A stretch of DNA of 64,000 bases from positions 1 through 64,000 of the forward strand of contig NZ_AJYA01000018.1 in assembly GCF_000265075.1 (NCBI RefSeq). Reading direction: 5' to 3'. Positions 1 through 64,000 of this stretch are shown here, in pieces. Each line of letters opens with the position of its first letter. Position 1 is the first letter of the stretch. The stretch comes from Nitritalea halalkaliphila LW7 (GTDB lineage Bacteria; Bacteroidota; Bacteroidia; Cytophagales; Cyclobacteriaceae). Both the position numbers and the translations under genes were made by a program. The notes under the pieces are model-generated. The model was not told the origin of the DNA and did not search any database. It saw only the letters and a program-made list of their open reading frames with translations.

Positions 1-226
1 GGTGCGTACCTGCGCCTGTAATGGGTGCGAGTGTGGACAGCTTGGCTGTAGAGGGCGAGAAAGAGAACAAGGAGCTGTTTCATCCTTTTTATAGACTAAA
101 ATTTTTAGGGATTGTTACAGGCCTGAGGCCAAAATAGAGGATTTGAAAAAAAATAGGGAAAAACCTTGGATAAATCGGCGCGATGCATGACCTTTGAAGT
201 ATCCTAACGCATTTTTTATGTGGTGG
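1..226. other. Left-edge sequence, no confident gene
   Basis: The first 135 bases contain a short open stretch in frame 3 that ends with a stop near 135 and could be the tail of a gene cut by the window edge, but nothing in it is recognisable. The rest, up to 226, lies directly upstream of the SAM riboswitch and must hold its promoter. I do not find a good TTG / TAnnTTTG pair there. An open frame on the minus strand crosses this region, but it is antisense to the riboswitch and I do not accept it. Confidence 0.4.
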
Positions 227-335
227 GATTTATATAGAAGAGGCGAGAGACAGGCTCTATGACCCTCTGGCAACCTGGAAAATCCAAGGTGCCAATTCCT
301 GCCATCGGTTGATACAGCCGAGGGAACTATAAATT
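227..335 (+). promoter_or_regulatory. SAM-I (S-box) riboswitch
   Basis: The sequence carries the conserved S-box core: GAGGCGAGAGACAGGCUCUAUGAC-like P2/J segments, then CUGGCAACC near 268-276, then AAGGUGCCAAUUCCUGC near 286-302. The closing helix P1 pairs 227-234 (GATTTATA) with 328-335 (TATAAATT), eight pairs with one G-U. SAM-I aptamers bind S-adenosylmethionine and turn off sulfur and methionine genes when SAM is plentiful. The next genes are metY and metX, which fits. A second exact copy of the 5' P1 strand lies just downstream at 348-355. It could compete for 328-335 as the expression platform. Confidence 0.93.
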
Positions 336-2059
<1,724 letters not shown>

Positions 2060-2069
2060 GAGAAGACCT

Positions 2070-3131
2070 ATGAATTTACACGCGCCTTATCTCATCGTGG
2101 ATATGACTGAAGAATATTTTCACCACACAGCCCCGTTTCCACTGGATTCCGGGGAGGTGCTGGCGGGGTTTACCCTGAAATACACCTGTAGTGGTCACCT
2201 GAAGCCTGAAAAAGACAATGTCATCTGGGTGGTGCACGCACTGACGGGGGATGCACGACCGCATGAATGGTGGAACGGTCTGATCGGAGAAGATAAATTT
2301 TACGATCCAGACCGGCATTACATCGTCTGTGCGAACCTGCTGGGCTCTTGTTACGGTTCCAGCCATCCGCTCAGTGTGAATCCCGACAGCGGGGAGCCTT
2401 ACTACTATGATTTTCCTCAGCTTACCACGCGGGATATGGCGCGTGCATTAGATTTACTACGCGAGCATCTGGGCATCCGGCGCATTCACACCCTTATCGG
2501 AGGCTCTCTAGGGGGGCAGGTGGGCCTGGAGTGGGCGCACAGTTTGGGGGATGCACTGGAGCATGCCATCATCTTGGCATCGAATGCGAAATCTCGCCCC
2601 TGGCTGATCGCCTTTAATGAGGCGCAGCGGATGGCCATTTCTGCTGATCAAAGCTGGGGAAGCCGTAGCCCGGAGGCGGGCAAGAAGGGCTTGGAAGCCG
2701 CCCGTGCCATGGCGATGATTTCTTACCGCCACCCGGATAATCTGGCCCTAAAACAAAACGATGCCCAAGAGAAGCTCGACCATTTCCGGGTAAGCGCTTA
2801 CCTCCGCTATCAGGGACAGAAGCTCAGCGAGCGTTTTGACGCACTCAGTTACTGGACCTTAACCAAAGCCATGGACAGTCATGACCTGGGACGTGGTCGA
2901 GGCGGATTGCAGGCGGCCCTCGCCGAAATTCGCGCAAAGGTGCTGGCAGTAGGTGTGGACCGCGACCTCTTATTTAGCGCCGAAGAGTCCCGCGAAATCG
3001 CCTCAGGGGTACCCTATGGCAGCTATGGCGAGCTGCATTCACACTATGGACATGATGCTTTCTTAATTGAATATGAACAACTTAGCTATCTGCTACGCTC
3101 CTTTTATTTAAGCAGCGGAGTACCCGTTTAA
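2070..3131 (+). CDS. metX: Homoserine O-acetyltransferase
   Basis: An alpha/beta-hydrolase-fold acyltransferase that activates homoserine with an acetyl group from acetyl-CoA and supplies the MetY substrate. The 353-residue protein has the usual length. The nucleophile is S146 in GGSLGGQ. The catalytic Asp lies in VGVDRDLLF, and the His in the GHDAFLIE segment near the C-terminus. It follows metY by 10 bases in the same SAM-riboswitch operon, and a hairpin terminator follows the stop. The order metY-metX after an S-box is typical for Bacteroidota. The acyl donor (acetyl versus succinyl) is inferred from family and neighbour. Confidence 0.95.
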   Translation: MNLHAPYLIVDMTEEYFHHTAPFPLDSGEVLAGFTLKYTCSGHLKPEKDNVIWVVHALTGDARPHEWWNGLIGEDKFYDPDRHYIVCANLLGSCYGSSHPLSVNPDSGEPYYYDFPQLTTRDMARALDLLREHLGIRRIHTLIGGSLGGQVGLEWAHSLGDALEHAIILASNAKSRPWLIAFNEAQRMAISADQSWGSRSPEAGKKGLEAARAMAMISYRHPDNLALKQNDAQEKLDHFRVSAYLRYQGQKLSERFDALSYWTLTKAMDSHDLGRGRGGLQAALAEIRAKVLAVGVDRDLLFSAEESREIASGVPYGSYGELHSHYGHDAFLIEYEQLSYLLRSFYLSSGVPV

Positions 3132-3155
3132 TCTTGGCCTTCGGCCAAAAACCAT

Positions 3156-3195
3156 TGCCTCGAAGCGGTCCACGGACAGTTTTCGAGGCATTTCT
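3156..3195 (+). terminator. Terminator of metYX
   Basis: A 9-bp stem (TGCCTCGAA, 3156-3164, with TTCGAGGCA, 3182-3190) is followed by a T-rich run. A smaller TTGGCC-TTC-GGCCAA hairpin precedes it at 3134-3148. Confidence 0.75.
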
Positions 3196-3318
3196 GTTTT
3201 CAGCCTGTTTGTCAACGAAAAAATACCATCTATCTATTTAATGCCGCTGTTTAAATGATATTTTGGCTGTACATCACTTTACCCATAAAAAAAATAGGCA
3301 TTTCACGTACTTTACAAT

Positions 3319-3720
3319 ATGAAATACGCACAAATAAAAGAAACCTGTCTTTATGTTTCGGATATCGAGCTCGCGGTTCAGTTTTATCATGAGATTCTGG
3401 ATTTCCCGTTGATTCACGTTAGCCCGAATAGACACGCTTTCTTTCGCTGCGGAAGCTCTGTTTTATTGTGTTTTTTACCTGAAGCTACGAAAAATGAGGA
3501 AGAACTACCCCCTCACTTCGCCTTCGGCAAGCAGCATGTCGCCTTCGAGGTCCCCAAAAGAGACTATCTGAAGACGAAAATGGATTTTATGAAAAAAGGA
3601 ATTCAGCTCACGCATGAGCAGCACTGGCACAGCGGACTGGAAAGTTTTTACTTTGAAGATCCCTTTGGGAATGTGTTGGAGGTAGTCCCTCCGGGTATTT
3701 GGGAATATACGCCCAAGTGA
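3319..3720 (+). CDS. VOC (glyoxalase/bleomycin-resistance fold) family protein
   Basis: A 133-residue single vicinal-oxygen-chelate protein. The N-terminal half has the ETCLYVSDIELAVQFYHEIL pattern typical of the fold (beta strand, then the AVxFY helix). The C-terminal half ends with FYFEDPFGNVLEVV, the usual D-P-x-G-N-x-L/E motif with a likely metal-ligand Glu. VOC proteins of this size act as dimers in isomerases, dioxygenases or resistance proteins. The substrate cannot be read from sequence. It stands alone between the metYX terminator and its own strong hairpin at 3786-3818. Confidence 0.85.
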   Translation: MKYAQIKETCLYVSDIELAVQFYHEILDFPLIHVSPNRHAFFRCGSSVLLCFLPEATKNEEELPPHFAFGKQHVAFEVPKRDYLKTKMDFMKKGIQLTHEQHWHSGLESFYFEDPFGNVLEVVPPGIWEYTPK

Positions 3721-3785
3721 TTTTTGCGCCCTGGCGCATCGCGTACCAGATTAGCGTAAAGGATTAGATTAGCGTACTGGTTTGG

Positions 3786-3818
3786 GCCGGGGAAGGTGGA
3801 CCCCCGGCTCATTTTTTT
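3786..3818 (+). terminator. Terminator of the VOC gene
   Basis: GCCGGGG (3786-3792) pairs with CCCCGGC (3802-3808) and is followed by TCATTTTTTT. The T-run overlaps the 3' end of the convergent DUF2147 gene. An 11-bp direct repeat AGATTAGCGTA (3748-3758 and 3766-3776) lies just upstream. Confidence 0.75.
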
Positions 3819-4270
3819 GCTGCTTCAGCGCGGGTCCAGGTGACTGAGCGCCCCACAAAAGAGACGCCCACATATCCACGAAGCTCCAGCGTCTTGTCGT
3901 TTTTTACCGTCATGTGACTCGAATATTTTTTGCCATTCGTCGGGTCGTATATGGTGCCTCCCTCATAGCGCTCCCCATTAAATGTAAAGCCCTCCAGCAG
4001 GCGGATACCCAGCAGCGGGCGACTGCGCAGACTTCTCTCGGGGTTATTCGTGTCCAAGACAGGCTCCTTCACCTCTGGATCCGACTTGATCCAGACAAGC
4101 TTGCCGTAAAACTTCCCATTTTCTTGAAAAAGCTCCACTTTGGCATCCTTATCCTGCGTCCACCAGACCCCTAGGATATCGCTGGCACTTTGGGCTAAGG
4201 CCCCCGGTGCTAAGACGAGATGCAAGCCACAAGTCCATAGAAATAGGACGGAAATTTTTATTTGCTTCAT
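3809..4270 (-). CDS. Secreted DUF2147 family protein
   Basis: I choose the start at 4270 because it puts a clean signal peptide at the N-terminus (MKQIKISVLFLW...GALAQ). An upstream in-frame start at 4327 would add 19 charged residues. The mature part has the DUF2147 pattern: ILGVWWTQDKDAKVELF, then GKFYGKLVWI, and later GGTIYDPTNGKKYSS and LELRGYVGVSFVGRSVTWTR. DUF2147 proteins are small lipocalin-like periplasmic proteins of unknown role. It is divergent from the phosphoesterase at 4328, 57 bases away, so the two probably share a promoter region. Confidence 0.85.
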   Translation of the reverse strand: MKQIKISVLFLWTCGLHLVLAPGALAQSASDILGVWWTQDKDAKVELFQENGKFYGKLVWIKSDPEVKEPVLDTNNPERSLRSRPLLGIRLLEGFTFNGERYEGGTIYDPTNGKKYSSHMTVKNDKTLELRGYVGVSFVGRSVTWTRAEAAKK

Positions 4271-4327
4271 TTTTACTGTAATCTTGTCTTTAAAACTACT
4301 ACCCGATTTCAAAGGCTTTTGTTTCAC

Positions 4328-5023
4328 GTGTCCCCATCTACCGCTACCTATACCCTGCAGCTCTTCGGAGAAACGCTCACGCTATTACCCGAAAAGGCCA
4401 TCTGGTCTGCCTCCCATCGCGCGCTATTTTTAGCCGACACCCACTTCGGAAAGGCTACTCATTTTCGTAAGGCGGGCATACCAGTTCCTGAACAGGTGCA
4501 TGCCGGTGACTTTCAGCGGCTGGCGGCCCTAGTGGAGGCCTATCCCGTGGAGCGCGTGTATTTTCTGGGCGACCTGTTCCATAGCGACTGGAATAGCGCT
4601 TGGGAGGATTTTTTGGACTTTATCAGCGCGTATCCATCCGTAAATTGGCATCTGATAAAAGGAAATCACGATATCCTGCGGCCCCATCAGTATGCGGGAA
4701 GCCCCTTGCAGGTGCATGCGGAAGGTTTGGCCCTGGGCCAAATGCTCCTGCGGCATACTCCTCTAGAAGAAGCACGCACTACAGCCCCTGACACCGAGCG
4801 TCTCATTCTCTGCGGCCATGTGCATCCTGGCTTTCGCGTCCAGGGTCGCGGACGGCAGCAGCTCCGGATGGCCTGCTTTTTGCGCCAAGGGAGCCAGCTG
4901 ATTTTGCCCGCTTTCGGGAGCTTTACAGGTCTGCATGTGCCGGAAATCTCGCCAGCGGACAGCGTTTACCTGGTTTCTGGTGCCACTGTGCTGCACTGGC
5001 CTATGGGAAAGGCGCTCCGCTAA
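4328..5023 (+). CDS. PdeM-like metallophosphoesterase (ligase-associated type)
   Basis: A calcineurin-type phosphoesterase of about 231 residues. The metal motifs are visible in order: ADTHFGK near the N-terminus, GDLFHS, GNHD, and GHVHPG near the C-terminus. The layout matches the single-domain nucleases and phosphodiesterases called PdeM, which in many bacteria sit beside a ligase-associated DNA repair set. That set is not present here, so the DNA-repair role is an inference. I prefer a GTG start at 4328, just before SPSTATYTLQLFGETL, because the upstream in-frame codons overlap the divergent promoter region. Confidence 0.8.
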   Translation: MSPSTATYTLQLFGETLTLLPEKAIWSASHRALFLADTHFGKATHFRKAGIPVPEQVHAGDFQRLAALVEAYPVERVYFLGDLFHSDWNSAWEDFLDFISAYPSVNWHLIKGNHDILRPHQYAGSPLQVHAEGLALGQMLLRHTPLEEARTTAPDTERLILCGHVHPGFRVQGRGRQQLRMACFLRQGSQLILPAFGSFTGLHVPEISPADSVYLVSGATVLHWPMGKALR

Positions 5024-5043
5024 GGTTCTTTAACGAAAAGGAA

Positions 5044-5075
5044 TTGGCAATATTCAGGAAAGAAACGTACTTTTG
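5044..5075 (+). promoter_or_regulatory. Promoter of the ftsX operon
   Basis: A Bacteroidota-type promoter: TTG at 5044-5046, 21 bases, then TACTTTTG at 5068-5075, matching TAnnTTTG exactly. The ftsX start codon is at 5099. Confidence 0.75.
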
Positions 5076-5098
5076 GAATTCTAATGGAATGGTAACGC

Positions 5099-5989
5099 AT
5101 GCGCACAAAAGCCAGAAAAAAGACCCGCTTAGGGCGCTTTAAATTTTTATCCGTACTTTTCAGTACGACTTTATCCCTCTTTATCGTGGGACTTTTCGGC
5201 CTGATTATCATCCAGGCCAAGGTGCTCAGTTCCCTCATCCGTGAAAATGTAGAAGTGCAGGTTTTCCTGAAAAAAGGGCTGACCGAGCAGCAGTACGCAC
5301 AGGTGCAGCAGCGCATCGCTAGTCAGCCTTATGTGCTCAAACGTGAAGGGGAAGCCCTCATAAACTTTACGACAGAAGAAGCAGCAGCCGAAAAATTTCT
5401 CGCCGACACAGGGGAAGATTTTATGCAGTTTCTCGACGACAACCCACTCCGCGCCAGCATTTCGTTTAGCGTGGCAGAAGAATTTCAGACTGCCGAGCAG
5501 TTAGCTGAAATCAGCGCCAGCCTCGAAAAAATGGAGGAAGTTTTCGAGACCAGCTACATGAATGACCTCTTGGAGGCCATCAATCAAAACATGGTAAAGG
5601 TGTCGCTCGTCATGGCGGGATTCGTCTTGATTTTAGTGCTTACCGTAATCATGCTGATCCATAACACGATTAAACTAGCGCTATTTTCTCAGCGCTTCCT
5701 GATCCGCAGCATGCAGCTGGTGGGCGCCACAAGGGGATTTATCCGGCAGCCTTTCCTAGCGCGCTCCTTCGTGTATGGTGCTGTCGCAGGAGGCATCGCC
5801 TCTCTGATTTTGTACGGCCTGATTCTCTATACGCAGCAACAAATCGATGGCTTCAGCTTGCTGAGTGAATTCAACTTACTTCTCGGCCTTTTTGGGGGCT
5901 TGGTGCTAGCGGGCGCCTTGCTGTCCTTTTTCAGCACCCTCTCTGCTGTGAATAAATATTTAAATATGTCTTTAGACGAACTGTATTAA
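5099..5989 (+). CDS. ftsX: Cell-division permease-like protein FtsX
   Basis: A 296-residue inner-membrane protein. It has one N-terminal membrane segment (about residues 22-42), a periplasmic domain of about 120 residues, and three further membrane segments (about 168-190, 218-240 and 260-285), which is the FtsX topology. With the ATPase FtsE it activates septal cell-wall hydrolases. The conserved LVGATRGFIRQPF segment lies between the second and third membrane segments. ftsE is not adjacent, as is common in Bacteroidota. It is first in a tight operon with DUF3098, uppP, truB and ribF. Confidence 0.93.
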   Translation: MRTKARKKTRLGRFKFLSVLFSTTLSLFIVGLFGLIIIQAKVLSSLIRENVEVQVFLKKGLTEQQYAQVQQRIASQPYVLKREGEALINFTTEEAAAEKFLADTGEDFMQFLDDNPLRASISFSVAEEFQTAEQLAEISASLEKMEEVFETSYMNDLLEAINQNMVKVSLVMAGFVLILVLTVIMLIHNTIKLALFSQRFLIRSMQLVGATRGFIRQPFLARSFVYGAVAGGIASLILYGLILYTQQQIDGFSLLSEFNLLLGLFGGLVLAGALLSFFSTLSAVNKYLNMSLDELY

Positions 5990-5992
5990 ACG

Positions 5993-6205
5993 ATGGATAA
6001 GAAACACTTTGCGTTTACGCGTGACAACTACCGCCTGATGCTCATCGGCTTAGCGATCATCATTTTAGGCTTTACCTTAACAGCACTGGACAGCGAACCT
6101 CATGGCTTCGGCTTTTTAGGGTTGACATTAGGGCCTATCCTAACGCTGGGAGGTTTTTTATTTCAATTTTACGCTATTTTTTATACCAAGAAAACCGACG
6201 CCTAA
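5993..6205 (+). CDS. DUF3098 family small membrane protein
   Basis: A 70-residue protein starting FAFTRDNYRLMLIG, with two membrane helices (about residues 13-31 and 40-62). This is the DUF3098 pattern, a small Bacteroidota-specific protein almost always found between ftsX and uppP. Its start is 3 bases after the ftsX stop. Its role is unknown; the fixed position suggests a link to division or lipid-carrier recycling. Confidence 0.88.
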   Translation: MDKKHFAFTRDNYRLMLIGLAIIILGFTLTALDSEPHGFGFLGLTLGPILTLGGFLFQFYAIFYTKKTDA

Positions 6206-6223
6206 GGCGTCTCCCTTACATTT

Positions 6224-7018
6224 ATGGACATTCTAGATGCTGTCATCCTGGGAATCATCCAGGGGTTGACTGAGTTTTTGCCTGTTTCTTCTAGCGGGCA
6301 CCTGGAAATCGCCGCCTACCTCTTAGGTGATGAGGCCGTACCCGAGGAAAGCATGCTTTTTTCGATTGTTTTACACTTCGCCACGGCATTGGCTACGCTA
6401 ATCGTGTTTCGAAAAGACCTGGCGGAAGTGGCAAGGGGACTCTTTCAGTTTAAATGGAACGATGAATTTAAGTTCTCCCTGAAAATCGTGCTATCCATGA
6501 TCCCTGCCGTGATCGTCGGCTTATTTTTCGATGAGCAGCTGGAGCAGTTTTTTGGAGGCAAAATCGCCTTTGTAGGCGGTATGCTTTTGGTTACTGCTAC
6601 CCTACTCCTTTTAGCCGACCGGGCCAAACATACCGAAAAGGAAGTCTCCTTTGGTGCGGCAGCGATCGTGGGGCTAGCCCAAGCGGTGGCGATGCTGCCG
6701 GGGATTTCACGCTCCGGCGCGACGATTTCTACCTCCGTGCTTTTGGGTATCGATAAAAACAGAGCGGCCCGCTTCTCTTTCTTGATGGTCGTTCCCCTTA
6801 TCTTCGGAAAAATCGCCAAAGATCTATTGGACGGGGCGCTCACCTACACTGCTGAGGGCTTTCCTCCTTTAGCCGTAGGCTTTCTCTTCGCCTTTATTTC
6901 CGGGTACTTTGCCTGTACATGGATGATCGCGCTGGTGCGCAAAAGTAAACTTACCTATTTTGCCATCTACTGCGCCATCGTCGGAACCATCGCCCTAGTG
7001 GTCGGGTTAAATGCCTAA
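6224..7018 (+). CDS. uppP: Undecaprenyl-diphosphate phosphatase
   Basis: A polytopic membrane enzyme of 264 residues that removes one phosphate from undecaprenyl pyrophosphate, so the lipid carrier can be reused for peptidoglycan and other envelope polymers. The N-terminal GIIQGLTEFLPVSSSGHLE motif (E17 region) and the later LPGISRSGATIS motif are the two active-site loops of the BacA family. It lies 18 bases after the DUF3098 gene and 2 bases before truB. Confidence 0.96.
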   Translation: MDILDAVILGIIQGLTEFLPVSSSGHLEIAAYLLGDEAVPEESMLFSIVLHFATALATLIVFRKDLAEVARGLFQFKWNDEFKFSLKIVLSMIPAVIVGLFFDEQLEQFFGGKIAFVGGMLLVTATLLLLADRAKHTEKEVSFGAAAIVGLAQAVAMLPGISRSGATISTSVLLGIDKNRAARFSFLMVVPLIFGKIAKDLLDGALTYTAEGFPPLAVGFLFAFISGYFACTWMIALVRKSKLTYFAIYCAIVGTIALVVGLNA

Positions 7019-7020
7019 TT

Positions 7021-7722
7021 ATGTCAGCTACCAATCCAACTCCCGCTCCTTACGGAGAGGTTTTTTTCGTTAATAAACCGTATACCTGGACCTCTTTTGA
7101 CGTGGTCAAGAAAATTCGCCATGCCTTGCAGGTGAAAAAAGTAGGGCATGCGGGCACGCTGGACCCTTTGGCCACCGGCCTGCTGATTATCTGCGCCGGA
7201 AAAATGACCAAGCAGATCGAGTCGTACATGGCACAAGAAAAAGCGTATGAGGCGACCTTCGTGCTGGGCGCGACCACGGAAAGTTTCGACTTAGAAAAAG
7301 AGGTGATTCCTGTCGCTGACCCCAGTGGCATCGATGCCACGCAGGTGGAAGAGGTCCTCGCGCGTTTCCGCGGTGCGATCGAGCAGGTCCCCCCGCAGCA
7401 TTCAGCCATAAAAGTGGATGGCAAGCGGGTATATGCTTCGGCGCGAAAAGGGGAAGAGGTGGAACTGCAGCCGCGTCCGGTACAGATCTTTGAACTCGAA
7501 CTTTTAGCTTTCAGTTTACCGGAGATTAAGCTGCGCATTCGCTGCTCGAAGGGCACTTACATTCGGTCTTTGGCTCGGGACATCGGCGAAGCGCTGGGGG
7601 TGGGGGCCTATATGTCCGCCCTCGTCCGAACGGCTATCGGAGCTTACACGCTGGCAGACGCGGAAGAATTACCAGCACTTATTACGCGACTTAAAGAACG
7701 CAGAGCACATGCAGATTTATGA
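7021..7722 (+). CDS. truB: tRNA pseudouridine-55 synthase
   Basis: A 233-residue TruB enzyme that makes pseudouridine 55 in the T-loop of tRNAs. The catalytic Asp is in GHAGTLDPLATG near residue 46. The family motifs KPYTWTSFDVV (N-terminus), HSAIKVDGKRVYASAR (middle) and CSKGTYIRSLARDIG (later) are all present. It lacks a PUA extension, which is normal in Bacteroidota. Its end overlaps the start of ribF by 14 bases, a sign of translational coupling. Confidence 0.96.
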   Translation: MSATNPTPAPYGEVFFVNKPYTWTSFDVVKKIRHALQVKKVGHAGTLDPLATGLLIICAGKMTKQIESYMAQEKAYEATFVLGATTESFDLEKEVIPVADPSGIDATQVEEVLARFRGAIEQVPPQHSAIKVDGKRVYASARKGEEVELQPRPVQIFELELLAFSLPEIKLRIRCSKGTYIRSLARDIGEALGVGAYMSALVRTAIGAYTLADAEELPALITRLKERRAHADL

Positions 7723-8641
7723 GGGAATAAGTAGTTTTCGTCCCTTGCGTAAGCCCATCGTCACCTCTGGGACTTTCGATGGGGTGCATAAGGGGCATCA
7801 AAAAATTTTACGTAGCATCCGTGAGCAGGCGGACGCAGTGGGCGGCGAAACGGTATTGATCACCTACTGGCCTCATCCGCGCCTGGTGCTTTATCCAGAT
7901 GATCACCAGCTGCGCTTACTCAGCACCTTCGAGGAGAAGGCCGCGCTGCTGGCTAAAAATGGGATCGATCACCTGCTGACCATACCCTTTACGCGGGAAT
8001 TTGCGCAGCTGAGCCCGGAGGCCTATGTGCAGCGCATTCTGATCGACACGATAGGCACGCACAAGCTTGTTATCGGCTACGACCATCGTTTCGGCAAGGA
8101 TCGCGCCGGCTCTTTTGCTTATTTACGCGAAAATGAGGCGCGCTTTGGTTTTGCGCTAGAGGAAATCACGCGGGAGGACATCGAAGATATCGGTATCTCC
8201 AGCACGAAAATCCGGCAAGCACTTCTCCGTGGCGATGTGCAGACCGCGCATGATTACCTGGGCGCTCCCTACGAATTAAATGGCATTATAATAAAAGGGC
8301 AGCAAGTAGGACGCTCCATCGGATTTCCGACAGCGAATGTGCATTTGCCCCATGATTATAAATTAGTTCCTGGAGAGGGTGCTTATGCGGTACGCATCGA
8401 GGTGGAGGGTACTGAATATGACGGCATGCTGAACATCGGCCGCAGGCCCACCGTTAATGGAATTAATCGCAGTATAGAAGTAAATCTTTTTAACTTTACA
8501 GGCGACCTGTACGACCGCCGCGTACGGGTGCGCTTGCTGGCATTTTTGCGCGAGGAGCGCAAATTTGATGGCCTAGAAGCCCTAAAAGAACAGCTCGAAA
8601 AGGACAGGAAACACGCGAAACAATTACTTGAACGCAAATAA
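7709..8641 (+). CDS. ribF: Bifunctional riboflavin kinase / FAD synthetase
   Basis: A 310-residue two-domain protein that converts riboflavin to FMN and then FAD. The N-terminal adenylyltransferase domain has [11 protein letters not shown] near residue 22 and the ISSTKIRQ motif near 170. The C-terminal flavokinase domain has [11 protein letters not shown] near 205 and GEGAYAVRI. The start codon lies inside the truB 3' end. A TTTGCGC/GCGCAAA palindrome (8545-8563) lies within the coding sequence. Confidence 0.96.
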
Positions 8642-8657
8642 CCTAATACACGCTACT

Positions 8658-9352
8658 ATGATAACGAAAACTGTTAAAAATGCTGAGGAGGCCGTGGCTG
8701 ATGTGCACAGTGGTGCCGTACTGATGCTTGGAGGCTTCGGGCTTTCGGGTATTCCGGAAAACAGCATTCAGGCGCTTTTAGCGAAAGACATTAACAACCT
8801 CACCTGCATTTCGAATAACGCGGGGGTGGATGACTTCGGCATCGGCCTGATGTTAAAAAAGCGCATGGTGCGCAAGATGATTTCCAGCTATGTGGGGGAG
8901 AACGCAGAATTTGAGCGTCAGCTCCTAAGCGGAGAACTCGAGGTGGAGTTAATTCCTCAGGGCACCCTCGCCGAGCGCGTGCGGGCAGGCGGTGCGGGCA
9001 TCCCGGCCTTTTTTACTCCGGCAGGTGTAGGTACAGAGGTGGCCGAGGGCAAAGAAGTGCGTGAATTCGATGGCAAGCTCTACCTGATGGAACGCTGGTT
9101 AAAGGCAGATTTTTCCTTCGTAAAAGCGTGGGAAGGGGATACGCCGGTAATTTGATATTTAAAGGTACAGCACGAAATTTTAATCCCATGATGGCAGCGG
9201 CTGGTGCTATTACTATCGCGGAGGTAGAAGAATTAGTGCCAGCAGGTACGCTGGATCCGAACGCTATTCATACGCCGGGCATTTATGTACAGCGGATCTT
9301 CGAAGGCGTGAATTATGAGAAACGCATCGAGCAGAGAACCACGCGCAAGTAA
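8658..9352 (+). CDS. scoA: 3-oxoacid CoA-transferase subunit A (one-base frameshift near 9141)
   Basis: The A subunit of a succinyl-CoA:3-ketoacid (or acetate/acetoacetate) CoA-transferase, which moves CoA between acids in ketone-body or short-chain acid metabolism. Typical motifs are [13 protein letters not shown], the [12 protein letters not shown] loop and [15 protein letters not shown]. The frame breaks at GATACGCCGG (near 9141). Restoring one G gives [20 protein letters not shown] and reading continues to 9352, for about 232 residues. I choose the start at 8658 ([13 protein letters not shown]), as an earlier in-frame start overlaps ribF. The B subunit follows 26 bases later. Confidence 0.92.
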
Positions 9353-9378
9353 TTTCGCCACCTTAAACCGAACCAAGC

Positions 9379-10035
9379 ATGTTAACAAAAGATCAAATCG
9401 CGCAGCGTATCGCCAGAGAGGTACAGAACGGTCAGTATATCAATCTAGGCATCGGCATCCCGACACTAGTTGCTAATTATATCCCGGACGATCTGGAGGT
9501 GGTGCTCCAGTCTGAAAATGGACTTTTGGGCATCGGCCCCTTCCCCACCGAAGAAAATGTGGATCCCGATTTAATTAATGCAGGGAAACAAACGATTACA
9601 ATGACGAAGGGATCGGCCCTTTTCAGTTCTGCGGAGTCCTTCGCCATGATCCGTGGCGGCCATGTACACCTGACGATCTTAGGGGCCATGGAAGTATCCG
9701 AAAACGGGGATATCGCTAACTGGAAAATCCCCGGTAAAATGGTAAAGGGCATGGGTGGCGCTATGGATTTAGTGGCCTCAGCTGAAAATATCATCGTGGC
9801 CATGCAGCACTGCAGCCGGAGTGGCGAATCTAAGCTTCTTAAGCAGTGCTCCTTACCTATCACCGGAATTCGCTGTGTGAAAAAAATCGTAACTGACCTG
9901 GCCGTTTTAGAAGTGATGCCAGAGGGTGGCTTCCGTCTGCTGGAGCGAGCCCCAGGGGTGTCAGTAGCGGAAATCCAGTCGAAAACAGAGGGTAAACTCT
10001 TAGTGGACGGCGAGATTCCTGAAATGACATTTTAG
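9379..10035 (+). CDS. scoB: 3-oxoacid CoA-transferase subunit B
   Basis: A 218-residue B subunit, full length. It carries the catalytic Glu in the SENGLLG motif near residue 51, the GIGIPTLVANY motif before it, and the GGHVHLTILGAMEVS and GKMVKGMGGAMDLV segments of the family. It forms the active enzyme with the preceding subunit A. The pair may be read with the upstream ftsX operon, because only 16 bases separate ribF and subunit A. Confidence 0.95.
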   Translation: MLTKDQIAQRIAREVQNGQYINLGIGIPTLVANYIPDDLEVVLQSENGLLGIGPFPTEENVDPDLINAGKQTITMTKGSALFSSAESFAMIRGGHVHLTILGAMEVSENGDIANWKIPGKMVKGMGGAMDLVASAENIIVAMQHCSRSGESKLLKQCSLPITGIRCVKKIVTDLAVLEVMPEGGFRLLERAPGVSVAEIQSKTEGKLLVDGEIPEMTF

Positions 10036-10102
10036 CGCAGCGCCTGAACTTATTTTATACCCCCACCGTTTTTTCGGTTGACCAAGATTTTATTTACTAC
10101 CG

Positions 10103-10450
10103 ATGAAGAAGTCTACGATTAATTTCGAAGTTGAATTAGATGAAAAAAACATGCCCAAGCAGATCCTTTGGGATGCCTCTGATAAGGAGGGCGCCGGTAT
10201 GGAAAGCACACGCAGCGTGAGCTTAAATGTATGGGACAATTTAAATCACTCGACCCTCCGTATCGACCTGTGGACAGACGATATGTCGGTAGCGGAGATG
10301 AAGCGTTTTTACATCGATGTGATCGGGGGCATGGCCCAAACGATTCTGAACAGTACGGGAGATGAGTACATGTCGGAAGAGATGAAAGACCTCTGCGATC
10401 GTTTGGTAAAACACGTAAACGAAGAAAATAAGCGTAACAGTCAGCGATAA
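10103..10450 (+). CDS. gldC: Gliding motility protein GldC
   Basis: A 115-residue soluble acidic protein that matches GldC in length and pattern: KSTINFEVELDEKNMP, ILWDASD, and LWTDDMSVAEMKRFY. GldC is associated with the Bacteroidota gliding machinery, but in the model organism it is needed only for efficient gliding. It has no signal peptide and is expected in the cytoplasm. A strong terminator follows. Confidence 0.93.
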   Translation: MKKSTINFEVELDEKNMPKQILWDASDKEGAGMESTRSVSLNVWDNLNHSTLRIDLWTDDMSVAEMKRFYIDVIGGMAQTILNSTGDEYMSEEMKDLCDRLVKHVNEENKRNSQR

Positions 10451-10470
10451 AACCGAAGATTTCGCTTCCG

Positions 10471-10507
10471 AAAAGCCGAACTATATCCCTTGTAGTTCGG
10501 CTTTTTT
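10471..10507 (+). terminator. Terminator after gldC
   Basis: AAAAGCCGAACTA (10471-10483) pairs with TAGTTCGGCTTTT (10493-10505), with a 9-base loop and a run of Ts. A 12-bp perfect palindrome TATGCATGCATA follows at 10525-10536. Confidence 0.9.
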
Positions 10508-10730
10508 TATGCTTTCTAAAATAGTATGCATGCATAATGTGTTGAAAAACAAGGATTTAATCTGAATAATCAGGCAGTATAAAAAAATATTACTCTTTCT
10601 ACGCTGAATTTAACAAAAGACCATTGCAGATATCAGGTATTTTAACAAAATTGTAATGGGATAAGTGGGCTTTTTCCTAAGGAAATAAGGAAGAATCCGC
10701 CTCCCGACCAACTTTAAACCCAAAATACCT

Positions 10731-13618
10731 ATGCAAACATTTACCAATTACATGGGGCGATGGGGCTTGCTGATGAGCATCCTGATGCTGATGAGTTTTC
10801 AAGTAGCCACCGCTCAAACCACCACAATTTCCGGAACGGTTCTGGAAACAGGCACGAATGAGACCTTAATAGGGGTAAACATCCTGGTGAAGGGCAAAGT
10901 AATCGGAACCGTGACCGATGCTCGAGGGAATTTCAACCTGAGGGTGAATCAGGCACCTCCTTTAACACTAGTCGTGAGTATGGTGGGCTACACCTCTAAA
11001 GAAATCGAAATTACCCAAGCAGAGGTGAGTGGTCTGAGAATCGACCTGGCGGAGCAGACCTTGCTGGGACAAGAGGTGGTCGTCTCTGCTTCCCGCGTGG
11101 AGGAGAGTATCTTACAATCGCCTGTTTCCATCGAAAAAATGGATATCCTAGCGATTCGCGATACCCCTTCTGATAACTATTATAAGGCTATCGCCAATCT
11201 TAAGGGTGTAGATGTAACTTCCTCTTCCATTAATTTTCAGATTATTAATGCGCGAGGCTTTAACTCTACCGGAAATACACGTTTCGTACAGCTGACCGAT
11301 GGCATGGACACCCAGGCTCCTGCGCTTAACTTCCCAATCGGCAACTTGAACGGACCTTCTGAGCTGGATGTGGAATCTTTAGAGTTTATCCCTGGAGCAG
11401 CTTCTGCACTGTATGGACCGAACGCCTTCAACGGTATTTTACTGGTAAATTCTAAAAATCCTTTCGAATATCAGGGGTTCAGTGCTTTTTACAAGCAAGG
11501 GGTCAACCATCTCAATGGACGTCCGGGAGAGCCGACGAGTCCACAGCCGATGTTCGAGGGTTCTATTCGCTATGCGAAGGCCTTCAACAACAAATTTGCC
11601 TTTAAGGTAAACGCTTCTTTTATGCGTGCTGAAGACTGGTACGGTACTGATCAGACAGATCTAAACTTTCGCGCACAGGGCGACCTTCCGTTTAACCCAG
11701 GAGCGGATCGCGTACACGTTTTTGGCGATGAAGTAGCGAATAATATCGGTTTATTACGTAATGTGGGTGCTATTCAGCAGCAGGCCCAGCAGCTAGGCTT
11801 AGGAGGCTTTATCGGCAGTATTCCAGATCAAGTGGTCTCACGTACAGGGTACGATGAACGCTTTTTAGTGGACTATGGGGCATCTAATTATAAGGTCAAC
11901 ACGGCCTTACACTATCGCTTAAATGACCGTAATGAGCTCTCCTATACCTTTAATTACGGTGCAGGAACGACCGTTTATACAGGGCGCAGCGCTACTCTTT
12001 AGCGAACTTCGACATCCAGCAGCATAAATTAGAGCTCAAAGGAGCGAATTACTTCGTACGTGCCTACACGACGATCGAAAATTCGGGAGATTCCTTTATC
12101 GCCGATCTGGTAGGAGTGAATGTGAATCAGCTTTGGAAAGATAACAGTGCTTGGTTCGGTGAATACACCATCGGTTATATGGCCGCGCTCGCGCAGCAGG
12201 GAGTAGCTCCTGGTAGCTTTGGGACTCCGCAGCAGCAGGCTGCAGCCCACCAGTTTGCGCGTGGCGTAGCAGATACTGGACGTCTGCTGCCGGGCACACC
12301 AGAGTTCGATGCCGCAGTAGCCCAAGTGCGTAGCGATGTTATCCCACAGGGAGCGCTCTTTAATGATCAGTCTCGCATGAATATGCTCGAAGGAATGTAT
12401 GATTTCAGTGAAGAAATCAGCTGGATTGACCTACAAGTGGGTGCACAGTACCGTGTCTTCGATCTACGTTCGAATGGAACCATCTTCGCGGATGTAGAAG
12501 GAAATGATATTACGATTTCAGAATGGGGAGGCTTTGCACAAGCGTCTAAGCGTCTCTTTGCTGACAAATTTAAAGTGACCGGTTCGATTCGGTACGATAA
12601 AAATGAAAACTTCGCTGGTCAGTTTAGCCCACGGATTTCAGGGGTGCTCACAGAAGGCAACCATAACATCCGCCTTTCCTACCAAACAGGTTTCCGTATG
12701 CCGACCACGCAGGCACAGCATATCGACCTGAACGTAGTTTCGGCCCGTCTTATCGGAGGGCTGCCTTTCTACCGTGAAAAATACGACATCTTCACCAACT
12801 CCTTTACTCAAGCTTCCGTGAACCAGTACATTGCGGCTGTTGGAGCGGGCGCAAGTCCTGTATCCCCGGCGGCCACTAGCCTTTTGGTTCCGGCTACGGA
12901 AGAGTTGATTCCTGAGCTACGTCCCGAGCAGGTGCGCTCTATCGAAGTAGGGTATAAAAGTCTTTTGGCCAACAATCGCCTGCTTATCGATGCGGCCTAT
13001 TACTATAACATCTTCAATGACTTTATTACGCTTTCTTCTGTACGTCGCGCTCCGGGACCTGTGTTCCCTACCCCTGCTAACGCAGAACAGTTAGCGATTA
13101 ATGCACTAAATGCGCCTACGCTACTGACACCGATTACGACTCCGGGCCAGGAAAATACCTTCCAAACGTATACGAACATTACAGGAAGAAATATTTTAGC
13201 GCATGGAGCAGCGATCGGCTTGCAGTATAACCTACCTAAAAACTATACCCTTTCCGGAAATTACAACTTTAACAGGCTGATTACCGATGTAGGGGAAGAT
13301 TTCTTGGCAGAGTTTAACACGCCAGAGCACAAGTTTAACATCATTTTCGGCAATCGTAAATTGACGCGTAATTTTGGCTTTAACGTCGCCTACCGTTATC
13401 AGTCTGCATTCCGCTGGGAGTCTAGCTTTGCTATCGGAGATGTGCCTGAAGTGCATACCGTGGATGCTCAGATGAGCTATCGCTTACCGTCTATGAAGTC
13501 TATCTTAAAGCTAGGCGGCTCGAACATCTTTAATGAGCGCTACATCCTGAATTTTGGAGGGCCTACTATCGGTGCGATTTATTACGTATCCATCACTTTC
13601 GATGAGCTATTTAACTAA
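10731..13618 (+). CDS. TonB-dependent outer-membrane receptor (one-base frameshift near 11984)
   Basis: The signal peptide ends near FQVATAQ. A carboxypeptidase-regulatory-like domain follows (ISGTVLETGTNETLIGVNI, VTDARGNF, SMVGYTSKEI). The plug domain comes next, with VVVSASRVEESILQSP and FIPGAASALYGPNAFNG, and then a large beta-barrel that ends in an aromatic-rich strand. The frame is lost at ACAGGGCGC near 11984. Adding one G gives YTGAQRYSLANFDIQQH and the barrel continues to 13618, for about 962 residues. It imports a substrate across the outer membrane using TonB energy. There is no SusD partner; an SGNH-hydrolase lipoprotein follows 8 bases later and probably acts with it. Confidence 0.92.
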
Positions 13619-13626
13619 TTCCGACT

Positions 13627-15095
13627 ATGAAATTTAATCTAAACTATACACTCCTCGCTGCGGGTTTTTTAGCAGCCGTATCGTGTACCTACGAATTTCC
13701 TGATACCACGGTAGCCCCACCCGATTCGGGAGAGGTAGACCTTTCTCGTATCATCAATGTGGGCAATTCACTTACCGCTGGATTTATGGACGGTGCACTG
13801 TACACACGTGGCCAGCAAAATTCCTTTGCCGTTATTCTAGCAGAGCAGTCCACGGCTGTGGGAGGGCGTTCCACTCGCCTGCCGGATATCAATTCTGAAA
13901 ATGGCTTCTTTGGTTTAGGGCCAGGGGGTCAGCCTTTAGGCAGACTGGTGTTACAGGTAAATCCACAAACAGGAGCAGTAGGTCCTGCTCCGATCGGACC
14001 GGGTGACGTTCCAGCACCGTTTACTGGTGATCGCGCAGATTTAGATAATTTCGGGGTTCCAGGCATTACGCTGGGAACGGCACTTACGCCACTCCTAGGT
14101 GGTCCCGCGTCCCCAGAAAATCCAGCTTTCAATCCGCTTTATGCGCGCTTTGCCAGTGCTCCTGGACAAAGTACCGTTATCGGAGATGCTGCTGCAGCGC
14201 TGGCCTCAGGAGGAACTTTCTTTACCTTTTGGTTAGGAAATAACGACGTCCTCGGTTATGCGATCGGTGGAGCGGCTAATCCGGCCATTCTAACTTCAGA
14301 TGCAGATTTCCAAATGCGCCTAAATCTAGCCTTAGGAGCACTTTTACAAGCCAATCCTGCTGCCAAAGGTGCGGTGGCCAATATCCCTAACTTGGATGTG
14401 CTGCCTTTCTTCAACTTGGTGCCTTGGAATGCTTTGCCTCTTGATGGCCCACAGCCGCTTTCGTAACCAGTCAGTTTTCGGATTATAACAATGCCCTTTT
14501 GGCCTTCCAGGCCCAAGGAGTCATCACCGCTGCCGAAAGAGAGCTTCGTACCATCCGCTTCGTAGCAGGCCAAAATGGATTTCTTATGGAGGATCGCTTC
14601 TTGACCGACTTGAGTAGCTTCGGCCTCCCTTCCATCCGCCAAAGTAATGCGACTGATAAGCCTGTACTACAGCTCTCGACTGCACTGGGACAGCCTGTTA
14701 ATAACAACCCGCAGCTTATCCGCGGGATTAGTTTTCCAGTGGAGGACAGCTTCGTACTGACGCGTATCGAGCAAGAAGAGGTGCAGACAAAAATCAATAC
14801 CTTTAATGGCATTCTGGCAGCTGCAGTGATGGCTCAGGCAGACCGACTCGTGCTTGTGGATGTGAATAACTTACTTACACGTACCTTAAACGGTCAAGTA
14901 AGTGCCGGCAATATCCCGCTTACGGCCTCTATCACCCCTCCAAATGGTGGCTTCAGCTTAGACGGTGTGCATCCGAATGCGCGGGCACATGCTTTCGTAG
15001 CTAATGAGTTTATTCGCGCTATCAACCAAAAATGGGGAGCGACTATTCCGTTAGCGAACCCAAATGAGTTTATGGGGAATGATCTTCCTCAGTAA
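13627..15095 (+). CDS. SGNH/GDSL-type hydrolase lipoprotein (one-base frameshift near 14448)
   Basis: A lipoprotein signal ends at AAVSC. The SGNH blocks are visible: INVGNSLTAGF (block I, GNS in place of GDS), then the TFWLGNNDVLGY segment (block III, GN), and near the end DGVHPNARAHAF (block V, Asp and His). The frame breaks in a C run near 14448. One added C gives DGPTAAFVTSQFSDYNNALLAF and reading continues to 15095, about 490 residues. This family removes ester groups from lipids or glycans. It sits 8 bases after the TonB receptor, so a surface esterase feeding that receptor is a reasonable inference. Confidence 0.88.
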
Positions 15096-15119
15096 TCCCC
15101 TTACCGCAAACTAATTGCT

Positions 15120-15205
15120 GGGCTGTTCCTTTTTGATTTGTTTCTTTTCCCTGCGTCTTGTACTTTCAGGAGCGAAAGAAAATCAAAACGAGAACAGCCC
15201 TTTTT
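15120..15205 (+). terminator. Long near-perfect stem ending in TTTTT next to a start codon
   Basis: GGGCTGTTC (15120-15128) pairs with GAACAGCCC (15192-15200). Just inside it, TTTTGATTT-G-TTTC pairs with GAAAGAAAATCAAAA, making a stem of more than 20 bp with small bulges and a loop of about 25 bases. It is followed by TTTTT and then directly by the ATG at 15206. It looks like the terminator of the TonB/SGNH operon, but its position touching the next start codon also allows an attenuator role. Confidence 0.7.
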
Positions 15206-16330
15206 ATGTCCCCAAACAAACCCTCCTTCCCTTTTCATTCCCCTACTCTATTACTCGATGCCGATCGCTGCCAGCGTAACCTTCGGCGTATGCAAGAAAA
15301 AGCCCTTCATCTCGGTCTGGAACTGGTTCCCCACTTTAAAACAGCTCAGTCCCGTAGGGTGGCACAGTGGTTTAAAGCCACAGGCGGCAAAAAAATTACC
15401 GTCTCCTCTTTACACCTGGCGCGCTATCTAGCAAAGGAGAACTGGGACATGCTGCACATTGCATTTCCCCTTTCCCCTGCCTTGCTTCCAGAGATTCAGG
15501 CACTCGCTTCTGAGTGCCCGCTAAGTGTGCAAGTCGTCAATGAGGCCTTTATCCAAGCCTGTGTAGCCCAACTTCAGGTACCCTTGGCTTTTTGGATCGA
15601 AATAGATGCTGGCTACGGGCGGGCGGGTATTTTTCACGATGATATAGAACGCATCGAGCGTGTTTTGGCGCTCAGCGCCACCTGTCCATACCTGCGCTTC
15701 GAAGGATTTTATATACATCCTGGCCATACGTATAAAGGAGACGTGGATGTCATTTACGAGGAAACACTTTCCGCGCTGGCTGAGCTAAAAAACCATTTTA
15801 AAGGTAGCCATCCACAACTAAAAACCCGTGTGGCGGATACCCCCGGGGCTTCCATGCGGAGCGATTTCGGGACAGTGGATAGTATCGGCCCGGGCAACTA
15901 TCAATTTTATGATTTGACACAGGTAGCCATCGGTAGCTGTCAGCGAGAGGACATTGCCATTGCTTTGGTATGCCCCATCGTAGATATCCGCACAGAACGG
16001 GGAGAGGTTCTGGTGCATGGTGGAGGAGTGCATCTCTCTAAAGATGTTTTAAACACGCCCACTGGGAGCTCGTATGGAGAAGTGGTCCAACTGAGTGCAG
16101 ATGGTCACTGGACACTCTTTGCCGAAGGCCAGGCCCCCTATGTAAAGTCCATCAGCCAGGAGCATGGACTGATCCAAGGCAGTCCGGAATGGTGCCGCAG
16201 CTTACAGGTCGGGCAGCCCATAGGCATTCTTCCTGTACATTCCTGCATGACCGCCGACTGCATGCGGGGCTACCGACTGGTGGGTTCGTTAGCCCCGATC
16301 GATCATGCAGAAGGATATGCTATTAGTTAA
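15206..16330 (+). CDS. D-serine dehydratase / D-threonine aldolase-like PLP enzyme
   Basis: A fold-type III PLP enzyme (alanine-racemase-like barrel) of about 374 residues. The cofactor lysine is in LVPHFKTAQS near residue 45. The C-terminal HSCMTADC motif supplies the His and Cys that bind the catalytic metal in this family. FWIEIDAGYGRAGI and ADTPGASM are further family segments. It would cleave or dehydrate a D- or 3-hydroxy amino acid; the exact substrate is not readable. I prefer the ATG at 15206, because the upstream in-frame TTG lies inside the terminator-like stem. Confidence 0.87.
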   Translation: MSPNKPSFPFHSPTLLLDADRCQRNLRRMQEKALHLGLELVPHFKTAQSRRVAQWFKATGGKKITVSSLHLARYLAKENWDMLHIAFPLSPALLPEIQALASECPLSVQVVNEAFIQACVAQLQVPLAFWIEIDAGYGRAGIFHDDIERIERVLALSATCPYLRFEGFYIHPGHTYKGDVDVIYEETLSALAELKNHFKGSHPQLKTRVADTPGASMRSDFGTVDSIGPGNYQFYDLTQVAIGSCQREDIAIALVCPIVDIRTERGEVLVHGGGVHLSKDVLNTPTGSSYGEVVQLSADGHWTLFAEGQAPYVKSISQEHGLIQGSPEWCRSLQVGQPIGILPVHSCMTADCMRGYRLVGSLAPIDHAEGYAIS

Positions 16331-16332
16331 AT

Positions 16333-16362
16333 GGCCAGCTATGGGATAGGATAAAGCTGGCC
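16333..16362. terminator. Bidirectional terminator between convergent genes
   Basis: GGCCAGCT (16333-16340) pairs with AGCTGGCC (16355-16362). It lies between the D-serine-dehydratase-like gene and the convergent glycosyltransferase, and reaches the stop codon of the latter. Confidence 0.65.
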
Positions 16363-17781
16363 TTACGCAGCTACAGACTCCTCTGGAAGGCGGGCCTTAT
16401 GTGCAGATGCAGGCACCACTGACTGACGGGTGAGCCAGCCCCCATTACGCACCGTTACGAGTGCATAGGGACTGATCCAGGCTAATGTAAACGCATAAAG
16501 GAGGCTGTACGGGAGTAACCAGAGCCCATTCCAGTTTCTTTCAGACCAGACACAGAAAGCCACGGGAACAAGTGTGAGCAGAGTGGCACTCAACAAGATC
16601 AGCGCAAACATATACACAGGCGCCAGCATGAAGAAAGCGATAAAAAGCAGAAACATGGGCAGTGCCAAAAGCATTTTCATCCACTGGTTCAGGCAGAGAA
16701 CACGAGCCCCAGTCGTTTGGGCGCGGAAAGGGCCGAAAACAAAGCCCGCCAAATGGATGTTTTCGCGTACGTTACTCCGCTCCCAGCGTGTGTACATACG
16801 AGAAAGGCCCTTCAGGTCCGTTGGCACCATGGTTTCTACCACGGCATTGGCTTGGAATTTTACCGAATAGCCCTGCTTGAGGATCAGGTTAGTCATGGCC
16901 CGATCTTCCCCTATGGTAGTGACACGGCCTAAAAATGTTTGGTGAAACCAAGCCTCCAGACAGGCATCCACAGCTTTTTTCCGGTAAGCCGAAAGGGCAC
17001 CCGGGGTGCAAAGGACCGTATCCACCTCGCTTTGGGCAGCACGAATAAAGCCAAAACTAAAGCTGAAACTGGCGGCAAGCATCTTGGGTAGTATCCCTGC
17101 GGCACGGTTTAGCACCTCCACCTTTCCTGCCACAGCACCGCAGTTGGGATCCAGCACGAGCGGGGCGACCAAGTTGCGGAGGGTATCAGGACGTACCAGC
17201 GAATCACTGTCGATGGTTACGATGATGCTTCCTTTGGCTTGACGTATCGCCCGGTAAAGGGCGGCTCGCTTGCCTTTGTTTTTTGGCTGCGCCAAAACAG
17301 AAAGTTGGGGATATTTTTTCGCTGCCTGGCGAATCCACTGTAGCGTATCGTCCACACTGCCATCATCTACAGCCACCACGTCCAGCCGGCTATGTGGGTA
17401 GTCGCTTGCAAAGATGCTTTCCAGTGTGCCGAATACTTGAGCGCCTTCATTATAGGCAGGCACGATCACGGTAAGCATGGGAAGATCCTCCCGAATCGCT
17501 ACCTCTTGTGGTCGATAGCGACGGAAAAGCGATAGGAAAAAGAGGAAAAGACCTACCTTCACCGTCAGTAAGGTGCTGAACCAGAGCGCTTTGCCCCTTT
17601 CCTGCTGAAAACTTAACCAAGGGCTTTCGGCAAGCTGATCAGGAGCGATCCAAAAGAGGTAATAGATAGACCACGTTATAGCGAGTAAGAAAAAAGCTGT
17701 GATAACACGTCCGCCTGTAAACTGACTAAGCGCAAGCGCCTGCGGCTTTTGAAACGTAATAGTAAAAGGGTGTTTCGGCAT
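16363..17781 (-). CDS. Membrane glycosyltransferase family 2 (hyaluronan/chitin synthase-like)
   Basis: About 472 residues. Two N-terminal membrane segments are followed by a GT-A catalytic domain with TVIVPAYNEG, VAVDDGSVDDT, VTIDSDSLV (DxD) and IGEDRAMTN, and the acceptor motif RWERS where processive synthases have QxxRW. Several C-terminal membrane segments follow. This is the layout of processive synthases that extrude a polysaccharide. I choose the start at 17781 (MPKHPFTITF), because an earlier in-frame start would add 42 unusual residues. The polymer is unknown. No polysaccharide partner gene is adjacent. Confidence 0.85.
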   Translation of the reverse strand: MPKHPFTITFQKPQALALSQFTGGRVITAFFLLAITWSIYYLFWIAPDQLAESPWLSFQQERGKALWFSTLLTVKVGLFLFFLSLFRRYRPQEVAIREDLPMLTVIVPAYNEGAQVFGTLESIFASDYPHSRLDVVAVDDGSVDDTLQWIRQAAKKYPQLSVLAQPKNKGKRAALYRAIRQAKGSIIVTIDSDSLVRPDTLRNLVAPLVLDPNCGAVAGKVEVLNRAAGILPKMLAASFSFSFGFIRAAQSEVDTVLCTPGALSAYRKKAVDACLEAWFHQTFLGRVTTIGEDRAMTNLILKQGYSVKFQANAVVETMVPTDLKGLSRMYTRWERSNVRENIHLAGFVFGPFRAQTTGARVLCLNQWMKMLLALPMFLLFIAFFMLAPVYMFALILLSATLLTLVPVAFCVWSERNWNGLWLLPYSLLYAFTLAWISPYALVTVRNGGWLTRQSVVPASAHKARLPEESVAA

Positions 17782-17972
17782 GGGGAATAGAACTTGAGTA
17801 CCCTGGCTGCACGACAAAAGAAGCGCCAAATACAAAAAAGTGTCATACAAGCGCTTATTGCACTGTTTTCGTCGCAGTGTGCAAGTAAAATCATCCCAAA
17901 AGGCCACAGTATGAGGAGTAATTTCCTCACATATTCCAAAATGGGACTAAAGGAAAAGCCCTTTTCCTTGCT

Positions 17973-18457
17973 TTAATTAATGAAGTAAACGACTCCTAAG
18001 CGGAATATTGAGGTGTTTATCTGGCCTGCTTGGAATTTATATTCTGCCTCGAGGCCTATTTCATCTATAAATTTATATAAAAATCCAGCGCCTACGTTGA
18101 TCGCGTGTTTATGTAGATGTCCGATTTCATTAAATTCGAAATTACGGTAATAATAGCCCCAGCCGAGAAGGCCATACAGCTGAAATTTATCTTGCGTAAA
18201 ATAATACCGTCCATCTATATCAAGACTGTTCGCGATACCTGTGGCGGGCAATAAAAAGGTAGTCTGCGCATTAATTGAGACATCGTCTATAGGGAAATAT
18301 TCTCCAGCGAAACCAAAGCCGAAAAACCAGGTATCTGCACGCCATTCATGCATATACTTAAGCCGCACTTGCCCTCGTTTTGTGCCTGAGTTTCCTGTTG
18401 GAAAAACGCCACACCCACTAAAACAAGCATTACAAGAATAAATTTAGAGGTACGCAT
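17973..18457 (-). CDS. Outer-membrane beta-barrel protein (one-base frameshift near 18373)
   Basis: The signal peptide (MRTSKFILVMLVLVGVAFF...TQAQ) starts at 18457. The frame then breaks at the CCC run near 18373. Adding one G on the coding strand joins NEGQVRLKYMHEWRADTWFFG to the rest. The whole protein is about 161 residues of alternating polar and aromatic beta-strand pattern (GRYYFTQDKFQLYGLLGWGYYY, FLYKFIDEIGLEAEYKF) and ends in an aromatic-rich strand. This fits a small eight-stranded porin-like barrel. Its start lies one base after the stop of the DUF2490 gene, in the same operon. Confidence 0.8.
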
Positions 18458-18458
18458 A

Positions 18459-19292
18459 TTAAAATTTAAGGTCTTGGTCACGGATAATAGGTCTCCTAGA
18501 GTTTCGGAAATCTAGGTTGAACATCACATTCAAGCGGATGATATGCCGATTTCGGTAGATACCAGGCACGGCTGTTGGGCCATAGGTCCACATATGCCCC
18601 CCGAAGAACATCACGGAGTTGTAGGTGTAGCCAATCGCTGTATACACACGGTTCTCTTCATGAATATTCATGATATTTTTACCTGTTTGGAAGAAGACTT
18701 CATTGGAAGGAGCTAAGAAAAGCGTCTTATTTTCCATTTTAGGCTTATTTAGAGGAATATATCCCGTGATTTTATATCTGTACCTGTCCGTGTACTCAAA
18801 CTCCGAACCGATCGCGGGATCTCTTCTGAAGCGATGTTCGAATCGAAACTGGTGTAACACTTTTACTGGACCCACAGACTGCGTGAATAGCCACTGATGC
18901 CAAAAGCGAGGTTCCAGAACGGTGTTGTTGAACTCAGGATTCCCTCTTTCGGGTGTGTAATTCCAAACCAAAGTGGGGCCGAAGGTCACCTCAAAATAAT
19001 CGTTGAAGAGATAGGTCATCCCAAAGCGATTATAAATCTGGCTCATGCGTCCTACGAAATCCGTTCTGTTATCTGCTGAGCTTCGTCTTCGATAATGGTT
19101 TTCCTGATACCAGAACCATCTATCGGATAGACGCAGCTTAAGATACAAGCCATTCCAGTTTTCAGTGGTAGGCGCCAAGCCCCTTCTTTCCGTGGGAATC
19201 GTTACTTCTCCTTGTGCCCGCACTTCCGATCCAAACAAGAGGAGTCCCACAAAAAAGAGGCAGCCTAAAAGGGCGCGCTGTAATGAAAGCAT
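18459..19292 (-). CDS. DUF2490 family outer-membrane protein
   Basis: A 277-residue protein with an N-terminal signal ending at SEVRAQ. The rest alternates short beta-strands with aromatic and charged residues: LKLRLSDRWFWYQENHYRR, FRFEHRFRR, VMFFGGHMWTYG and a final VMFNLDF strand. This is the DUF2490 pattern, a predicted barrel common in Bacteroidota with no known function. It lies 9 bases downstream of the helical protein gene and 1 base upstream of the small barrel gene, within one minus-strand operon. Confidence 0.85.
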   Translation of the reverse strand: MLSLQRALLGCLFFVGLLLFGSEVRAQGEVTIPTERRGLAPTTENWNGLYLKLRLSDRWFWYQENHYRRRSSADNRTDFVGRMSQIYNRFGMTYLFNDYFEVTFGPTLVWNYTPERGNPEFNNTVLEPRFWHQWLFTQSVGPVKVLHQFRFEHRFRRDPAIGSEFEYTDRYRYKITGYIPLNKPKMENKTLFLAPSNEVFFQTGKNIMNIHEENRVYTAIGYTYNSVMFFGGHMWTYGPTAVPGIYRNRHIIRLNVMFNLDFRNSRRPIIRDQDLKF

Positions 19293-19301
19293 AGTTTACG
19301 T

Positions 19302-20585
19302 TTACTTTAATTCTAATATTTCTTCGATCTCTTTTGGATCTTTGGTGCGTCCAATTCTACGCTCTAACCTCCTGGTGTCTTCTTCACGAAGCTCATTTAG
19401 GCGCTGCGCAAGGTTCTCCATTTTCTGGATCCAAACCCTTAACTCTACATACACTTCTTCGGAACGTAATTGATCGATATAATGCATATAGAGCAGTTCT
19501 CCAGCATCCCATAGTCTTTCTTTTTCACGCTGCATGTATCGCGAGAAAGTGAAGGCATTCCAAACCTCTACCATATATCCCTCGTCCACCGTTTCTAAGA
19601 TTTCATATACCCGTAGTAACTTTGGATGAATCGTTTCAAGTTCATTTAGTAGGTCTAGCTTAATATTGGCGAGTTCTACCTTTCGTTCTTGATTGTCCGA
19701 ACGTGCATAATCATCGTTATAGGCGGCATAACTTCCTTCGATAACGGTCTCGTAGACATCCTGAACCAGTCTGCGGACTTTAGGCTCCTGCTGGTCCCGC
19801 TCCTCCACATACAAGCGATCGATAACACGCTGCTGGCTTTCTATCTCTGCCTCCAGCTGACGTAGAGACTGATTTTGTTCAATGAAGAAAAGTACGCGAT
19901 CCACCAGTGCAGCTTGGCGCTGCACTTCTTCTTCCACAGCTGCGATGTACCGCAGTAAACTAAGGTAGAGACCCTCTTCTAATGGGCTCACTGTATAAGA
20001 TAGTTGGAAGTTTTTTTCCTCCTCATCATATACGTAGGGAATCGTAACTTCTTCGCGGAGAAAAGGAATCCCGTTTTCTTTCATGTAGCGAAGATCAAAG
20101 TATTGGATACTTTTATCACGAATAACGTTTATCAAGGGGTCAAAACGCGCCAACTCTCGATTGTAAAACTGAAAAAATTCATAGGCACGAGCTACGGAGT
20201 CCGACCTGTTTTTATTTAAGTTAAGTGAATTTTTTCCTGCATACTCGCGAATAACGCTTTTTAATCGATCGTAATTCTCAGGAATTTCATTCAAGCGCGG
20301 TACATCATCTCGCGCGATTTGGTACACAAATTTTCGGGTAGCTAATGGATACTTTTTAATTTGTTCACTGGCGCTAATGTATTGATCATCATAGCGTAGC
20401 GTATTAAGTAAAAAAGCTTCAATTAAACTGTTTGCATCCTGCTGCTCTCTGTACTCCTCGTACTCCTCTAAAAAACCATCGTTAAATGTTAAACCAAACA
20501 AATCATCTGCAATACGGAATCCCTCGTTCCTTCCTTCCTCTATTTCCCTTAACTTTTCGATCGTCTTAAAAAAATACTTGCTCAT
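19302..20585 (-). CDS. Helical, coiled-coil-rich protein of unknown function (may be the C-terminal part of the preceding gene)
   Basis: About 427 residues, very rich in Glu, Arg, Leu and Gln. It has long helices that look like coiled coils (residues about 220-330 and 370-427), no membrane segment and no signal peptide. I recognise no domain. Its start overlaps the end of the upstream MORN-like gene by 20 bases at a run of seven Ts (coding strand). With six Ts the two reading frames would join into one secreted protein of about 650 residues. I think this is likely, because the helical part has no export signal while all its neighbours do. Confidence 0.65.
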   Translation of the reverse strand: MSKYFFKTIEKLREIEEGRNEGFRIADDLFGLTFNDGFLEEYEEYREQQDANSLIEAFLLNTLRYDDQYISASEQIKKYPLATRKFVYQIARDDVPRLNEIPENYDRLKSVIREYAGKNSLNLNKNRSDSVARAYEFFQFYNRELARFDPLINVIRDKSIQYFDLRYMKENGIPFLREEVTIPYVYDEEEKNFQLSYTVSPLEEGLYLSLLRYIAAVEEEVQRQAALVDRVLFFIEQNQSLRQLEAEIESQQRVIDRLYVEERDQQEPKVRRLVQDVYETVIEGSYAAYNDDYARSDNQERKVELANIKLDLLNELETIHPKLLRVYEILETVDEGYMVEVWNAFTFSRYMQREKERLWDAGELLYMHYIDQLRSEEVYVELRVWIQKMENLAQRLNELREEDTRRLERRIGRTKDPKEIEEILELK

Positions 20586-21270
20586 AAACGACCTCGTCAG
20601 TTTCTAAATTTCGCTTCACCAAGCCGAGGAGAAACCCCTTATCATAATTTCGTACCTCGCTAATTAAAACATCATCCACCGCATATACGAAGGTCCACTC
20701 ACCGTTCATTATACCTCCTGGAAGAAGGCCCCCGCGCACAAAATAGGTGCGCCTTCCGGCAAACTCCTTATACTGAAAGCTTCCCTCGATCATCCCTTTG
20801 GTGAAATTGAGCTCCTCTACTGAGGCTTTCGGGCTTAGCTTTCCATCCTTATACGTATTTCGGACGAAATTCCATTTGCCGCTAGGCAAACCCTTCTCAT
20901 AGGCTGCACGCAAGCGAATTTCTTCACTAGATAACTCTGTATCCACCGTAAACTCCTCTATGTCCTTTATCGTCACCTGATGGCGAAGATCGCGATAGAA
21001 CCAATCCCCTGCCTTTAAATTTTCACGGTAGGCACCCGTGATCGTGGTTTTATAAAAGCGGGTCTTATCTAGGGAGTCAGCTACATTCCGACGAAACCGA
21101 AAAGGGCCATCTTTAATGATTTCACCCTCTTTTCCCTCTAAAAAATTAAACTTGGCAGTTCCCTTCACGCCATTAAACACATAATCCCCTTCGAATTCCT
21201 GCTGCTGTGCCCAGCTAGACCAAGAAATAAGACATCCAAAGAGGAGTGCTGCTATAGACTTAAACTTCAT
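20566..21270 (-). CDS. Secreted MORN-like repeat protein of unknown function
   Basis: The 234-residue product begins with a signal peptide ending at SSWAQ. It contains repeats of the type G-x-(W/F)-x-(F/Y)...G (DGPFRFRRN, LKAGDWFYRD, LPSGKWNFVRNTY, MIEGSFQYKEF, MNGEWTFVY). This resembles the MORN or YwqK-antitoxin-like beta repeats found in Bacteroidota envelope proteins. Its last codons read through a seven-T run that overlaps the next gene, so the present stop may be an artefact of one extra T. A good promoter lies upstream at 21334-21364. Confidence 0.75.
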   Translation of the reverse strand: MKFKSIAALLFGCLISWSSWAQQQEFEGDYVFNGVKGTAKFNFLEGKEGEIIKDGPFRFRRNVADSLDKTRFYKTTITGAYRENLKAGDWFYRDLRHQVTIKDIEEFTVDTELSSEEIRLRAAYEKGLPSGKWNFVRNTYKDGKLSPKASVEELNFTKGMIEGSFQYKEFAGRRTYFVRGGLLPGGIMNGEWTFVYAVDDVLISEVRNYDKGFLLGLVKRNLETDEVVYEQVFF

Positions 21271-21333
21271 GTTTACTTGTTAGGATTTAAGCATATTTCA
21301 CAAAAACGATGCTGTAAATCATGTTCAGAAGCC

Positions 21334-21364
21334 CAAAGCTACAATTTGTAGAAAAAAATACCAA
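21334..21364 (-). promoter_or_regulatory. Promoter of the minus-strand envelope operon
   Basis: On the minus strand, TTG (21364-21362), 20 bases, then TAGCTTTG (21341-21334) matches the Bacteroidota consensus exactly. The start codon of the MORN-like gene is about 60 bases downstream. Confidence 0.75.
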
Positions 21365-21380
21365 GGATGGGGGTATAAAG

Positions 21381-21722
21381 CTACTCCATCACATAAAATA
21401 AACGCACCTGGCTTCTCCTCCCAAACTCGTTCTCGGAAGGAAAACGCCCCTGCTGCTCGGCTTGAATGTAAAACAATATCCTTTCCTTGCCCTGTTTTTT
21501 AGCGATGCGCTTCAACTGCTTTTCGAAACTTTTTACCAAATAATCTGTGGCATCTAAAAAATTATCTGCTACTAATACCATCTCTTCATAACGCTCTAAG
21601 TCTGCCGGCTCTTCCTGTAAATAGCGCACCTCGATGCGTTCACTAATAAGAGAAGAAGCATGCGCAGGAAAGAACAAGGGCATGACCATGCCGAGTAGAA
21701 GAAGAAGTGGGCTTGTAAACAT
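21381..21722 (-). CDS. Small secreted protein of unknown function
   Basis: A 113-residue product with a hydrophobic N-terminal signal (FTSPLLLLLGMVMPLFFPAHA) and a helical, charged mature part (LVADNFLDATDYLVKSFEKQLKRIAKKQ). It shows no recognised domain or cysteine motif. It lies upstream of the envelope operon promoter and downstream of speA, with 48 bases to the speA stop, so it may be transcribed with speA. Confidence 0.6.
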   Translation of the reverse strand: MFTSPLLLLLGMVMPLFFPAHASSLISERIEVRYLQEEPADLERYEEMVLVADNFLDATDYLVKSFEKQLKRIAKKQGKERILFYIQAEQQGRFPSENEFGRRSQVRLFYVME

Positions 21723-21770
21723 ACGGATATAAGTAAAGGGTAATCAACTGATTACCCTTAAATAACGCAC

Positions 21771-23158
21771 TTAGTATCCTAAAGTTTTCAACATATTTTC
21801 ACTCGTTTGTTCAGGAGCAAAAAGATGGTGTGTGATAGTCCCATCTTCTGCACGATCCACCAGCACATGCTTGGGAGCAGGAATCAGACAGTGCTGAATA
21901 CCACCATACCCCCCTAATGATTCCTGATAGGCACCCGTATGAAAAAAGCCCAAATACTGTTTCTTGCCTGCTTCCTGCTTAGGCAAATATATATTATACT
22001 GGTGTGCCTCTGAGTTATAATAGTCCATACTATCGCAGGTCAGCCCTCCTAAGTTGATATTGTGATACTCCTTGTCCCAGTTGTTCACGGCCAGCATGAT
22101 GTACTTTTGATTAAGACCCCAGCTGTCTGGCAGCTGCGTAATAAACGAGCCATCGATCATGTACCAAAGTTCCTTGTCATTTTGCAGTTTTTCTTCGAGG
22201 ACGGAGTACAAGACTGCGCCACTCTCTCCTACCGTGTAGGAACCAAACTCCGTAAAGATATCTGGCTCTACCGTATTGTTCTTGGCACACATCCACTTGA
22301 TGTTTTTAATGATTTGATCGGCCATATATTGGTAATCATAATCAAAAAAGACATTCGTTTTAATCGGCCAGCCACCCCCGATGTCCATCGTATCAAGACT
22401 TGGAGCTATTTTTTTCAAATCCACATACTTCTGGATAAAGCGGGTAAGCTCAGACCAGTAATACGCGGTATCGCGTATGCCCGAGTTGATAAAGAAATGA
22501 AGCATCTTAAGAGATACCTGTGGATTATCTTTAATCTTCTCCTCATACAACTTTAAAATATCATTATAGCGTACGCCTAAGCGTGAGGTGTAAAAACCAA
22601 ATTTAGGCTCCTCGTCAGCAGCGATACGAATACCTACCTGGAAAGGCACCTTTACATGCTCGAGATAGTAATCGATTTCTGTGAGGTTATCCAGAATAGG
22701 CACACAGTTTTTAAAACCATCATTTAACAGGCCCGTGATGAGCTCCTTATACCGCTCCCGCTTGAAGCCGTTACAAACGATAAACGTATCCTTACTGATT
22801 TTTCCTTCTTCGTATAACTTGCGAACCAGCGGAATGTCGAAAGTGGAAGATGTTTCGATATGGATGTCATTCTTGAGCGCCTCATTTAAAACAAAGCTGA
22901 AATGAGAAGATTTCGTGCAGTAACAGTACGTATACGAGCCTTATAATCGTGCGTCTGCATGGCATTTGCAAAGTAGGTCTTCGCATTCTGAATACTCTCA
23001 GAAATCTTGGGCAGATAAGTAAGTTTTAAGGGCGTTCCATACGTTTCGATGATTTCCATCAGATTCACCCCATTAAAGGTGAGTTGATTATCCGATACCT
23101 CGAACTCCTTGGTAGGAAAATCGAAAGTTTGCTGGATTAAATCAATGTATTTGTTCAT
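21771..23158 (-). CDS. speA: Biosynthetic arginine decarboxylase (one-base frameshift near 22934)
   Basis: A fold-type III PLP decarboxylase of the Bacteroidota type (about 462 residues), which converts arginine to agmatine for polyamine synthesis. The start at 23158 gives MNKYIDLIQQTFDFPTKEFE. The frame breaks at CGTATACG near 22934. Restoring one T gives YTYCYCTKSSHFSF, which includes the cofactor lysine K83. Later family segments are DIGGGWPI and EFGSYTVGESG. The product type is inferred from overall resemblance to Bacteroidota arginine decarboxylases. Confidence 0.88.
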
Positions 23159-23240
23159 TTCAGCTGTTTTGGTTTGACTAACAAAAATCCAAAATATTTT
23201 CGACACCACCTTATGTTTGGGCACAAATCTGGACTAAATG

Positions 23241-23274
23241 TAAAAAGTCGCCTTCAAAGAAAGCGACTTTTTAA
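23241..23274 (-). terminator. Terminator after the globin-like lipoprotein operon
   Basis: A stem of TAAAAAGTCGC (23241-23251) and GCGACTTTTTA (23263-23273) with a loop of 11 bases. T-runs on both sides allow it to work in either direction. It lies between the 3' end of the lipoprotein gene and speA. Confidence 0.85.
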
Positions 23275-23368
23275 AACCTAAATTCCCTCACTTAGGAACC
23301 TCACTGCGAATTTAGGCTTGTGGATAAATTTAACTAGAATTTTACTCTTTATAATACACTATATCTGC

Positions 23369-24442
23369 TTAGCGCTGAATCACAGCGTCACGTAAGCCCG
23401 GGCTGTTTAACAAGCCACCAAACTCTCCGATAACAGACTCAGGAACTTCTAAACCTTTTGCAGCTTCTACGATAGCCGCTACGAACAGATCATAATCCGC
23501 AGCATTCACTAGACCTGTCATGCGTGGGTTCTGCTCAGGATCATGCGCAGCTACCATGTCTAAACCTGTGTACTGAATGTTAACAGAACCGATAGCTTCT
23601 GCTAAGAATTCAGAGAAATCTTGCACCAGCGTAGCGAAACCTGACGTGTCACCTGCACCCACCTCTGCTAAAAGAACAGAGAAATAAGGTAATAAATCTG
23701 TATATTTACCTTCAGGATTAGAAGCGATAAGCAATACTGTTTCAGTAACCACTGCACGCAAAGGAACAAATCCAGCCTCGATTAACTGACCAGGATTCTC
23801 TGGATCATCGATAAGGCCTGAACCTCCTAAACGTGTGTATAAATCCAGCATCTCATCATCAGCACGCTGCACGATAGGCTCACGTACAGATTCTAATAAC
23901 TCACCCACTGGTCCGATAACATCAGAGCTAGTAATTCCAGCCTGAGCAGCACCTTCTACCACCGCTTGGATGAATAGATCATAATCTGCATTGTTAATCA
24001 AACCATCCATACGTGGATTACGCTGCGGATCATGCGCTGCCTCCATATCTAATCCTGTGTAGGTAAAAGGACCCCCAGTAGCCTCAGCCAAGAAAATGGT
24101 GAAATCATCCACTAACTGCGCAAACCCAGAGAAGTCATCTCTTGCTACCTCGTTTAAAAGGACGCTGAAATAAGGAAGTAGATCATCATAAACACCCCCT
24201 TCATTCGTCGCAATAGTCAATACGGTGTTGGTTACCACAGTTCTCAGGTTAAGGAAACCCTGCTGGATCTGCTGGCCCGGATTATCAGGATCAGGAACTA
24301 AGGTAGTCCCTCCAAGCATAGTGGCGTAAAAGGAATCATCCTCCATCATCGGTGGATCCATCGGATCATCATCACTGCAGGATGAAAATACCAATAGAGA
24401 TCCCACCACGAAACTGGCTAGCCAATAATTAATTCGTCTCAT
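23369..24442 (-). CDS. Lipoprotein with two tandem truncated-globin-like domains
   Basis: A lipobox (VFSSCSDDD) precedes two repeats of about 165 residues. Repeat 2 begins LYTRLGG, the usual start of group-1 truncated globins, and both repeats contain YTGLDM-x-AAHDP followed by an NPRM segment. Next comes NxADYDLFxxAxVEAA, and repeat 1 ends with a VREPIVQR-like helix. This matches the globin F-helix His (in AAH), the G helix (ADFD-like) and the H helix. An insertion rich in D/N/P/G follows LGG in each repeat. Heme binding is inferred only from the conserved His. It is exported and lipid-anchored, unusual for this family. It follows the HMA-like gene by 23 bases. Confidence 0.72.
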   Translation of the reverse strand: MRRINYWLASFVVGSLLVFSSCSDDDPMDPPMMEDDSFYATMLGGTTLVPDPDNPGQQIQQGFLNLRTVVTNTVLTIATNEGGVYDDLLPYFSVLLNEVARDDFSGFAQLVDDFTIFLAEATGGPFTYTGLDMEAAHDPQRNPRMDGLINNADYDLFIQAVVEGAAQAGITSSDVIGPVGELLESVREPIVQRADDEMLDLYTRLGGSGLIDDPENPGQLIEAGFVPLRAVVTETVLLIASNPEGKYTDLLPYFSVLLAEVGAGDTSGFATLVQDFSEFLAEAIGSVNIQYTGLDMVAAHDPEQNPRMTGLVNAADYDLFVAAIVEAAKGLEVPESVIGEFGGLLNSPGLRDAVIQR

Positions 24443-24465
24443 AGTAGTTTAATTTAATTAATTGT

Positions 24466-24900
24466 TTAATTCTCGAAAGCTTTCTGAAAAAAGGCTCCTA
24501 ATCGATATGTAAGTGAGTTCTTGTTAATGGCCGGACAGCTTTGCGCCAGCATTTCATCGGAAGGTTTAAAAACCGATGCCCCCGCATTAAAATCCGCATT
24601 TATCAGCTGCGCTATGTCCGCCGGAGCCGTCTTCCGCTGATCGTAAATAAGTACCACATGGCCCGCTTCAGCGTTCATACGCGCTGTTCGAACACCCTCC
24701 ACTTGAGATACAAATTCATGGATGTCTTTACCCTTCTCCTCGTCTAAGGCTTCAGGAAACTCTATCCGGATCATGGCTTGATGATTTAACCTACCGGGAA
24801 CATCTTGCTTGGGCTTGGTCACCAAATAAATGTGCACTGCCAGCGTCGCCACCAATACAAACACGATGGCCACCGCGCCTAGAATAATTTTTTTTAGCAT
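24466..24900 (-). CDS. Membrane-anchored HMA-like (ferredoxin-fold) protein without CxxC
   Basis: A 144-residue protein. One N-terminal membrane helix (about residues 4-27) is followed by a domain with the spacing of heavy-metal-associated domains: MIRIEFPEALDEEKG, IHEFVSQVEGVRTARM, HVVLIYDQRKTAPADIAQLI. The metal-binding CxxC is missing. A single Cys occurs late, in AQSCPAI. I choose the start at 24900 (MLKKIILG), because the upstream in-frame start adds a non-hydrophobic segment. It is first in an operon with the tandem globin-like lipoprotein, and both act outside the cytoplasm. Confidence 0.65.
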   Translation of the reverse strand: MLKKIILGAVAIVFVLVATLAVHIYLVTKPKQDVPGRLNHQAMIRIEFPEALDEEKGKDIHEFVSQVEGVRTARMNAEAGHVVLIYDQRKTAPADIAQLINADFNAGASVFKPSDEMLAQSCPAINKNSLTYRLGAFFQKAFEN

Positions 24901-24934
24901 AATGGAAGTCCTTTGATGCCAGTAAATACGAGAC

Positions 24935-24965
24935 TGTGGAACCAACTGGATTAAAAAGTTCCACA
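24935..24965. promoter_or_regulatory. Inverted repeat upstream of the HMA/globin operon
   Basis: TGTGGAAC (24935-24942) is mirrored exactly by GTTCCACA (24958-24965) with a 15-base spacer. It lies 35-65 bases upstream of the start at 24900 and about 60 bases before the divergent TPR gene, so it could be an operator for either. Confidence 0.45.
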
Positions 24966-25024
24966 ATTGAAAATAACTTTTCTATGAATTCAGAATTTCT
25001 TATTTTTAGGAACGCATTAAAAAC

Positions 25025-25810
25025 ATGAAAAAATTACTATTCTTACTTCTTATACTGACACTTAGCGCTTGCGATCGAGAGTTTGCTCGTGGCGAACGCT
25101 ACTTCCTCCAAGAAGAATATGCCGCTGCTATAAAGGAGTTTAATAAAGTGCTCTTCCTAAAAGTTACCGACACCCAAAGCCTCTTCCTCCGCGCGCGCGC
25201 CTTTGAGGAGCTCGAACAGTTTAAAGAAGCCTTCGAAGATTATAACCGCATCCTCAGTCTGCGCCCTGATCATGCTCACGCCTACGCGGGAAAAGGCAAA
25301 ATCTACTGGAAACTTAAAAAGTATAAGGAAGCTGAAGTGGAACTGCTTAAGGCTGCTCAGTACGCTCCCGACGATGCCGACATCCTGCTGCTCCTCGGTA
25401 GAAGCATGCTGAAAAATGGGCGCTTTAAATCTGCCGACGAATTTCTGGACCAAGCGAAGAAAATTCGCCCCGAGGCTGCCGACATTTACTACTATCAGGG
25501 TATGGCACGCTCTCAAATCGGTGACATCAATGGCGCCGCAGCCTCCTTTAATATGGCCCTACGCTATGACCCCGATAACCTCGCTGCCCGCTATAACCGA
25601 GGCCTTACCCTCCTCATTATAGGCTACCTGCCCTGGGCCGAAGATGATTTCGATGATGTACTCCGCTATAAGCCCGATCACGTGGAAGCACTCGCACATC
25701 GGGGGGTGGCGCGCGTGCGCCAAAATAAACGCAGTGGCTGTGCAGACATCGAAGCGGCGATGGCTAAAGGCAGCCAATATGCCGCACGTAACCGGCATCT
25801 CTGTCCTTAA
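25025..25810 (+). CDS. TPR-repeat lipoprotein
   Basis: A 261-residue lipoprotein (lipobox LSAC, Cys about residue 16) with about six tetratricopeptide repeats: for example YAAAIKEFNKVLFL, FKEAFEDYNRILSLRPDHAHAYAGKG, YKEAEVELLKAAQYAPDDAD and INGAAASFNMALRYDPDNLAARYNRG. TPR arrays hold protein partners together; here the partner would be in the periplasm. It is divergent from the HMA/globin operon and followed by a hairpin terminator. Confidence 0.88.
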   Translation: MKKLLFLLLILTLSACDREFARGERYFLQEEYAAAIKEFNKVLFLKVTDTQSLFLRARAFEELEQFKEAFEDYNRILSLRPDHAHAYAGKGKIYWKLKKYKEAEVELLKAAQYAPDDADILLLLGRSMLKNGRFKSADEFLDQAKKIRPEAADIYYYQGMARSQIGDINGAAASFNMALRYDPDNLAARYNRGLTLLIIGYLPWAEDDFDDVLRYKPDHVEALAHRGVARVRQNKRSGCADIEAAMAKGSQYAARNRHLCP

Positions 25811-25816
25811 AAAATA

Positions 25817-25843
25817 GAAGGGGAACTACACACCCCTTTTTTC
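25817..25843 (+). terminator. Terminator of the TPR gene
   Basis: AAGGGG pairs with CCCCTT across a 9-base loop and is followed by a T-run, 7 bases after the TPR stop. Confidence 0.75.
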
Positions 25844-25862
25844 TCCTTTACACCTGAAATTT

Positions 25863-25895
25863 AAAAAAGCCACCTAACTTTGTGGCTTCTTTTTT
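25863..25895 (+). promoter_or_regulatory. Terminator-like hairpin overlapping a TAnnTTTG box
   Basis: AAAAAAGCCAC pairs with GTGGCTTCTTTTTT. The loop and 3' arm contain TAACTTTG (25875-25882), an exact match to the Bacteroidota -7 box, placed 33 bases before the ATG at 25915. The element may therefore end upstream transcription and start the next transcript. No good TTG lies 20 bases upstream of the box. Confidence 0.5.
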
Positions 25896-25914
25896 AGGTT
25901 TCACCCGAACACGT

Positions 25915-26670
25915 ATGCCCGATAAAAAGCTCGTCATCATCCCCACCTATAATGAAATCGAAAACATCCACGATATGGTGCATGCCGTCCTCAGCCTGCC
26001 CGAACTTTTCGACCTCCTCATCATAGACGATGGCTCGCCAGACGGTACCGCAGAAGCAGTACAGCAGCTCCAAAACCCCTATCCGAACAGGCTGTACCTA
26101 CTGAAGCGCGCCGGCAAGCTCGGCCTTGGAACCGCCTACCTCGAAGGCTTCGCTTTTGCCCTCCAAAAGGGCTACCACTACATCTTCGAAATGGATGCCG
26201 ACTTTTCCCATAACCCCCTAGACCTGCCCAAACTGCTCGACGCCTGCCAAAACCAAGGCCACGATATGGCAATCGGCTCCCGCTACATCACAGGCGTAAA
26301 CGTGGTCAACTGGCCCATGTCACGCGTCCTCATGTCCTTTTTTGCTTCCAAATACGTACAGTTCATTACTGGAATGCCCATAAAAGACGCCACCGCCGGG
26401 TTTAAATGCTACAAGCGCGAAGTACTCGAAACGATTCCCTTAGATAAAATAAAGTTTGTGGGTTACGCCTTCCAGATCGAAATGAAATTCTCTGCCTGGA
26501 TTCGGGGCTTTTCTATAAAAGAAGTGCCCATCATCTTCACCGACCGCACCCGCGGACAGTCAAAAATGAATATTGGCATCTTTAAAGAAGCCGTCTTCGG
26601 TGTCTTTCACATGAAACTACGTAGCCTTTTTCGCCGCCCGAAACACCGAAAGCAGATGACCGGCCCTTAA
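25915..26670 (+). CDS. Dolichol-phosphate-mannose-synthase-like glycosyltransferase (GT2)
   Basis: A 251-residue GT2 enzyme without membrane segments. It has VIIPTYNEIENI at the N-terminus, IDDGSPDGT, GLGTAYLEGF, and EMDADFSHNPLDL (the DxD metal site). These match polyprenol monophosphomannose synthases, which move mannose to a lipid carrier at the inner membrane. The C-terminal GQSKMNIGIFKEA segment is also typical. The start at 25915 puts the domain at the N-terminus; an upstream in-frame start would read through the terminator hairpin. Confidence 0.9.
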   Translation: MPDKKLVIIPTYNEIENIHDMVHAVLSLPELFDLLIIDDGSPDGTAEAVQQLQNPYPNRLYLLKRAGKLGLGTAYLEGFAFALQKGYHYIFEMDADFSHNPLDLPKLLDACQNQGHDMAIGSRYITGVNVVNWPMSRVLMSFFASKYVQFITGMPIKDATAGFKCYKREVLETIPLDKIKFVGYAFQIEMKFSAWIRGFSIKEVPIIFTDRTRGQSKMNIGIFKEAVFGVFHMKLRSLFRRPKHRKQMTGP

Positions 26671-26684
26671 GCTATTCCCCACAC

Positions 26685-27901
26685 TTAATCGAAGCGAATC
26701 GCTTTAATCGGCTGTACACCCGCTATTAGCCGCGCAGGAATCAGTAGAACCAAAGCTGTCAACACAAAAACAAACACATTCAGCCCAATCAGCAGGGGCC
26801 AATTCCAAGCAATCGGAACGGCCTCCATATAATAAGCTTCAGGATCCAAACGGATGAAACGATAGCGGTCTTGTAGCATGCCCAGGCCTAAACCTACCGA
26901 ATTCCCGATTAGCATGCCCTTTCCTATGATGCGTAGGCCGTTCCAGAAAAATATGCGCCGAATCAACTGAAAAGAAGCCCCTAATGCTTTTAAAAGCCCG
27001 ATCATCGGGGTGCGTTCCATGATCAGGATAAACAGTACAGAGACCATATTAAAGGCTGCCACAAATAAAATCAGGCCTAAAAAGACGTACACATTATTAT
27101 TTAAAAGTGCCAGCCAATCAAAAATGTCAGCGAAGCGATCTTTCACGCGCTGTAGGCGCAAATCGTAATCCATCAAATCTTCAAGCTCCAAATAGGCTGC
27201 ATCTAAGGCAGTAGGATCTTTTAAAAAGAGAGACAGCCTCCCACCTGATCAGCATTCCAGCCGTTAAGATTTCGGACCGTCTGAATATCACCGATGATGA
27301 TTTTTTCATCAAAAGCCTCCATATACGTTTCGTAGATACCCACGATTTCTACATTGCGGAAGCGCGGGGGATCCTGAACGAAGTAGAGCACAAATTTATC
27401 ACCGAGAGAAAGTAACAGCTTGTTGGCGATTTTTTGGGAAATCAATACTTCATTTACCGCCTGCTCTGCCTCATGGCGGATAAATCGGCCTGCTTTCAAT
27501 GAGGGGCGGAAGTCTACAGTATCGAAATCGGCTGCCACCCCCTTAAAGAGGACACCCTCCACTTCTTCGTCGCCCTTTATGAGTCCCGGCTTGTGGGCAT
27601 AGGACTGCACATGCCGCAGCAGAGGGTGCTCCCGGTGGTCGCGGTAAAAAAAACTTTCCGTGCTCATAGGAACCTCCTCGAAAGCATTGCCCGACATAAA
27701 CTTGGTAACCTGCAGATGCCCTGTAAAGCGGTAAATCTTCTCCCCTACCTCACGCTGAAAACCACCTAGTATCATAAAAGCCAGCATAGATACGGCGATA
27801 CCGATCGCTACACTGCCGACCGCAATGCGGTGTATGGTGCCCGTAAAACCGCCACTGCCCTTAAAACTGATTCTTTTCGCTATGAAATAGGAGAGGTTCA
27901 A
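26685..27901 (-). CDS. LolC/LolE-type ABC transporter permease (one-base frameshift near 27238)
   Basis: The protein has a first membrane segment after the amphipathic start MNLSYFIAKRISFKG, a large periplasmic domain, then three membrane segments in the C-terminal quarter. This is the MacB/FtsX-type permease layout, and the SFKGSGGFTGTIHRIAVGSVAIGIAV start is typical for the Bacteroidota lipoprotein-release permease. The frame breaks in a G run near 27238. One added G gives VGGLSLFLKDPTALDAAYLELE, and the product is about 406 residues. No ATPase gene is adjacent. A role in moving lipoproteins out of the inner membrane is inferred. Confidence 0.85.
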
Positions 27902-27943
27902 AGAATTTATTTAATTTAGTTCTAAAATTCACCCAAAGATACT

Positions 27944-29176
27944 ATGAAGCCCCCACAAATTACGCTCTTGTTCCTTTTTTTCAGCTTGATTTCCCTTCAG
28001 TGTCGTGCAGACCATACCAGCTCCTCCAAGCATCTCGGCCCTAAGCCGGAAAAAAGTGCTGGTGCCTTAGCCTTGGATATCCTGGCGGGAGCCGACCAGC
28101 CTGAACGCTACCTACCGCTCATGGAAGGCAAGCGTCTTGGCTTAATCGTGAACCAAAGCTCCCTGCTACAGCAAGACGGCACAAGTACGCACCTCGTGGA
28201 TTTTCTGCTGGCAGAAGGACAGCAAATCCAAAAGATATTTGTTCCCGAGCATGGCTTCCGTGGAAATGCCGACGCCGGCGAACGCATCGGAAATGAAACC
28301 GACCCCGCCACAGGCCTCCCCCTGCTTTCCCTTTACGGAGACCAGAAAAAACCGCAACAGCAAACACTGGCAGATGTCGACTTGCTCGTTTTTGATCTAC
28401 AAGATGTAGGTGTGCGCTTTTATACGTATATTTCTACCCTTCACTATGTAATGGAGGCCGCCGCTGAAGCGGGAAAACCTGTTTTGATCTTGGATAGACC
28501 CAACCCGAATGGCGATTACGTCGCAGGTCCTCTCCTAAAAAAAGGGTTCGAAAGCTTCGTCGGAATCCATCCTATACCGGTCGTACACGGTCTCACTGTG
28601 GGCGAACTGGCACACATGATTAATGGAGAAGCCTGGCTAAAAGGTGGCCTGCAAGCAGAAATCAACGTCGTGCCCGTCGCCAACTGGAACCACCAGACAC
28701 CCTATGAACTACCTGTTCGCCCCTCCCCTAATCTCCCGAATTATCAGTCGATCCGTCTCTACCCCTCCCTGTGCTTCTTCGAAGGCACGGACGTTTCCGT
28801 AGGACGCGGCACTCCCTTTCCCTTCCAGGTTTATGGCTATCCCAAAAAAGATTTTGGTCCCTTTTCCTTTACCCCACAGCCCACCGAAGGTGCCAAAAAC
28901 CCGCCACATAAGGGGAAAGAATGTTTCGGCCAAGATCTCAGAGCGGCGGAAAACCATGCCGCAGCTGGCTTTACTCTAGAATTCGTATTAGACGCCTACC
29001 AGAAATCCGGGAAAGGGGCAGCCTTTTTTACACCGTTTTTCGATAAATTGGCCGGTACGGATGCGCTGCGCAAAGGTATTTTAGCAGGCATGTCCGCTGA
29101 AGAACTGGAAGAGAGTTGGGCAGAGGAACTTAACACCTACAAAAAGATGCGCGAAAAGTATCTTTTATACGAATAA
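27944..29176 (+). CDS. namZ: Exo-beta-N-acetylmuramidase NamZ (DUF1343 family)
   Basis: A 410-residue lipoprotein-like product (SLISLQC lipobox) of the DUF1343 family, now known as NamZ exo-beta-N-acetylmuramidase, which removes terminal MurNAc from peptidoglycan fragments. Family motifs are GLIVNQSSLL, the EHGFRGNADAGE loop, LLVFDLQDVGVRFYTYIST, LDRPNPNGD, and the PSPNLPNYQSIRLYPSLCFFEGT segment. No MurNAc-uptake genes lie next to it. It is divergent from the LolC/E-like permease, with a 42-base gap. Confidence 0.9.
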   Translation: MKPPQITLLFLFFSLISLQCRADHTSSSKHLGPKPEKSAGALALDILAGADQPERYLPLMEGKRLGLIVNQSSLLQQDGTSTHLVDFLLAEGQQIQKIFVPEHGFRGNADAGERIGNETDPATGLPLLSLYGDQKKPQQQTLADVDLLVFDLQDVGVRFYTYISTLHYVMEAAAEAGKPVLILDRPNPNGDYVAGPLLKKGFESFVGIHPIPVVHGLTVGELAHMINGEAWLKGGLQAEINVVPVANWNHQTPYELPVRPSPNLPNYQSIRLYPSLCFFEGTDVSVGRGTPFPFQVYGYPKKDFGPFSFTPQPTEGAKNPPHKGKECFGQDLRAAENHAAAGFTLEFVLDAYQKSGKGAAFFTPFFDKLAGTDALRKGILAGMSAEELEESWAEELNTYKKMREKYLLYE

Positions 29177-29262
29177 TCAACTGCAAAAAGCGCCATTTAA
29201 TCGGAAAACCAAAATTTATCGTAAATTACAACCAAATGCCCGCTTGCATGTTGTAAGAGAGC

Positions 29263-30365
29263 ATGAAAAAAGGTTTTTTTCTATCGCTTATTATCGCACC
29301 CCTACTCATGATCGCAGTTTATACCCCAGGGAAGGTGCAGGAAGCGGGTACATTCGTTTCTAACGAGGAGTTAGAATCAGTATCCGGCATTGAAAATTGG
29401 CAAGGCACGCCCTTAGATGCTAAGGGACGTTATGTTAACCTGTACCAGCCCTTCGAGTCAAGTTTTAAAGATTTGCTAAAATGGCAGCTTAGCAAAAACC
29501 CTCAAAAACACGAGAAGGAAAATGATTATCGAGAACCTCCTGTCACCAACCAAAAAATAGATTTCAATACCAAAGACGATTTCCTCATTTGGATGGGGCA
29601 CGCGAGCTTTCTCATGCGATTAGATGGCGTGACGATACTTACAGATCCTGTTCTGATCGATAATACCTTTTTAAAACTGCGCCACGCGCTTCCCTACGAT
29701 CTTTTAGAAATCCCCCAGCTGGATTATATTTTGCTTTCACATGCCCACCGCGACCACTGCGATAAGGCTACGCTTAGCTTTCTCTTCGAGCAGCATCCAA
29801 ATGTTCGCGTCCTGACCGGACTGGCATCGGCGAAGTTATCGGAGACTGGCGCAGCCATAGCAAGCAGACCATTACCGAGGCGGGCTGGTTTCAGCGCTAC
29901 CCCCTACAGAAGAAGGGCCTTGAAATCACCTACCTGCCTGCTCGTCACTGGTCACGGCGCGGACTACTGGATGAAAATAAGACGCTTTGGGGTGGGTTTT
30001 ACATAAAAAGCAAGACGAAAAGCATCTTTTTTATGGGCGATAGTGGCTACGATGCTCATTTTAAATTGATCGCCGACGCGCTCGGAGCACCCGATTATGC
30101 CATCATGGGTGTGGGCGCCTACAAGCCAGAGTGGTTTATGGCCCAAGCGCATATCAGTCCTTTAGATGCCATCAAGGCCTTTAATGAAATGGGAGCTAAA
30201 ACCTTTATCCCCATGCACTATGGGACATTCGACCTGAGCGATGAGCCCTCACTCGAACCTTGGGATGTGCTCTGGGAGCATAAAAAAACGATTAATGGAA
30301 AATTAGAAGAAGGCATCTTAGGCCGAAACTATTTTCACTACGACAAGACAGAGCGCTTTTTTTAA
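29263..30365 (+). CDS. MBL-fold metallo-hydrolase, NAPE-PLD/UlaG-like (one-base frameshift near 29823)
   Basis: The N-terminus has a membrane segment or signal (FFLSLIIAPLLMIAVYTPG). The catalytic part has WMGHASFLMRLDGVTILTDP, then LSHAHRDHCD (the HxHxDH metal motif), and after the break FFMGDSGYD and FIPMHYGTFDLSDEP. This is the beta-lactamase-fold pattern of NAPE-PLD-like hydrolases. The frame breaks at CTGGCATC near 29823. Adding one G gives LGIGEVIGDWRSHSKQTITEAGW, and the protein is about 367 residues. The substrate may be a phospholipid or another phosphate ester, but this is not shown. Confidence 0.88.
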
Positions 30366-30465
30366 GGAAGCGCTACAAACATGGCGAAGTAATTCCCGAG
30401 ACAGCGTGAACAGGGTGTCGCTGCCATGCGAAAAAACAGCGAAGCGACTACCCTTTTCAACATGG

Positions 30466-30981
30466 CTACAGCTTGAATACTACTCCTAAATTTAGCCAGC
30501 CATAAGTGTTACCGATTTCTCCATATGCACCTAAGCGCTCAGAAAAGTAATACCGTGCTCCAGCATGGAATGCAGGAAAGATCCCTCCTACGCGAATACC
30601 TTCGAAGCCCGTGCTAAAGCTTCTATAATAGATACCAAGACCTCCATAAAAATCCCAGTCATCCTCTAAATCTACTAGTTCTGCAAAGTGATAAGAGGCA
30701 CGCCCTCCAATATAGGTAATTGAAAACCCCGAAAATCCAGCGTATCCTATCTCACCACCGACTCCAAGAACACCTTTTTCGAGTTGTGTTACACCAAACT
30801 CTACGCCGGCTCCAATAGGCAGCGTTCCACCCATTCCCGCAGAGTAAACAGTACCGAATCCAATACCTGCGTTAAGCACCACATCCTTTTCCTGAAAGGT
30901 TTGCGATTGGGCACTAAAATGCCATAAAAATAAGCCACTAAGCAAAAGCAGTAGACGTAATGTGCGGAAGAAGTCCTTCAT
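30466..30981 (-). CDS. Outer-membrane beta-barrel protein
   Basis: A protein of about 171 residues starting at 30981 (MKDFFRTLRLLLLLSGLFLW, signal ending at SAQSQ). The mature part alternates Gly-rich strands and turns (VVLNAGIGFGTVYSAGMGG, GVLGVGGEIGYAGFSG, ITYIGGRASYHF, FYGGLGIYYRSF, AFHAGARYYFSERLGAYGEIG) and ends LNLGVVFKL, a typical eight-stranded barrel. An upstream in-frame start adds a second hydrophobic stretch and is less likely. The promoter region holds a perfect inverted repeat across the -7 box. Confidence 0.82.
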   Translation of the reverse strand: MKDFFRTLRLLLLLSGLFLWHFSAQSQTFQEKDVVLNAGIGFGTVYSAGMGGTLPIGAGVEFGVTQLEKGVLGVGGEIGYAGFSGFSITYIGGRASYHFAELVDLEDDWDFYGGLGIYYRSFSTGFEGIRVGGIFPAFHAGARYYFSERLGAYGEIGNTYGWLNLGVVFKL

Positions 30982-31042
30982 AATACTATAGTTTTTTAAA
31001 TAGATCTTGCAAAAGATAACCAAACAAACTTTCACAAATAGA

Positions 31043-31070
31043 AACGATTCGTTCAAAGGTAAGAATCGTT
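31043..31070 (-). promoter_or_regulatory. Operator-like inverted repeat over the -7 box of the barrel gene
   Basis: AACGATTC (31043-31050) and GAATCGTT (31063-31070) form a perfect 8-bp inverted repeat with a 12-base spacer. On the minus strand the spacer contains TACCTTTG (31061-31054), an exact TAnnTTTG box. A protein bound to both arms would cover the promoter. Confidence 0.55.
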
Positions 31071-31080
31071 AGGGGCAAAT

Positions 31081-31130
31081 AAAAATAAAAAGGACCTCCG
31101 TGCAGAAGATAAACGCTTAAATGTCCCTTT
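31081..31130 (-). terminator. Possible terminator after dinB
   Basis: On the minus strand AAAGGGAC pairs with GTCCTTTT (G-U allowed) with a long loop of 27 bases and is followed by TATTTTT. The stem is short, so this is a weak call. Confidence 0.4.
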
Positions 31131-31191
31131 CTTCTGAATTAAGAAGCGAACATGCTACTGGAAACCAAAGAAACACCTAACCCCATGCGCA

Positions 31192-32295
31192 TCAAGGAAA
31201 AACGATGTGCAGCTGCACGCCATGCTGTTCAGGCTGGGTGTTTAACTTCTGCAAGCCTACGCCCATCAGCCGAATGGGCTGCTTGAGCGGCTCCTGCTCT
31301 AACAGAGCGCGATAAAATTCCTCCAGCGCCTCCTCCGGGATGTAATGCTCCTGGCTTCGAGAACGCGTCTGCTGACTAAAATCACTGTATTTTAGTTTCA
31401 GCACCGCCGTGCGCCCCTTCAGCCCCTGCTTGCGGAGTCGCTTCTTTAGGTCTTCTAATAAGCGCTGAAGCGCAAAATCCAATTCATTTCTCGCGCTGAT
31501 GTCTTGCTCGAAAGTGCTTTCCACACTGATGGATTTGCGCATACGATCAGGCTGCACGGGAGAATCATGAATGCCCCGAACGATTTGGTAGTAATGTTGC
31601 CCCGACTTGCCAAAATGTTTGGTTAAAAAAGCCAGGGAAAAGGACTTGAGGTCCGCCCCGGAATAAATCCCAAAACGGTTTAACTTAGCCGCAGTCACCT
31701 TGCCGACCCCATAAAACTTCTCCACAGGAAGTCGTTCTAAAAATTCCGCCGCATCCTCTGGTAAAATAACCGCCTGCCCATTTGGCTTCCGTAAATCGGA
31801 GGCCGTCTTGGCTAAAAACTTATTGTAACTCACCCCCGCCGAGGCAGTCAACCCCGTCTCCTGAAAAATCCGCTTGCGAATCAGGTAGGCCATATAAATG
31901 GCTGACTTATAGCCAAATTTATTTTCTGTCACATCTAAAAACGCCTCGTCTAAGGAAAGTGGCTCCACGAAATCTGTAAACGAAAAAAATATCTCTTGCA
32001 CCTGCTGGGAAACCTCTTTATAGACGGAAAAGCGTGGCGGCACAAAAAGCAAATGGGGACACTTTCGGATGGCCAGCTTCCCAGGCATCGCTGAGCGTAC
32101 TCCATAGGCGCGCGCCTCATAAGATGCCGCCGCCACCACACCACGTTCACCATCACCCCCTACCGCCACAGGCTTGCCACGTAGTTCCGGATGATCGCGC
32201 TGCTCTACAGAAGCAAAGAAAGCATCCATGTCCACATGAATGATTTTGCGCCAGCGCACAGCCTCCTGACCCCGCTCCTTCTCCTGCTTATTCAC
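31192..32295 (-). CDS. dinB: DNA polymerase IV
   Basis: A Y-family translesion polymerase of 367 residues. The metal-binding acidic residues are in HVDMDAFFASVEQ (near residue 22) and LSLDEAFLDVT (near residue 115). The helix-hairpin-helix region VEKFYGVGKVTAAKL and the little-finger domain with LKLKYSDFSQQTRSRS follow. It starts with GTG at 32295, overlapping the stop of pabB by 8 bases, so the two genes are translationally coupled. No LexA site is obvious. Confidence 0.96.
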   Translation of the reverse strand: MNKQEKERGQEAVRWRKIIHVDMDAFFASVEQRDHPELRGKPVAVGGDGERGVVAAASYEARAYGVRSAMPGKLAIRKCPHLLFVPPRFSVYKEVSQQVQEIFFSFTDFVEPLSLDEAFLDVTENKFGYKSAIYMAYLIRKRIFQETGLTASAGVSYNKFLAKTASDLRKPNGQAVILPEDAAEFLERLPVEKFYGVGKVTAAKLNRFGIYSGADLKSFSLAFLTKHFGKSGQHYYQIVRGIHDSPVQPDRMRKSISVESTFEQDISARNELDFALQRLLEDLKKRLRKQGLKGRTAVLKLKYSDFSQQTRSRSQEHYIPEEALEEFYRALLEQEPLKQPIRLMGVGLQKLNTQPEQHGVQLHIVFP

Positions 32296-33567
32296 CCGCT
32301 AGTACCCTTCTAATCCCGCTTGCTTTTAACTGACACTCCGCATACTCCGCCGCTGCCACTGCATCGATGGTAATAGCGGAACCTACTGCAAAAAACCCTT
32401 TTTCAGCTGCCCGATCGTAAATAAAACTACGAATAAGTACATTCATATCCACTTCGCCACCCGGCATCCAGTAGCCAAAAGTTCCTGAAAACCAACCTCT
32501 TTGAAAGTTTTCCAACTCCTCGATCGCCTCCATGGTACTAATTTTCGGCGCTCCCGTCATGCTGCCCATCGGAAAAGTCGCCGCTAGCAGTTGCTCCAGC
32601 CCGACTTCGCCTGCCAGCTTGGCCTTAACGGTAGAAATCATCTGATTTACACGTGGAAATGGATACACCCCGAAGCGCTCCACCACCTCCACGGAGCCTA
32701 AAACTGCCAGCTTAGCCAAATCATTACGCATCAAGTCCACGATCATCAAATTTTCCGCCCGCTCCTTTTCTGAGGCCGCAAGCTGGCGCCGAAGCTCCGC
32801 ATCTTCCTCCGGATTTTCTCCCCTGCGGATAGTCCCCTTTATAGGTTGCGCCCAGAGCTCCCCGTCGGCCTGCTTGAGAAATCGCTCGGGAGAGGCACAG
32901 GCGAGGAAGCGCTCTCCTACCTGAAGGAACCCCCCGAAAGGCATGGGATTTTGCGCCGCGAGGCGCAAATAAAAATCTACAGGATCCAAGCGCCCACTCA
33001 CCTGGTAGGCCATACAAAAATTCATTTCGTACACCATCCCCTCGCGAATGAGCTGATGAATGGCGGCCACGCGTTCCTGATACTCCTCCTCCGTGGTCAG
33101 CGCTGCCACCTGCACAGCGCCTGCCCAAGGGCTATGCGTTCTCCTCGCCTACCCTTTCGCACCTGCTCGAAGCGCTGCTGCCAAAGATCAGCCGCCGAAC
33201 CGCGCAGCACCCATTCTTGCCCTTCCCGAAAAAGAGCCAAGTCCGGGAGGAAAGCAAAGGTCTCCGGGGTTTCCACCAGCGCCGGATTCTCCGAAACAAG
33301 CTTCTCCAGTCTATTTTTATAGTCGTAAGCCACGCAGAAAGGAATCGGAAGACCTATGCGATCCGCCTCTGGAGCTACCTGCTCTAACGTCAGGGGCTGT
33401 GTTCCAGCAAATAGCCCAAAGCGAAAAGGCCCTAAAGGGAAATCGGTCTTTCCCCGTGGATCAAATAATGCCACATAGGGAAAATGTGCGGAGAGCAGGC
33501 GCAGAAATAAAGGGAGGTCGTGCTCCAGCACGGGAATTCGATGGAGGGACGCGGGATTTTCATTCAT
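32288..33567 (-). CDS. pabB: Aminodeoxychorismate / anthranilate synthase component I-like (one-base frameshift near 33118)
   Basis: A chorismate-binding enzyme of about 426 residues. The start at 33567 gives MNENPASLHRIPVLEHD. The frame breaks near 33118. Adding one G on the coding strand joins LGQAAVQVAALTTEEEYQER. The C-terminal chorismate domain contains ASPERFLKQADGELWAQPIKGTIRRG, LMIVDLMRNDLAKLA and FPMGSMTGAPKISTMEAIE, all characteristic. A single component I without glutaminase next to it fits PabB (folate). Anthranilate synthase is the alternative. A TTTGCGCC palindrome lies at 32950-32969. Confidence 0.88.
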
Positions 33568-33580
33568 AAGAGTAGGACAA

Positions 33581-33610
33581 AAATAAAAAAAAGGGAGCAT
33601 TTCTGCTCCC
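33581..33610 (-). terminator. Terminator after the YceI gene
   Basis: On the minus strand GGGAGCA-GAAA-TGCTCCC (33610-33593) is followed by TTTTTTTTATTT. It separates the YceI gene from pabB. Confidence 0.9.
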
Positions 33611-33640
33611 TCCACGTTTGTTTGATTAGGGTAATTAAAA

Positions 33641-34363
33641 TTAGTTCGCTTTGATGTCGAAACCTACACTTACCGTGTTGTAGATAAACTGATCTTTGGC
33701 TTTGTCCACAGCGTTCGACTCGTCACCGTAAGAAAGACCCCACTGCGTTCTGTCGATATTAAAACCTGCTTTCGCCATCACAGCGCCATCTTGCATACGT
33801 ACAGAAGCGGGGAATTTGATGTTTTTCGTCGTTCCACGCATGGTTAGGTTACCAGAAATCCAGTGCGTAGGATTGTCAGCTAAAAGGTCAGAAGCGCTTT
33901 CAGGCGTGTACTCTGTTTCGAACTCGTCCTTGTCCTCTACATCCGCTGCAGATGTAAACGGTTCGATTTTCGTTACCTCGAACATCGCCTCCGGATGGTT
34001 AGCGGCATCGAAGAAATCATCTGACTGCAGGTGACCCCACAACTTACCGTAATTTTCGTTATCCTCAGGGATATCTTCGATCACTAATCCTGTGATGTCA
34101 AAAACGAACTTACCGCCAGTGATCGCATCGCCATCTACCATAAGCTCTCCCCCTGTTACAGGAATTTTACCCCAGTGCTTGCCTGCAGGCTTGTATCCAG
34201 TCCAAGAAACAACACTCGCTCCTAAATCTAATGCAAGAGAGGAACCTGAAGCTTCACCTACTTCTTGTGCATCTGTCGTTTCCACTGTGTCACTAGGCCC
34301 ACCACAAGCGAACGCTAAAAGCGCTGCTGATAAAAAGAGTCCGGTTTTCTGTAATAGTTTCAT
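33641..34363 (-). CDS. YceI-like lipoprotein
   Basis: A 240-residue lipoprotein (lipobox AFACGG) with the YceI lipocalin-like fold. Motifs include SVVSWTGYKPAGKHWGKI, GGKFVFDITGLVIED, LWGHLQSDDFFDAANHPEAMFEV, HWISGNLTMRGTTKNIKFP and a final FNIDRTQWGLSYG. YceI proteins bind isoprenoid or other lipids in the periplasm. An acidic segment of about 25 residues between the SDDFF and HWISG motifs is longer than in the E. coli protein. It has its own terminator and is divergent from the carbonic anhydrase gene. Confidence 0.93.
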   Translation of the reverse strand: MKLLQKTGLFLSAALLAFACGGPSDTVETTDAQEVGEASGSSLALDLGASVVSWTGYKPAGKHWGKIPVTGGELMVDGDAITGGKFVFDITGLVIEDIPEDNENYGKLWGHLQSDDFFDAANHPEAMFEVTKIEPFTSAADVEDKDEFETEYTPESASDLLADNPTHWISGNLTMRGTTKNIKFPASVRMQDGAVMAKAGFNIDRTQWGLSYGDESNAVDKAKDQFIYNTVSVGFDIKAN

Positions 34364-34606
34364 AGTTTATTTAGTTGTGTTTAATTTCGTATTAAATGTA
34401 CATACACGAAAACCAAAAGTGGTTAAAAAAGTTCGAACCCAGGGGATTTTTTTTCGTCTGAGGCGAGCATTATTTGCTTAGCGGCTCATAAAGGAGCATT
34501 TAGCGAAGAATCTTTTCTCTCTGCCTGCTTTTCTATCAGAAAACTTGAAATTACGTCGCGAAATCTTTAGGTTCGTCAGTGCTTACGCATGCATCTTAAC
34601 TAAATA

Positions 34607-35146
34607 ATGGCTATGGCATTAATAAAATCAGTTCGGGGCTTCGCCCCAAAATGGGATTCCGGCTGCTGGTTCGCTGAAAACGCGACTTTGGTAGGCGACA
34701 TCATCATGGGTAAAAACTGTACCGTCTGGTACCAAGCGGTCATCCGGGGTGATGTCCATGAAATCCGCATCGGAGATGATACGAATATCCAAGATGGCGC
34801 TGTTATCCACGGCACCTACCAAAAAGCGGGTACATACATTGGCAGCAGGGTCTCCGTGGCACATAAAGCGATTCTGCATGGCTGCACCATCCATGATGAT
34901 GTGCTCATCGGGATGGGAGCTATCGTCATGGATCATGCTGTGGTCCACAGTGGGGCTGTTATCGCCGCAGGTGCCATCGTCCTAGCAGGCACAGTGGTCG
35001 AAGCGAACAGCATCTACGCCGGCATCCCCGCTAAAAAAGTAAAAACCACAGGACCCGAAATGCGCGAAGTGATTCAGCGGACAGCGGCCAACTATCCGCT
35101 TTATGCCTCCTGGATGCAGGAAGAAGGCGATGTGGAGGGCGGTTAA
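34607..35146 (+). CDS. Gamma-class carbonic anhydrase family protein
   Basis: A 179-residue left-handed beta-helix (hexapeptide repeat) protein. The repeats start at ATLVGDIIMGKNCTVWYQAVIRGD. The metal His residues are in VAHKAILHGCTI (two His, spaced as in YrdA/PaaY-type gamma carbonic anhydrases) and in the earlier QDGAVIHGT. The C-terminal IYAGIPAKKVK and a terminal helix are typical. It acts as a trimer, with possible CO2 hydration or an acyl-CoA-related role. It precedes the amidoligase cluster by 107 bases on the same strand, without clear coupling. Confidence 0.9.
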   Translation: MAMALIKSVRGFAPKWDSGCWFAENATLVGDIIMGKNCTVWYQAVIRGDVHEIRIGDDTNIQDGAVIHGTYQKAGTYIGSRVSVAHKAILHGCTIHDDVLIGMGAIVMDHAVVHSGAVIAAGAIVLAGTVVEANSIYAGIPAKKVKTTGPEMREVIQRTAANYPLYASWMQEEGDVEGG

Positions 35147-35253
35147 AGACTTTTTGTGCAGATCACATAAAATTTTGTAGAAAAGAAGACTTAAAAACTT
35201 TTGCTTTTCGAAAAAAGCCGCTTATTTTTAATTCTCAACCCTATCGAAACCGA

Positions 35254-35966
35254 ATGAAAGAAGAATATTTTAAATGGTACTCCCATCACCTGATGCGAGA
35301 TGTGGAGATGCTGGTATTCGGCCATGCAGGTTATCCAGTAGTCCTCTTCCCCACTTCTATGGGGTCTTTTCATGAAAATAGGGATATGGGGCTGATTAGC
35401 GCCGCCTCCTGGTACATCGAACAGGGCCTGATCCAGGTGTTTTGTCCCGATAGCCAAGACAAGTATAGCTTTTATGACAAGCAGGCACATCCCCATAACC
35501 GGATCATGTCGCATGATGCCTACGATAAAATGATCTGTCATGACATCGTCGAGCGTATCCGCCTGCAGACCGCTGTGGGGAAAGTGGTGATGGCAGGCTG
35601 TAGCTTCGGCGGATACCATGCAGCGAATTTTGCCTTCCGACATCCCGGCTATGTGAGCACATGTTTTCCATGTCAGGCGCCTTCGACATCCGCTCCTTCA
35701 TGGACGGCTATCAGCATGAGCAGATCTTTTACCACTCCCCCCTTGAATATCTTCCCGGCCTGCAGGACCGAGAGCTTTGGAACATGGACGTGGTGCTGGG
35801 CACTTCGAACTGGGACATCTGCTTCGATGCGAATATCAAGCTGAGCGACACCCTCGAAGCGAAGGGCATCCGCCACTGGCTCGATGTGCGTAAGGATCGG
35901 CAGCATGACTGGCCTGTCTGGAAAGAAATGTTCCCCCATTATTTATCTCGTATTAAATTCAACTAA
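35254..35966 (+). CDS. Alpha/beta-hydrolase esterase of the amidoligase cluster (one-base frameshift near 35658)
   Basis: About 237 residues of an esterase-like alpha/beta hydrolase. The nucleophile elbow is GCSFGGYHA. A probable catalytic Asp lies in the later VVLGTSNWDICFDANIKLSD region, and the His may be in RQHDWPVW. The frame breaks at GAGCACATG near 35658. One added C gives YVSHMFSMSGAFDIRSFMDGYQ, as expected for this family. The gene starts a run of five genes, with only 6 bases before the ATP-grasp gene. It could release or trim a product made by the ligases that follow. Confidence 0.82.
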
Positions 35967-35972
35967 GTTTTT

Positions 35973-36926
35973 ATGAAAAAAATAGGTATTCTTTTCGGCA
36001 TGGAGGACACGTTTCCCCAAGCTTTATCGACCGCGTAAACGCCAAAAATGAAAAAGGTATCATCGCTGAAGCGGTGAAAATAGATAAGGTCATCCAAAAT
36101 CAACTCACGGAGTACGCCGTCATCATCGACCGAATCAGCCAAGACGTGCCCTTCTACCGTGCCTACTTGAAAAATGCGGCCTTGACAGGGACTGCCGTGA
36201 TCAATAATCCCTTCTGGTGGTCTGCGGACGACAAATTCTTTAACAATGCACTCGCTGATACACTTGGCGTTCCGCTTCCGAATACCGTCATCCTCCCCTC
36301 TGCGGAGCATCCGACGGACACCACCTCTAAGTCTTTTCGTAACCTAGCCATGCCGCTGGACTGGCAGGCCATCTTTGACTACGTGAAATTCCCGGCATAC
36401 ATGAAGCCCTATGCGGGTGGCGGTTGGAAGAACGTGTACCGACTGGAGAACCAACAGGAATTTTCGAAAAACATCGCGAAACCGGGCAGCTGGTCATGCT
36501 GCTACAGGAAGAAATTGTGTTTGAGGAATATTTTAGGGTGTATTGCCTGGGCGGCAAAGCGGTGAAAATCATGCCTTACGAACCGAGAAATCCGCATCAC
36601 CTACGCTATGTGGTAGACCGACCACCGAGCAGTAAAAAACTTTTGGCGAAAGTGAAAGAATATACCATCGCCCTCTGTAAAGGTCTCGGCTATGACTTTA
36701 ATACCGTGGAATTTGCAGTAAAAGATGGGGTGCCTTATGCGATCGATTTTGGAAATCCTGCCCCAGATGCGGACATCAACTCCGTGGGTGCAGAGAATTT
36801 CGAGTGGGTGGTGGAAGAGGCTGCTAAAATGGCGATCGCCTATGCGAAAGCCAGAAGCCCGGAAAGATCAACTTAACCTGGGGTACCTTTATGAAGGACG
36901 CCGTAGCTGACGCGAAACGTTTTTAA
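35973..36926 (+). CDS. ATP-grasp ligase A of the amidoligase cluster (three one-base frameshifts)
   Basis: Read with one base restored at each of about 36023, 36463 and 36851, this is a continuous protein of about 318 residues that starts MKKIGILFGMEDTFPQAF and ends KDAVADAKRF. The ATP-grasp features are AYMKPYAGGGWKNVY (ATP-binding Lys and Gly loop), LVMLLQEEIVFEEYFR, and VEFAVKDGVPYAIDFGNPAPDAD (Glu and Asn metal ligands). ATP-grasp enzymes activate a carboxylate as acyl-phosphate and join it to an amine. It is 6 bases after the esterase and 2 bases before the GCS2-type gene. Three breaks in one gene could mean a locally poor assembly or real decay; restoring each frame argues for error. 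Confidence 0.8.
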
Positions 36927-36928
36927 CT

Positions 36929-38041
36929 ATGGGAAAACTTCCTAACTTCACCCTAGGCGTAGAAGAGGAATATCAGATCATAGATCCCGAAACGCGGGAT
37001 CTACGGTCTCATATGTCCAAGATCGTAGATGGAGCGAAAATCTTCCTGAAAGAGCAGGTAAAAGCAGAAATGCACCAGTCTGTCGTGGAAGTAGGAACGA
37101 ATATCTGTAAGACGGTTCAGGATGCACGCCAGGAGGTCGCCTACCTCCGGAATCGTATCCACCACCTCGCCGCTGAGCAGGGCCTCCTCGTAGGCGCCGC
37201 AGGGACACACCCCTTCAGTCGCTGGATCGATCAGGCCATCACCGATGATCCACGCTACCATACGATTATCAATGAACTACAGGATACCGCGCGGGGCAAC
37301 TTGATTTTCGGCCTACACGTCCATGTGGGCATCGATAACCGGGAAGTAGCCATGCAGCTGATGAATCAAGCCTGTTATTTTCTGCCGCATATTTATGCAC
37401 TGAGCACGAATTCCCCGTTCTGGGAAGGCCGAAATACAGGATTTAAGGCCTTTAGGGCCAAAGTCTTCGCCAAATTCCCCCGTACAGGGCTCCCTGAGTA
37501 CTTTGACTCTGTGCAAGCCTACGACAACTATCTCGAGACACTGGTTAAAACCAACTGTATCGACAATCCAAAAAAAATCTGGTGGGATCTACGGATGCAT
37601 CCCTTCTTCCCTACGATCGAGTTTCGCATCTGTGATATGTGCCTAACCGTGGATGAAACCATCTGTATCGTGGCACTGATCCAAGCTGTGGTGGCCAAGC
37701 TCTACAAGCTCCACCTCCAAAACACCAGCTTTAACATCTACCGCATCGCACTTATCCGCGAAAATAAATTCCGCGCAGCACGCTACGGAACGGAAGGACA
37801 GATGATCGACTTCGGTAGAAAAAAAGAAGTCCCTTATAAGGAGCTGATGCATGAACTGCTCGACTTTATCGATGACGTAGTGGATGAGTTAGGCAGCCGA
37901 AAAGAAATCGACTACGTGCGTACCATCCTCCGCGAGGGCACCGGAGCGGATAAACAGCTGGCCGTTTTCCAGGAAACCGGAAGTCTTAACAGCGTGGTAG
38001 ACTTCATCACCGACTCCTTTTTAAAGGACATAAAAGAGTAA
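36929..38041 (+). CDS. Carboxylate-amine ligase, glutamate-cysteine ligase type 2 (YbdK-like)
   Basis: An intact GCS2-family enzyme of 370 residues, the usual length of the YbdK type. The N-terminal LGVEEEYQIIDPETRDL carries the metal-binding Glu residues. FGLHVHVGIDNREVAM and PTIEFRICDMCLTVDETI are the second and third conserved motifs. These enzymes use ATP to join an amino group to a glutamate-like carboxylate. Because it is flanked by two ATP-grasp genes and a GATase and not by gshB, a glutathione role is unlikely, and it probably acts on a dedicated small molecule or peptide. Confidence 0.92.
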   Translation: MGKLPNFTLGVEEEYQIIDPETRDLRSHMSKIVDGAKIFLKEQVKAEMHQSVVEVGTNICKTVQDARQEVAYLRNRIHHLAAEQGLLVGAAGTHPFSRWIDQAITDDPRYHTIINELQDTARGNLIFGLHVHVGIDNREVAMQLMNQACYFLPHIYALSTNSPFWEGRNTGFKAFRAKVFAKFPRTGLPEYFDSVQAYDNYLETLVKTNCIDNPKKIWWDLRMHPFFPTIEFRICDMCLTVDETICIVALIQAVVAKLYKLHLQNTSFNIYRIALIRENKFRAARYGTEGQMIDFGRKKEVPYKELMHELLDFIDDVVDELGSRKEIDYVRTILREGTGADKQLAVFQETGSLNSVVDFITDSFLKDIKE

Positions 38042-38058
38042 TTATCAGGGATTTTCCG

Positions 38059-38066
38059 TATCTTTG
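38059..38066 (+). promoter_or_regulatory. Possible internal promoter before the GATase
   Basis: TATCTTTG matches the TAnnTTTG box exactly, 24 bases before the GATase ATG. I do not see a TTG at the right distance, so this is a weak promoter call. It would let the GATase and ATP-grasp B be expressed apart from the first three genes. Confidence 0.4.
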
Positions 38067-38089
38067 CGCCCTTTCAGAAAAATCAACTT

Positions 38090-38943
38090 ATGCAAGTAGT
38101 AGGAATATTAGATATGTATGCTGGCGAACCGAATCAGGGCATGCGCTGCATCCAAGAGATCATCGGGCGCTATCCGGAGGAACTCGCCTTTCAGGTGTAT
38201 GACGTGCGAGGTAATGCTACACTGCCCCAGCAGATCGACCAGCACCGTATCTATATCGCTACAGGAGGTCCCGGAAACCCAGAGGAAGGCGATGGCGTCT
38301 GGGATAAAGCCTTTGGAGATTTTATCCAAGCGATCTACGAGGCCAACAAGCAGCGTGAAGAAAAAATCTTTGTGCTGTTTATCTGCCACTCTTTCCAAAT
38401 GGCAGTCAAGCACTTTGGGCTCGCCCAAATCACCAAGCGAAAGGCCACTTCTTTTGGGGTAATGACGGTGCATAAAACAGCAGAAGGTATGGAAGATCCC
38501 CTTTTCCATGCCCTAGAAAACCCATTTTGGGCCGTGGATTCCCGCGACTATCAAGTGGTGAAGCCTAAGAAAAAGCGCTTTACCGAAATGGGAGCGGCCA
38601 TCATCGCACTAGAAAAAATCCGTACACACGTGGAGTACGAGCGTGCCATCATGGGTGTGCGCTTCTCCCCGGAGCTGGTAGGCACTCAATTTCATCCCGA
38701 GGCTGACCCGGAAAGCTTCTTGCACCACCTGAAAAAACCAGAAGTGCGTGAAAAAATCATTGCCCTGAAGGCAAAGCCAAATACCGTAGCATGCTCGAGC
38801 ATCTCGTAGATGAAAAAACCATCTACAAGACAAACGAAACGCTGATTCCTAACTTTTTAGCACAAGCGCTGGCGGCCTGTTCTCCTAGCCCGCTGGCCGA
38901 AACGTCTTCCTCATATGATCGAAAGCAGTCGCGCGCAGTTTAA
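38090..38943 (+). CDS. Class I glutamine amidotransferase domain protein (one-base frameshift near 38770)
   Basis: A class I GATase with nucleophile C99 in FICHSFQM and the His/Glu pair in GTQFHPEADPE (H202, E204), the full catalytic triad. It would free ammonia from glutamine, perhaps for an adjacent ligase. As read, it stops at 38809. One restored G near 38770 extends it with KAKYRSMLEHLVDEKTIYK and a helical tail to 38943, for about 284 residues. That end overlaps the start of ATP-grasp B by 29 bases. The tail lacks a recognised domain, and its true end is uncertain. Confidence 0.85.
38414..38429. repeat. Short TTTGGGC/GCCCAAA palindrome within the GATase gene
   Basis: A perfect 7-bp inverted repeat with a TC loop, a member of the dispersed palindrome family. 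It encodes part of the sequence HFGLAQI. Confidence 0.6.
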
Positions 38944-40104
38944 TGCCGCTTTTTCTCCGGAGCGCTATCAGCAACTCTTAGCCGCCATCCATGCAGATTT
39001 TCAGTATACGCCGACCTTCCGCGTGGCGGAAACACCCATCTTCATCGATGCAAACATGAAAAGTATGTTGCTGGAGGCCTGTCAGCAACTGCTTGCCTAT
39101 ATACAGGCTCCTGATTTTAAAGAAAAAAGTGAAGGGGCACTTGCGCATGCGCCTAAGGTCCCAAATGAAAATCCTCATCCGGAGTTTTTAGCCATTGACT
39201 TTGGGCTTTGTGAGGAGAACGGGCAGCTCGTACCTAAGTTGATCGAAGCACAGGGGTTTCCTTCGATTTTTAATTTCCAGTACCACCTTTACCAAAAATT
39301 TCTGGAAACTACCCCTTCCTCTCTGCCTACACGCCCTTCCTCAGTGGCTTGGAGCCGGACAGCTATCAGGCCCTTCTTCGAAAAACTATTTTGGGCGATG
39401 CTGCTCCCGAGGAGGTGGTGCTACTGGAAATAGAGCCCGAAAAACAAAATACCAAAATCGATTTCTACTACTGCGCCCGCGATCTGGGCATCCGGATCTG
39501 CTGTGTGACAGAGGTGGTCAAGGTGGGGAAACAACTTTTCTACAAAACCGATGGGGGTGCGTTGCAGCGTATCAAGCGGATTTACAACCGAGTGATTTTC
39601 GATGAGCTCAGCCAAAGAACTGACCTGAGCCTCTCCTTCTCCTTCGAAGAGGAGCTGGACGTGTACTGGGTGGGGCATCCCAACTGGTTTTTCCGCGTGA
39701 GCAAGTACCTCCTGCCCGACCTGAAGGGTCCTTATTTTATCGAAACGGATCGGCTGAGTGCACTGGAAACCTTACCCGAAGATTTGGAAAATTATGTCCT
39801 AAAGCCACTCTTTTCCTTTAGCGGCGCGGGTGTAGTTTTCCATGTCACCCCGGAGGCCATCGCTGCGGTGAAAGACCCTGAGAATTACATTTTGCAGAAG
39901 AAGGTACACTACAAACCGCTGATTCAGGCACTCGAAGGTCAGGTGAAAGCGGAGGTGCGCATGCTCTTTCTATGGCCCGCGGGCCAAAGTCAGGCCACTC
40001 CCGTAGCCAACTTGGTCCGCCTTAGCCGTGGCGAAATGATCGGCGTAAAATTTAATAAGGACAAAGACTGGGTGGGGGGAAGCATAGGATTATTCGAAAA
40101 ATAA
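38915..40104 (+). CDS. ATP-grasp ligase B of the amidoligase cluster (one-base frameshift near 39313)
   Basis: A protein of about 397 residues once one C is restored in the run near 39313 (giving LETTPFLSAYTPFLSGLEPD). The N-terminal part is helical. The ATP-grasp part has YVLKPLFSFSGAGVVF (Lys and Gly loop), YILQKKVHYKPL, and near the C-terminus VANLVRLSRGEMIGVKFNKDKDW. The last motif and the order recall glutathionylspermidine-synthase-like ATP-grasp enzymes rather than the type in gene A. The start at 38915 follows an overlap with the GATase tail. A second peptide- or amide-forming step in the same pathway is the best inference. Confidence 0.78.
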
Positions 40105-40138
40105 ATTTAACAAACAAACCAGATCTGGATTCTTTTCG

Positions 40139-40146
40139 TAAATTTG
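40139..40146 (+). promoter_or_regulatory. Possible promoter of the beta-barrel gene
   Basis: TAAATTTG matches the -7 box, 17 bases before the ATG at 40163. A CCAGATCTGG palindrome lies just upstream at 40119-40128. No TTG is found 20 bases upstream of the box. Confidence 0.4.
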
Positions 40147-40162
40147 AGACAGAATCTAAAGC

Positions 40163-40882
40163 ATGTTAACATTGTTTAGGGGCCCAGCTAAAGGGTGTTT
40201 TGATACCTGTTTATTTATCTTTCTCTTAATCTCCTGTTTTTCAACTCCTCTATCAGCCCAATTCGATACAGGAAAGGTTTTAATGACATTGGATTACTCA
40301 CAGACCCGTCCCGTTTACATTCCTCGCGTTTTCAATGATTTCACCTCAATACAAAGTCATGAGTTGAGAATTAAATTTCATAGAAAAATCTTTGAGAATC
40401 TTTACGTTGGGTTTGGAACGAGTGTTCGCTTTTACAGTGAAACAAAAGAAGATAACACCATATTATTACGTTATAGAAACACATTTTTAGGCCTTAGCCC
40501 TAACTTGTCTTATTTTATTCCGCTTGATCCAAATTTCGATTTGTATTTTGGTTTGATAGGCACGTTGGAGCAGGGAGTTGGTAGCATTTCCACAGAAGAT
40601 ACAGATAGTGGGACTACCGTGGCCATTGGTCCAAAAGTTAGTCTACGGGAAATCTTTTTCATAGGCCATTTGGAAATAGGTACCACGGTTCATTTTAATG
40701 ACTACGTAAGTATTTTGGCTGCATTCAACACATTTGCAATAACTAGGAACCGGTCTCGTTTTGGAACGGTAAATTCTAATTTCAGCACCAACGATTTAAG
40801 TGGCTGGCAAATGCGCGACTTCTCCGGGCAGCCCGACTTTCGTGTGGGTGTCCTCCTGCGTTTTTATCGAGACTACTATTAA
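40163..40882 (+). CDS. Outer-membrane beta-barrel protein
   Basis: A 239-residue protein with an N-terminal signal (TCLFIFLLISCFSTPLSAQ) and a mature part of alternating strands (LYVGFGTSVRFYSE, LSYFIPLDPNFDLYFGLIG, FFIGHLEIGTTVHFNDYVSILAAFNTFAI) ending FRVGVLLRFYRDYY, as in OmpW/PorT-like barrels. Its base composition is visibly more AT-rich than its neighbours, so it may have arrived separately. The function is unknown. Confidence 0.75.
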   Translation: MLTLFRGPAKGCFDTCLFIFLLISCFSTPLSAQFDTGKVLMTLDYSQTRPVYIPRVFNDFTSIQSHELRIKFHRKIFENLYVGFGTSVRFYSETKEDNTILLRYRNTFLGLSPNLSYFIPLDPNFDLYFGLIGTLEQGVGSISTEDTDSGTTVAIGPKVSLREIFFIGHLEIGTTVHFNDYVSILAAFNTFAITRNRSRFGTVNSNFSTNDLSGWQMRDFSGQPDFRVGVLLRFYRDYY

Positions 40883-40924
40883 GGCGACCTATAGGATCTC
40901 GGTCACCTTGTATTAGAGCATCCC

Positions 40925-41155
40925 TCAGCGTCGATACCCATGCGGATTTACATCTGCTGTAGAAATATCGCGCCGAATTTCGCCCGTGCTAACCTCTTCC
41001 ATCATGTGCAAAGTCCGGTCTGTCCAGTGAACTTCCTTGACTTCCTGCTGAAAACGAATCCCTTCTGCTTGGCACTTTAAAATCAAGTCATTCCGGTCAT
41101 CCGCTTCGATGACCTGCTTGGTGCCCTGGTGTAAATACAGCGTGAAAAAAGGCAT
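40925..41155 (-). CDS. Small cytoplasmic protein of unknown function
   Basis: A 76-residue acidic-to-basic protein without signal or membrane segment (FFTLYLHQGTKQVIEADDRND at the N-terminus). It shows no recognised domain. It is 68 bases downstream of the DUF922 gene, separated by no visible terminator. Confidence 0.5.
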   Translation of the reverse strand: MPFFTLYLHQGTKQVIEADDRNDLILKCQAEGIRFQQEVKEVHWTDRTLHMMEEVSTGEIRRDISTADVNPHGYRR

Positions 41156-41223
41156 GGTAGTAAAATTTTAGGGTTAAAGTATCTGCTCGAATAACCCTAA
41201 ATCCCCTTGGATTGTTTATGCGC

Positions 41224-42489
41224 TCAGGGTGGTAAAAGTTCGTATTCCATAGGCAAACCATAAAGCTCCGCCAGCGCTTGAAAATCCCCCTCTAGCGCTT
41301 GATCGAGTGCCGCATCCCAAAGCACCTGCCGTTCTTTGCGCTGCCCATGGGAGGTATCCGCATCGTAGGCCTCTTGCAGGCGATTCATGAGGCGGTAGGC
41401 ATGCATAAACGCCTGGTTCAACTGTCCCTCGAAATCCGCTTTCGACCAGACAAAACCCTCTAGCCAGCCCTTCAGCAGCAGGCTAACCACTTGCACCATG
41501 TCGAAATGCCGCTGTTCATGGTTGAGCGCATAGGCACTTTGGCCTCCAGGCCGTACCCAGCTGTCCCGCGGCAGCATAAAGGCCCGGATGCGCACAGGAA
41601 CCGTTAAGAGCCCATTTTCCACGCTAGCGGTGTAGTCCATGGCCAAAGTGGTGAAAATACTGGCGTTAAAACGTGAGCCCGAGCTCATGCGCCCTCTAAA
41701 ATCCGACCAACTGAGTGTCTCCCCGCTGGCATAAAAAATCGTATCACGCGCCGTGCCTCCCTCCTCGAGGTAGGGCTGCACGCGGATGCCACGGGCCAGC
41801 GCTGGATGCCTTCCCTGTTCAGCGGTCAGCCAGCGCTCAGCATAGTCGCGCATGCCGCCGAGGGCTCGGTAGAGCAAGCCATCCACATAGGAAATCCGGG
41901 ACAACGGCCGGGTATAGCTCAGCGAGTTCGTAAAGGTGAAAAGTGTGTCAGGCCGTGCATAAGCATCGAGCGCGTAAAAAATCGCCTCTAAACGCAGTTC
42001 CCCCTTGGCATGCCCTGCCTGGGCGGGCACTTCGTCTATCAGCAAGCGCTGAATTTCCCAGCGCCAGGGAGGCACTTCTCTCTCGGGTCGGGCGGCATAC
42101 TGCCAAAGCACGCGAAACTTTTCCTCCACATAGGGTGGCCATACCAAGCTGAGGGGACGCCCATCAGCTCCTAAGATGCGTCCCTCTGGTTTCTCAGGCC
42201 GCTGGAGCAGCAGCAGCTCGGGGATAGCTTCAGGTAAAACTAAAGGAGAAACACTCCGCTGAAAAAGGGTGTAGGTGTCTTTTCCGTCCATACCAACAGC
42301 CTGCAGCCGAGAACTAGTGCTTTGCTGCGCGAGCAGCGCATGCCCAAAACCAAAGCCCCAAAAAACAAGAAGAAAAACCCAAAAACAACCTTCAGGGAGC
42401 AGCACCCTGCCCCGCCTTTTCGCCAGCCAACCTCCTCCCCCTCTGCTTGCACGCCCATCTTTTACTCCCCTATCTACTGCACACATCAT
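41224..42489 (-). CDS. Secreted DUF922-type zinc-protease-like protein
   Basis: A 421-residue product with a long basic N-terminal region, a hydrophobic segment (FWVFLLVFWGFGFGHALLAQ) and an extended mature part. The C-terminal third contains LSWSDFRGRMSSGSRFNAS and ALNHEQRHFDM, the HExxH-like zinc motif of DUF922 proteins (putative Zn-dependent proteases in Bacteroidota). The N-terminal part (about residues 60-230) is not recognised. The true start could lie further in than 42489, since the first 30 residues are unusually basic. The catalytic role is inferred from the motif only. Confidence 0.75.
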   Translation of the reverse strand: MMCAVDRGVKDGRASRGGGGWLAKRRGRVLLPEGCFWVFLLVFWGFGFGHALLAQQSTSSRLQAVGMDGKDTYTLFQRSVSPLVLPEAIPELLLLQRPEKPEGRILGADGRPLSLVWPPYVEEKFRVLWQYAARPEREVPPWRWEIQRLLIDEVPAQAGHAKGELRLEAIFYALDAYARPDTLFTFTNSLSYTRPLSRISYVDGLLYRALGGMRDYAERWLTAEQGRHPALARGIRVQPYLEEGGTARDTIFYASGETLSWSDFRGRMSSGSRFNASIFTTLAMDYTASVENGLLTVPVRIRAFMLPRDSWVRPGGQSAYALNHEQRHFDMVQVVSLLLKGWLEGFVWSKADFEGQLNQAFMHAYRLMNRLQEAYDADTSHGQRKERQVLWDAALDQALEGDFQALAELYGLPMEYELLPP

Positions 42490-42501
42490 TTTCTTGAAAG
42501 G

Positions 42502-42536
42502 AAAAAGGCCGAAAGACCAATTGCTTCCGGCCTTTT
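42502..42536 (-). terminator. Terminator after the M14 gene at 42568
   Basis: On the minus strand AAAAGGCCG and CGGCCTTTT form a 9-bp stem with a loop of about 16 bases and continue into a T-run. It lies between the M14 gene and the DUF922 gene. Confidence 0.75.
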
Positions 42537-42567
42537 AATTGCCTAATATATGCACTCGAGGCCCGAT

Positions 42568-45347
42568 TCACAAAGAATCCCAGTGCAAAAGTGCGTTCCA
42601 GACCATCCCTGCATCATGATGATTCAGAAAGCGATGCAGCGGATCAAAGGTAAAGCCCAGCACCCGCCCTTTGCCCATCGGGCTTAAGCTCACCGCACTG
42701 TGGCCGATGATTTTATCCTCATTCCGGACCATTCCGGAAAGCACATAGGGCATTTTTTCACCTATTTTCGGATTCGCTTTTTCATAGGTTTCCATGGCTG
42801 CAGCACCCCAGATTTCTCCCTCGTAAGGCAACTCTTCCTTCAGCGGCTGTGTACCGTACTGCAGCAGCACCTGCTCCCGCTTGTATTTCGTCGGCTTCAT
42901 AAGCGGCGCGTTTCCTCGGAAAATATGCGGATACTCGCCATACCCATGGAAAAGTGGATGCCCATCCGCACGTACCATCGCTTGCACGAGCGAGCCCGGG
43001 TGGAATAAGCCCCCTGCATCCACGGCCTGATGGTCCGGAAAAAAGCCTGCCTCCAACAGGATCCCTGTCATGTTATCCAAGCTGATCAGCAGCCCGCCGC
43101 GTTCCACAAACTGCATGAGGGCAGCCATCCCCTGAAAGCCCGGACCTCCCGTCATATCGGGCGTCGCCGCAGGAAAGCCATGAGAAGGAAATTCCTGTGT
43201 GGCGGTATAGGGCAGCGGGCCGAAACGCTTGTCCACCCCATGGATAAAGCTGCTGGCACTCCCCCGCACCCGCGGCATTAAAATCACATCGAAGCGCTCC
43301 TTCAGCCCCCCTTGCGCAGGTCGTCTTTATCGATATTCACGTAAGGAATTCCGCGCTGCTCGAAGGTGAAGCGCGACCAGCCCTCGTCCTGGGTATTAAA
43401 CCAGGTGTGGTAAATCGCCACACGCGGAAGGGTAAGCTGTTGGCGTAGTCCCGCCTCCGGCGCAAAATCCCCGCCCCGAACGGCCACCTCCCAGCGACTC
43501 GCCAGCTTTTCCATGCTGGCAGCAGGTACATTTTCTATCCACAAGCTGCCCGCGGGATAGGTCTCCCCATCGATATCTTGGGCTGCAGTCAACTGATGGA
43601 AACGGGCGTTTTTATGCTGGGAACGGGCATCATAAAGCAGTCCAAGGAGGTTTTGCTGGCCTGCATGTGCGATCAGGTAGCTACGCCCCGAGCCGGACAC
43701 CTTAGCGGCATAGCGGATGGGCTCAGTACAGTGCTGCAGGCCCTGCGTGCCTGTCGTCCATTCTTCTACTGCCTCCACCTCTACTCCGTACAGCAGGGGT
43801 AGCGTCCACGCGATCGCATCATAAGGCGGGAACTTGGCCTCTTTCGGATAGGACTGCGGCGTGAGGAGGGAAACAAGCAGGTTACGGTAGGGCTGCTCGC
43901 TGAGCAAGACATAGGCATTCGCATCTTCATGCACTTCGATACCCTGCTTTTGCAGCTGCGCTGCCAAGTAGGCGGCCATGGCAGGATCCCGCTGCTCTTT
44001 CGGAATCCGAAAAGCTCGCGGCCCCTCCGAACGGCCCTTTTCGAGGCTATTCACCCCCTTCTTGTAAAAATTATGCAAGAGCTGGCGGGCATTCGTGGCC
44101 CCATAATGCAGGGATGCCAAAACACCCACCATGGTGTAATTGATGTTATTTCGGAAAGACCAGTACACTTCCTGCGTCGGCGGCTCGGGGCGGTACCACT
44201 CCCGAGAGGTGGCAGGATCCCCGGCATAGCGACTATTCGACAGGTCGCGCAAGTAGGTAGTGGCCCCAGCATTTCCATAGGTCTCGTAGAAGCGGCCCGT
44301 GGAGTTATGGTTATTCGCCACCCAAATCCCATACCCCGGATACCAGCCATCGTAAAAGCCCCAATGCCATGCGCCCGGCATGCCCTGACCCGCCACGGTA
44401 GCGATATCATGGTTGGCCATCACCTGCCATTCGCCGATGGTGATCGGATCCACATAGTCATTATAAGGTCCTGTGCCGGTAGACACATAAAGGAGTGGCA
44501 CAGACTCGTGCAGGTCCAGCATCACCGGCGGATGAAACTCGAAAAAGCCTTTGAAAATCGACTGCGTGATGCGCTGCGAAATCTGCAAGCCATCGCGGTT
44601 GTTATCGTGAAACACATACTTGCCCCAGTACGGCGGCGAGCGTGGAAAGCCATCGTCATACACTTCCCGCTGCTTGGTATACCGGTGGTACCACTCCACC
44701 TGCTTTTCCAAGCCGTCCGGCTCAGAAACGGGATTGATCACCGTAATGATACCCTCCCGAATCTGCTTGATATCCGGGGCATCGTCGATGGCCAGGCGGT
44801 AGGCCAGCTCCATCAGCATCTCCGGGGAGCCCGTTTCGGTAGCATGCATGCCACCGTTTACGTAGTACACCAACTTGCTATCGTCCAGCATGCTGGGCAG
44901 CTGTTCGGAGGGGAAGCTGCGCGGGTCGGCCAGCTTGGCCAGCTGCTCCTTATAGTGGGGCAGGCGCTCCAGGGTGGCGGCATCGCCGATTACCACGAGC
45001 AGGAAGCGGCGTCCTTCCTCAGTTTCCCCCATATCCTGCAGCTGCACATGTGGCGATGCCGCCGCTAGGGCCTCGTAATAGCCGTAGATTTCTTGTAAGC
45101 GGTGGAGCTCCCCTGGGGTACCGATGATATGCCCGAAATGCTCCAGTGGAGAAGGCACAGTCGGATGGGTAGGCAGCTGGAGCAGCGAGGCCGGCAGGAA
45201 GCGTGCATCTGTGGTGTAGGCCTTAATCGCCTCCACATAGGCCTGATCGATGGAGGCCTGCTGAGCCAGAGACTTTTGGCCTCCGGCCAAAACCCCAAAG
45301 AGTATCCATCCGATGAGTAGCCAGGTGTAGTGTGTACTTTTCTTCAT
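42568..45347 (-). CDS. Secreted M14-family zinc carboxypeptidase (one-base frameshift near 43308)
   Basis: A protein of about 926 residues with a signal peptide ending at QKSLAQ. The M14 catalytic domain has VNGGMHATETGSPE (HxxE zinc ligands), INPVSEPDG, and DLHESVPLLY. A long C-terminal part follows. The frame breaks at a run of six Gs (coding strand) near 43308. One more G joins DDLRKGG to LKERFDVILMPRVRGSASS, and the protein runs to 42568. It would trim peptides or cell-wall stem peptides outside the cell. A perfect TTTTGGCC/GGCCAAAA palindrome (45274-45292) lies inside the signal-peptide codons. Confidence 0.88.
45274..45292. repeat. TTTTGGCC/GGCCAAAA palindrome in the M14 signal-peptide region
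   Basis: A perfect 8-bp inverted repeat with a TCC loop, the clearest member of the dispersed palindrome family (see findings). Confidence 0.6.
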
Positions 45348-45476
45348 CTTTTACTGTTATTTCAGCGATAACCTACGCTTAATTTTCCGGATTGCCTGCA
45401 TAGTTTACAGAAATGGCGCTATACCCTTTTCGAAGGAGGTTGCTGCTTTTCTGAGAATTTCCCTTATCTTCATCTC

Positions 45477-46820
45477 ATGAAACATTTTCGTACCCTTCTA
45501 TCGCTTGCTGCTCTTGCCCTGGTGGGTCCCCTGCAGGCACAACAGTTTTATCCGGGCCCGGCGACGGGTGTCCGAAGAGGCTTTTCCAGCATCCTCATGA
45601 ATCCAGCTGAAATTACTTCCCTACACCGCACGGTAGAGCTAAATCTGCTCCAGATGAATGTAGGCGCTGGCGGAAATATCGAGGATTTCATTTTTAACAT
45701 CGATAATCCCAGTGGAGGCCTGGAGGAAAGCCTGACCTCCCGGGTGGATCCCTTGGATTTTCGCCTGGGTGGCCACTTCTTAGGCCCCTCCATCGCAGTG
45801 CGCGCTGGAAAAATAGGCGTAGGCTTGAGCTCTCAAGTTCATTTTGGTGGGGATTTTGCGAATATCAACCCAAATTTAGGGACTGCCCTGGCACAGTTTA
45901 CCGATCCCGATTTTACGAGTACCCGTATTCAGGGTGGCCCACCGCAGCGGGCTAACTTCTTTTCCTATGCCCAGCTTTCTGCCCATGCGGGAGGGGTGCT
46001 GATAGAGGATGCAAATAGCCGCCTAAGCATCGGTGCTAGCATCCATTTTTATATCCCGACCGCATTTGCTGAAGCAGAGGTGCGGAACCTAAATGCTACC
46101 CTTTTCGAAGAGAATGGCGATCTGCTGATGCGGGATGCCACCGGCAGTGTTCGCTTGGCCTATTCTACAGGGGCTACTCTGGATGGGGCAGAAAATTTTG
46201 AAGTACAGGGTAGGGTGTCCTTAGGTTTGGACATCGGCGCAACCTATTTATTGAAAAACACGCCACTGGGGCATATTCAGGTGGGTGCGGCGCTGCGCAA
46301 TATGGGGGCCCTGCTGTTTGACGATGCGCTAGAGTCATCCTATGCCCTAAATGTTCCAGCGGGCGAAGCACTGAACCTCAGTGCCCTATCCGGCACCTTC
46401 GAAGAAATCGAAAATCAGCTTTTGGCCAGTGGCTTCGTCAGCCTACGGGATCAGCGCTCCGACCTGCGCGTTCCTTTACCGACGACCCTAGCCTTGTATG
46501 GAGATTTTCAGCCCCTGCCCTTCCTTCAGGTGGGCGCCTATTTCCAAAAACGCTTGCAGGCCAATAATCCCGCTGGCCAGATCGTCGGTCAAGACCTCTT
46601 TATTCTAACTCCAAGCTTGTTTGTAGGCCCCTTGGAGGTGTATTTTCCCACAGGCGTCTATGAGGTTTTTGGCTTTGCAGCGGGTGCGGGTCTGCGCTTA
46701 GGAGGCTTCTTTATCGGCACAAGCTCCGGGCTTAGCAGCGCCTTAGGCAGACGCAATCATGCCGACGTGCACTTCGGCTTGAACTTGGGAATCGGCAAAA
46801 AACTGAATCTACTCAACTGA
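45477..46820 (+). CDS. Outer-membrane beta-barrel protein, FadL/PorV-like
   Basis: A 447-residue protein with a signal ending at GPLQAQ. After RRGFSSILMNPAEITSLHRTVE, an N-terminal 'NPA' feature of FadL/PorV-like barrels, it alternates strands and turns (IAVRAGKIGVGLSSQVHFGG, VSLGLDIGATYLLKN, LQVGAYFQKRL, FGFAAGAGLRLGGFFIGT) to a C-terminal strand. It resembles the DUF5723 family of Bacteroidota. It may move hydrophobic molecules or sit in the secretion apparatus. It has no linked partner. Confidence 0.78.
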   Translation: MKHFRTLLSLAALALVGPLQAQQFYPGPATGVRRGFSSILMNPAEITSLHRTVELNLLQMNVGAGGNIEDFIFNIDNPSGGLEESLTSRVDPLDFRLGGHFLGPSIAVRAGKIGVGLSSQVHFGGDFANINPNLGTALAQFTDPDFTSTRIQGGPPQRANFFSYAQLSAHAGGVLIEDANSRLSIGASIHFYIPTAFAEAEVRNLNATLFEENGDLLMRDATGSVRLAYSTGATLDGAENFEVQGRVSLGLDIGATYLLKNTPLGHIQVGAALRNMGALLFDDALESSYALNVPAGEALNLSALSGTFEEIENQLLASGFVSLRDQRSDLRVPLPTTLALYGDFQPLPFLQVGAYFQKRLQANNPAGQIVGQDLFILTPSLFVGPLEVYFPTGVYEVFGFAAGAGLRLGGFFIGTSSGLSSALGRRNHADVHFGLNLGIGKKLNLLN

Positions 46821-47020
46821 TAATCAAGGGTGTAAACGTGCACACAGATTCTTTTCACTTATTTCCGCATGGACCCTTGCGCTCCTGCGCAAAACCGACT
46901 ATAGCATTTAACCATGAAAGATGCAGAAAGAAGCCCTTAGATTGTTTCATTTAAAACGCTTTGTGGCTTATATTAGCAGAACTTTTAAACAAAGTATCGA
47001 AAAACAATAAATCTATAATC

Positions 47021-47954
47021 ATGACTAAAGTTACAATTGTCGGAGCCGGTAACGTGGGAGCACCTGTGCGGACGCGATCGCTTACAAGAGAATTGCCAGT
47101 GAAGTTGTATTAGTGGACATCAAAGAGGGTTTTGCCGAAGGCAAGGCGCTGGACATTATGCAGACCCAGACGACCTTAGGGTTCAACACGAAAGTGGTGG
47201 GGAGCACGAATGACTACAGCGTAACGGCTGGATCCGATGTGGTGGTAATCACTTCAGGTATTCCGCGTAAGCCAGGGATGACCCGTGAGGAGCTTATCGG
47301 CATTAACGCTGGCATTGTAAAGACGGTTGCTGAGAACATCATCGCGCATTCTCCTGATGCGATTTTCGTGATCGTATCGAATCCGATGGACACCATGACT
47401 TACTTGACGTTAAAGTCTACGGGTCTTCCGAAGGAGCGTATCATCGGTATGGGTGGTGCTTTGGATAGCTCTCGTTTCAAGACCTATTTGTCACAAGCAT
47501 TAGGCAAGCCTCAGAACGACATCCACGGTATGGTGATCGGTGGTCATGGTGATACGACGATGATTCCTTTGACGCGTTTGGCCACGTATAACGGTCTTCC
47601 CGTGTCTGACTTTTTAGATGCGGCTGCTTTAGAGAAGGTGGCGGCAGATACGATGGTGGGGGGTGCTACCCTCACGAAATTACTCGGAACCTCTGCATGG
47701 TATGCTCCGGGAGCTTCAGTGGCTTACTTGGTAGACAGCATTTTAAACGACCAGAAGCGCATTATCCCTTGTTCTGTTTACTTAGACGGTGAGTATGGAG
47801 AGTCTGATATTTGTATCGGCGTTCCATGTATCATCGGCAAAGCGGGCGTTGAGGAGATTGTGGCTTTAGAGCTAAACGAAGAGGAGAAGGCCCTTTTCGC
47901 GAAAGTGCTGCTGCGGTGAGAAACATGAACGAAGCACTTACTACAGTACTCTAA
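47021..47954 (+). CDS. mdh: Malate dehydrogenase (two one-base frameshifts near 47062 and 47901)
   Basis: The lactate/malate dehydrogenase of the TCA cycle, about 311 residues once two single As are restored. The true start is at 47021 (MTKVTIVGAGNVGAT, with the NAD-binding GxGxxG). The first break is in GGAGCACCTG. The catalytic body has VVITSGIPRKPGMTREELI, IVSNPMDTMTYL and GGHGDTTMIPLTR (catalytic His). The second break, at CGAAAGTG near 47901, hides the end SAAAVRNMNEALTTVL, so the real stop is at 47954 and not 47919. A strong terminator follows. Confidence 0.95.
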
Positions 47955-47972
47955 ATCGCTTTACCATAACCG

Positions 47973-48004
47973 AAAAAGCCGGCTGTTTCAGTCGGCTTTT
48001 TTTA
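47973..48004 (+). terminator. Terminator after mdh
   Basis: AAAAAGCCG (47973-47981) pairs with CGGCTTTTT (47993-48001), with an 11-base loop and a T-run. Confidence 0.9.
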
Positions 48005-48151
48005 TGTCCTTTCCGCTAAAAGCCGAAAGCGTACATCTCAGGTGAAAGCATAGGTTAGGAGAAAGGATAGGAACCTGCAACCGGAGTCTAAATCTTTTTA
48101 AATTCTCCTATGGTGTTAGGCTTTTAATTTCAGAAAATGATAGAAAAATTC

Positions 48152-48170
48152 ATTTAGAATTAATCTAAAT
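48152..48170. promoter_or_regulatory. Operator-like palindrome ATTTAGA-N5-TCTAAAT, copy 1
   Basis: A perfect 7-bp inverted repeat with a five-base centre (ATTAA). The same arms with centre TTAAA occur at 62922-62940 upstream of sufB. The regulator is not identified. A Fur- or DtxR-type iron regulator is a possibility because of the suf genes. Confidence 0.65.
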
Positions 48171-48175
48171 AAATG

Positions 48176-48206
48176 TTGCGCATTTCATCCGCGTGCTGCA
48201 TCTTTG
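48176..48206 (+). promoter_or_regulatory. Promoter between the two operator copies
   Basis: TTG at 48176-48178, 20 bases, then CATCTTTG at 48199-48206, one mismatch from TAnnTTTG. The predicted start site falls at the second operator copy. Confidence 0.6.
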
Positions 48207-48212
48207 TACTGT

Positions 48213-48229
48213 ATAGAATTAATCTAAAT
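48213..48229. promoter_or_regulatory. Operator-like palindrome, copy 2 (imperfect)
   Basis: ATAGA-ATTAA-TCTAAAT, matching copy 1 in the centre and right arm, placed at the predicted transcription start. The same right half, TCTAAATAAC, occurs after the sufB promoter at 63143-63152. Confidence 0.55.
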
Positions 48230-48458
48230 AACCAGAACAGATTGTTTTCATGCAGGTATGGTTGGACAGGAAATAGATCGGAGGAGCGGAAGCTTTACCC
48301 CCCATTTTTCACGAAGTAGGAGAAGATTTATTTTCCAGCTATGCATTCTAAAGTCCTAGGTTCGGCCCTAAAGAGAAAAACATGCTCGATTGGGTTTATT
48401 TGTGATGCTTTTCAAAGAAGGGCTGAACGCTAGGCGCTAGGAATTAACGAAAGAAAAG

Positions 48459-48791
48459 ATGGAGGAAAATTGTGCACAAAAAATTTTAGCAGAATCCTAC
48501 TGCTATACCAGCACCCAGTGTCAGGTGTGTGGCAACATCCAAATCCACGATGGCATTTATGTTTTTGGCTTTACCCCACAGGCTTTACGTGCCTGGGCCA
48601 AAGAAATTTTGACCTTAGACTTTGACCGCTGCTGTAGGTATGATGGGGACATCCCCTACTTGCAGCTCTATGCTCCCTTGCATCAGTACGAGTATTTGTT
48701 TTTCCGCGATCAGTTTAGGGAGTACCAAGATCTTTTGGGTCAAACCTTAGCGATTTTGGATGCTTATGCCCTCGTATCGCCTCAGATATAG
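48459..48791 (+). CDS. Small cysteine-containing protein, possibly DUF6686-like
   Basis: A 110-residue cytoplasmic protein with five Cys residues. These include CQVCGN near residue 22 and a C-C pair in DFDRCCRYDG. The pattern C-x2-C followed by an FTPQALRAW helix resembles the small DUF6686-type proteins of Bacteroidota, a weak match. The upstream operator palindromes are shared with sufB, so expression in response to iron or Fe-S state is likely. The ATG at 48459 gives a full-length product. A short hairpin with a T-run at 48843-48862 may end the transcript. Confidence 0.65.
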   Translation: MEENCAQKILAESYCYTSTQCQVCGNIQIHDGIYVFGFTPQALRAWAKEILTLDFDRCCRYDGDIPYLQLYAPLHQYEYLFFRDQFREYQDLLGQTLAILDAYALVSPQI

Positions 48792-49328
48792 GTAGCAGAG
48801 GAGGTTACCGTTCGCAATAGAGTGGCCGTGGCTACATCCGATACGCCTGCTGGCGTGATTTTTCATCGAAGTCCTTGATATTTTTTAGCCCGGCCTCTTT
48901 TTTTCTCATCAAAACTTAGGCAGCACAAGTCATTTGGCGGCGGAGTCTCAGATAGCCACATGGCTTCAATACGCGGATAACAGGCGATCCCTCATCATTC
49001 AACCGCGCAGGAATAATCCATCACGGTACATCTATTCCAAACGGTGCGTAACCAAAACATAGGAAACAGCCATCTTCGCGTCAATCGCATCGCGTAAGGA
49101 CTATCGGTTAGTTAGGGAACTAATATACTTAGGGATAAGCGGAAATCCTTTTCACCTTCCAAACCACGTTAAAAATAAGGGAAAAAGATTGCAGCGAATA
49201 GCCTGCCCGTAAGGGAAGCCCCCGCAGTAACAAACAGCAAAATAAAAAACATTTAAACGCTTAATATTCAGTAAAAAGTTGAATTACTAAAATATATTCA
49301 CTATTTTCCACCTATAAATACTTTAACT
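48792..49328. other. Gene-free accessory stretch
   Basis: No convincing gene. There is a possible terminator ACGCC-TGCT-GGCGT followed by ATTTTT (48843-48862) and a TTAGTT-AGGG-AACTAA hairpin (49108-49123). The rest is low in coding signal and becomes AT-rich toward the next small gene. Confidence 0.4.
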
Positions 49329-49574
49329 ATGAGATTCTTATTACTTATTCCCGTTTATTTCTTTGCTAACGTCGCGCTATATGCAGATGATGAAAGAATT
49401 GTTAACGCTACCACTATTGTCTATGTAGGCTTACTAATTCTATTTTTCTGGATTCCCGGTTATCGTCGCCGTCGGGACGAAAACAGAAGAAAGGCAAGAA
49501 TAATGCAGGAACTGAGATGGGAGTATGAGCAAAGAAGGGCTTTGGAGAGGGAATTTAATCGCAGAAATAGATAA
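49329..49574 (+). CDS. Small membrane protein of unknown function
   Basis: An 81-residue product with a hydrophobic N-terminal segment (LLLIPVYFFANVALYA), a second segment (TTIVYVGLLILFFWIPG), and an Arg/Glu-rich tail (YRRRRDENRRKARIMQELR) that may form a coiled coil. AT-rich, in an accessory region. No family recognised. Confidence 0.5.
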   Translation: MRFLLLIPVYFFANVALYADDERIVNATTIVYVGLLILFFWIPGYRRRRDENRRKARIMQELRWEYEQRRALEREFNRRNR

Positions 49575-49698
49575 AAGTTTTCTAAAAATTCTTTTGAGTT
49601 TAATCTTTCCTTTTGCCCGCAGTTACAGCCTTTCCAGTAAGCACCGTGTACAGCCCTCTAAAAATCACGAATTATCACCACTTGAATAGCCTTACGTG

Positions 49699-50514
49699 CT
49701 AATTTTCGTTATATCCAAATTGTCGGGTGTGTAATACTTTTTTCCACCAACTTTCCCTTTCGATGATGATTTGGTCATCAGTTGCTGATTTATAGATATC
49801 AAGAATAGCATAACTGAAATTTTGCTTTATGTGGTCAAAAGACAGTTTTTTTAATCCCGTATTTCCTCCGTGGCTGTGGCCATATATGCTCTCCATCGGC
49901 CCAGTATCATGTTTTCTCCATACGCTGAACCAACATACATTTTGCCATTTGACCTATCGGTCAAAAGATAAACACCCTTCTGATTTTGTAATGCAGTTAC
50001 CCAATTATCTTTCTCAATCACTCGTTTCAATTCTTCCCAAGAAATATTTACATGTTCATACCCAGGGAAAACGTCATTATCAAAAAAGTCGGGTAAAATT
50101 TGAGAAACATAACATGCATCCATTACTGATTCGGCGTTACGAATCATGGATTGTGATCTATTTTGATATTTTATTATTAAACGTCCTACATATTTTCCGA
50201 ACTCCTCTAACTCTTGATATTCATATCCCATCCCGTCTAGTTTATTCAAGTCTTTCGTCACGCGTCCGATATGAAAAAGCAACCACTTGTCCTCCTTCGG
50301 TTTGATTTTAACAAACCCTATGGTTATCTGACCCTCCTTAAAGGACTTTTTTTTTGCTGTAATTCCAGTATTGCCCCTCAAGCATTTTTGATTTATCACC
50401 ATTTTTGAAAAGCTCTATCGGATTCCAATTTTGTGCAAACATCAAATTGAACCGAATCTTCACATTGGATAGATTATCAAGGCGTAAGATGTCATTCAGT
50501 TGAATAGTATTCAT
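49699..50514 (-). CDS. GIY-YIG nuclease family protein (two one-base frameshifts near 49874 and 50350)
   Basis: Joining three frames on the minus strand gives a protein of about 272 residues. It starts at 50514 with MNTIQLNDILRLDNLSNVKI and ends in FGYNEN. The first break is a run of nine As (coding strand) near 50350, which needs one more A. The second, near 49874, needs one G. The C-terminal nuclease has GVYLLTDRSNGKMYVGSA (the GIY-YIG motif as GVY-x10-YVG), then LGRWRAYMATGHGGN (catalytic Arg), and IIERESWWKK (catalytic Glu). Similar proteins occur scattered in Bacteroidota accessory regions. A role in restriction or defense is possible but not shown. Confidence 0.85.
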
Positions 50515-50744
50515 GTGCTATTTTTAAGTCAGGAGTATCAAGTTAATGTAGTTTCCGCTAAAATAGATATAGACTTCCTTTTTGATATGAAAACTCAATG
50601 TAACAACCTCATTTGATTTACCTAATAAGCCGCACTATTTATCACCTACTAGAAATTTACAACTAACCCCTTAAATTTCCAATAGCGCTTACCTCATTTT
50701 TTTCAGAAAGCCTCCACCCAAGGGATTCTACAACGATGTTCACC

Positions 50745-50761
50745 TTTGGGCGAAGCCCAAA
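50745..50761. repeat. TTTGGGC/GCCCAAA palindrome
   Basis: A perfect 7-bp inverted repeat with a GAA loop in an intergenic region, a member of the dispersed palindrome family. Confidence 0.6.
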
Positions 50762-50807
50762 ATAGATAGAGCTACTTATTTTCAAAAATAGCACGTCTCC
50801 CCCCACA

Positions 50808-50933
50808 ATGTTCGTTTCCTTTCGTTTCCTTTCTTTTTTACCAAAATTCATGTTCGTTTGCTTTCTTTTTCTTTCTTTTTTATCAAAAACCATGTTCGTT
50901 TGCTTTCTTTTCCTTTCTTTTTAAAAAAATGCA
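50808..50933. repeat. Three tandem copies of a 42-bp T-rich repeat
   Basis: Copies begin ATGTTCGTTT at 50808, 50850 and 50892 and are followed by pyrimidine-rich CTTTC/CTTTT blocks. The period of 42 bases is exact and the copies differ by only a few bases. Being a multiple of three, the period keeps any frame open, which explains a spurious minus-strand open frame. Confidence 0.8.
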
Positions 50934-51130
50934 AAAAATGCATGCTCAATCCCTGTAAACAGACACCGAGACTGTAAACAGACCCCTAACCCACGAACGC
51001 TCCCCTTCCTTTGCTACCATCCACCTCCCCGTATGAGAACCAAAAAAAAGGCAAGCACCCGCCTACCTTTTTTTCACCTATACACACTTATAGCAGGGCC
51101 GAAGCCCCTCCAATCTCTTGAAAAACGTTC

Positions 51131-52251
51131 TTACTTGACTTTTTCAGCTACCACCTCATCCGAAGACCAAGCCACCTGCCCCAGCCACTTGAACAGCAGC
51201 GGCAAGGAGGCCAACAGCAGCAATGCCGCACCTGTTCCTAGCAGCACCCAAGGCTGAATAAAAAGCCCTCCAGAAGTGAAGACCGCCATGATCAGCAGCG
51301 TGGAGAAAGGAAGCGAAACCGCCAGCACATTAATCCCCAAGGTTAAATCAAAGGTCTGCCGCTTGCTGTCCGGATGCTGCTCGCGCTCTAAGGCCCGAAC
51401 CGCAGACATGTGCGCAAAAGGCCAAAAACTACAGGCCGACTGCGGAAAAACCACCACAAAGAGGATCGCCGCCTCAGAGGGAAGGGGGACAAAAAGTACA
51501 ATCAAACCACTAAGTATGAACGTCACCCCCGCCCTAAGAGTCAGCAAAGACGCAATCATGCGGATCTGCGCCCACTTGAACACAACCGCCACCCCGATAA
51601 AGAGCAGCACCAAAGGCGTCATCATGTTCTTCATCATCAGCACCGCATCGCCTAAATACAACGGCAGCCGCTCTAAGTTCAAACCAAAGCCCAGTAAAAT
51701 CAGCGCCGTCACAATCACTAGATTAATCGGCTCCTTTAACATCGCCAGTAGCAGGGACTTGACCTTCTCTACATTCGATTGGGCCTTCAACTGATGTGTC
51801 CCATAGTACCATTTCATCGCCAAAAGATAGGCGATAACCAGCACGAAGAGCTTGTTACCAATATCCGCTAATGCCCCCCAAGCGAGGTATTCATCCCCCA
51901 GATACTCCGCTAAAAAGGGGAAACAGGAGAGCCCGGGCGCCAGAGAAGGCAGCAAGAGCATCAGCGTACGCATCTCTGCTGAGCGCGCCGCCACCCCGAA
52001 GAAGGGCAGGGCAAAGCGCGTAAATAGTAGCAGCAAAACGTTAAATACCAGCGCCGCCAGCGGCAGTACCAATAAATCAGGCTGCACCTCGATCTTTAAG
52101 AGGGCCACAAAGATCATCGCCGGTAAAGCGATGTCCAAAATGATGATTTTCAACCCGTTTTTCTGCTCCTCCTTTAAAAACTTTTGCTTCAGCAAAAGCC
52201 TAAGCCGATAAGTAAGAGCAGCGAAAGGGTTTTCTGTAAAGCCATGCTCAT
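51131..52251 (-). CDS. AEC-family (auxin-efflux-carrier-like) permease (one-base frameshift near 52197)
   Basis: About 373 residues and roughly ten membrane segments, with the inverted repeat layout of the AEC/BART superfamily. The N-terminal segment LSLLLLIGLGFLLKQKFLKEEQKNGLK is recovered by adding one T near 52197, and moves the start to 52251. DIALPAMIFVALLKIEVQPDLL and the later FFGV/FPF loops are typical. The substrate is unknown; family members export organic acids or amino acids. It is 6 bases downstream of the aminotransferase gene, so the two probably form one operon. Confidence 0.82.
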
Positions 52252-52257
52252 CCCCTT

Positions 52258-53412
52258 TTAGGCCGTAACCTGCTTAAAGGATTCCACAAACAACTTCATC
52301 TCGTCCATAGTGCCCATGCTTACACGGCACCAGGTCTTGTCGTATAAATTATAGGTCTTCACCGCCACCCCTTTCCCGTACATGCCCCGCATAAATGGCT
52401 GACTCTCCATCGCGATCGGAAAAATCAGGAAGGAAGTGTACGAAGGAATAAAAGAATAGCCTAGCCCTTTCACCGCCTCGGTGGTAAACTCCCGAGACTC
52501 TGTGTTCCAGTCGCGACATTTGGCTAAAAAGCTTTCTTGCTGCACGCTGGCGATGGCTCCCTTCAGGGAAGTCAAGCAAAGCCCCATCGTACCCCGCACC
52601 ATCGAGGTGATTTTTTCGATACGCTCAGGCGTCGCCACCAAGTACCCAATACGCAGCCCCGCCATGCCGTGGATCTTGCTAAAAGTTCGGGCTACCATCA
52701 CATCATGCCCCTCTTTCACGAGCCCTGCCATCGTCTGTGCCTCAGGATCGACCATAAATTCTAAATAAGCCTCATCCACGAAAACGGGGGTTTTCTTAGC
52801 CGCCTGCTTACAAAATGTCTTCAGTGCCGCCGCATCCGTAATAGAACCCGTGGGATTATTGGGGTTACAGATGTAAACCAACTTGGTCTCCGAGTCGATG
52901 GCCGCCTGCATGGCGGACAGGTCATGGGCATAGTCCGAGGTCAGCGCTACCGGTTTCCAAACCCCTCCCATACGCTGGGCCGTATTCATTAGCGACATAT
53001 AGGACACATCCGCAGAAACGACATTGCCCCCACCCATAAACTGCACGATAGCGGTCTTTTCCAGCAGGTCAGTAGAACCTGGCCCTAAAAGGATGTTTTC
53101 AGGTGCCACTCCCTCCTTTTCAGCCAGCATTTTAATCAGGGTAGCTGCATCTCCATGCCCGTAGCGATTACCCATGGAAGCCGAGTCCACGATCGCCTTA
53201 ATCACCTCTGGGGCTGGCCCGAAGGCATTTTCATTCGAGTTTAACTTGGCTAAAATCCGTGGCTCCTCCATGTTAAAATTCGGGACAATCTCCCGTACCA
53301 GCGTTTTGGCCGTGGCCCGCTGCGTGGTGAAATGGTTGAACCCGAAGGTCATCGCGCCTGCGGCTAATAGACTAGAACGCATCCAGTCTCTTCTGCTTAA
53401 TGGTGTTTTCAT
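52258..53412 (-). CDS. Tat-exported histidinol-phosphate-aminotransferase-like PLP enzyme
   Basis: A fold-type I aminotransferase of 384 residues with a twin-arginine signal at its N-terminus (PLSRRDWMRSSLLAAGAMTFGF). The catalytic part has ILLGPGSTDLLEKTAI, YICNPNNPTGSI, VDEAYLEFM and the cofactor lysine in ARTFSKIHGMAGLRIGY. The start at 53412 (MKTPLSRRDW) gives a compact Tat signal. Related cytoplasmic enzymes act on histidinol phosphate or aromatic amino acids. Here export implies a periplasmic substrate. No histidine genes are nearby. It may work with the following AEC permease. Confidence 0.85.
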   Translation of the reverse strand: MKTPLSRRDWMRSSLLAAGAMTFGFNHFTTQRATAKTLVREIVPNFNMEEPRILAKLNSNENAFGPAPEVIKAIVDSASMGNRYGHGDAATLIKMLAEKEGVAPENILLGPGSTDLLEKTAIVQFMGGGNVVSADVSYMSLMNTAQRMGGVWKPVALTSDYAHDLSAMQAAIDSETKLVYICNPNNPTGSITDAAALKTFCKQAAKKTPVFVDEAYLEFMVDPEAQTMAGLVKEGHDVMVARTFSKIHGMAGLRIGYLVATPERIEKITSMVRGTMGLCLTSLKGAIASVQQESFLAKCRDWNTESREFTTEAVKGLGYSFIPSYTSFLIFPIAMESQPFMRGMYGKGVAVKTYNLYDKTWCRVSMGTMDEMKLFVESFKQVTA

Positions 53413-53656
53413 CTTTGTGCTGTGGTTGTCCGCTACCCCTCTCTGGCTGCTGGCCACCCTGACTGAGGCTTTCAAGCATCAAAAAGGAGAATAGTGGTTT
53501 GTTTTTAAACTGCTTTTGGTTTCTTTTCTGTAAATCTGATTAAAATATGTTATAAAAACAACCTATTCCCAACTTTATTACAGATACTTTTACGCAAGCG
53601 GTATATTTTTGAAGCATTCGTAAATTTGCAGTACACTGCTGGTACGAGAAACCTCC

Positions 53657-53674
53657 TTTGGCCCGTGGGCCAAA
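53657..53674. repeat. TTTGGCCC/GGGCCAAA palindrome
   Basis: A perfect 8-bp inverted repeat with a GT loop, next to the terminator of the symporter gene. A member of the dispersed palindrome family. Confidence 0.6.
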
Positions 53675-53713
53675 AAAACCTCCTATCCGATTCATACGAA
53701 TCCGACAGGAGGT
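53672..53713 (-). terminator. Terminator after the sodium:solute symporter gene
   Basis: On the minus strand ACCTCCT and AGGAGGT, with inner TCGGATT/AATCGGA pairs and two mismatches, form a long stem followed by a run of seven Ts. Confidence 0.85.
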
Positions 53714-53746
53714 GCGACCTAGAGCAAGGCCTCAATTAGTGTACGC

Positions 53747-55388
53747 TTACCAGAACACCAAATAAAGGGCGGCGATGATGCCTGTGATAAGGAAGGCACC
53801 TATTTTAAATCCATAGCTTGTGGTAAAGAGGTCGCGCGACACCTCGATGGACTTGGGGTGGTCCTTGCCTTTGCCCTCTATGAGGCTGATGAGCACCATC
53901 AGCGTCACGATTACGAGGAAGACGACGCCCATGCGGTCTAGGAAGGCGAGCGCTTTAAACTGGTATTGGAGCAGTGCGGAAAGCGGGATGCTGAGCCCGG
54001 CACCCACGAGAGCCGCATTCGCAGTGGTTTTCTTCCAGAAGACTCCTAAAAAGAAGATGGCAAAAATCCCTGGAGAAATGAATCCAGTGTACTCTTGGAT
54101 GAACTGAAAAGCCTGGTCCAGCTGCCCCAGCTGAGGGGCGATGAGGGCCGCAATAAGGAAAGCCACGACGGCGGTGATACGTCCTACGGTCACTTGCTTT
54201 GTCTGAGAAGCTTTCTGATCGATATATTTCGTGTAGATGTCCATGGTGAAGATCGTAGAGGTACTGTTGGCCATAGACGCGAGGCTAGAGACGATCGCGG
54301 CGGTGAGCGCCGCAAAGGAAAGGCCTTTTAAGCCCGTGGGAAGTAGCTGGAGCAGTGTAGGATAGGCACGATCTGCTTTTGTAAGCCCGGTGATGGGGTC
54401 TTGCATGGAAGCGATAAAGGGCGCATCGATTCCGTTTTTAACGATTACCCAAGCTGCGATACCAGGAACCACGACGATGAGGGGCATCAGTAGCTTAAGG
54501 AATCCGGCGAAGACCATCCCTTTTTGGGCCTCATCGAGGCTTTTGGCCGCCAAGGCCCGCTGCGTGATATACTGGTTAAATCCCCAGTAGCTGAGATTAG
54601 CTACCCACATCCCGCCTACTAGGACGGAGATTCCAGGAAGGTCCATGTAGCGTCTTTCATTCCCCCTTTGCCGTCAGGAATGAGCATTTCTCCTTTGGAA
54701 AGGATCATGGAAAAGTGTCCAGGCACCTCTTGACGCAGAAGGCTCAGGCCTTCCCACGCGCTCCCCTCACCCACGAGCGAGAGGGAAATATAGGTGGTGG
54801 CCAGACCGCCCGCCACCAGAAAGAAGACTTGGACTACATCCGTCCAGGCCACTGCTTTCAGCCCTCCATAGATAGAGTAGAGCATCGCAAAGAGGGCAAG
54901 TCCAAGGATGCCATAGGGTAAGGGTACATCTAAGATGGTGTTCAGGGTCAAGGCTCCGAGATAGAGCACGGAGGTGAGATTTACGAAAACATAGAGCAAC
55001 AACCAAAAGATGGCCATGGTCGTACGCACGCGTGCATCGTAGCGATCTAACAAAAAGCCCGGCATGGTGTAGATGCCCTTTTTAATGTAAACAGGTAAGA
55101 AAAAAACTGCCACCACAAGTAAGGTCGCTGCGGCCATCCACTCGTAGCTCGCAATGGCCAGCCCCATGGCAAAACCGCTGCCCGACATGCCGATAAACTG
55201 TTCAGCCGAGATATTAGAAGCGATAAGAGAGGCCCCGACGGCCCACCAAGGCAGAGATTTTGACGCAAGAAGTAGTCTTGGGAATTTTTTTCATGTCCTT
55301 TTTTTTCGCGGGAGACATAAATGCCCAGACCGATGATCAAACAGCAGTAGCCGATAAAGACGATCAGGTCGATAGGTTCAAGTAACAT
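53747..55388 (-). CDS. Sodium:solute symporter (SSS family, sugar type; two one-base frameshifts)
   Basis: About 547 residues with around 13-14 membrane segments. The start at 55388 gives MLLEPIDLIVFIGYCC. The first break, near 55265, needs one G and restores YFLASKSLPWWAVGASLIASNISAEQFIGMSGSG, a hallmark of SGLT-like symporters. The second, near 54646, needs one base and joins the half that starts DLPGISVLVGGMWVANLSYWGFNQYITQRALAAKS. It would import a sugar or related solute with sodium. A good promoter lies at 55431-55459. Confidence 0.88.
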
Positions 55389-55430
55389 AGGTTTACGGTA
55401 AGATGAGTTGTTCGCTAAAAAAGCCAATTT

Positions 55431-55459
55431 CAAATATAGGCGTTTCCGGTATTTTTCAA
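55431..55459 (-). promoter_or_regulatory. Promoter of the symporter gene
   Basis: On the minus strand TTG (55459-55457), 18 bases, then TATATTTG (55438-55431), an exact TAnnTTTG. The start codon at 55388 is about 43 bases downstream. Confidence 0.7.
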
Positions 55460-55635
55460 CTCATTTTAGCAGCAATTATGCGTTTTGGACTACTTTTTCT
55501 CGGCTGGCCTTCTACTTTAGCGCTCGTCCATGGGAGACTGTTCTTTCCTCTGATTTTAGATAATCATTAGTTTTGGAACCTTAAACATGCGACGCAGAGA
55601 GAAGTGAAGGGCTTCGAATCAACTGCCAATTCGAA

Positions 55636-55968
55636 TCAAGTGCTAACGAGCTTTTCTTGCACGTACACATAAACCAAAGCTATGAGTAAAGCGATTAAAT
55701 AGTAGAGCGGATCGAATGAAGGCTGACTTCTATTGAACAAATAATAAATGAGACCAAATGAAACAAAGAAAAACATCAGCTTTGAACTAAATTTAAAATC
55801 TGAATTGGTCAAATTCAGAAGATAAAAGACGATCGAAAACGCTAAGGGAATAGTAATGAGAACCACCTGACTTCCCAAAGCACCAGAAAGACTGGATTGG
55901 AACAAAAAGACAAGCAGAAATACACTCACATTAATCCATGCTTTTACGTTACTATTTTTAAACTTCAT
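55636..55968 (-). CDS. Small four-helix membrane protein of unknown function
   Basis: A 110-residue protein with four hydrophobic segments (about 11-28, 33-51, 61-78 and 86-105). It is AT-rich relative to its neighbours. A perfect GCTCAAAA-CTAA-TTTTGAGC stem-loop lies in its leader at 55989-56008. No family is recognised. Confidence 0.55.
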   Translation of the reverse strand: MKFKNSNVKAWINVSVFLLVFLFQSSLSGALGSQVVLITIPLAFSIVFYLLNLTNSDFKFSSKLMFFFVSFGLIYYLFNRSQPSFDPLYYLIALLIALVYVYVQEKLVST

Positions 55969-56303
55969 GGTAAATTTTATTTAAGCAGGCTCAAAACTAA
56001 TTTTGAGCTCGCGGACTACTTATAGGCAGTAAACCCCCGTTAGCTAGCATAGAGAGTTGCTGATTGATCCTATTCCAAAGTAAGGGATCTTCCGTCTTTT
56101 GTACTGGACGAAAGGAAATATTTGAAAAATTCCCAGCACCATGCCCACAGACTCTCCTAAATGCCTATTTCCGCATTCGGCGCCCGCCATGGCCCGCTGG
56201 CCACTTGTCAGATCTCGTGTTTTTTTTATTGAAAAAAGCATTTAAGCCATCCACTTTTATTTTTTTTCGTACTTTTACCCCCTAAAGCGTAATCAGCAAA
56301 AGC
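55969..56303. other. Intergenic region with a leader hairpin
   Basis: It contains the 8-bp hairpin GCTCAAAA-CTAA-TTTTGAGC (55989-56008), about 20 bases upstream of the minus-strand gene at 55968. Before the plus-strand gene at 56304 a weak -7-like TACTTTTA is visible. I see nothing else. Confidence 0.5.
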
Positions 56304-57011
56304 ATGAAGAAAATACTATTTTTCGCCTTGATACTCATCGGTGTACAAAGCACCCAGCAGCTTCAGGCCCAGAAAACCCGTAACCACATGGCCTACAGCA
56401 TCGGGGGCTCTTACATGTATGGCAATAACACCGGGGATTTCTCTACCTTTACGTTCACCCCCAGCATCGTCGGAGGTATCACGTATAACCGACAGCTTTC
56501 CGAGCGTATGGACTTTCGCGTGAATGCCTTCGGACAGCATATAAATTCTGGCGGGCATGATCGTCTGGGTATTTGGCGTACACGCCAATGGGAAGCCATG
56601 GGACTCCCATTTGATTTTAGAGGCTTCGGCTTAGGGGGAGATATTATGCCTACCTACAACTTTCACCCGAACAAGGCCGGTCAGGTGGGCAGCAGCTTAA
56701 ATGTCTACATGGGCTTAGGTGTGGGCTTCTTGAACGTATGGCGCGTGGAGCAGCTCCAAATAGAAAATACCATCGTAAAACGTAATGCTAGCACAGCAGC
56801 AGCGTATATCCCTTTCCGAATCGGCGTTAACACGAATTTCGATTTCGAGTGGGACTACGCCATCGAACTAGGCCTGCTGACCAGTACCTCCGACCTGCTC
56901 GACGGAAATGATTTTGGAAATAAATCCCTTCCTGTGGATATGCTCGTGCAGCTACAGTTTAAAGTTATCCGGTACATCGGGGTGGCTAACCGCAAAGCAT
57001 CCTCCCGTTAA
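56304..57011 (+). CDS. Outer-membrane beta-barrel protein
   Basis: A 235-residue product with a signal peptide (KKILFFALILIGVQSTQQLQAQ) and barrel-like strands (YSIGGSYMYGNNTGDFSTFTF, IVGGITYNRQLSERMDFRVNAFG, FRGFGLGGDIMPTYNF, LNVYMGLGVGFLNVW), ending VQLQFKVIRYIGV. It resembles generic eight-stranded barrels of Bacteroidota. A terminator follows. Confidence 0.78.
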   Translation: MKKILFFALILIGVQSTQQLQAQKTRNHMAYSIGGSYMYGNNTGDFSTFTFTPSIVGGITYNRQLSERMDFRVNAFGQHINSGGHDRLGIWRTRQWEAMGLPFDFRGFGLGGDIMPTYNFHPNKAGQVGSSLNVYMGLGVGFLNVWRVEQLQIENTIVKRNASTAAAYIPFRIGVNTNFDFEWDYAIELGLLTSTSDLLDGNDFGNKSLPVDMLVQLQFKVIRYIGVANRKASSR

Positions 57012-57062
57012 GACTATTTCCCACTTGCTCTTCGCCAAACAGGAAACAAAACGCTTCATATG

Positions 57063-57098
57063 AACCACCCGCGCTATACTGCACGGGGTGGTTTTTTC
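57063..57098 (+). terminator. Terminator after the beta-barrel gene
   Basis: AACCACCC (57063-57070) pairs with GGGTGGTT (57086-57093), followed by TTTT. Confidence 0.85.
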
Positions 57099-57123
57099 GT
57101 TTCTAATGAGCCGTGTACCCCCA

Positions 57124-57162
57124 TAAAAAAACGGCCGAAGCATTTCTACGCCCCGGCCGTTT
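57124..57162 (-). terminator. Terminator after the S9 peptidase gene
   Basis: AAACGGCCG (57129-57137) pairs with CGGCCGTTT (57154-57162). On the minus strand it runs into a T-tract, in the right direction for the gene at 57193. Confidence 0.85.
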
Positions 57163-57192
57163 CCGTACGCTACTGGTTAGCCCCAGATAAAC

Positions 57193-60005
57193 TTATAAGC
57201 TATCTTCCTCCGCCAACTCATACTTGAGTGTGCGTCCTTTTTCTACCGCGGGTAGACCCTCTGTCATCCAAAGCGGCGCAGGAGCCCCTTTCAGGTAGTG
57301 GTCAAAGAACTGCGACAGTCGGATCGAAAGGTCTTTTCGGTTTTTGCGCAGGCGCAAATTATGGTCCTCTCCATTATACTGTAACAACCAGGCCGGCTTA
57401 TCCAGACGTTTTAAGGCCATAAACATTTCGATTCCTTGGTACCAAGCACTGCTCCATCCTCATCGTTATGCATGATTAACACAGGCGTATTTACACGGTC
57501 CATATAGAATAGCGGGCTGTTTTCGATATAATACAATGGCTTTTCCCAAAGCGTACCCCCTATCCGTGACTGCGTTTGCTCGTACTGGAACATACGGCTC
57601 ATGCCCGTTCCCCAGCGAATACCCCCGTAGGCCGAGGTCATATTCACCACCGGGGCGCCCGAACCTGCAGCCTTAAACATATTCGTCTGCGTGATCAAGT
57701 AAGCCACCTGATAACCGCCCCAGCTTTGGCCCTGAATGGCCATATTATCTGTATCCACGAACCCTTTCGCCGCGACCGTTTGCACCCCTGGAATGATGCA
57801 GTTAAACGCTGAAGGCCCTGGAAGCCCTAACTCATACTTGATATCCGGAACGAAAACGAGGTAATCGTTGCTCACGAAATAAGGGATATTCACTGTAGAT
57901 GCACTCGGAGCTGGCGAACGGTAGCTATGCAAGCCATCACTATTTCGCTCGTAGAAATAGACCATCATCGGGTATTTCTTGTTCGCATCGAAATCCTCTG
58001 GCTTGAAAAGAAGCCCCTGAAGCGGTGAACCGTCGTTCGCGACATAATCCACTAGCTCTACAGAGCCCCACTTGATGCCTGTCTGCCAAGGGTTGGCATC
58101 TGTCACCTGCTCCATACGCTGTAAATTCGCATCGGTGAGGTAAATATTCGGAAACTCCTGATAAGTAGAACGACGCACGGTGTAGACTTCTGCTTCCTCT
58201 GCTTTCGCAAAACCCACATAACGGTGGGGACTCATGAGGATTTCCTGAGGGCTAGCCTTCTTAGCAGCATCTAAGCGGTAGAAGCCATTGTCCTTTTTCG
58301 TCTCATGAAAAGCAGAAAGGTACATCGGCGTTTTCATAGAGAAGCCTTCCTCCTCCTTTTCAATCGACAGACGACGGAAGGTAAGCATCTTCTGGCGCCC
58401 CTCTCCTTTCGTGATATTCACTGGCGCCTGACGACCACTCGGATCTAACAGCCACATATCGTACTTATCGTAAACGATGAAGCCACCATCTTTCTCTGCC
58501 CAGCCGCCACTGCCATAACTACCCGGCAGCGAAGGGGAGTCGTGCAATTCATTATAAAAGGCCACGTCGAGATCCTTTGTCAAGGCGCGGATCGTTCCCG
58601 TTTTCACTTCATAGCCATACCACGCACTATCACGACTGTCATACCACGCCGCAAAGTTCCCCGTAGGAGATAGCTGCGGTACACCCGACATGTTTTTCCC
58701 GATAAGCGTTTTCGCTCCCGTCTCTAAATTCACTAAATACACGTCACGCCCGATCTGAATATCCCAGCTGTAGCTTCTACGGTACGGACTATCGTCTGTG
58801 GCGATGCCAAAAGGATGTGTCGCATTTCGAGAAGCCGCTACACTGTTGAGCTCTCCCTCCCCGATCTGGTAAAGGCGCTTGTCCTTAATGCTGTAACCCG
58901 CTAAAAAGGTTTTATTGGCCTCTCTCCTCGCATTCCGAAGTTGCATCGGCTGAATTTCCGCGTCCTGCCAGCCCCAAATATCCAATTTCACACGATCTTC
59001 ATCCAAGATCGTCGTATCCTCCTCGTAAGCGAAGGTCTTGTAATCTTCCAGCACACCGAAGTGCAGGCGCTTTTCATCTTTACTGAAGTAAGGCGCTGAT
59101 GCCTTATCCAGTCGTCCCGAAGCCATCAAGCCCGGCGACTTTTCATCCGCCACCTTATTGAGCTGCCCCTTCTTCACCTCATACAGGTAGAGGCTGTAAT
59201 AAGGCTTTTTCGCTTTGGCAGAATCTAAGGTTGTCAGGTACGTTAAAAAACTACCTTCTTCCGAGAAATTCACGCCGAAGTAGCCCGTCTTTTCGGTATC
59301 TATAGCCTTCTCCGCTCCGGATTTCAGGTCCACTAGGTAAAGTCCAGTATTTTTTAAGGTGTCCGCCTTGTCCTGTACGTAGTAAAACTGATCTCCCTGC
59401 TTGGTAAAACCATAGGAAAGCACACGCTCAAACTCCTTTTTCGTTCCGGATTTCAGGTCGCGCAACTCTAAGCGCGTGCCATCCGTCTTCGGGGTCTTTA
59501 GCTTTTTCGTACTGTCGGCAGGATCCGTTTTCGCCGGCTCTTTTTCGAAGAGGATGGCCAGCCATTCTGCATTTTCTTCCGGCATGCTAAAAGACTTCAC
59601 CAGCGGAAGCTTCTCTGCATTACCAGTAGCTAGATTGAGGATAAACAAGCTATCCTTTGGCATCTCCTTTTTCTTGCGCAGCTTCAGCATGCGGATGCTA
59701 TCCTTTTCGGCCTCTATTTTGCCTACGGCAAAACCCCCTGCTGCAGAAAAAGACCAGTTTTTCACACGAGGCATCACATACCGCTTCTGTAAATCACCTG
59801 AAGCCACGATTTCGAGACGGCCATCACCTTCCTGCGGGCTGATTTGGTACCCCATCCAGCGACCATCCTTCGTGAGCGTACTGCCCCCGATGGACTCCCA
59901 GCCGTCGTAGTCCTCATGCGTCAGGGAACGTTTCTGCTGCGCCCATGCCTCCGACCCGCTGAGGAGCAAGGCACAAAACAGCCATACGTAATAATTTTTT
60001 TTCAT
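57193..60005 (-). CDS. Secreted S9-family prolyl oligopeptidase-like peptidase (one-base frameshift near 57446)
   Basis: A protein of about 937 residues with a signal ending at SEAWAQ, a beta-propeller-like N-terminal two-thirds, and a C-terminal alpha/beta-hydrolase domain. The catalytic Ser is in IQGQSWGGYQVAY. The Asp is in MHNDEDGAVPWYQG, restored by one C near 57446, and the His is in YNGEDHNLR. Such enzymes cut short peptides, often after Pro or Ala, in the periplasm. TTTGCGC and TTTTGCC palindromes lie inside the gene (57343-57358 and 59717-59733). Confidence 0.9.
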
Positions 60006-60128
60006 ATTCGGTTCTATTTTAATACAAATAAGCCAGCCTCCAGCAGAAAGCTTTCATGCTTTTATGCAAACGGGAGAATACTTATATAAGTACCTCCCGT
60101 TTTTAGCGCCTTCTATCGAAAATTCCGC

Positions 60129-62052
60129 CTAGCGACCGATTTTAACCTTTTGCTCTACCTGGCCCCCTCGAGTAGAAAGCAGCCGCACCGTGGCCTCCGC
60201 ACCGGAAACCCCCTGTAGCCGCACGCGAAAACGAACTGTCTTGCGCTCACCGGCATCGGTGTATCCCGCGTAGATGGTCTTATCCATCACCTCAGGAGAC
60301 ACTATCTGAACTTTGGCCTCCTCATAGCCGCGCGTAAGCTCCGAATCGAAACGCAGCTGCACACGATCCTCCTGCACGATTTTCACCAACTTCGCCTGCT
60401 CCAGCGCGGTCGGCAGCTTGCCCTCATTTTTCCAAGCCACCTCGACCTCATAGGTATCCGCCTCCACTTCACGAACGCTTACATTCTCGATGCGGAGCAG
60501 GGGCAGGTCTTTGGCCAGGGCCAAATTAAACAGAGACTGCCGCTCCAGCCAGCCCTCCAACTGCCAGGGAGGTCCGTTCTGGGCGAAAAATTTGGGATGA
60601 AATCCCCCGATCTCCACTTCTCCGAGCTGTGGATGCTGGAAGGCTCCCAATCTTTAAAGCCATTTCCCCCATTTTCCTCATCATCCCAGCGGAGAGCATC
60701 GTAATCATCCAGCACCCCATCGCCATCATAGTCTTTCATGGCACCATTATTCCACAGCTCATCGCCATACCAAATCGCCCCATAATAAAAGTAGCCGAAA
60801 TCAGGACCATGGCCGAACAGTGGATTCGGCTTCAGCGGATCGCCTGTAATACGGTTCACCTTATAGCGCGTGGAATAGGTCTCATAAACATCTCCCGCCC
60901 AGGGGTAGCCCGTAATCTCCATGCCCAGCGCATCGTACTTTTCGTACAGCGCCCGATCCTGCGGAAACATACTCTCTTCACTTTTCGAAGTGCTTGGCGG
61001 GCGTAAGTGCATGGGAACTCGGGTATCCAGCGAGTTCACTACCGAGATGTTGGGATGGCTCAGGAGCCAAAGCACTGTAGCGCGGGTTTCTATCTCGCTC
61101 AGCGGATATTCGCCAGCTCCCCACTGGGTATAGCCTCGGCCCGTCTGCTCCACACCTGGCATCGGGCGCCAGTTTTCGGGGTAGTTACGGTGCAAGTCTA
61201 GGCCACCGATCCCGTCTTCATTATACTTACCGTCCCCATCGTTATCGATACCCTCGGTGTACATGAGGTAGTCGCCCTTACCGGCGAGGACACGCTGCAT
61301 AAGCCGCCCAGAGGGGTCGCGTGGATCTAAAATGTAGTTAGCTTCTTTCTTTTCCTCCTCGGTGACCGCCTTTTTACGCATCATGTGGATGACGCCATCC
61401 CCGTTTAGGTCCTCCTCTGGATCCTCATCGAAGAGCCCGTCTCCATCGCTGTCGAAAGGACGCACGGTACTGCGGTTACGCTGCTCGGTAAACAGGTAGA
61501 GATTCGTGCCATCGGGGTTGTTTTGTGGGCGCAGGTAAATGGTTTTGGTGTCGATCAGATGGGTGATTTCGGGATCCTTCCCGTAATTTTCCAGCAGGTA
61601 CTGGGTCATCCACAGTACCGTTTCGCTGGCCGTCACCTCTCCTCCATGGCGACCTCCTTCGAAAAAAGCTGCTGGTTTATCGGTATGCTTGCCCGTTTTT
61701 TTATTCGTCAGCGTCATCTGTAGAATGGGGCGCCCTCGTAAGACTTGGCCACCTCATAGACCGAAACCAGGTCGGGATACTGCTTTTCCCATACGCGATA
61801 CCAGTGGTACATTACATCAGGAGTATGGTAAATATCGAAGGTCAGCGTCTCTCCAGGACTGTACTCCACCTCTGGAAAGCGAAACTTCTTAAAATAGGAG
61901 CGACCGTGGCGCTTACCGTCTACGGTGTAAAAGGCATCATCCGCCGTGTGCTCGGGAAAGACTTGGGCTGGCGCCAAAGTCCACTCTTGGGCCCAGGCTG
62001 AAGTGCCCAGGCCAAGCATGCCTGCTGCCAGCAGGGAAATCGATATTTTCAT
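60129..62052 (-). CDS. Secreted M14-family metallopeptidase with Ca-binding loops (two one-base frameshifts)
   Basis: A protein of about 641 residues with a signal ending at TSAWAQ. The first break, near 61734, needs one G and restores SYEGRPILQMTLTNKKTGKH. The zinc motif is EGGRHGGEVT, with RPQNNPDGTNLY and GLDLHRNYPENWRP further on. The second break, near 60644, also needs one G and gives DWEAFQHPQLGEVEIGGFHP. Three Ca-binding-type loops of D-x-D-x-D-G (SDGDGLFDEDP, NDGDGKYNEDG, YDGDGVLDDYD) interrupt the catalytic part. The C-terminal region resembles an Ig-like domain. It acts on peptides outside the cell. Confidence 0.88.
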
Positions 62053-62151
62053 AAGCTAAAAACCACTTTTTCATCAAAAATACAGGGCGAGGGAGCGACA
62101 TCCTAACCGTTAATATAATATCTGCTCCAGAAAAGGGCCAAAAAACAAAAA

Positions 62152-62178
62152 AGTCTTGCCAACGACAAGACTCTTTTC
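62152..62178. terminator. Orphan terminator-like hairpin
   Basis: AGTCTTG (62152-62158) and CAAGACT (62166-62172) form a 7-bp stem with T-rich runs on both sides. On the minus strand it ends in TTTTTTG. No gene lies upstream in either direction, so it may end a small RNA or attenuate the M14 gene. Confidence 0.5.
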
Positions 62179-62344
62179 AGAATATAAACCCAAATATAAC
62201 TTTAGAGATTAAAAGTTTCGCATAATTAAATACTTGCAGAATGCGGAGAAATATGCCCGAATCGGAATTTCTTAGAACTTTCTAATTATCGGGCAAAATT
62301 TAAATTCTCTCTCTATCTGAAATTCAAAATAAATGATAAAAATC

Positions 62345-62352
62345 TAAATTTG
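62345..62352 (+). promoter_or_regulatory. Possible promoter of the Lrp/AsnC gene
   Basis: TAAATTTG matches TAnnTTTG, 90 bases before the ATG. The half-site TCTAAAT of the suf-type operator overlaps its start (62343-62349), a hint of shared control. A TTG at the expected distance is not seen. Confidence 0.45.
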
Positions 62353-62442
62353 CAAATTGAAAAAAAAAGTTTTGCATTATTTTATCTATTTCATAATTTA
62401 CAGTCCGATTCATTAACGGTCGTCTAATAACCCTTTAAAATA

Positions 62443-62919
62443 ATGGAGAAAAATTTAGATATTGACAATGTAGACCTGAAGATCATCTCCCTACTGAATG
62501 ATGATGCGAAGACCCCCTACACAGAGATAGCCAAAAAAGTGTTCGTTTCCTCTGGAACTGTACACGTACGGATGCGCAAGCTGGAAGACATGGGTATCGT
62601 AAAGAGTGCTACCCTGAATATAGACTTCTCGAAACTCGGCTACGACATCTCCGCTTTCTTAGGTATCTACCTAGAGAAAAGCTCTCTCTATGATGCGGTA
62701 ATCGAAAAGCTGAAGGAAATTTCTGAAGTGATTAATGCCTATTATACGACGGGCAACTATAGCATCTTCGCTAAAATCATCTGTAAGGACACCAACCACC
62801 TGCGCACGGTGCTGGATAATATCCAAAAAGTAGATGGCATCGACCGCACCGAAACCCTTATTGTGCTGGAGGAAAGCATTAACCGTCCGATACAGTTTTT
62901 CGACAAGCCGATAAAGTAA
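62443..62919 (+). CDS. Lrp/AsnC-family transcriptional regulator
   Basis: A 158-residue protein. The helix-turn-helix is in DLKIISLLNDDAKTPYTEIAKKVFVSSGTVHVRMRKLE, followed by the RAM ligand-binding fold (YDISAFLGIYLEK, EVINAYYTTGNYSIFAKIICKD, IDRTETLIVLEES). It may sense an amino acid. It lies upstream of sufB, separated by a terminator and an operator-like palindrome that begins 2 bases after its stop. It is therefore a candidate regulator of that palindrome, but Lrp sites are usually degenerate, so this is uncertain. Confidence 0.93.
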   Translation: MEKNLDIDNVDLKIISLLNDDAKTPYTEIAKKVFVSSGTVHVRMRKLEDMGIVKSATLNIDFSKLGYDISAFLGIYLEKSSLYDAVIEKLKEISEVINAYYTTGNYSIFAKIICKDTNHLRTVLDNIQKVDGIDRTETLIVLEESINRPIQFFDKPIK

Positions 62920-62921
62920 CT

Positions 62922-62940
62922 ATTTAGATTAAATCTAAAT
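62922..62940. promoter_or_regulatory. Operator-like palindrome ATTTAGA-N5-TCTAAAT upstream of sufB
   Basis: A perfect 7-bp inverted repeat with centre TTAAA, identical in both arms to the site at 48152-48170. It begins 2 bases after the Lrp/AsnC stop and about 220 bases before sufB. Confidence 0.65.
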
Positions 62941-62988
62941 AAATTATTTACTGAAATTTAAGAAGAAAACCTATCATTTCTTTTGTAG

Positions 62989-63016
62989 GCCGCTTATATC
63001 GTATAGGCGGCTTTTT
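62989..63016 (+). terminator. Terminator after the Lrp/AsnC gene
   Basis: GCCGCTTATA (62989-62998), TCG loop, TATAGGCGGC (63002-63011), then TTTTT. This gives a 10-bp stem with one G-U pair. Confidence 0.85.
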
Positions 63017-63090
63017 GTTTTTTATAACTCTGCTTTTCAGGACTTTAAATTCTTTTTCTATAGGTTTTTATCAAAAATTAAACGTACTGT

Positions 63091-63150
63091 GAACATTATT
63101 TTTTGGATTAATGTTCTACTTTTGCATCACAAACTGTAATTAGTCTAAAT
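63091..63150 (+). promoter_or_regulatory. sufB promoter with two operator-like elements
   Basis: A perfect inverted repeat GAACATTA (63091-63098) and TAATGTTC (63109-63116) lies directly against TACTTTTG (63117-63124), an exact TAnnTTTG box. After the expected start site comes ATTAGTCTAAAT (63139-63150), similar to operator copy 2 at 48213-48229. The spacing to the nearest TTG (63103-63105) is short, so the -33 element is weak. Confidence 0.6.
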
Positions 63151-63160
63151 AACTCACCTC

Positions 63161-64000
63161 ATGAGCAAGGATAACCAAATATTAGAAGAATTCACGGGAA
63201 AAGACTACGAGCATGGCTGGTCTGTAAACTACGAAGCAGACGAGGCTCCTGCTGGTCTTAACGAAGATATCATTCGCTGGATTTCAGCTAAAAAAGAGGA
63301 GCCTACCTGGCTGTTGGAGTGGCGCCTAAAAGCCTATAAAACTTGGCTAGCCATGGAGGAGCCCGAGTGGGCAAATGTACGCTACCCGAAAGTAGATTTT
63401 AATGCGCTCATTTACTATTCTGCGCCCAAGCAGAAAACCAAGCCAAAATCGCTCGATGAGGTGGATCCTGAACTTTTAGAGATTTATGAGCGCTTAGGCA
63501 TTTCACTTAATGAGCAGAAAAGACTTCAAGGAATCGCTGTGGACGCTGTCTTGGACTCTGTATCCGTAGGTACTACGTTTAAGGAAACGCTAAAAGAAAA
63601 AGGTATCATTTTCTGTTCCTTCTCCGAAGCGGTACAGGAGCATCCTGAACTGGTGAAAAAATATTTAGGTAGTGTCGTTCCGATGACGGACAACTACTAC
63701 GCAGCGTTGAATTCAGCTGTATTCTCTGATGGTTCTTTTTGCTACATTCCGAAAGGGGTACGCTGCCCGATGGAGCTTTCTACTTATTTCCGAATTAATG
63801 CAGCCAATACTGGGCAGTTTGAGCGAACGCTCATCGTAGCCGAAGATGAGAGCTATGTCTCGTATCTCGAAGGTTGCACAGCTCCCCAGCGTGATGAAAA
63901 TCAGTTACACGCCGCCGTAGTGGAAATCTATGCGGGTGCCAAGGCAGAGGTGAAATACTCTACCGTACAGAACTGGTTCCCTGGCGATAAAGAAGGCAAG
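63161..64000 (+). CDS. sufB: Fe-S cluster assembly scaffold SufB (runs off the right edge)
   Basis: The frame is open from the ATG at 63161 to the window end (280 codons visible). [20 protein letters not shown] is followed by [20 protein letters not shown], then [43 protein letters not shown] and [23 protein letters not shown], all typical of SufB. Roughly 200 residues are cut off by the edge. SufB forms the scaffold complex with SufC and SufD, which are expected downstream. Confidence 0.95.

Follow-up and report, generated by a model that had tools for sequence, protein, structure and literature searches.

A lipid-anchored protein of Nitritalea halalkaliphila LW7 (Cyclobacteriaceae) consists of two tandem group-1-type truncated-globin domains and is encoded beside a membrane-anchored protein of the HMA fold. 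We read the two as a dedicated two-protein envelope module, a heme-binding globin lipoprotein with a membrane partner that would hand over or take heme, and give this reading a probability of about one half. The find suggests that the Bacteroidota cell envelope contains a heme-protein module not described before: a widespread lipoprotein branch of the truncated hemoglobins (trHbs), missed by family libraries, always accompanied by the same membrane partner and often lying beside hemA. Research on truncated hemoglobins has treated them as cytoplasmic proteins of O2, NO or redox chemistry. The pair offers a testable entry to the question of how Gram-negative heme proteins outside the cytoplasm obtain their heme, which is open apart from cytochrome c maturation.

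The window, i.e. the whole stretch of DNA analysed, comprises positions 1 to 64,000 of contig NZ_AJYA01000018.1. On its minus strand the partner gene comes first, followed by 23 bases and the lipoprotein gene; both reading frames are intact, and a preliminary description made from the letters alone had placed both genes correctly. Their parts are as follows.

23369..24442, minus strand: tandem-globin lipoprotein, 357 amino acids, intact ORF; full-length homologues at 57-74% identity; AlphaFold2 mean pLDDT 85
24374..24442, minus strand: lipoprotein signal and lipobox (..VFSS-C22), then SDDDP; lipobox in all homologues
23858..24340, minus strand: globin domain 1, residues 35-195; structural match to Shewanella benthica trHb1
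24032..24034, minus strand: HisF8 of domain 1, H137 (proximal); invariant in homologues and aligned with the trHb1 proximal His
23372..23851, minus strand: globin domain 2, residues 198-357; structural match to Tetrahymena pyriformis trHb
23543..23545, minus strand: HisF8 of domain 2, H300 (proximal); invariant in repeat-2 homologues
24466..24900, minus strand: partner, a membrane-anchored HMA-fold protein of 144 amino acids counted from its ATG; AlphaFold2 pLDDT 90; Foldseek matches ATP7B and MerP
24817..24897, minus strand: transmembrane helix of the partner in the AlphaFold2 model, residues 2-28, including the near-invariant His23 (28/29)
24532..24537, minus strand: Cys122-Pro123 of the partner, invariant in 29/29 aligned partners

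Scans with Pfam and NCBIfam returned nothing for the lipoprotein; neither it nor those of its relatives that were scanned reach the PF01152 cut-off. A single-sequence search of the PDB gave weak matches (E about 0.6), all of them to group-1 truncated hemoglobins, with the proximal histidines in register. With a family profile built from 13 repeats and single-domain relatives, the significant PDB matches were group-1 truncated hemoglobins only, at E-values from 3e-6 (best 3.2e-6) to 3e-4 and again with the proximal histidine aligned; every match with E < 0.1 was a group-1 truncated hemoglobin or a cyanoglobin.

The AlphaFold2 model of the lipoprotein, computed with 15 sequences, contains two helical domains at a mean pLDDT of 85. 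Its first 50 Foldseek matches are exclusively globins, nearly all of them truncated hemoglobins and the top ones without exception; the E-values are modest (best 2e-3), for a two-domain query compared with one-domain targets. In VIA-align, domain 1 superposes on the Shewanella benthica group-1 truncated hemoglobin with Z 16.6 and 1.3 Å over 116/116 residues, and domain 2 on the Tetrahymena pyriformis protein with Z 15.1 and 1.7 Å over 117/117. A chance fold match is ruled out by the sequence-profile match and the conserved histidine. The earlier proposal of an exported lipoprotein with two truncated-globin-like repeats is confirmed by profile and fold alike, with a truncated-globin core predicted in both repeats and the proximal histidine present in all homologous domains. 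The motifs listed at that time are also in place: LYTRLGG in repeat 2, AAHDP and ADYDLF in both, VREPIV in repeat 1. The insert rich in D, N, P and G after LGG, seen then in both repeats, recurs in nearly all relatives as DPxNxGQMIE and folds into a short β-hairpin in the model.

Helix positions were assigned by sequence alignment with true trHb1 sequences and HbN numbering, with no solved structure of the lipoprotein-globin family behind them, and residues were counted over 19 diverse domains. HisF8, the CD1 phenylalanine and the E14 phenylalanine occur in 19/19 each; B16 is Asp in 17 and Asn in 2. Position B9 is Thr or Ser (one Ala), B10 is Ile, Val or Leu, and E11 is Leu or Phe, while E7 is Leu and G8 is Phe in all 19. 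These aligned domains thereby lack the common PheB9-TyrB10 pair as well as the polar residues found distally in high-affinity trHb1, and the distal pocket, as placed by the alignment, is fully apolar at B10, E7, E11 and G8. A family-wide analysis of truncated hemoglobins gives PheB9-TyrB10 as the usual arrangement and links hydrophobic E7, E11 and G8 residues in one clade to low O2 affinity (PMC4720485). Since HisF8 and CD1 are kept and the distal residues are apolar, heme attachment is plausible and O2-stabilising chemistry is not: O2 should be held weakly, and a role in storing O2 or in dioxygenating NO is unlikely.

Both domains share with trHb1 (PF01152; M. tuberculosis HbN and the Tetrahymena and Shewanella proteins above) the 2-on-2 fold, HisF8, the CD1 Phe, the first GG motif and the B16 Asp, which is Asn in the tandem form of the window. 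Unlike these proteins, the window protein is a lipoprotein, of a family that is tandem in Cyclobacteriaceae; it has the hairpin insert after the first GG and an insert of several residues after HisF8, has neither Phe-Tyr at B9-B10 nor Gln at E7/E11, and escapes Pfam. Because it has the trHb1 fold and homology but falls short of the Pfam cut-off and lacks the polar residues of the distal pocket, it is best named a divergent lipoprotein branch. The same genome encodes two ordinary bacterial globins elsewhere.

In the window protein, SDDDP comes right after the lipobox cysteine; in 25/29 relatives, the five positions after this cysteine include at least two Asp or Glu residues. In Bacteroidetes, SDDDD, SDDFE and K-(D/E)2 have been shown experimentally to act as surface-export signals of lipoproteins (PMC5080379). 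The acidic stretch resembles these signals, so surface exposure is predicted: the lipoprotein probably resides in the outer membrane, at its outer face.

The AlphaFold2 model of the partner (pLDDT 90) consists of a single N-terminal transmembrane helix and a ferredoxin-like domain of the HMA type, for which the best Foldseek matches are the metal-binding domain of ATP7B and MerP (E = 8e-5 and 2e-4). This bears out the earlier sketch of a membrane-anchored HMA-fold neighbour, 23 bases away and devoid of CxxC. The fold is that of MerP, CopZ and the ATP7A/B metal-binding domains (PF00403); the partner differs from them in its membrane anchor, in the absence of the CxxC metal site and in its score against the Pfam profile, 15.7 bits, below the cut-off of 24.8. 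Its sole invariant cysteine stands after the HMA domain in Cys122-Pro123, conserved in 29/29 aligned partners, whose alignment columns average 37% identity; 28/29 have His23, which lies towards the end of the transmembrane helix. The HMA fold is thus used here with a different invariant residue pair. An inter-protein disulfide as a general mechanism is ruled out: besides the lipid-anchored cysteine, the mature globin of the window and most others are cysteine-free. The genome G204, from the same genus as the pair-bearing G294, has a piece of the partner interrupted by a stop (G204:C10:493814-493960), perhaps a decayed copy of the gene.

Strong matches of the globin domain (E < 1e-35) occur in 17/395 Bacteroidia genomes. 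Strong partner matches occur in exactly the same 17, each directly upstream of the globin; the weaker partner matches follow after an E-value gap of over 25 orders of magnitude and resemble HMA domains in general. The probability that the two genome sets coincide by chance is about 4e-30 if genomes are taken as independent, which they are not. The two genes share one strand in every family locus examined, and in nearly all loci they are 8-57 nt apart. The pairing held in every further family locus examined, namely in ten more relatives, in named Belliella and Mongoliibacter species, in Psychroflexus and in seven genomes from a phylum-wide search; in the phylum-wide sample, globin and partner were also found in two genomes of other classes. 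That the two proteins work together, as had been guessed from their adjacency in the window, is strongly supported. Comparison of the gene contexts showed no constant third gene. Sigma/anti-sigma genes lie near a few of the pair loci, and such genes are common in the phylum.

The heme-biosynthesis gene hemA adjoins the pair in four families. In four genomes (G294, G161, G210 and G018) it is the next gene downstream, in the same orientation; it is two genes off in another (G034) and a few genes off in a sixth (G046). The order in G161 is ferrochelatase, about 2 kb upstream on the opposite strand, then partner, globin, hemA, hemC, hemD and hemE; hemA adjoins the pair in five further genomes of its genus. 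Using an estimated per-genome rate, the chance of so many hemA adjacencies is roughly 1e-11 with genomes taken as independent and 1e-9 counted by family. Six pair-bearing genomes carry hemA twice, and in five of these one copy lies by the pair. The hemA of the window's own genome is on another contig. By Pfam, hemA and ferrochelatase are both missing from 9/27 pair-bearing genomes, so the tie to heme synthesis is not obligatory; this share does not significantly exceed the class background. A heme-auxotroph hypothesis was rejected: ferrochelatase is absent from 9/17 pair carriers versus 133/378 other genomes (p = 0.19), only slightly and not significantly commoner. Across the pair loci compared, neither heme transporters nor TonB receptors recur as constant neighbours. 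As a separate observation, a second paralogue of hemA, the glutamyl-tRNA reductase gene, is present in several pair-bearing genomes (loci L063, L064, L051 and L046, and genome G049), mostly beside the pair.

We propose the following working of the module. Each globin domain would bind one heme, probably through HisF8, and the lipoprotein would be exported to the outer membrane. There it would carry heme or keep it in reserve, or else bind NO or CO; each of these is more likely than O2 storage. The partner would be anchored in the inner membrane and expose its HMA-fold domain to the periplasm, and through direct contact would either give heme to the globin or receive it; its Cys-Pro and the histidine at the end of the transmembrane helix are candidate transient heme ligands. 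The preliminary description had left it undecided whether the pair senses or binds its ligand, and whether this is heme, a metal or a gas, a choice that sequence alone cannot narrow; the pocket and the hemA genes favour the binding or handling of heme over O2 chemistry. These two features, the Cys-Pro with the membrane histidine, and the strict pairing across the phylum all go beyond that description. Against a heme module it counts that some globin-fold proteins bind no heme, and that a lipoprotein located at the surface could encounter a partner of the inner membrane only while being exported; the distant hemA of the window's genome, the carriers that lack both hemA and ferrochelatase, and the absence of a constant heme-transporter or TonB-receptor neighbour weigh against it as well. 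A more specific form of the proposal is tentative: an undescribed heme-delivery pair, in which an HMA partner whose metal site was exchanged for a Cys-Pro heme site would load a lipid-anchored trHb, and the loaded globin would store, carry or sense with its heme at the cell surface.

Several other readings share part of this evidence. The pair could be an envelope sensor or scavenger of NO, CO or O2, in which the partner relays the state of the globin or supplies electrons. Truncated globins usually bind gases, and the apolar pocket would still admit NO and CO; in cable bacteria, periplasmic trHb domains fused to cytochromes have a proposed role in O2 reduction (PMC11976967). The O2-stabilising residues are nevertheless missing in all aligned relatives, and the pair shows neither a fusion to a kinase, cyclase or reductase nor any of these as a constant neighbour; we regard the gas reading as doubtful. 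A surface hemophore that captures external heme, with the partner as downstream acceptor, would suit the acidic export-type signal of 25/29 relatives and the retention of the pair in genomes with no recognisable hemA and ferrochelatase. We consider it unlikely, as genomes lacking ferrochelatase are not significantly enriched among the carriers and neither a TonB receptor nor a known heme-uptake gene is a constant neighbour.

The HMA fold of the partner, nearest to copper and mercury domains, also allows for a degenerate metallochaperone that handles copper or another metal via Cys122 and His23 and is served by the globin. Here the missing CxxC and the lack of a metal ATPase or efflux gene as a constant neighbour, with heme genes there instead, make the idea improbable. 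Least probable to us is a heme-less globin fold retained for protein-protein contacts: heme-free proteins of this fold exist, the insert after the first GG is large and the distal residues have diverged, but HisF8 and the CD1 Phe are invariant in all domains, both repeats after the duplication included.

In the open-access literature that we searched, we found no description of the lipoprotein globin or of the globin-partner pair, an absence that is no proof. A parallel is lPHCtX of cable bacteria, likewise an extracytoplasmic truncated hemoglobin of one or two domains; it differs by its fusion to a pentaheme cytochrome, its phylum and, in the passages of PMC11976967 that we read, the lack of a described HMA-type partner. 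Closer to home, two genomes of the same order (G069, locus L040; G461, locus L042) encode lipoproteins with a lipobox and a trHb1-like domain of canonical length. These pass the Pfam globin cut-off, have no insert and form a separate, long branch of the tree; an HMA-type partner is absent beside such canonical-length lipoproteins (loci L058 and L059). The G069 gene (L058) has an ECF sigma/anti-sigma-type gene pair in its vicinity.

The closest named relatives with the lipoprotein gene are Belliella, Mongoliibacter and Mongoliitalea, all Cyclobacteriaceae. Outside this family, all members that we read are single-domain lipoproteins. A tandem, lipid-anchored form had been called unusual, and only part of this stands: the two domains are real, but the tandem is limited to Cyclobacteriaceae, because the widespread form is single-domain, and lipoprotein trHbs are not unique to the protein family described here. 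Each of the three groups in the tree, repeat 1, repeat 2 and the single forms, keeps to one side of a well-supported branch, consistent with a single duplication in the tandem ancestor. In Belliella kenyensis, the frame ends after the first domain. Viral contigs yielded no relative, and plasmids gave no match.

Downstream of the lipoprotein, a gene of the arginine/ornithine-decarboxylase type (PF02784; 21771-23224, minus strand) is apparently split over at least two frames. Its pieces are the ORFs 22886-23224 and 21771-22703, corresponding to a pseudogene or a sequencing indel. Likewise on the minus strand, ORFs 26685-27191 and 27221-27901 appear by eye to be halves of one FtsX/LolE-like permease; this second possible frame break nearby (26685-27901) suggests indel errors in the draft genome.
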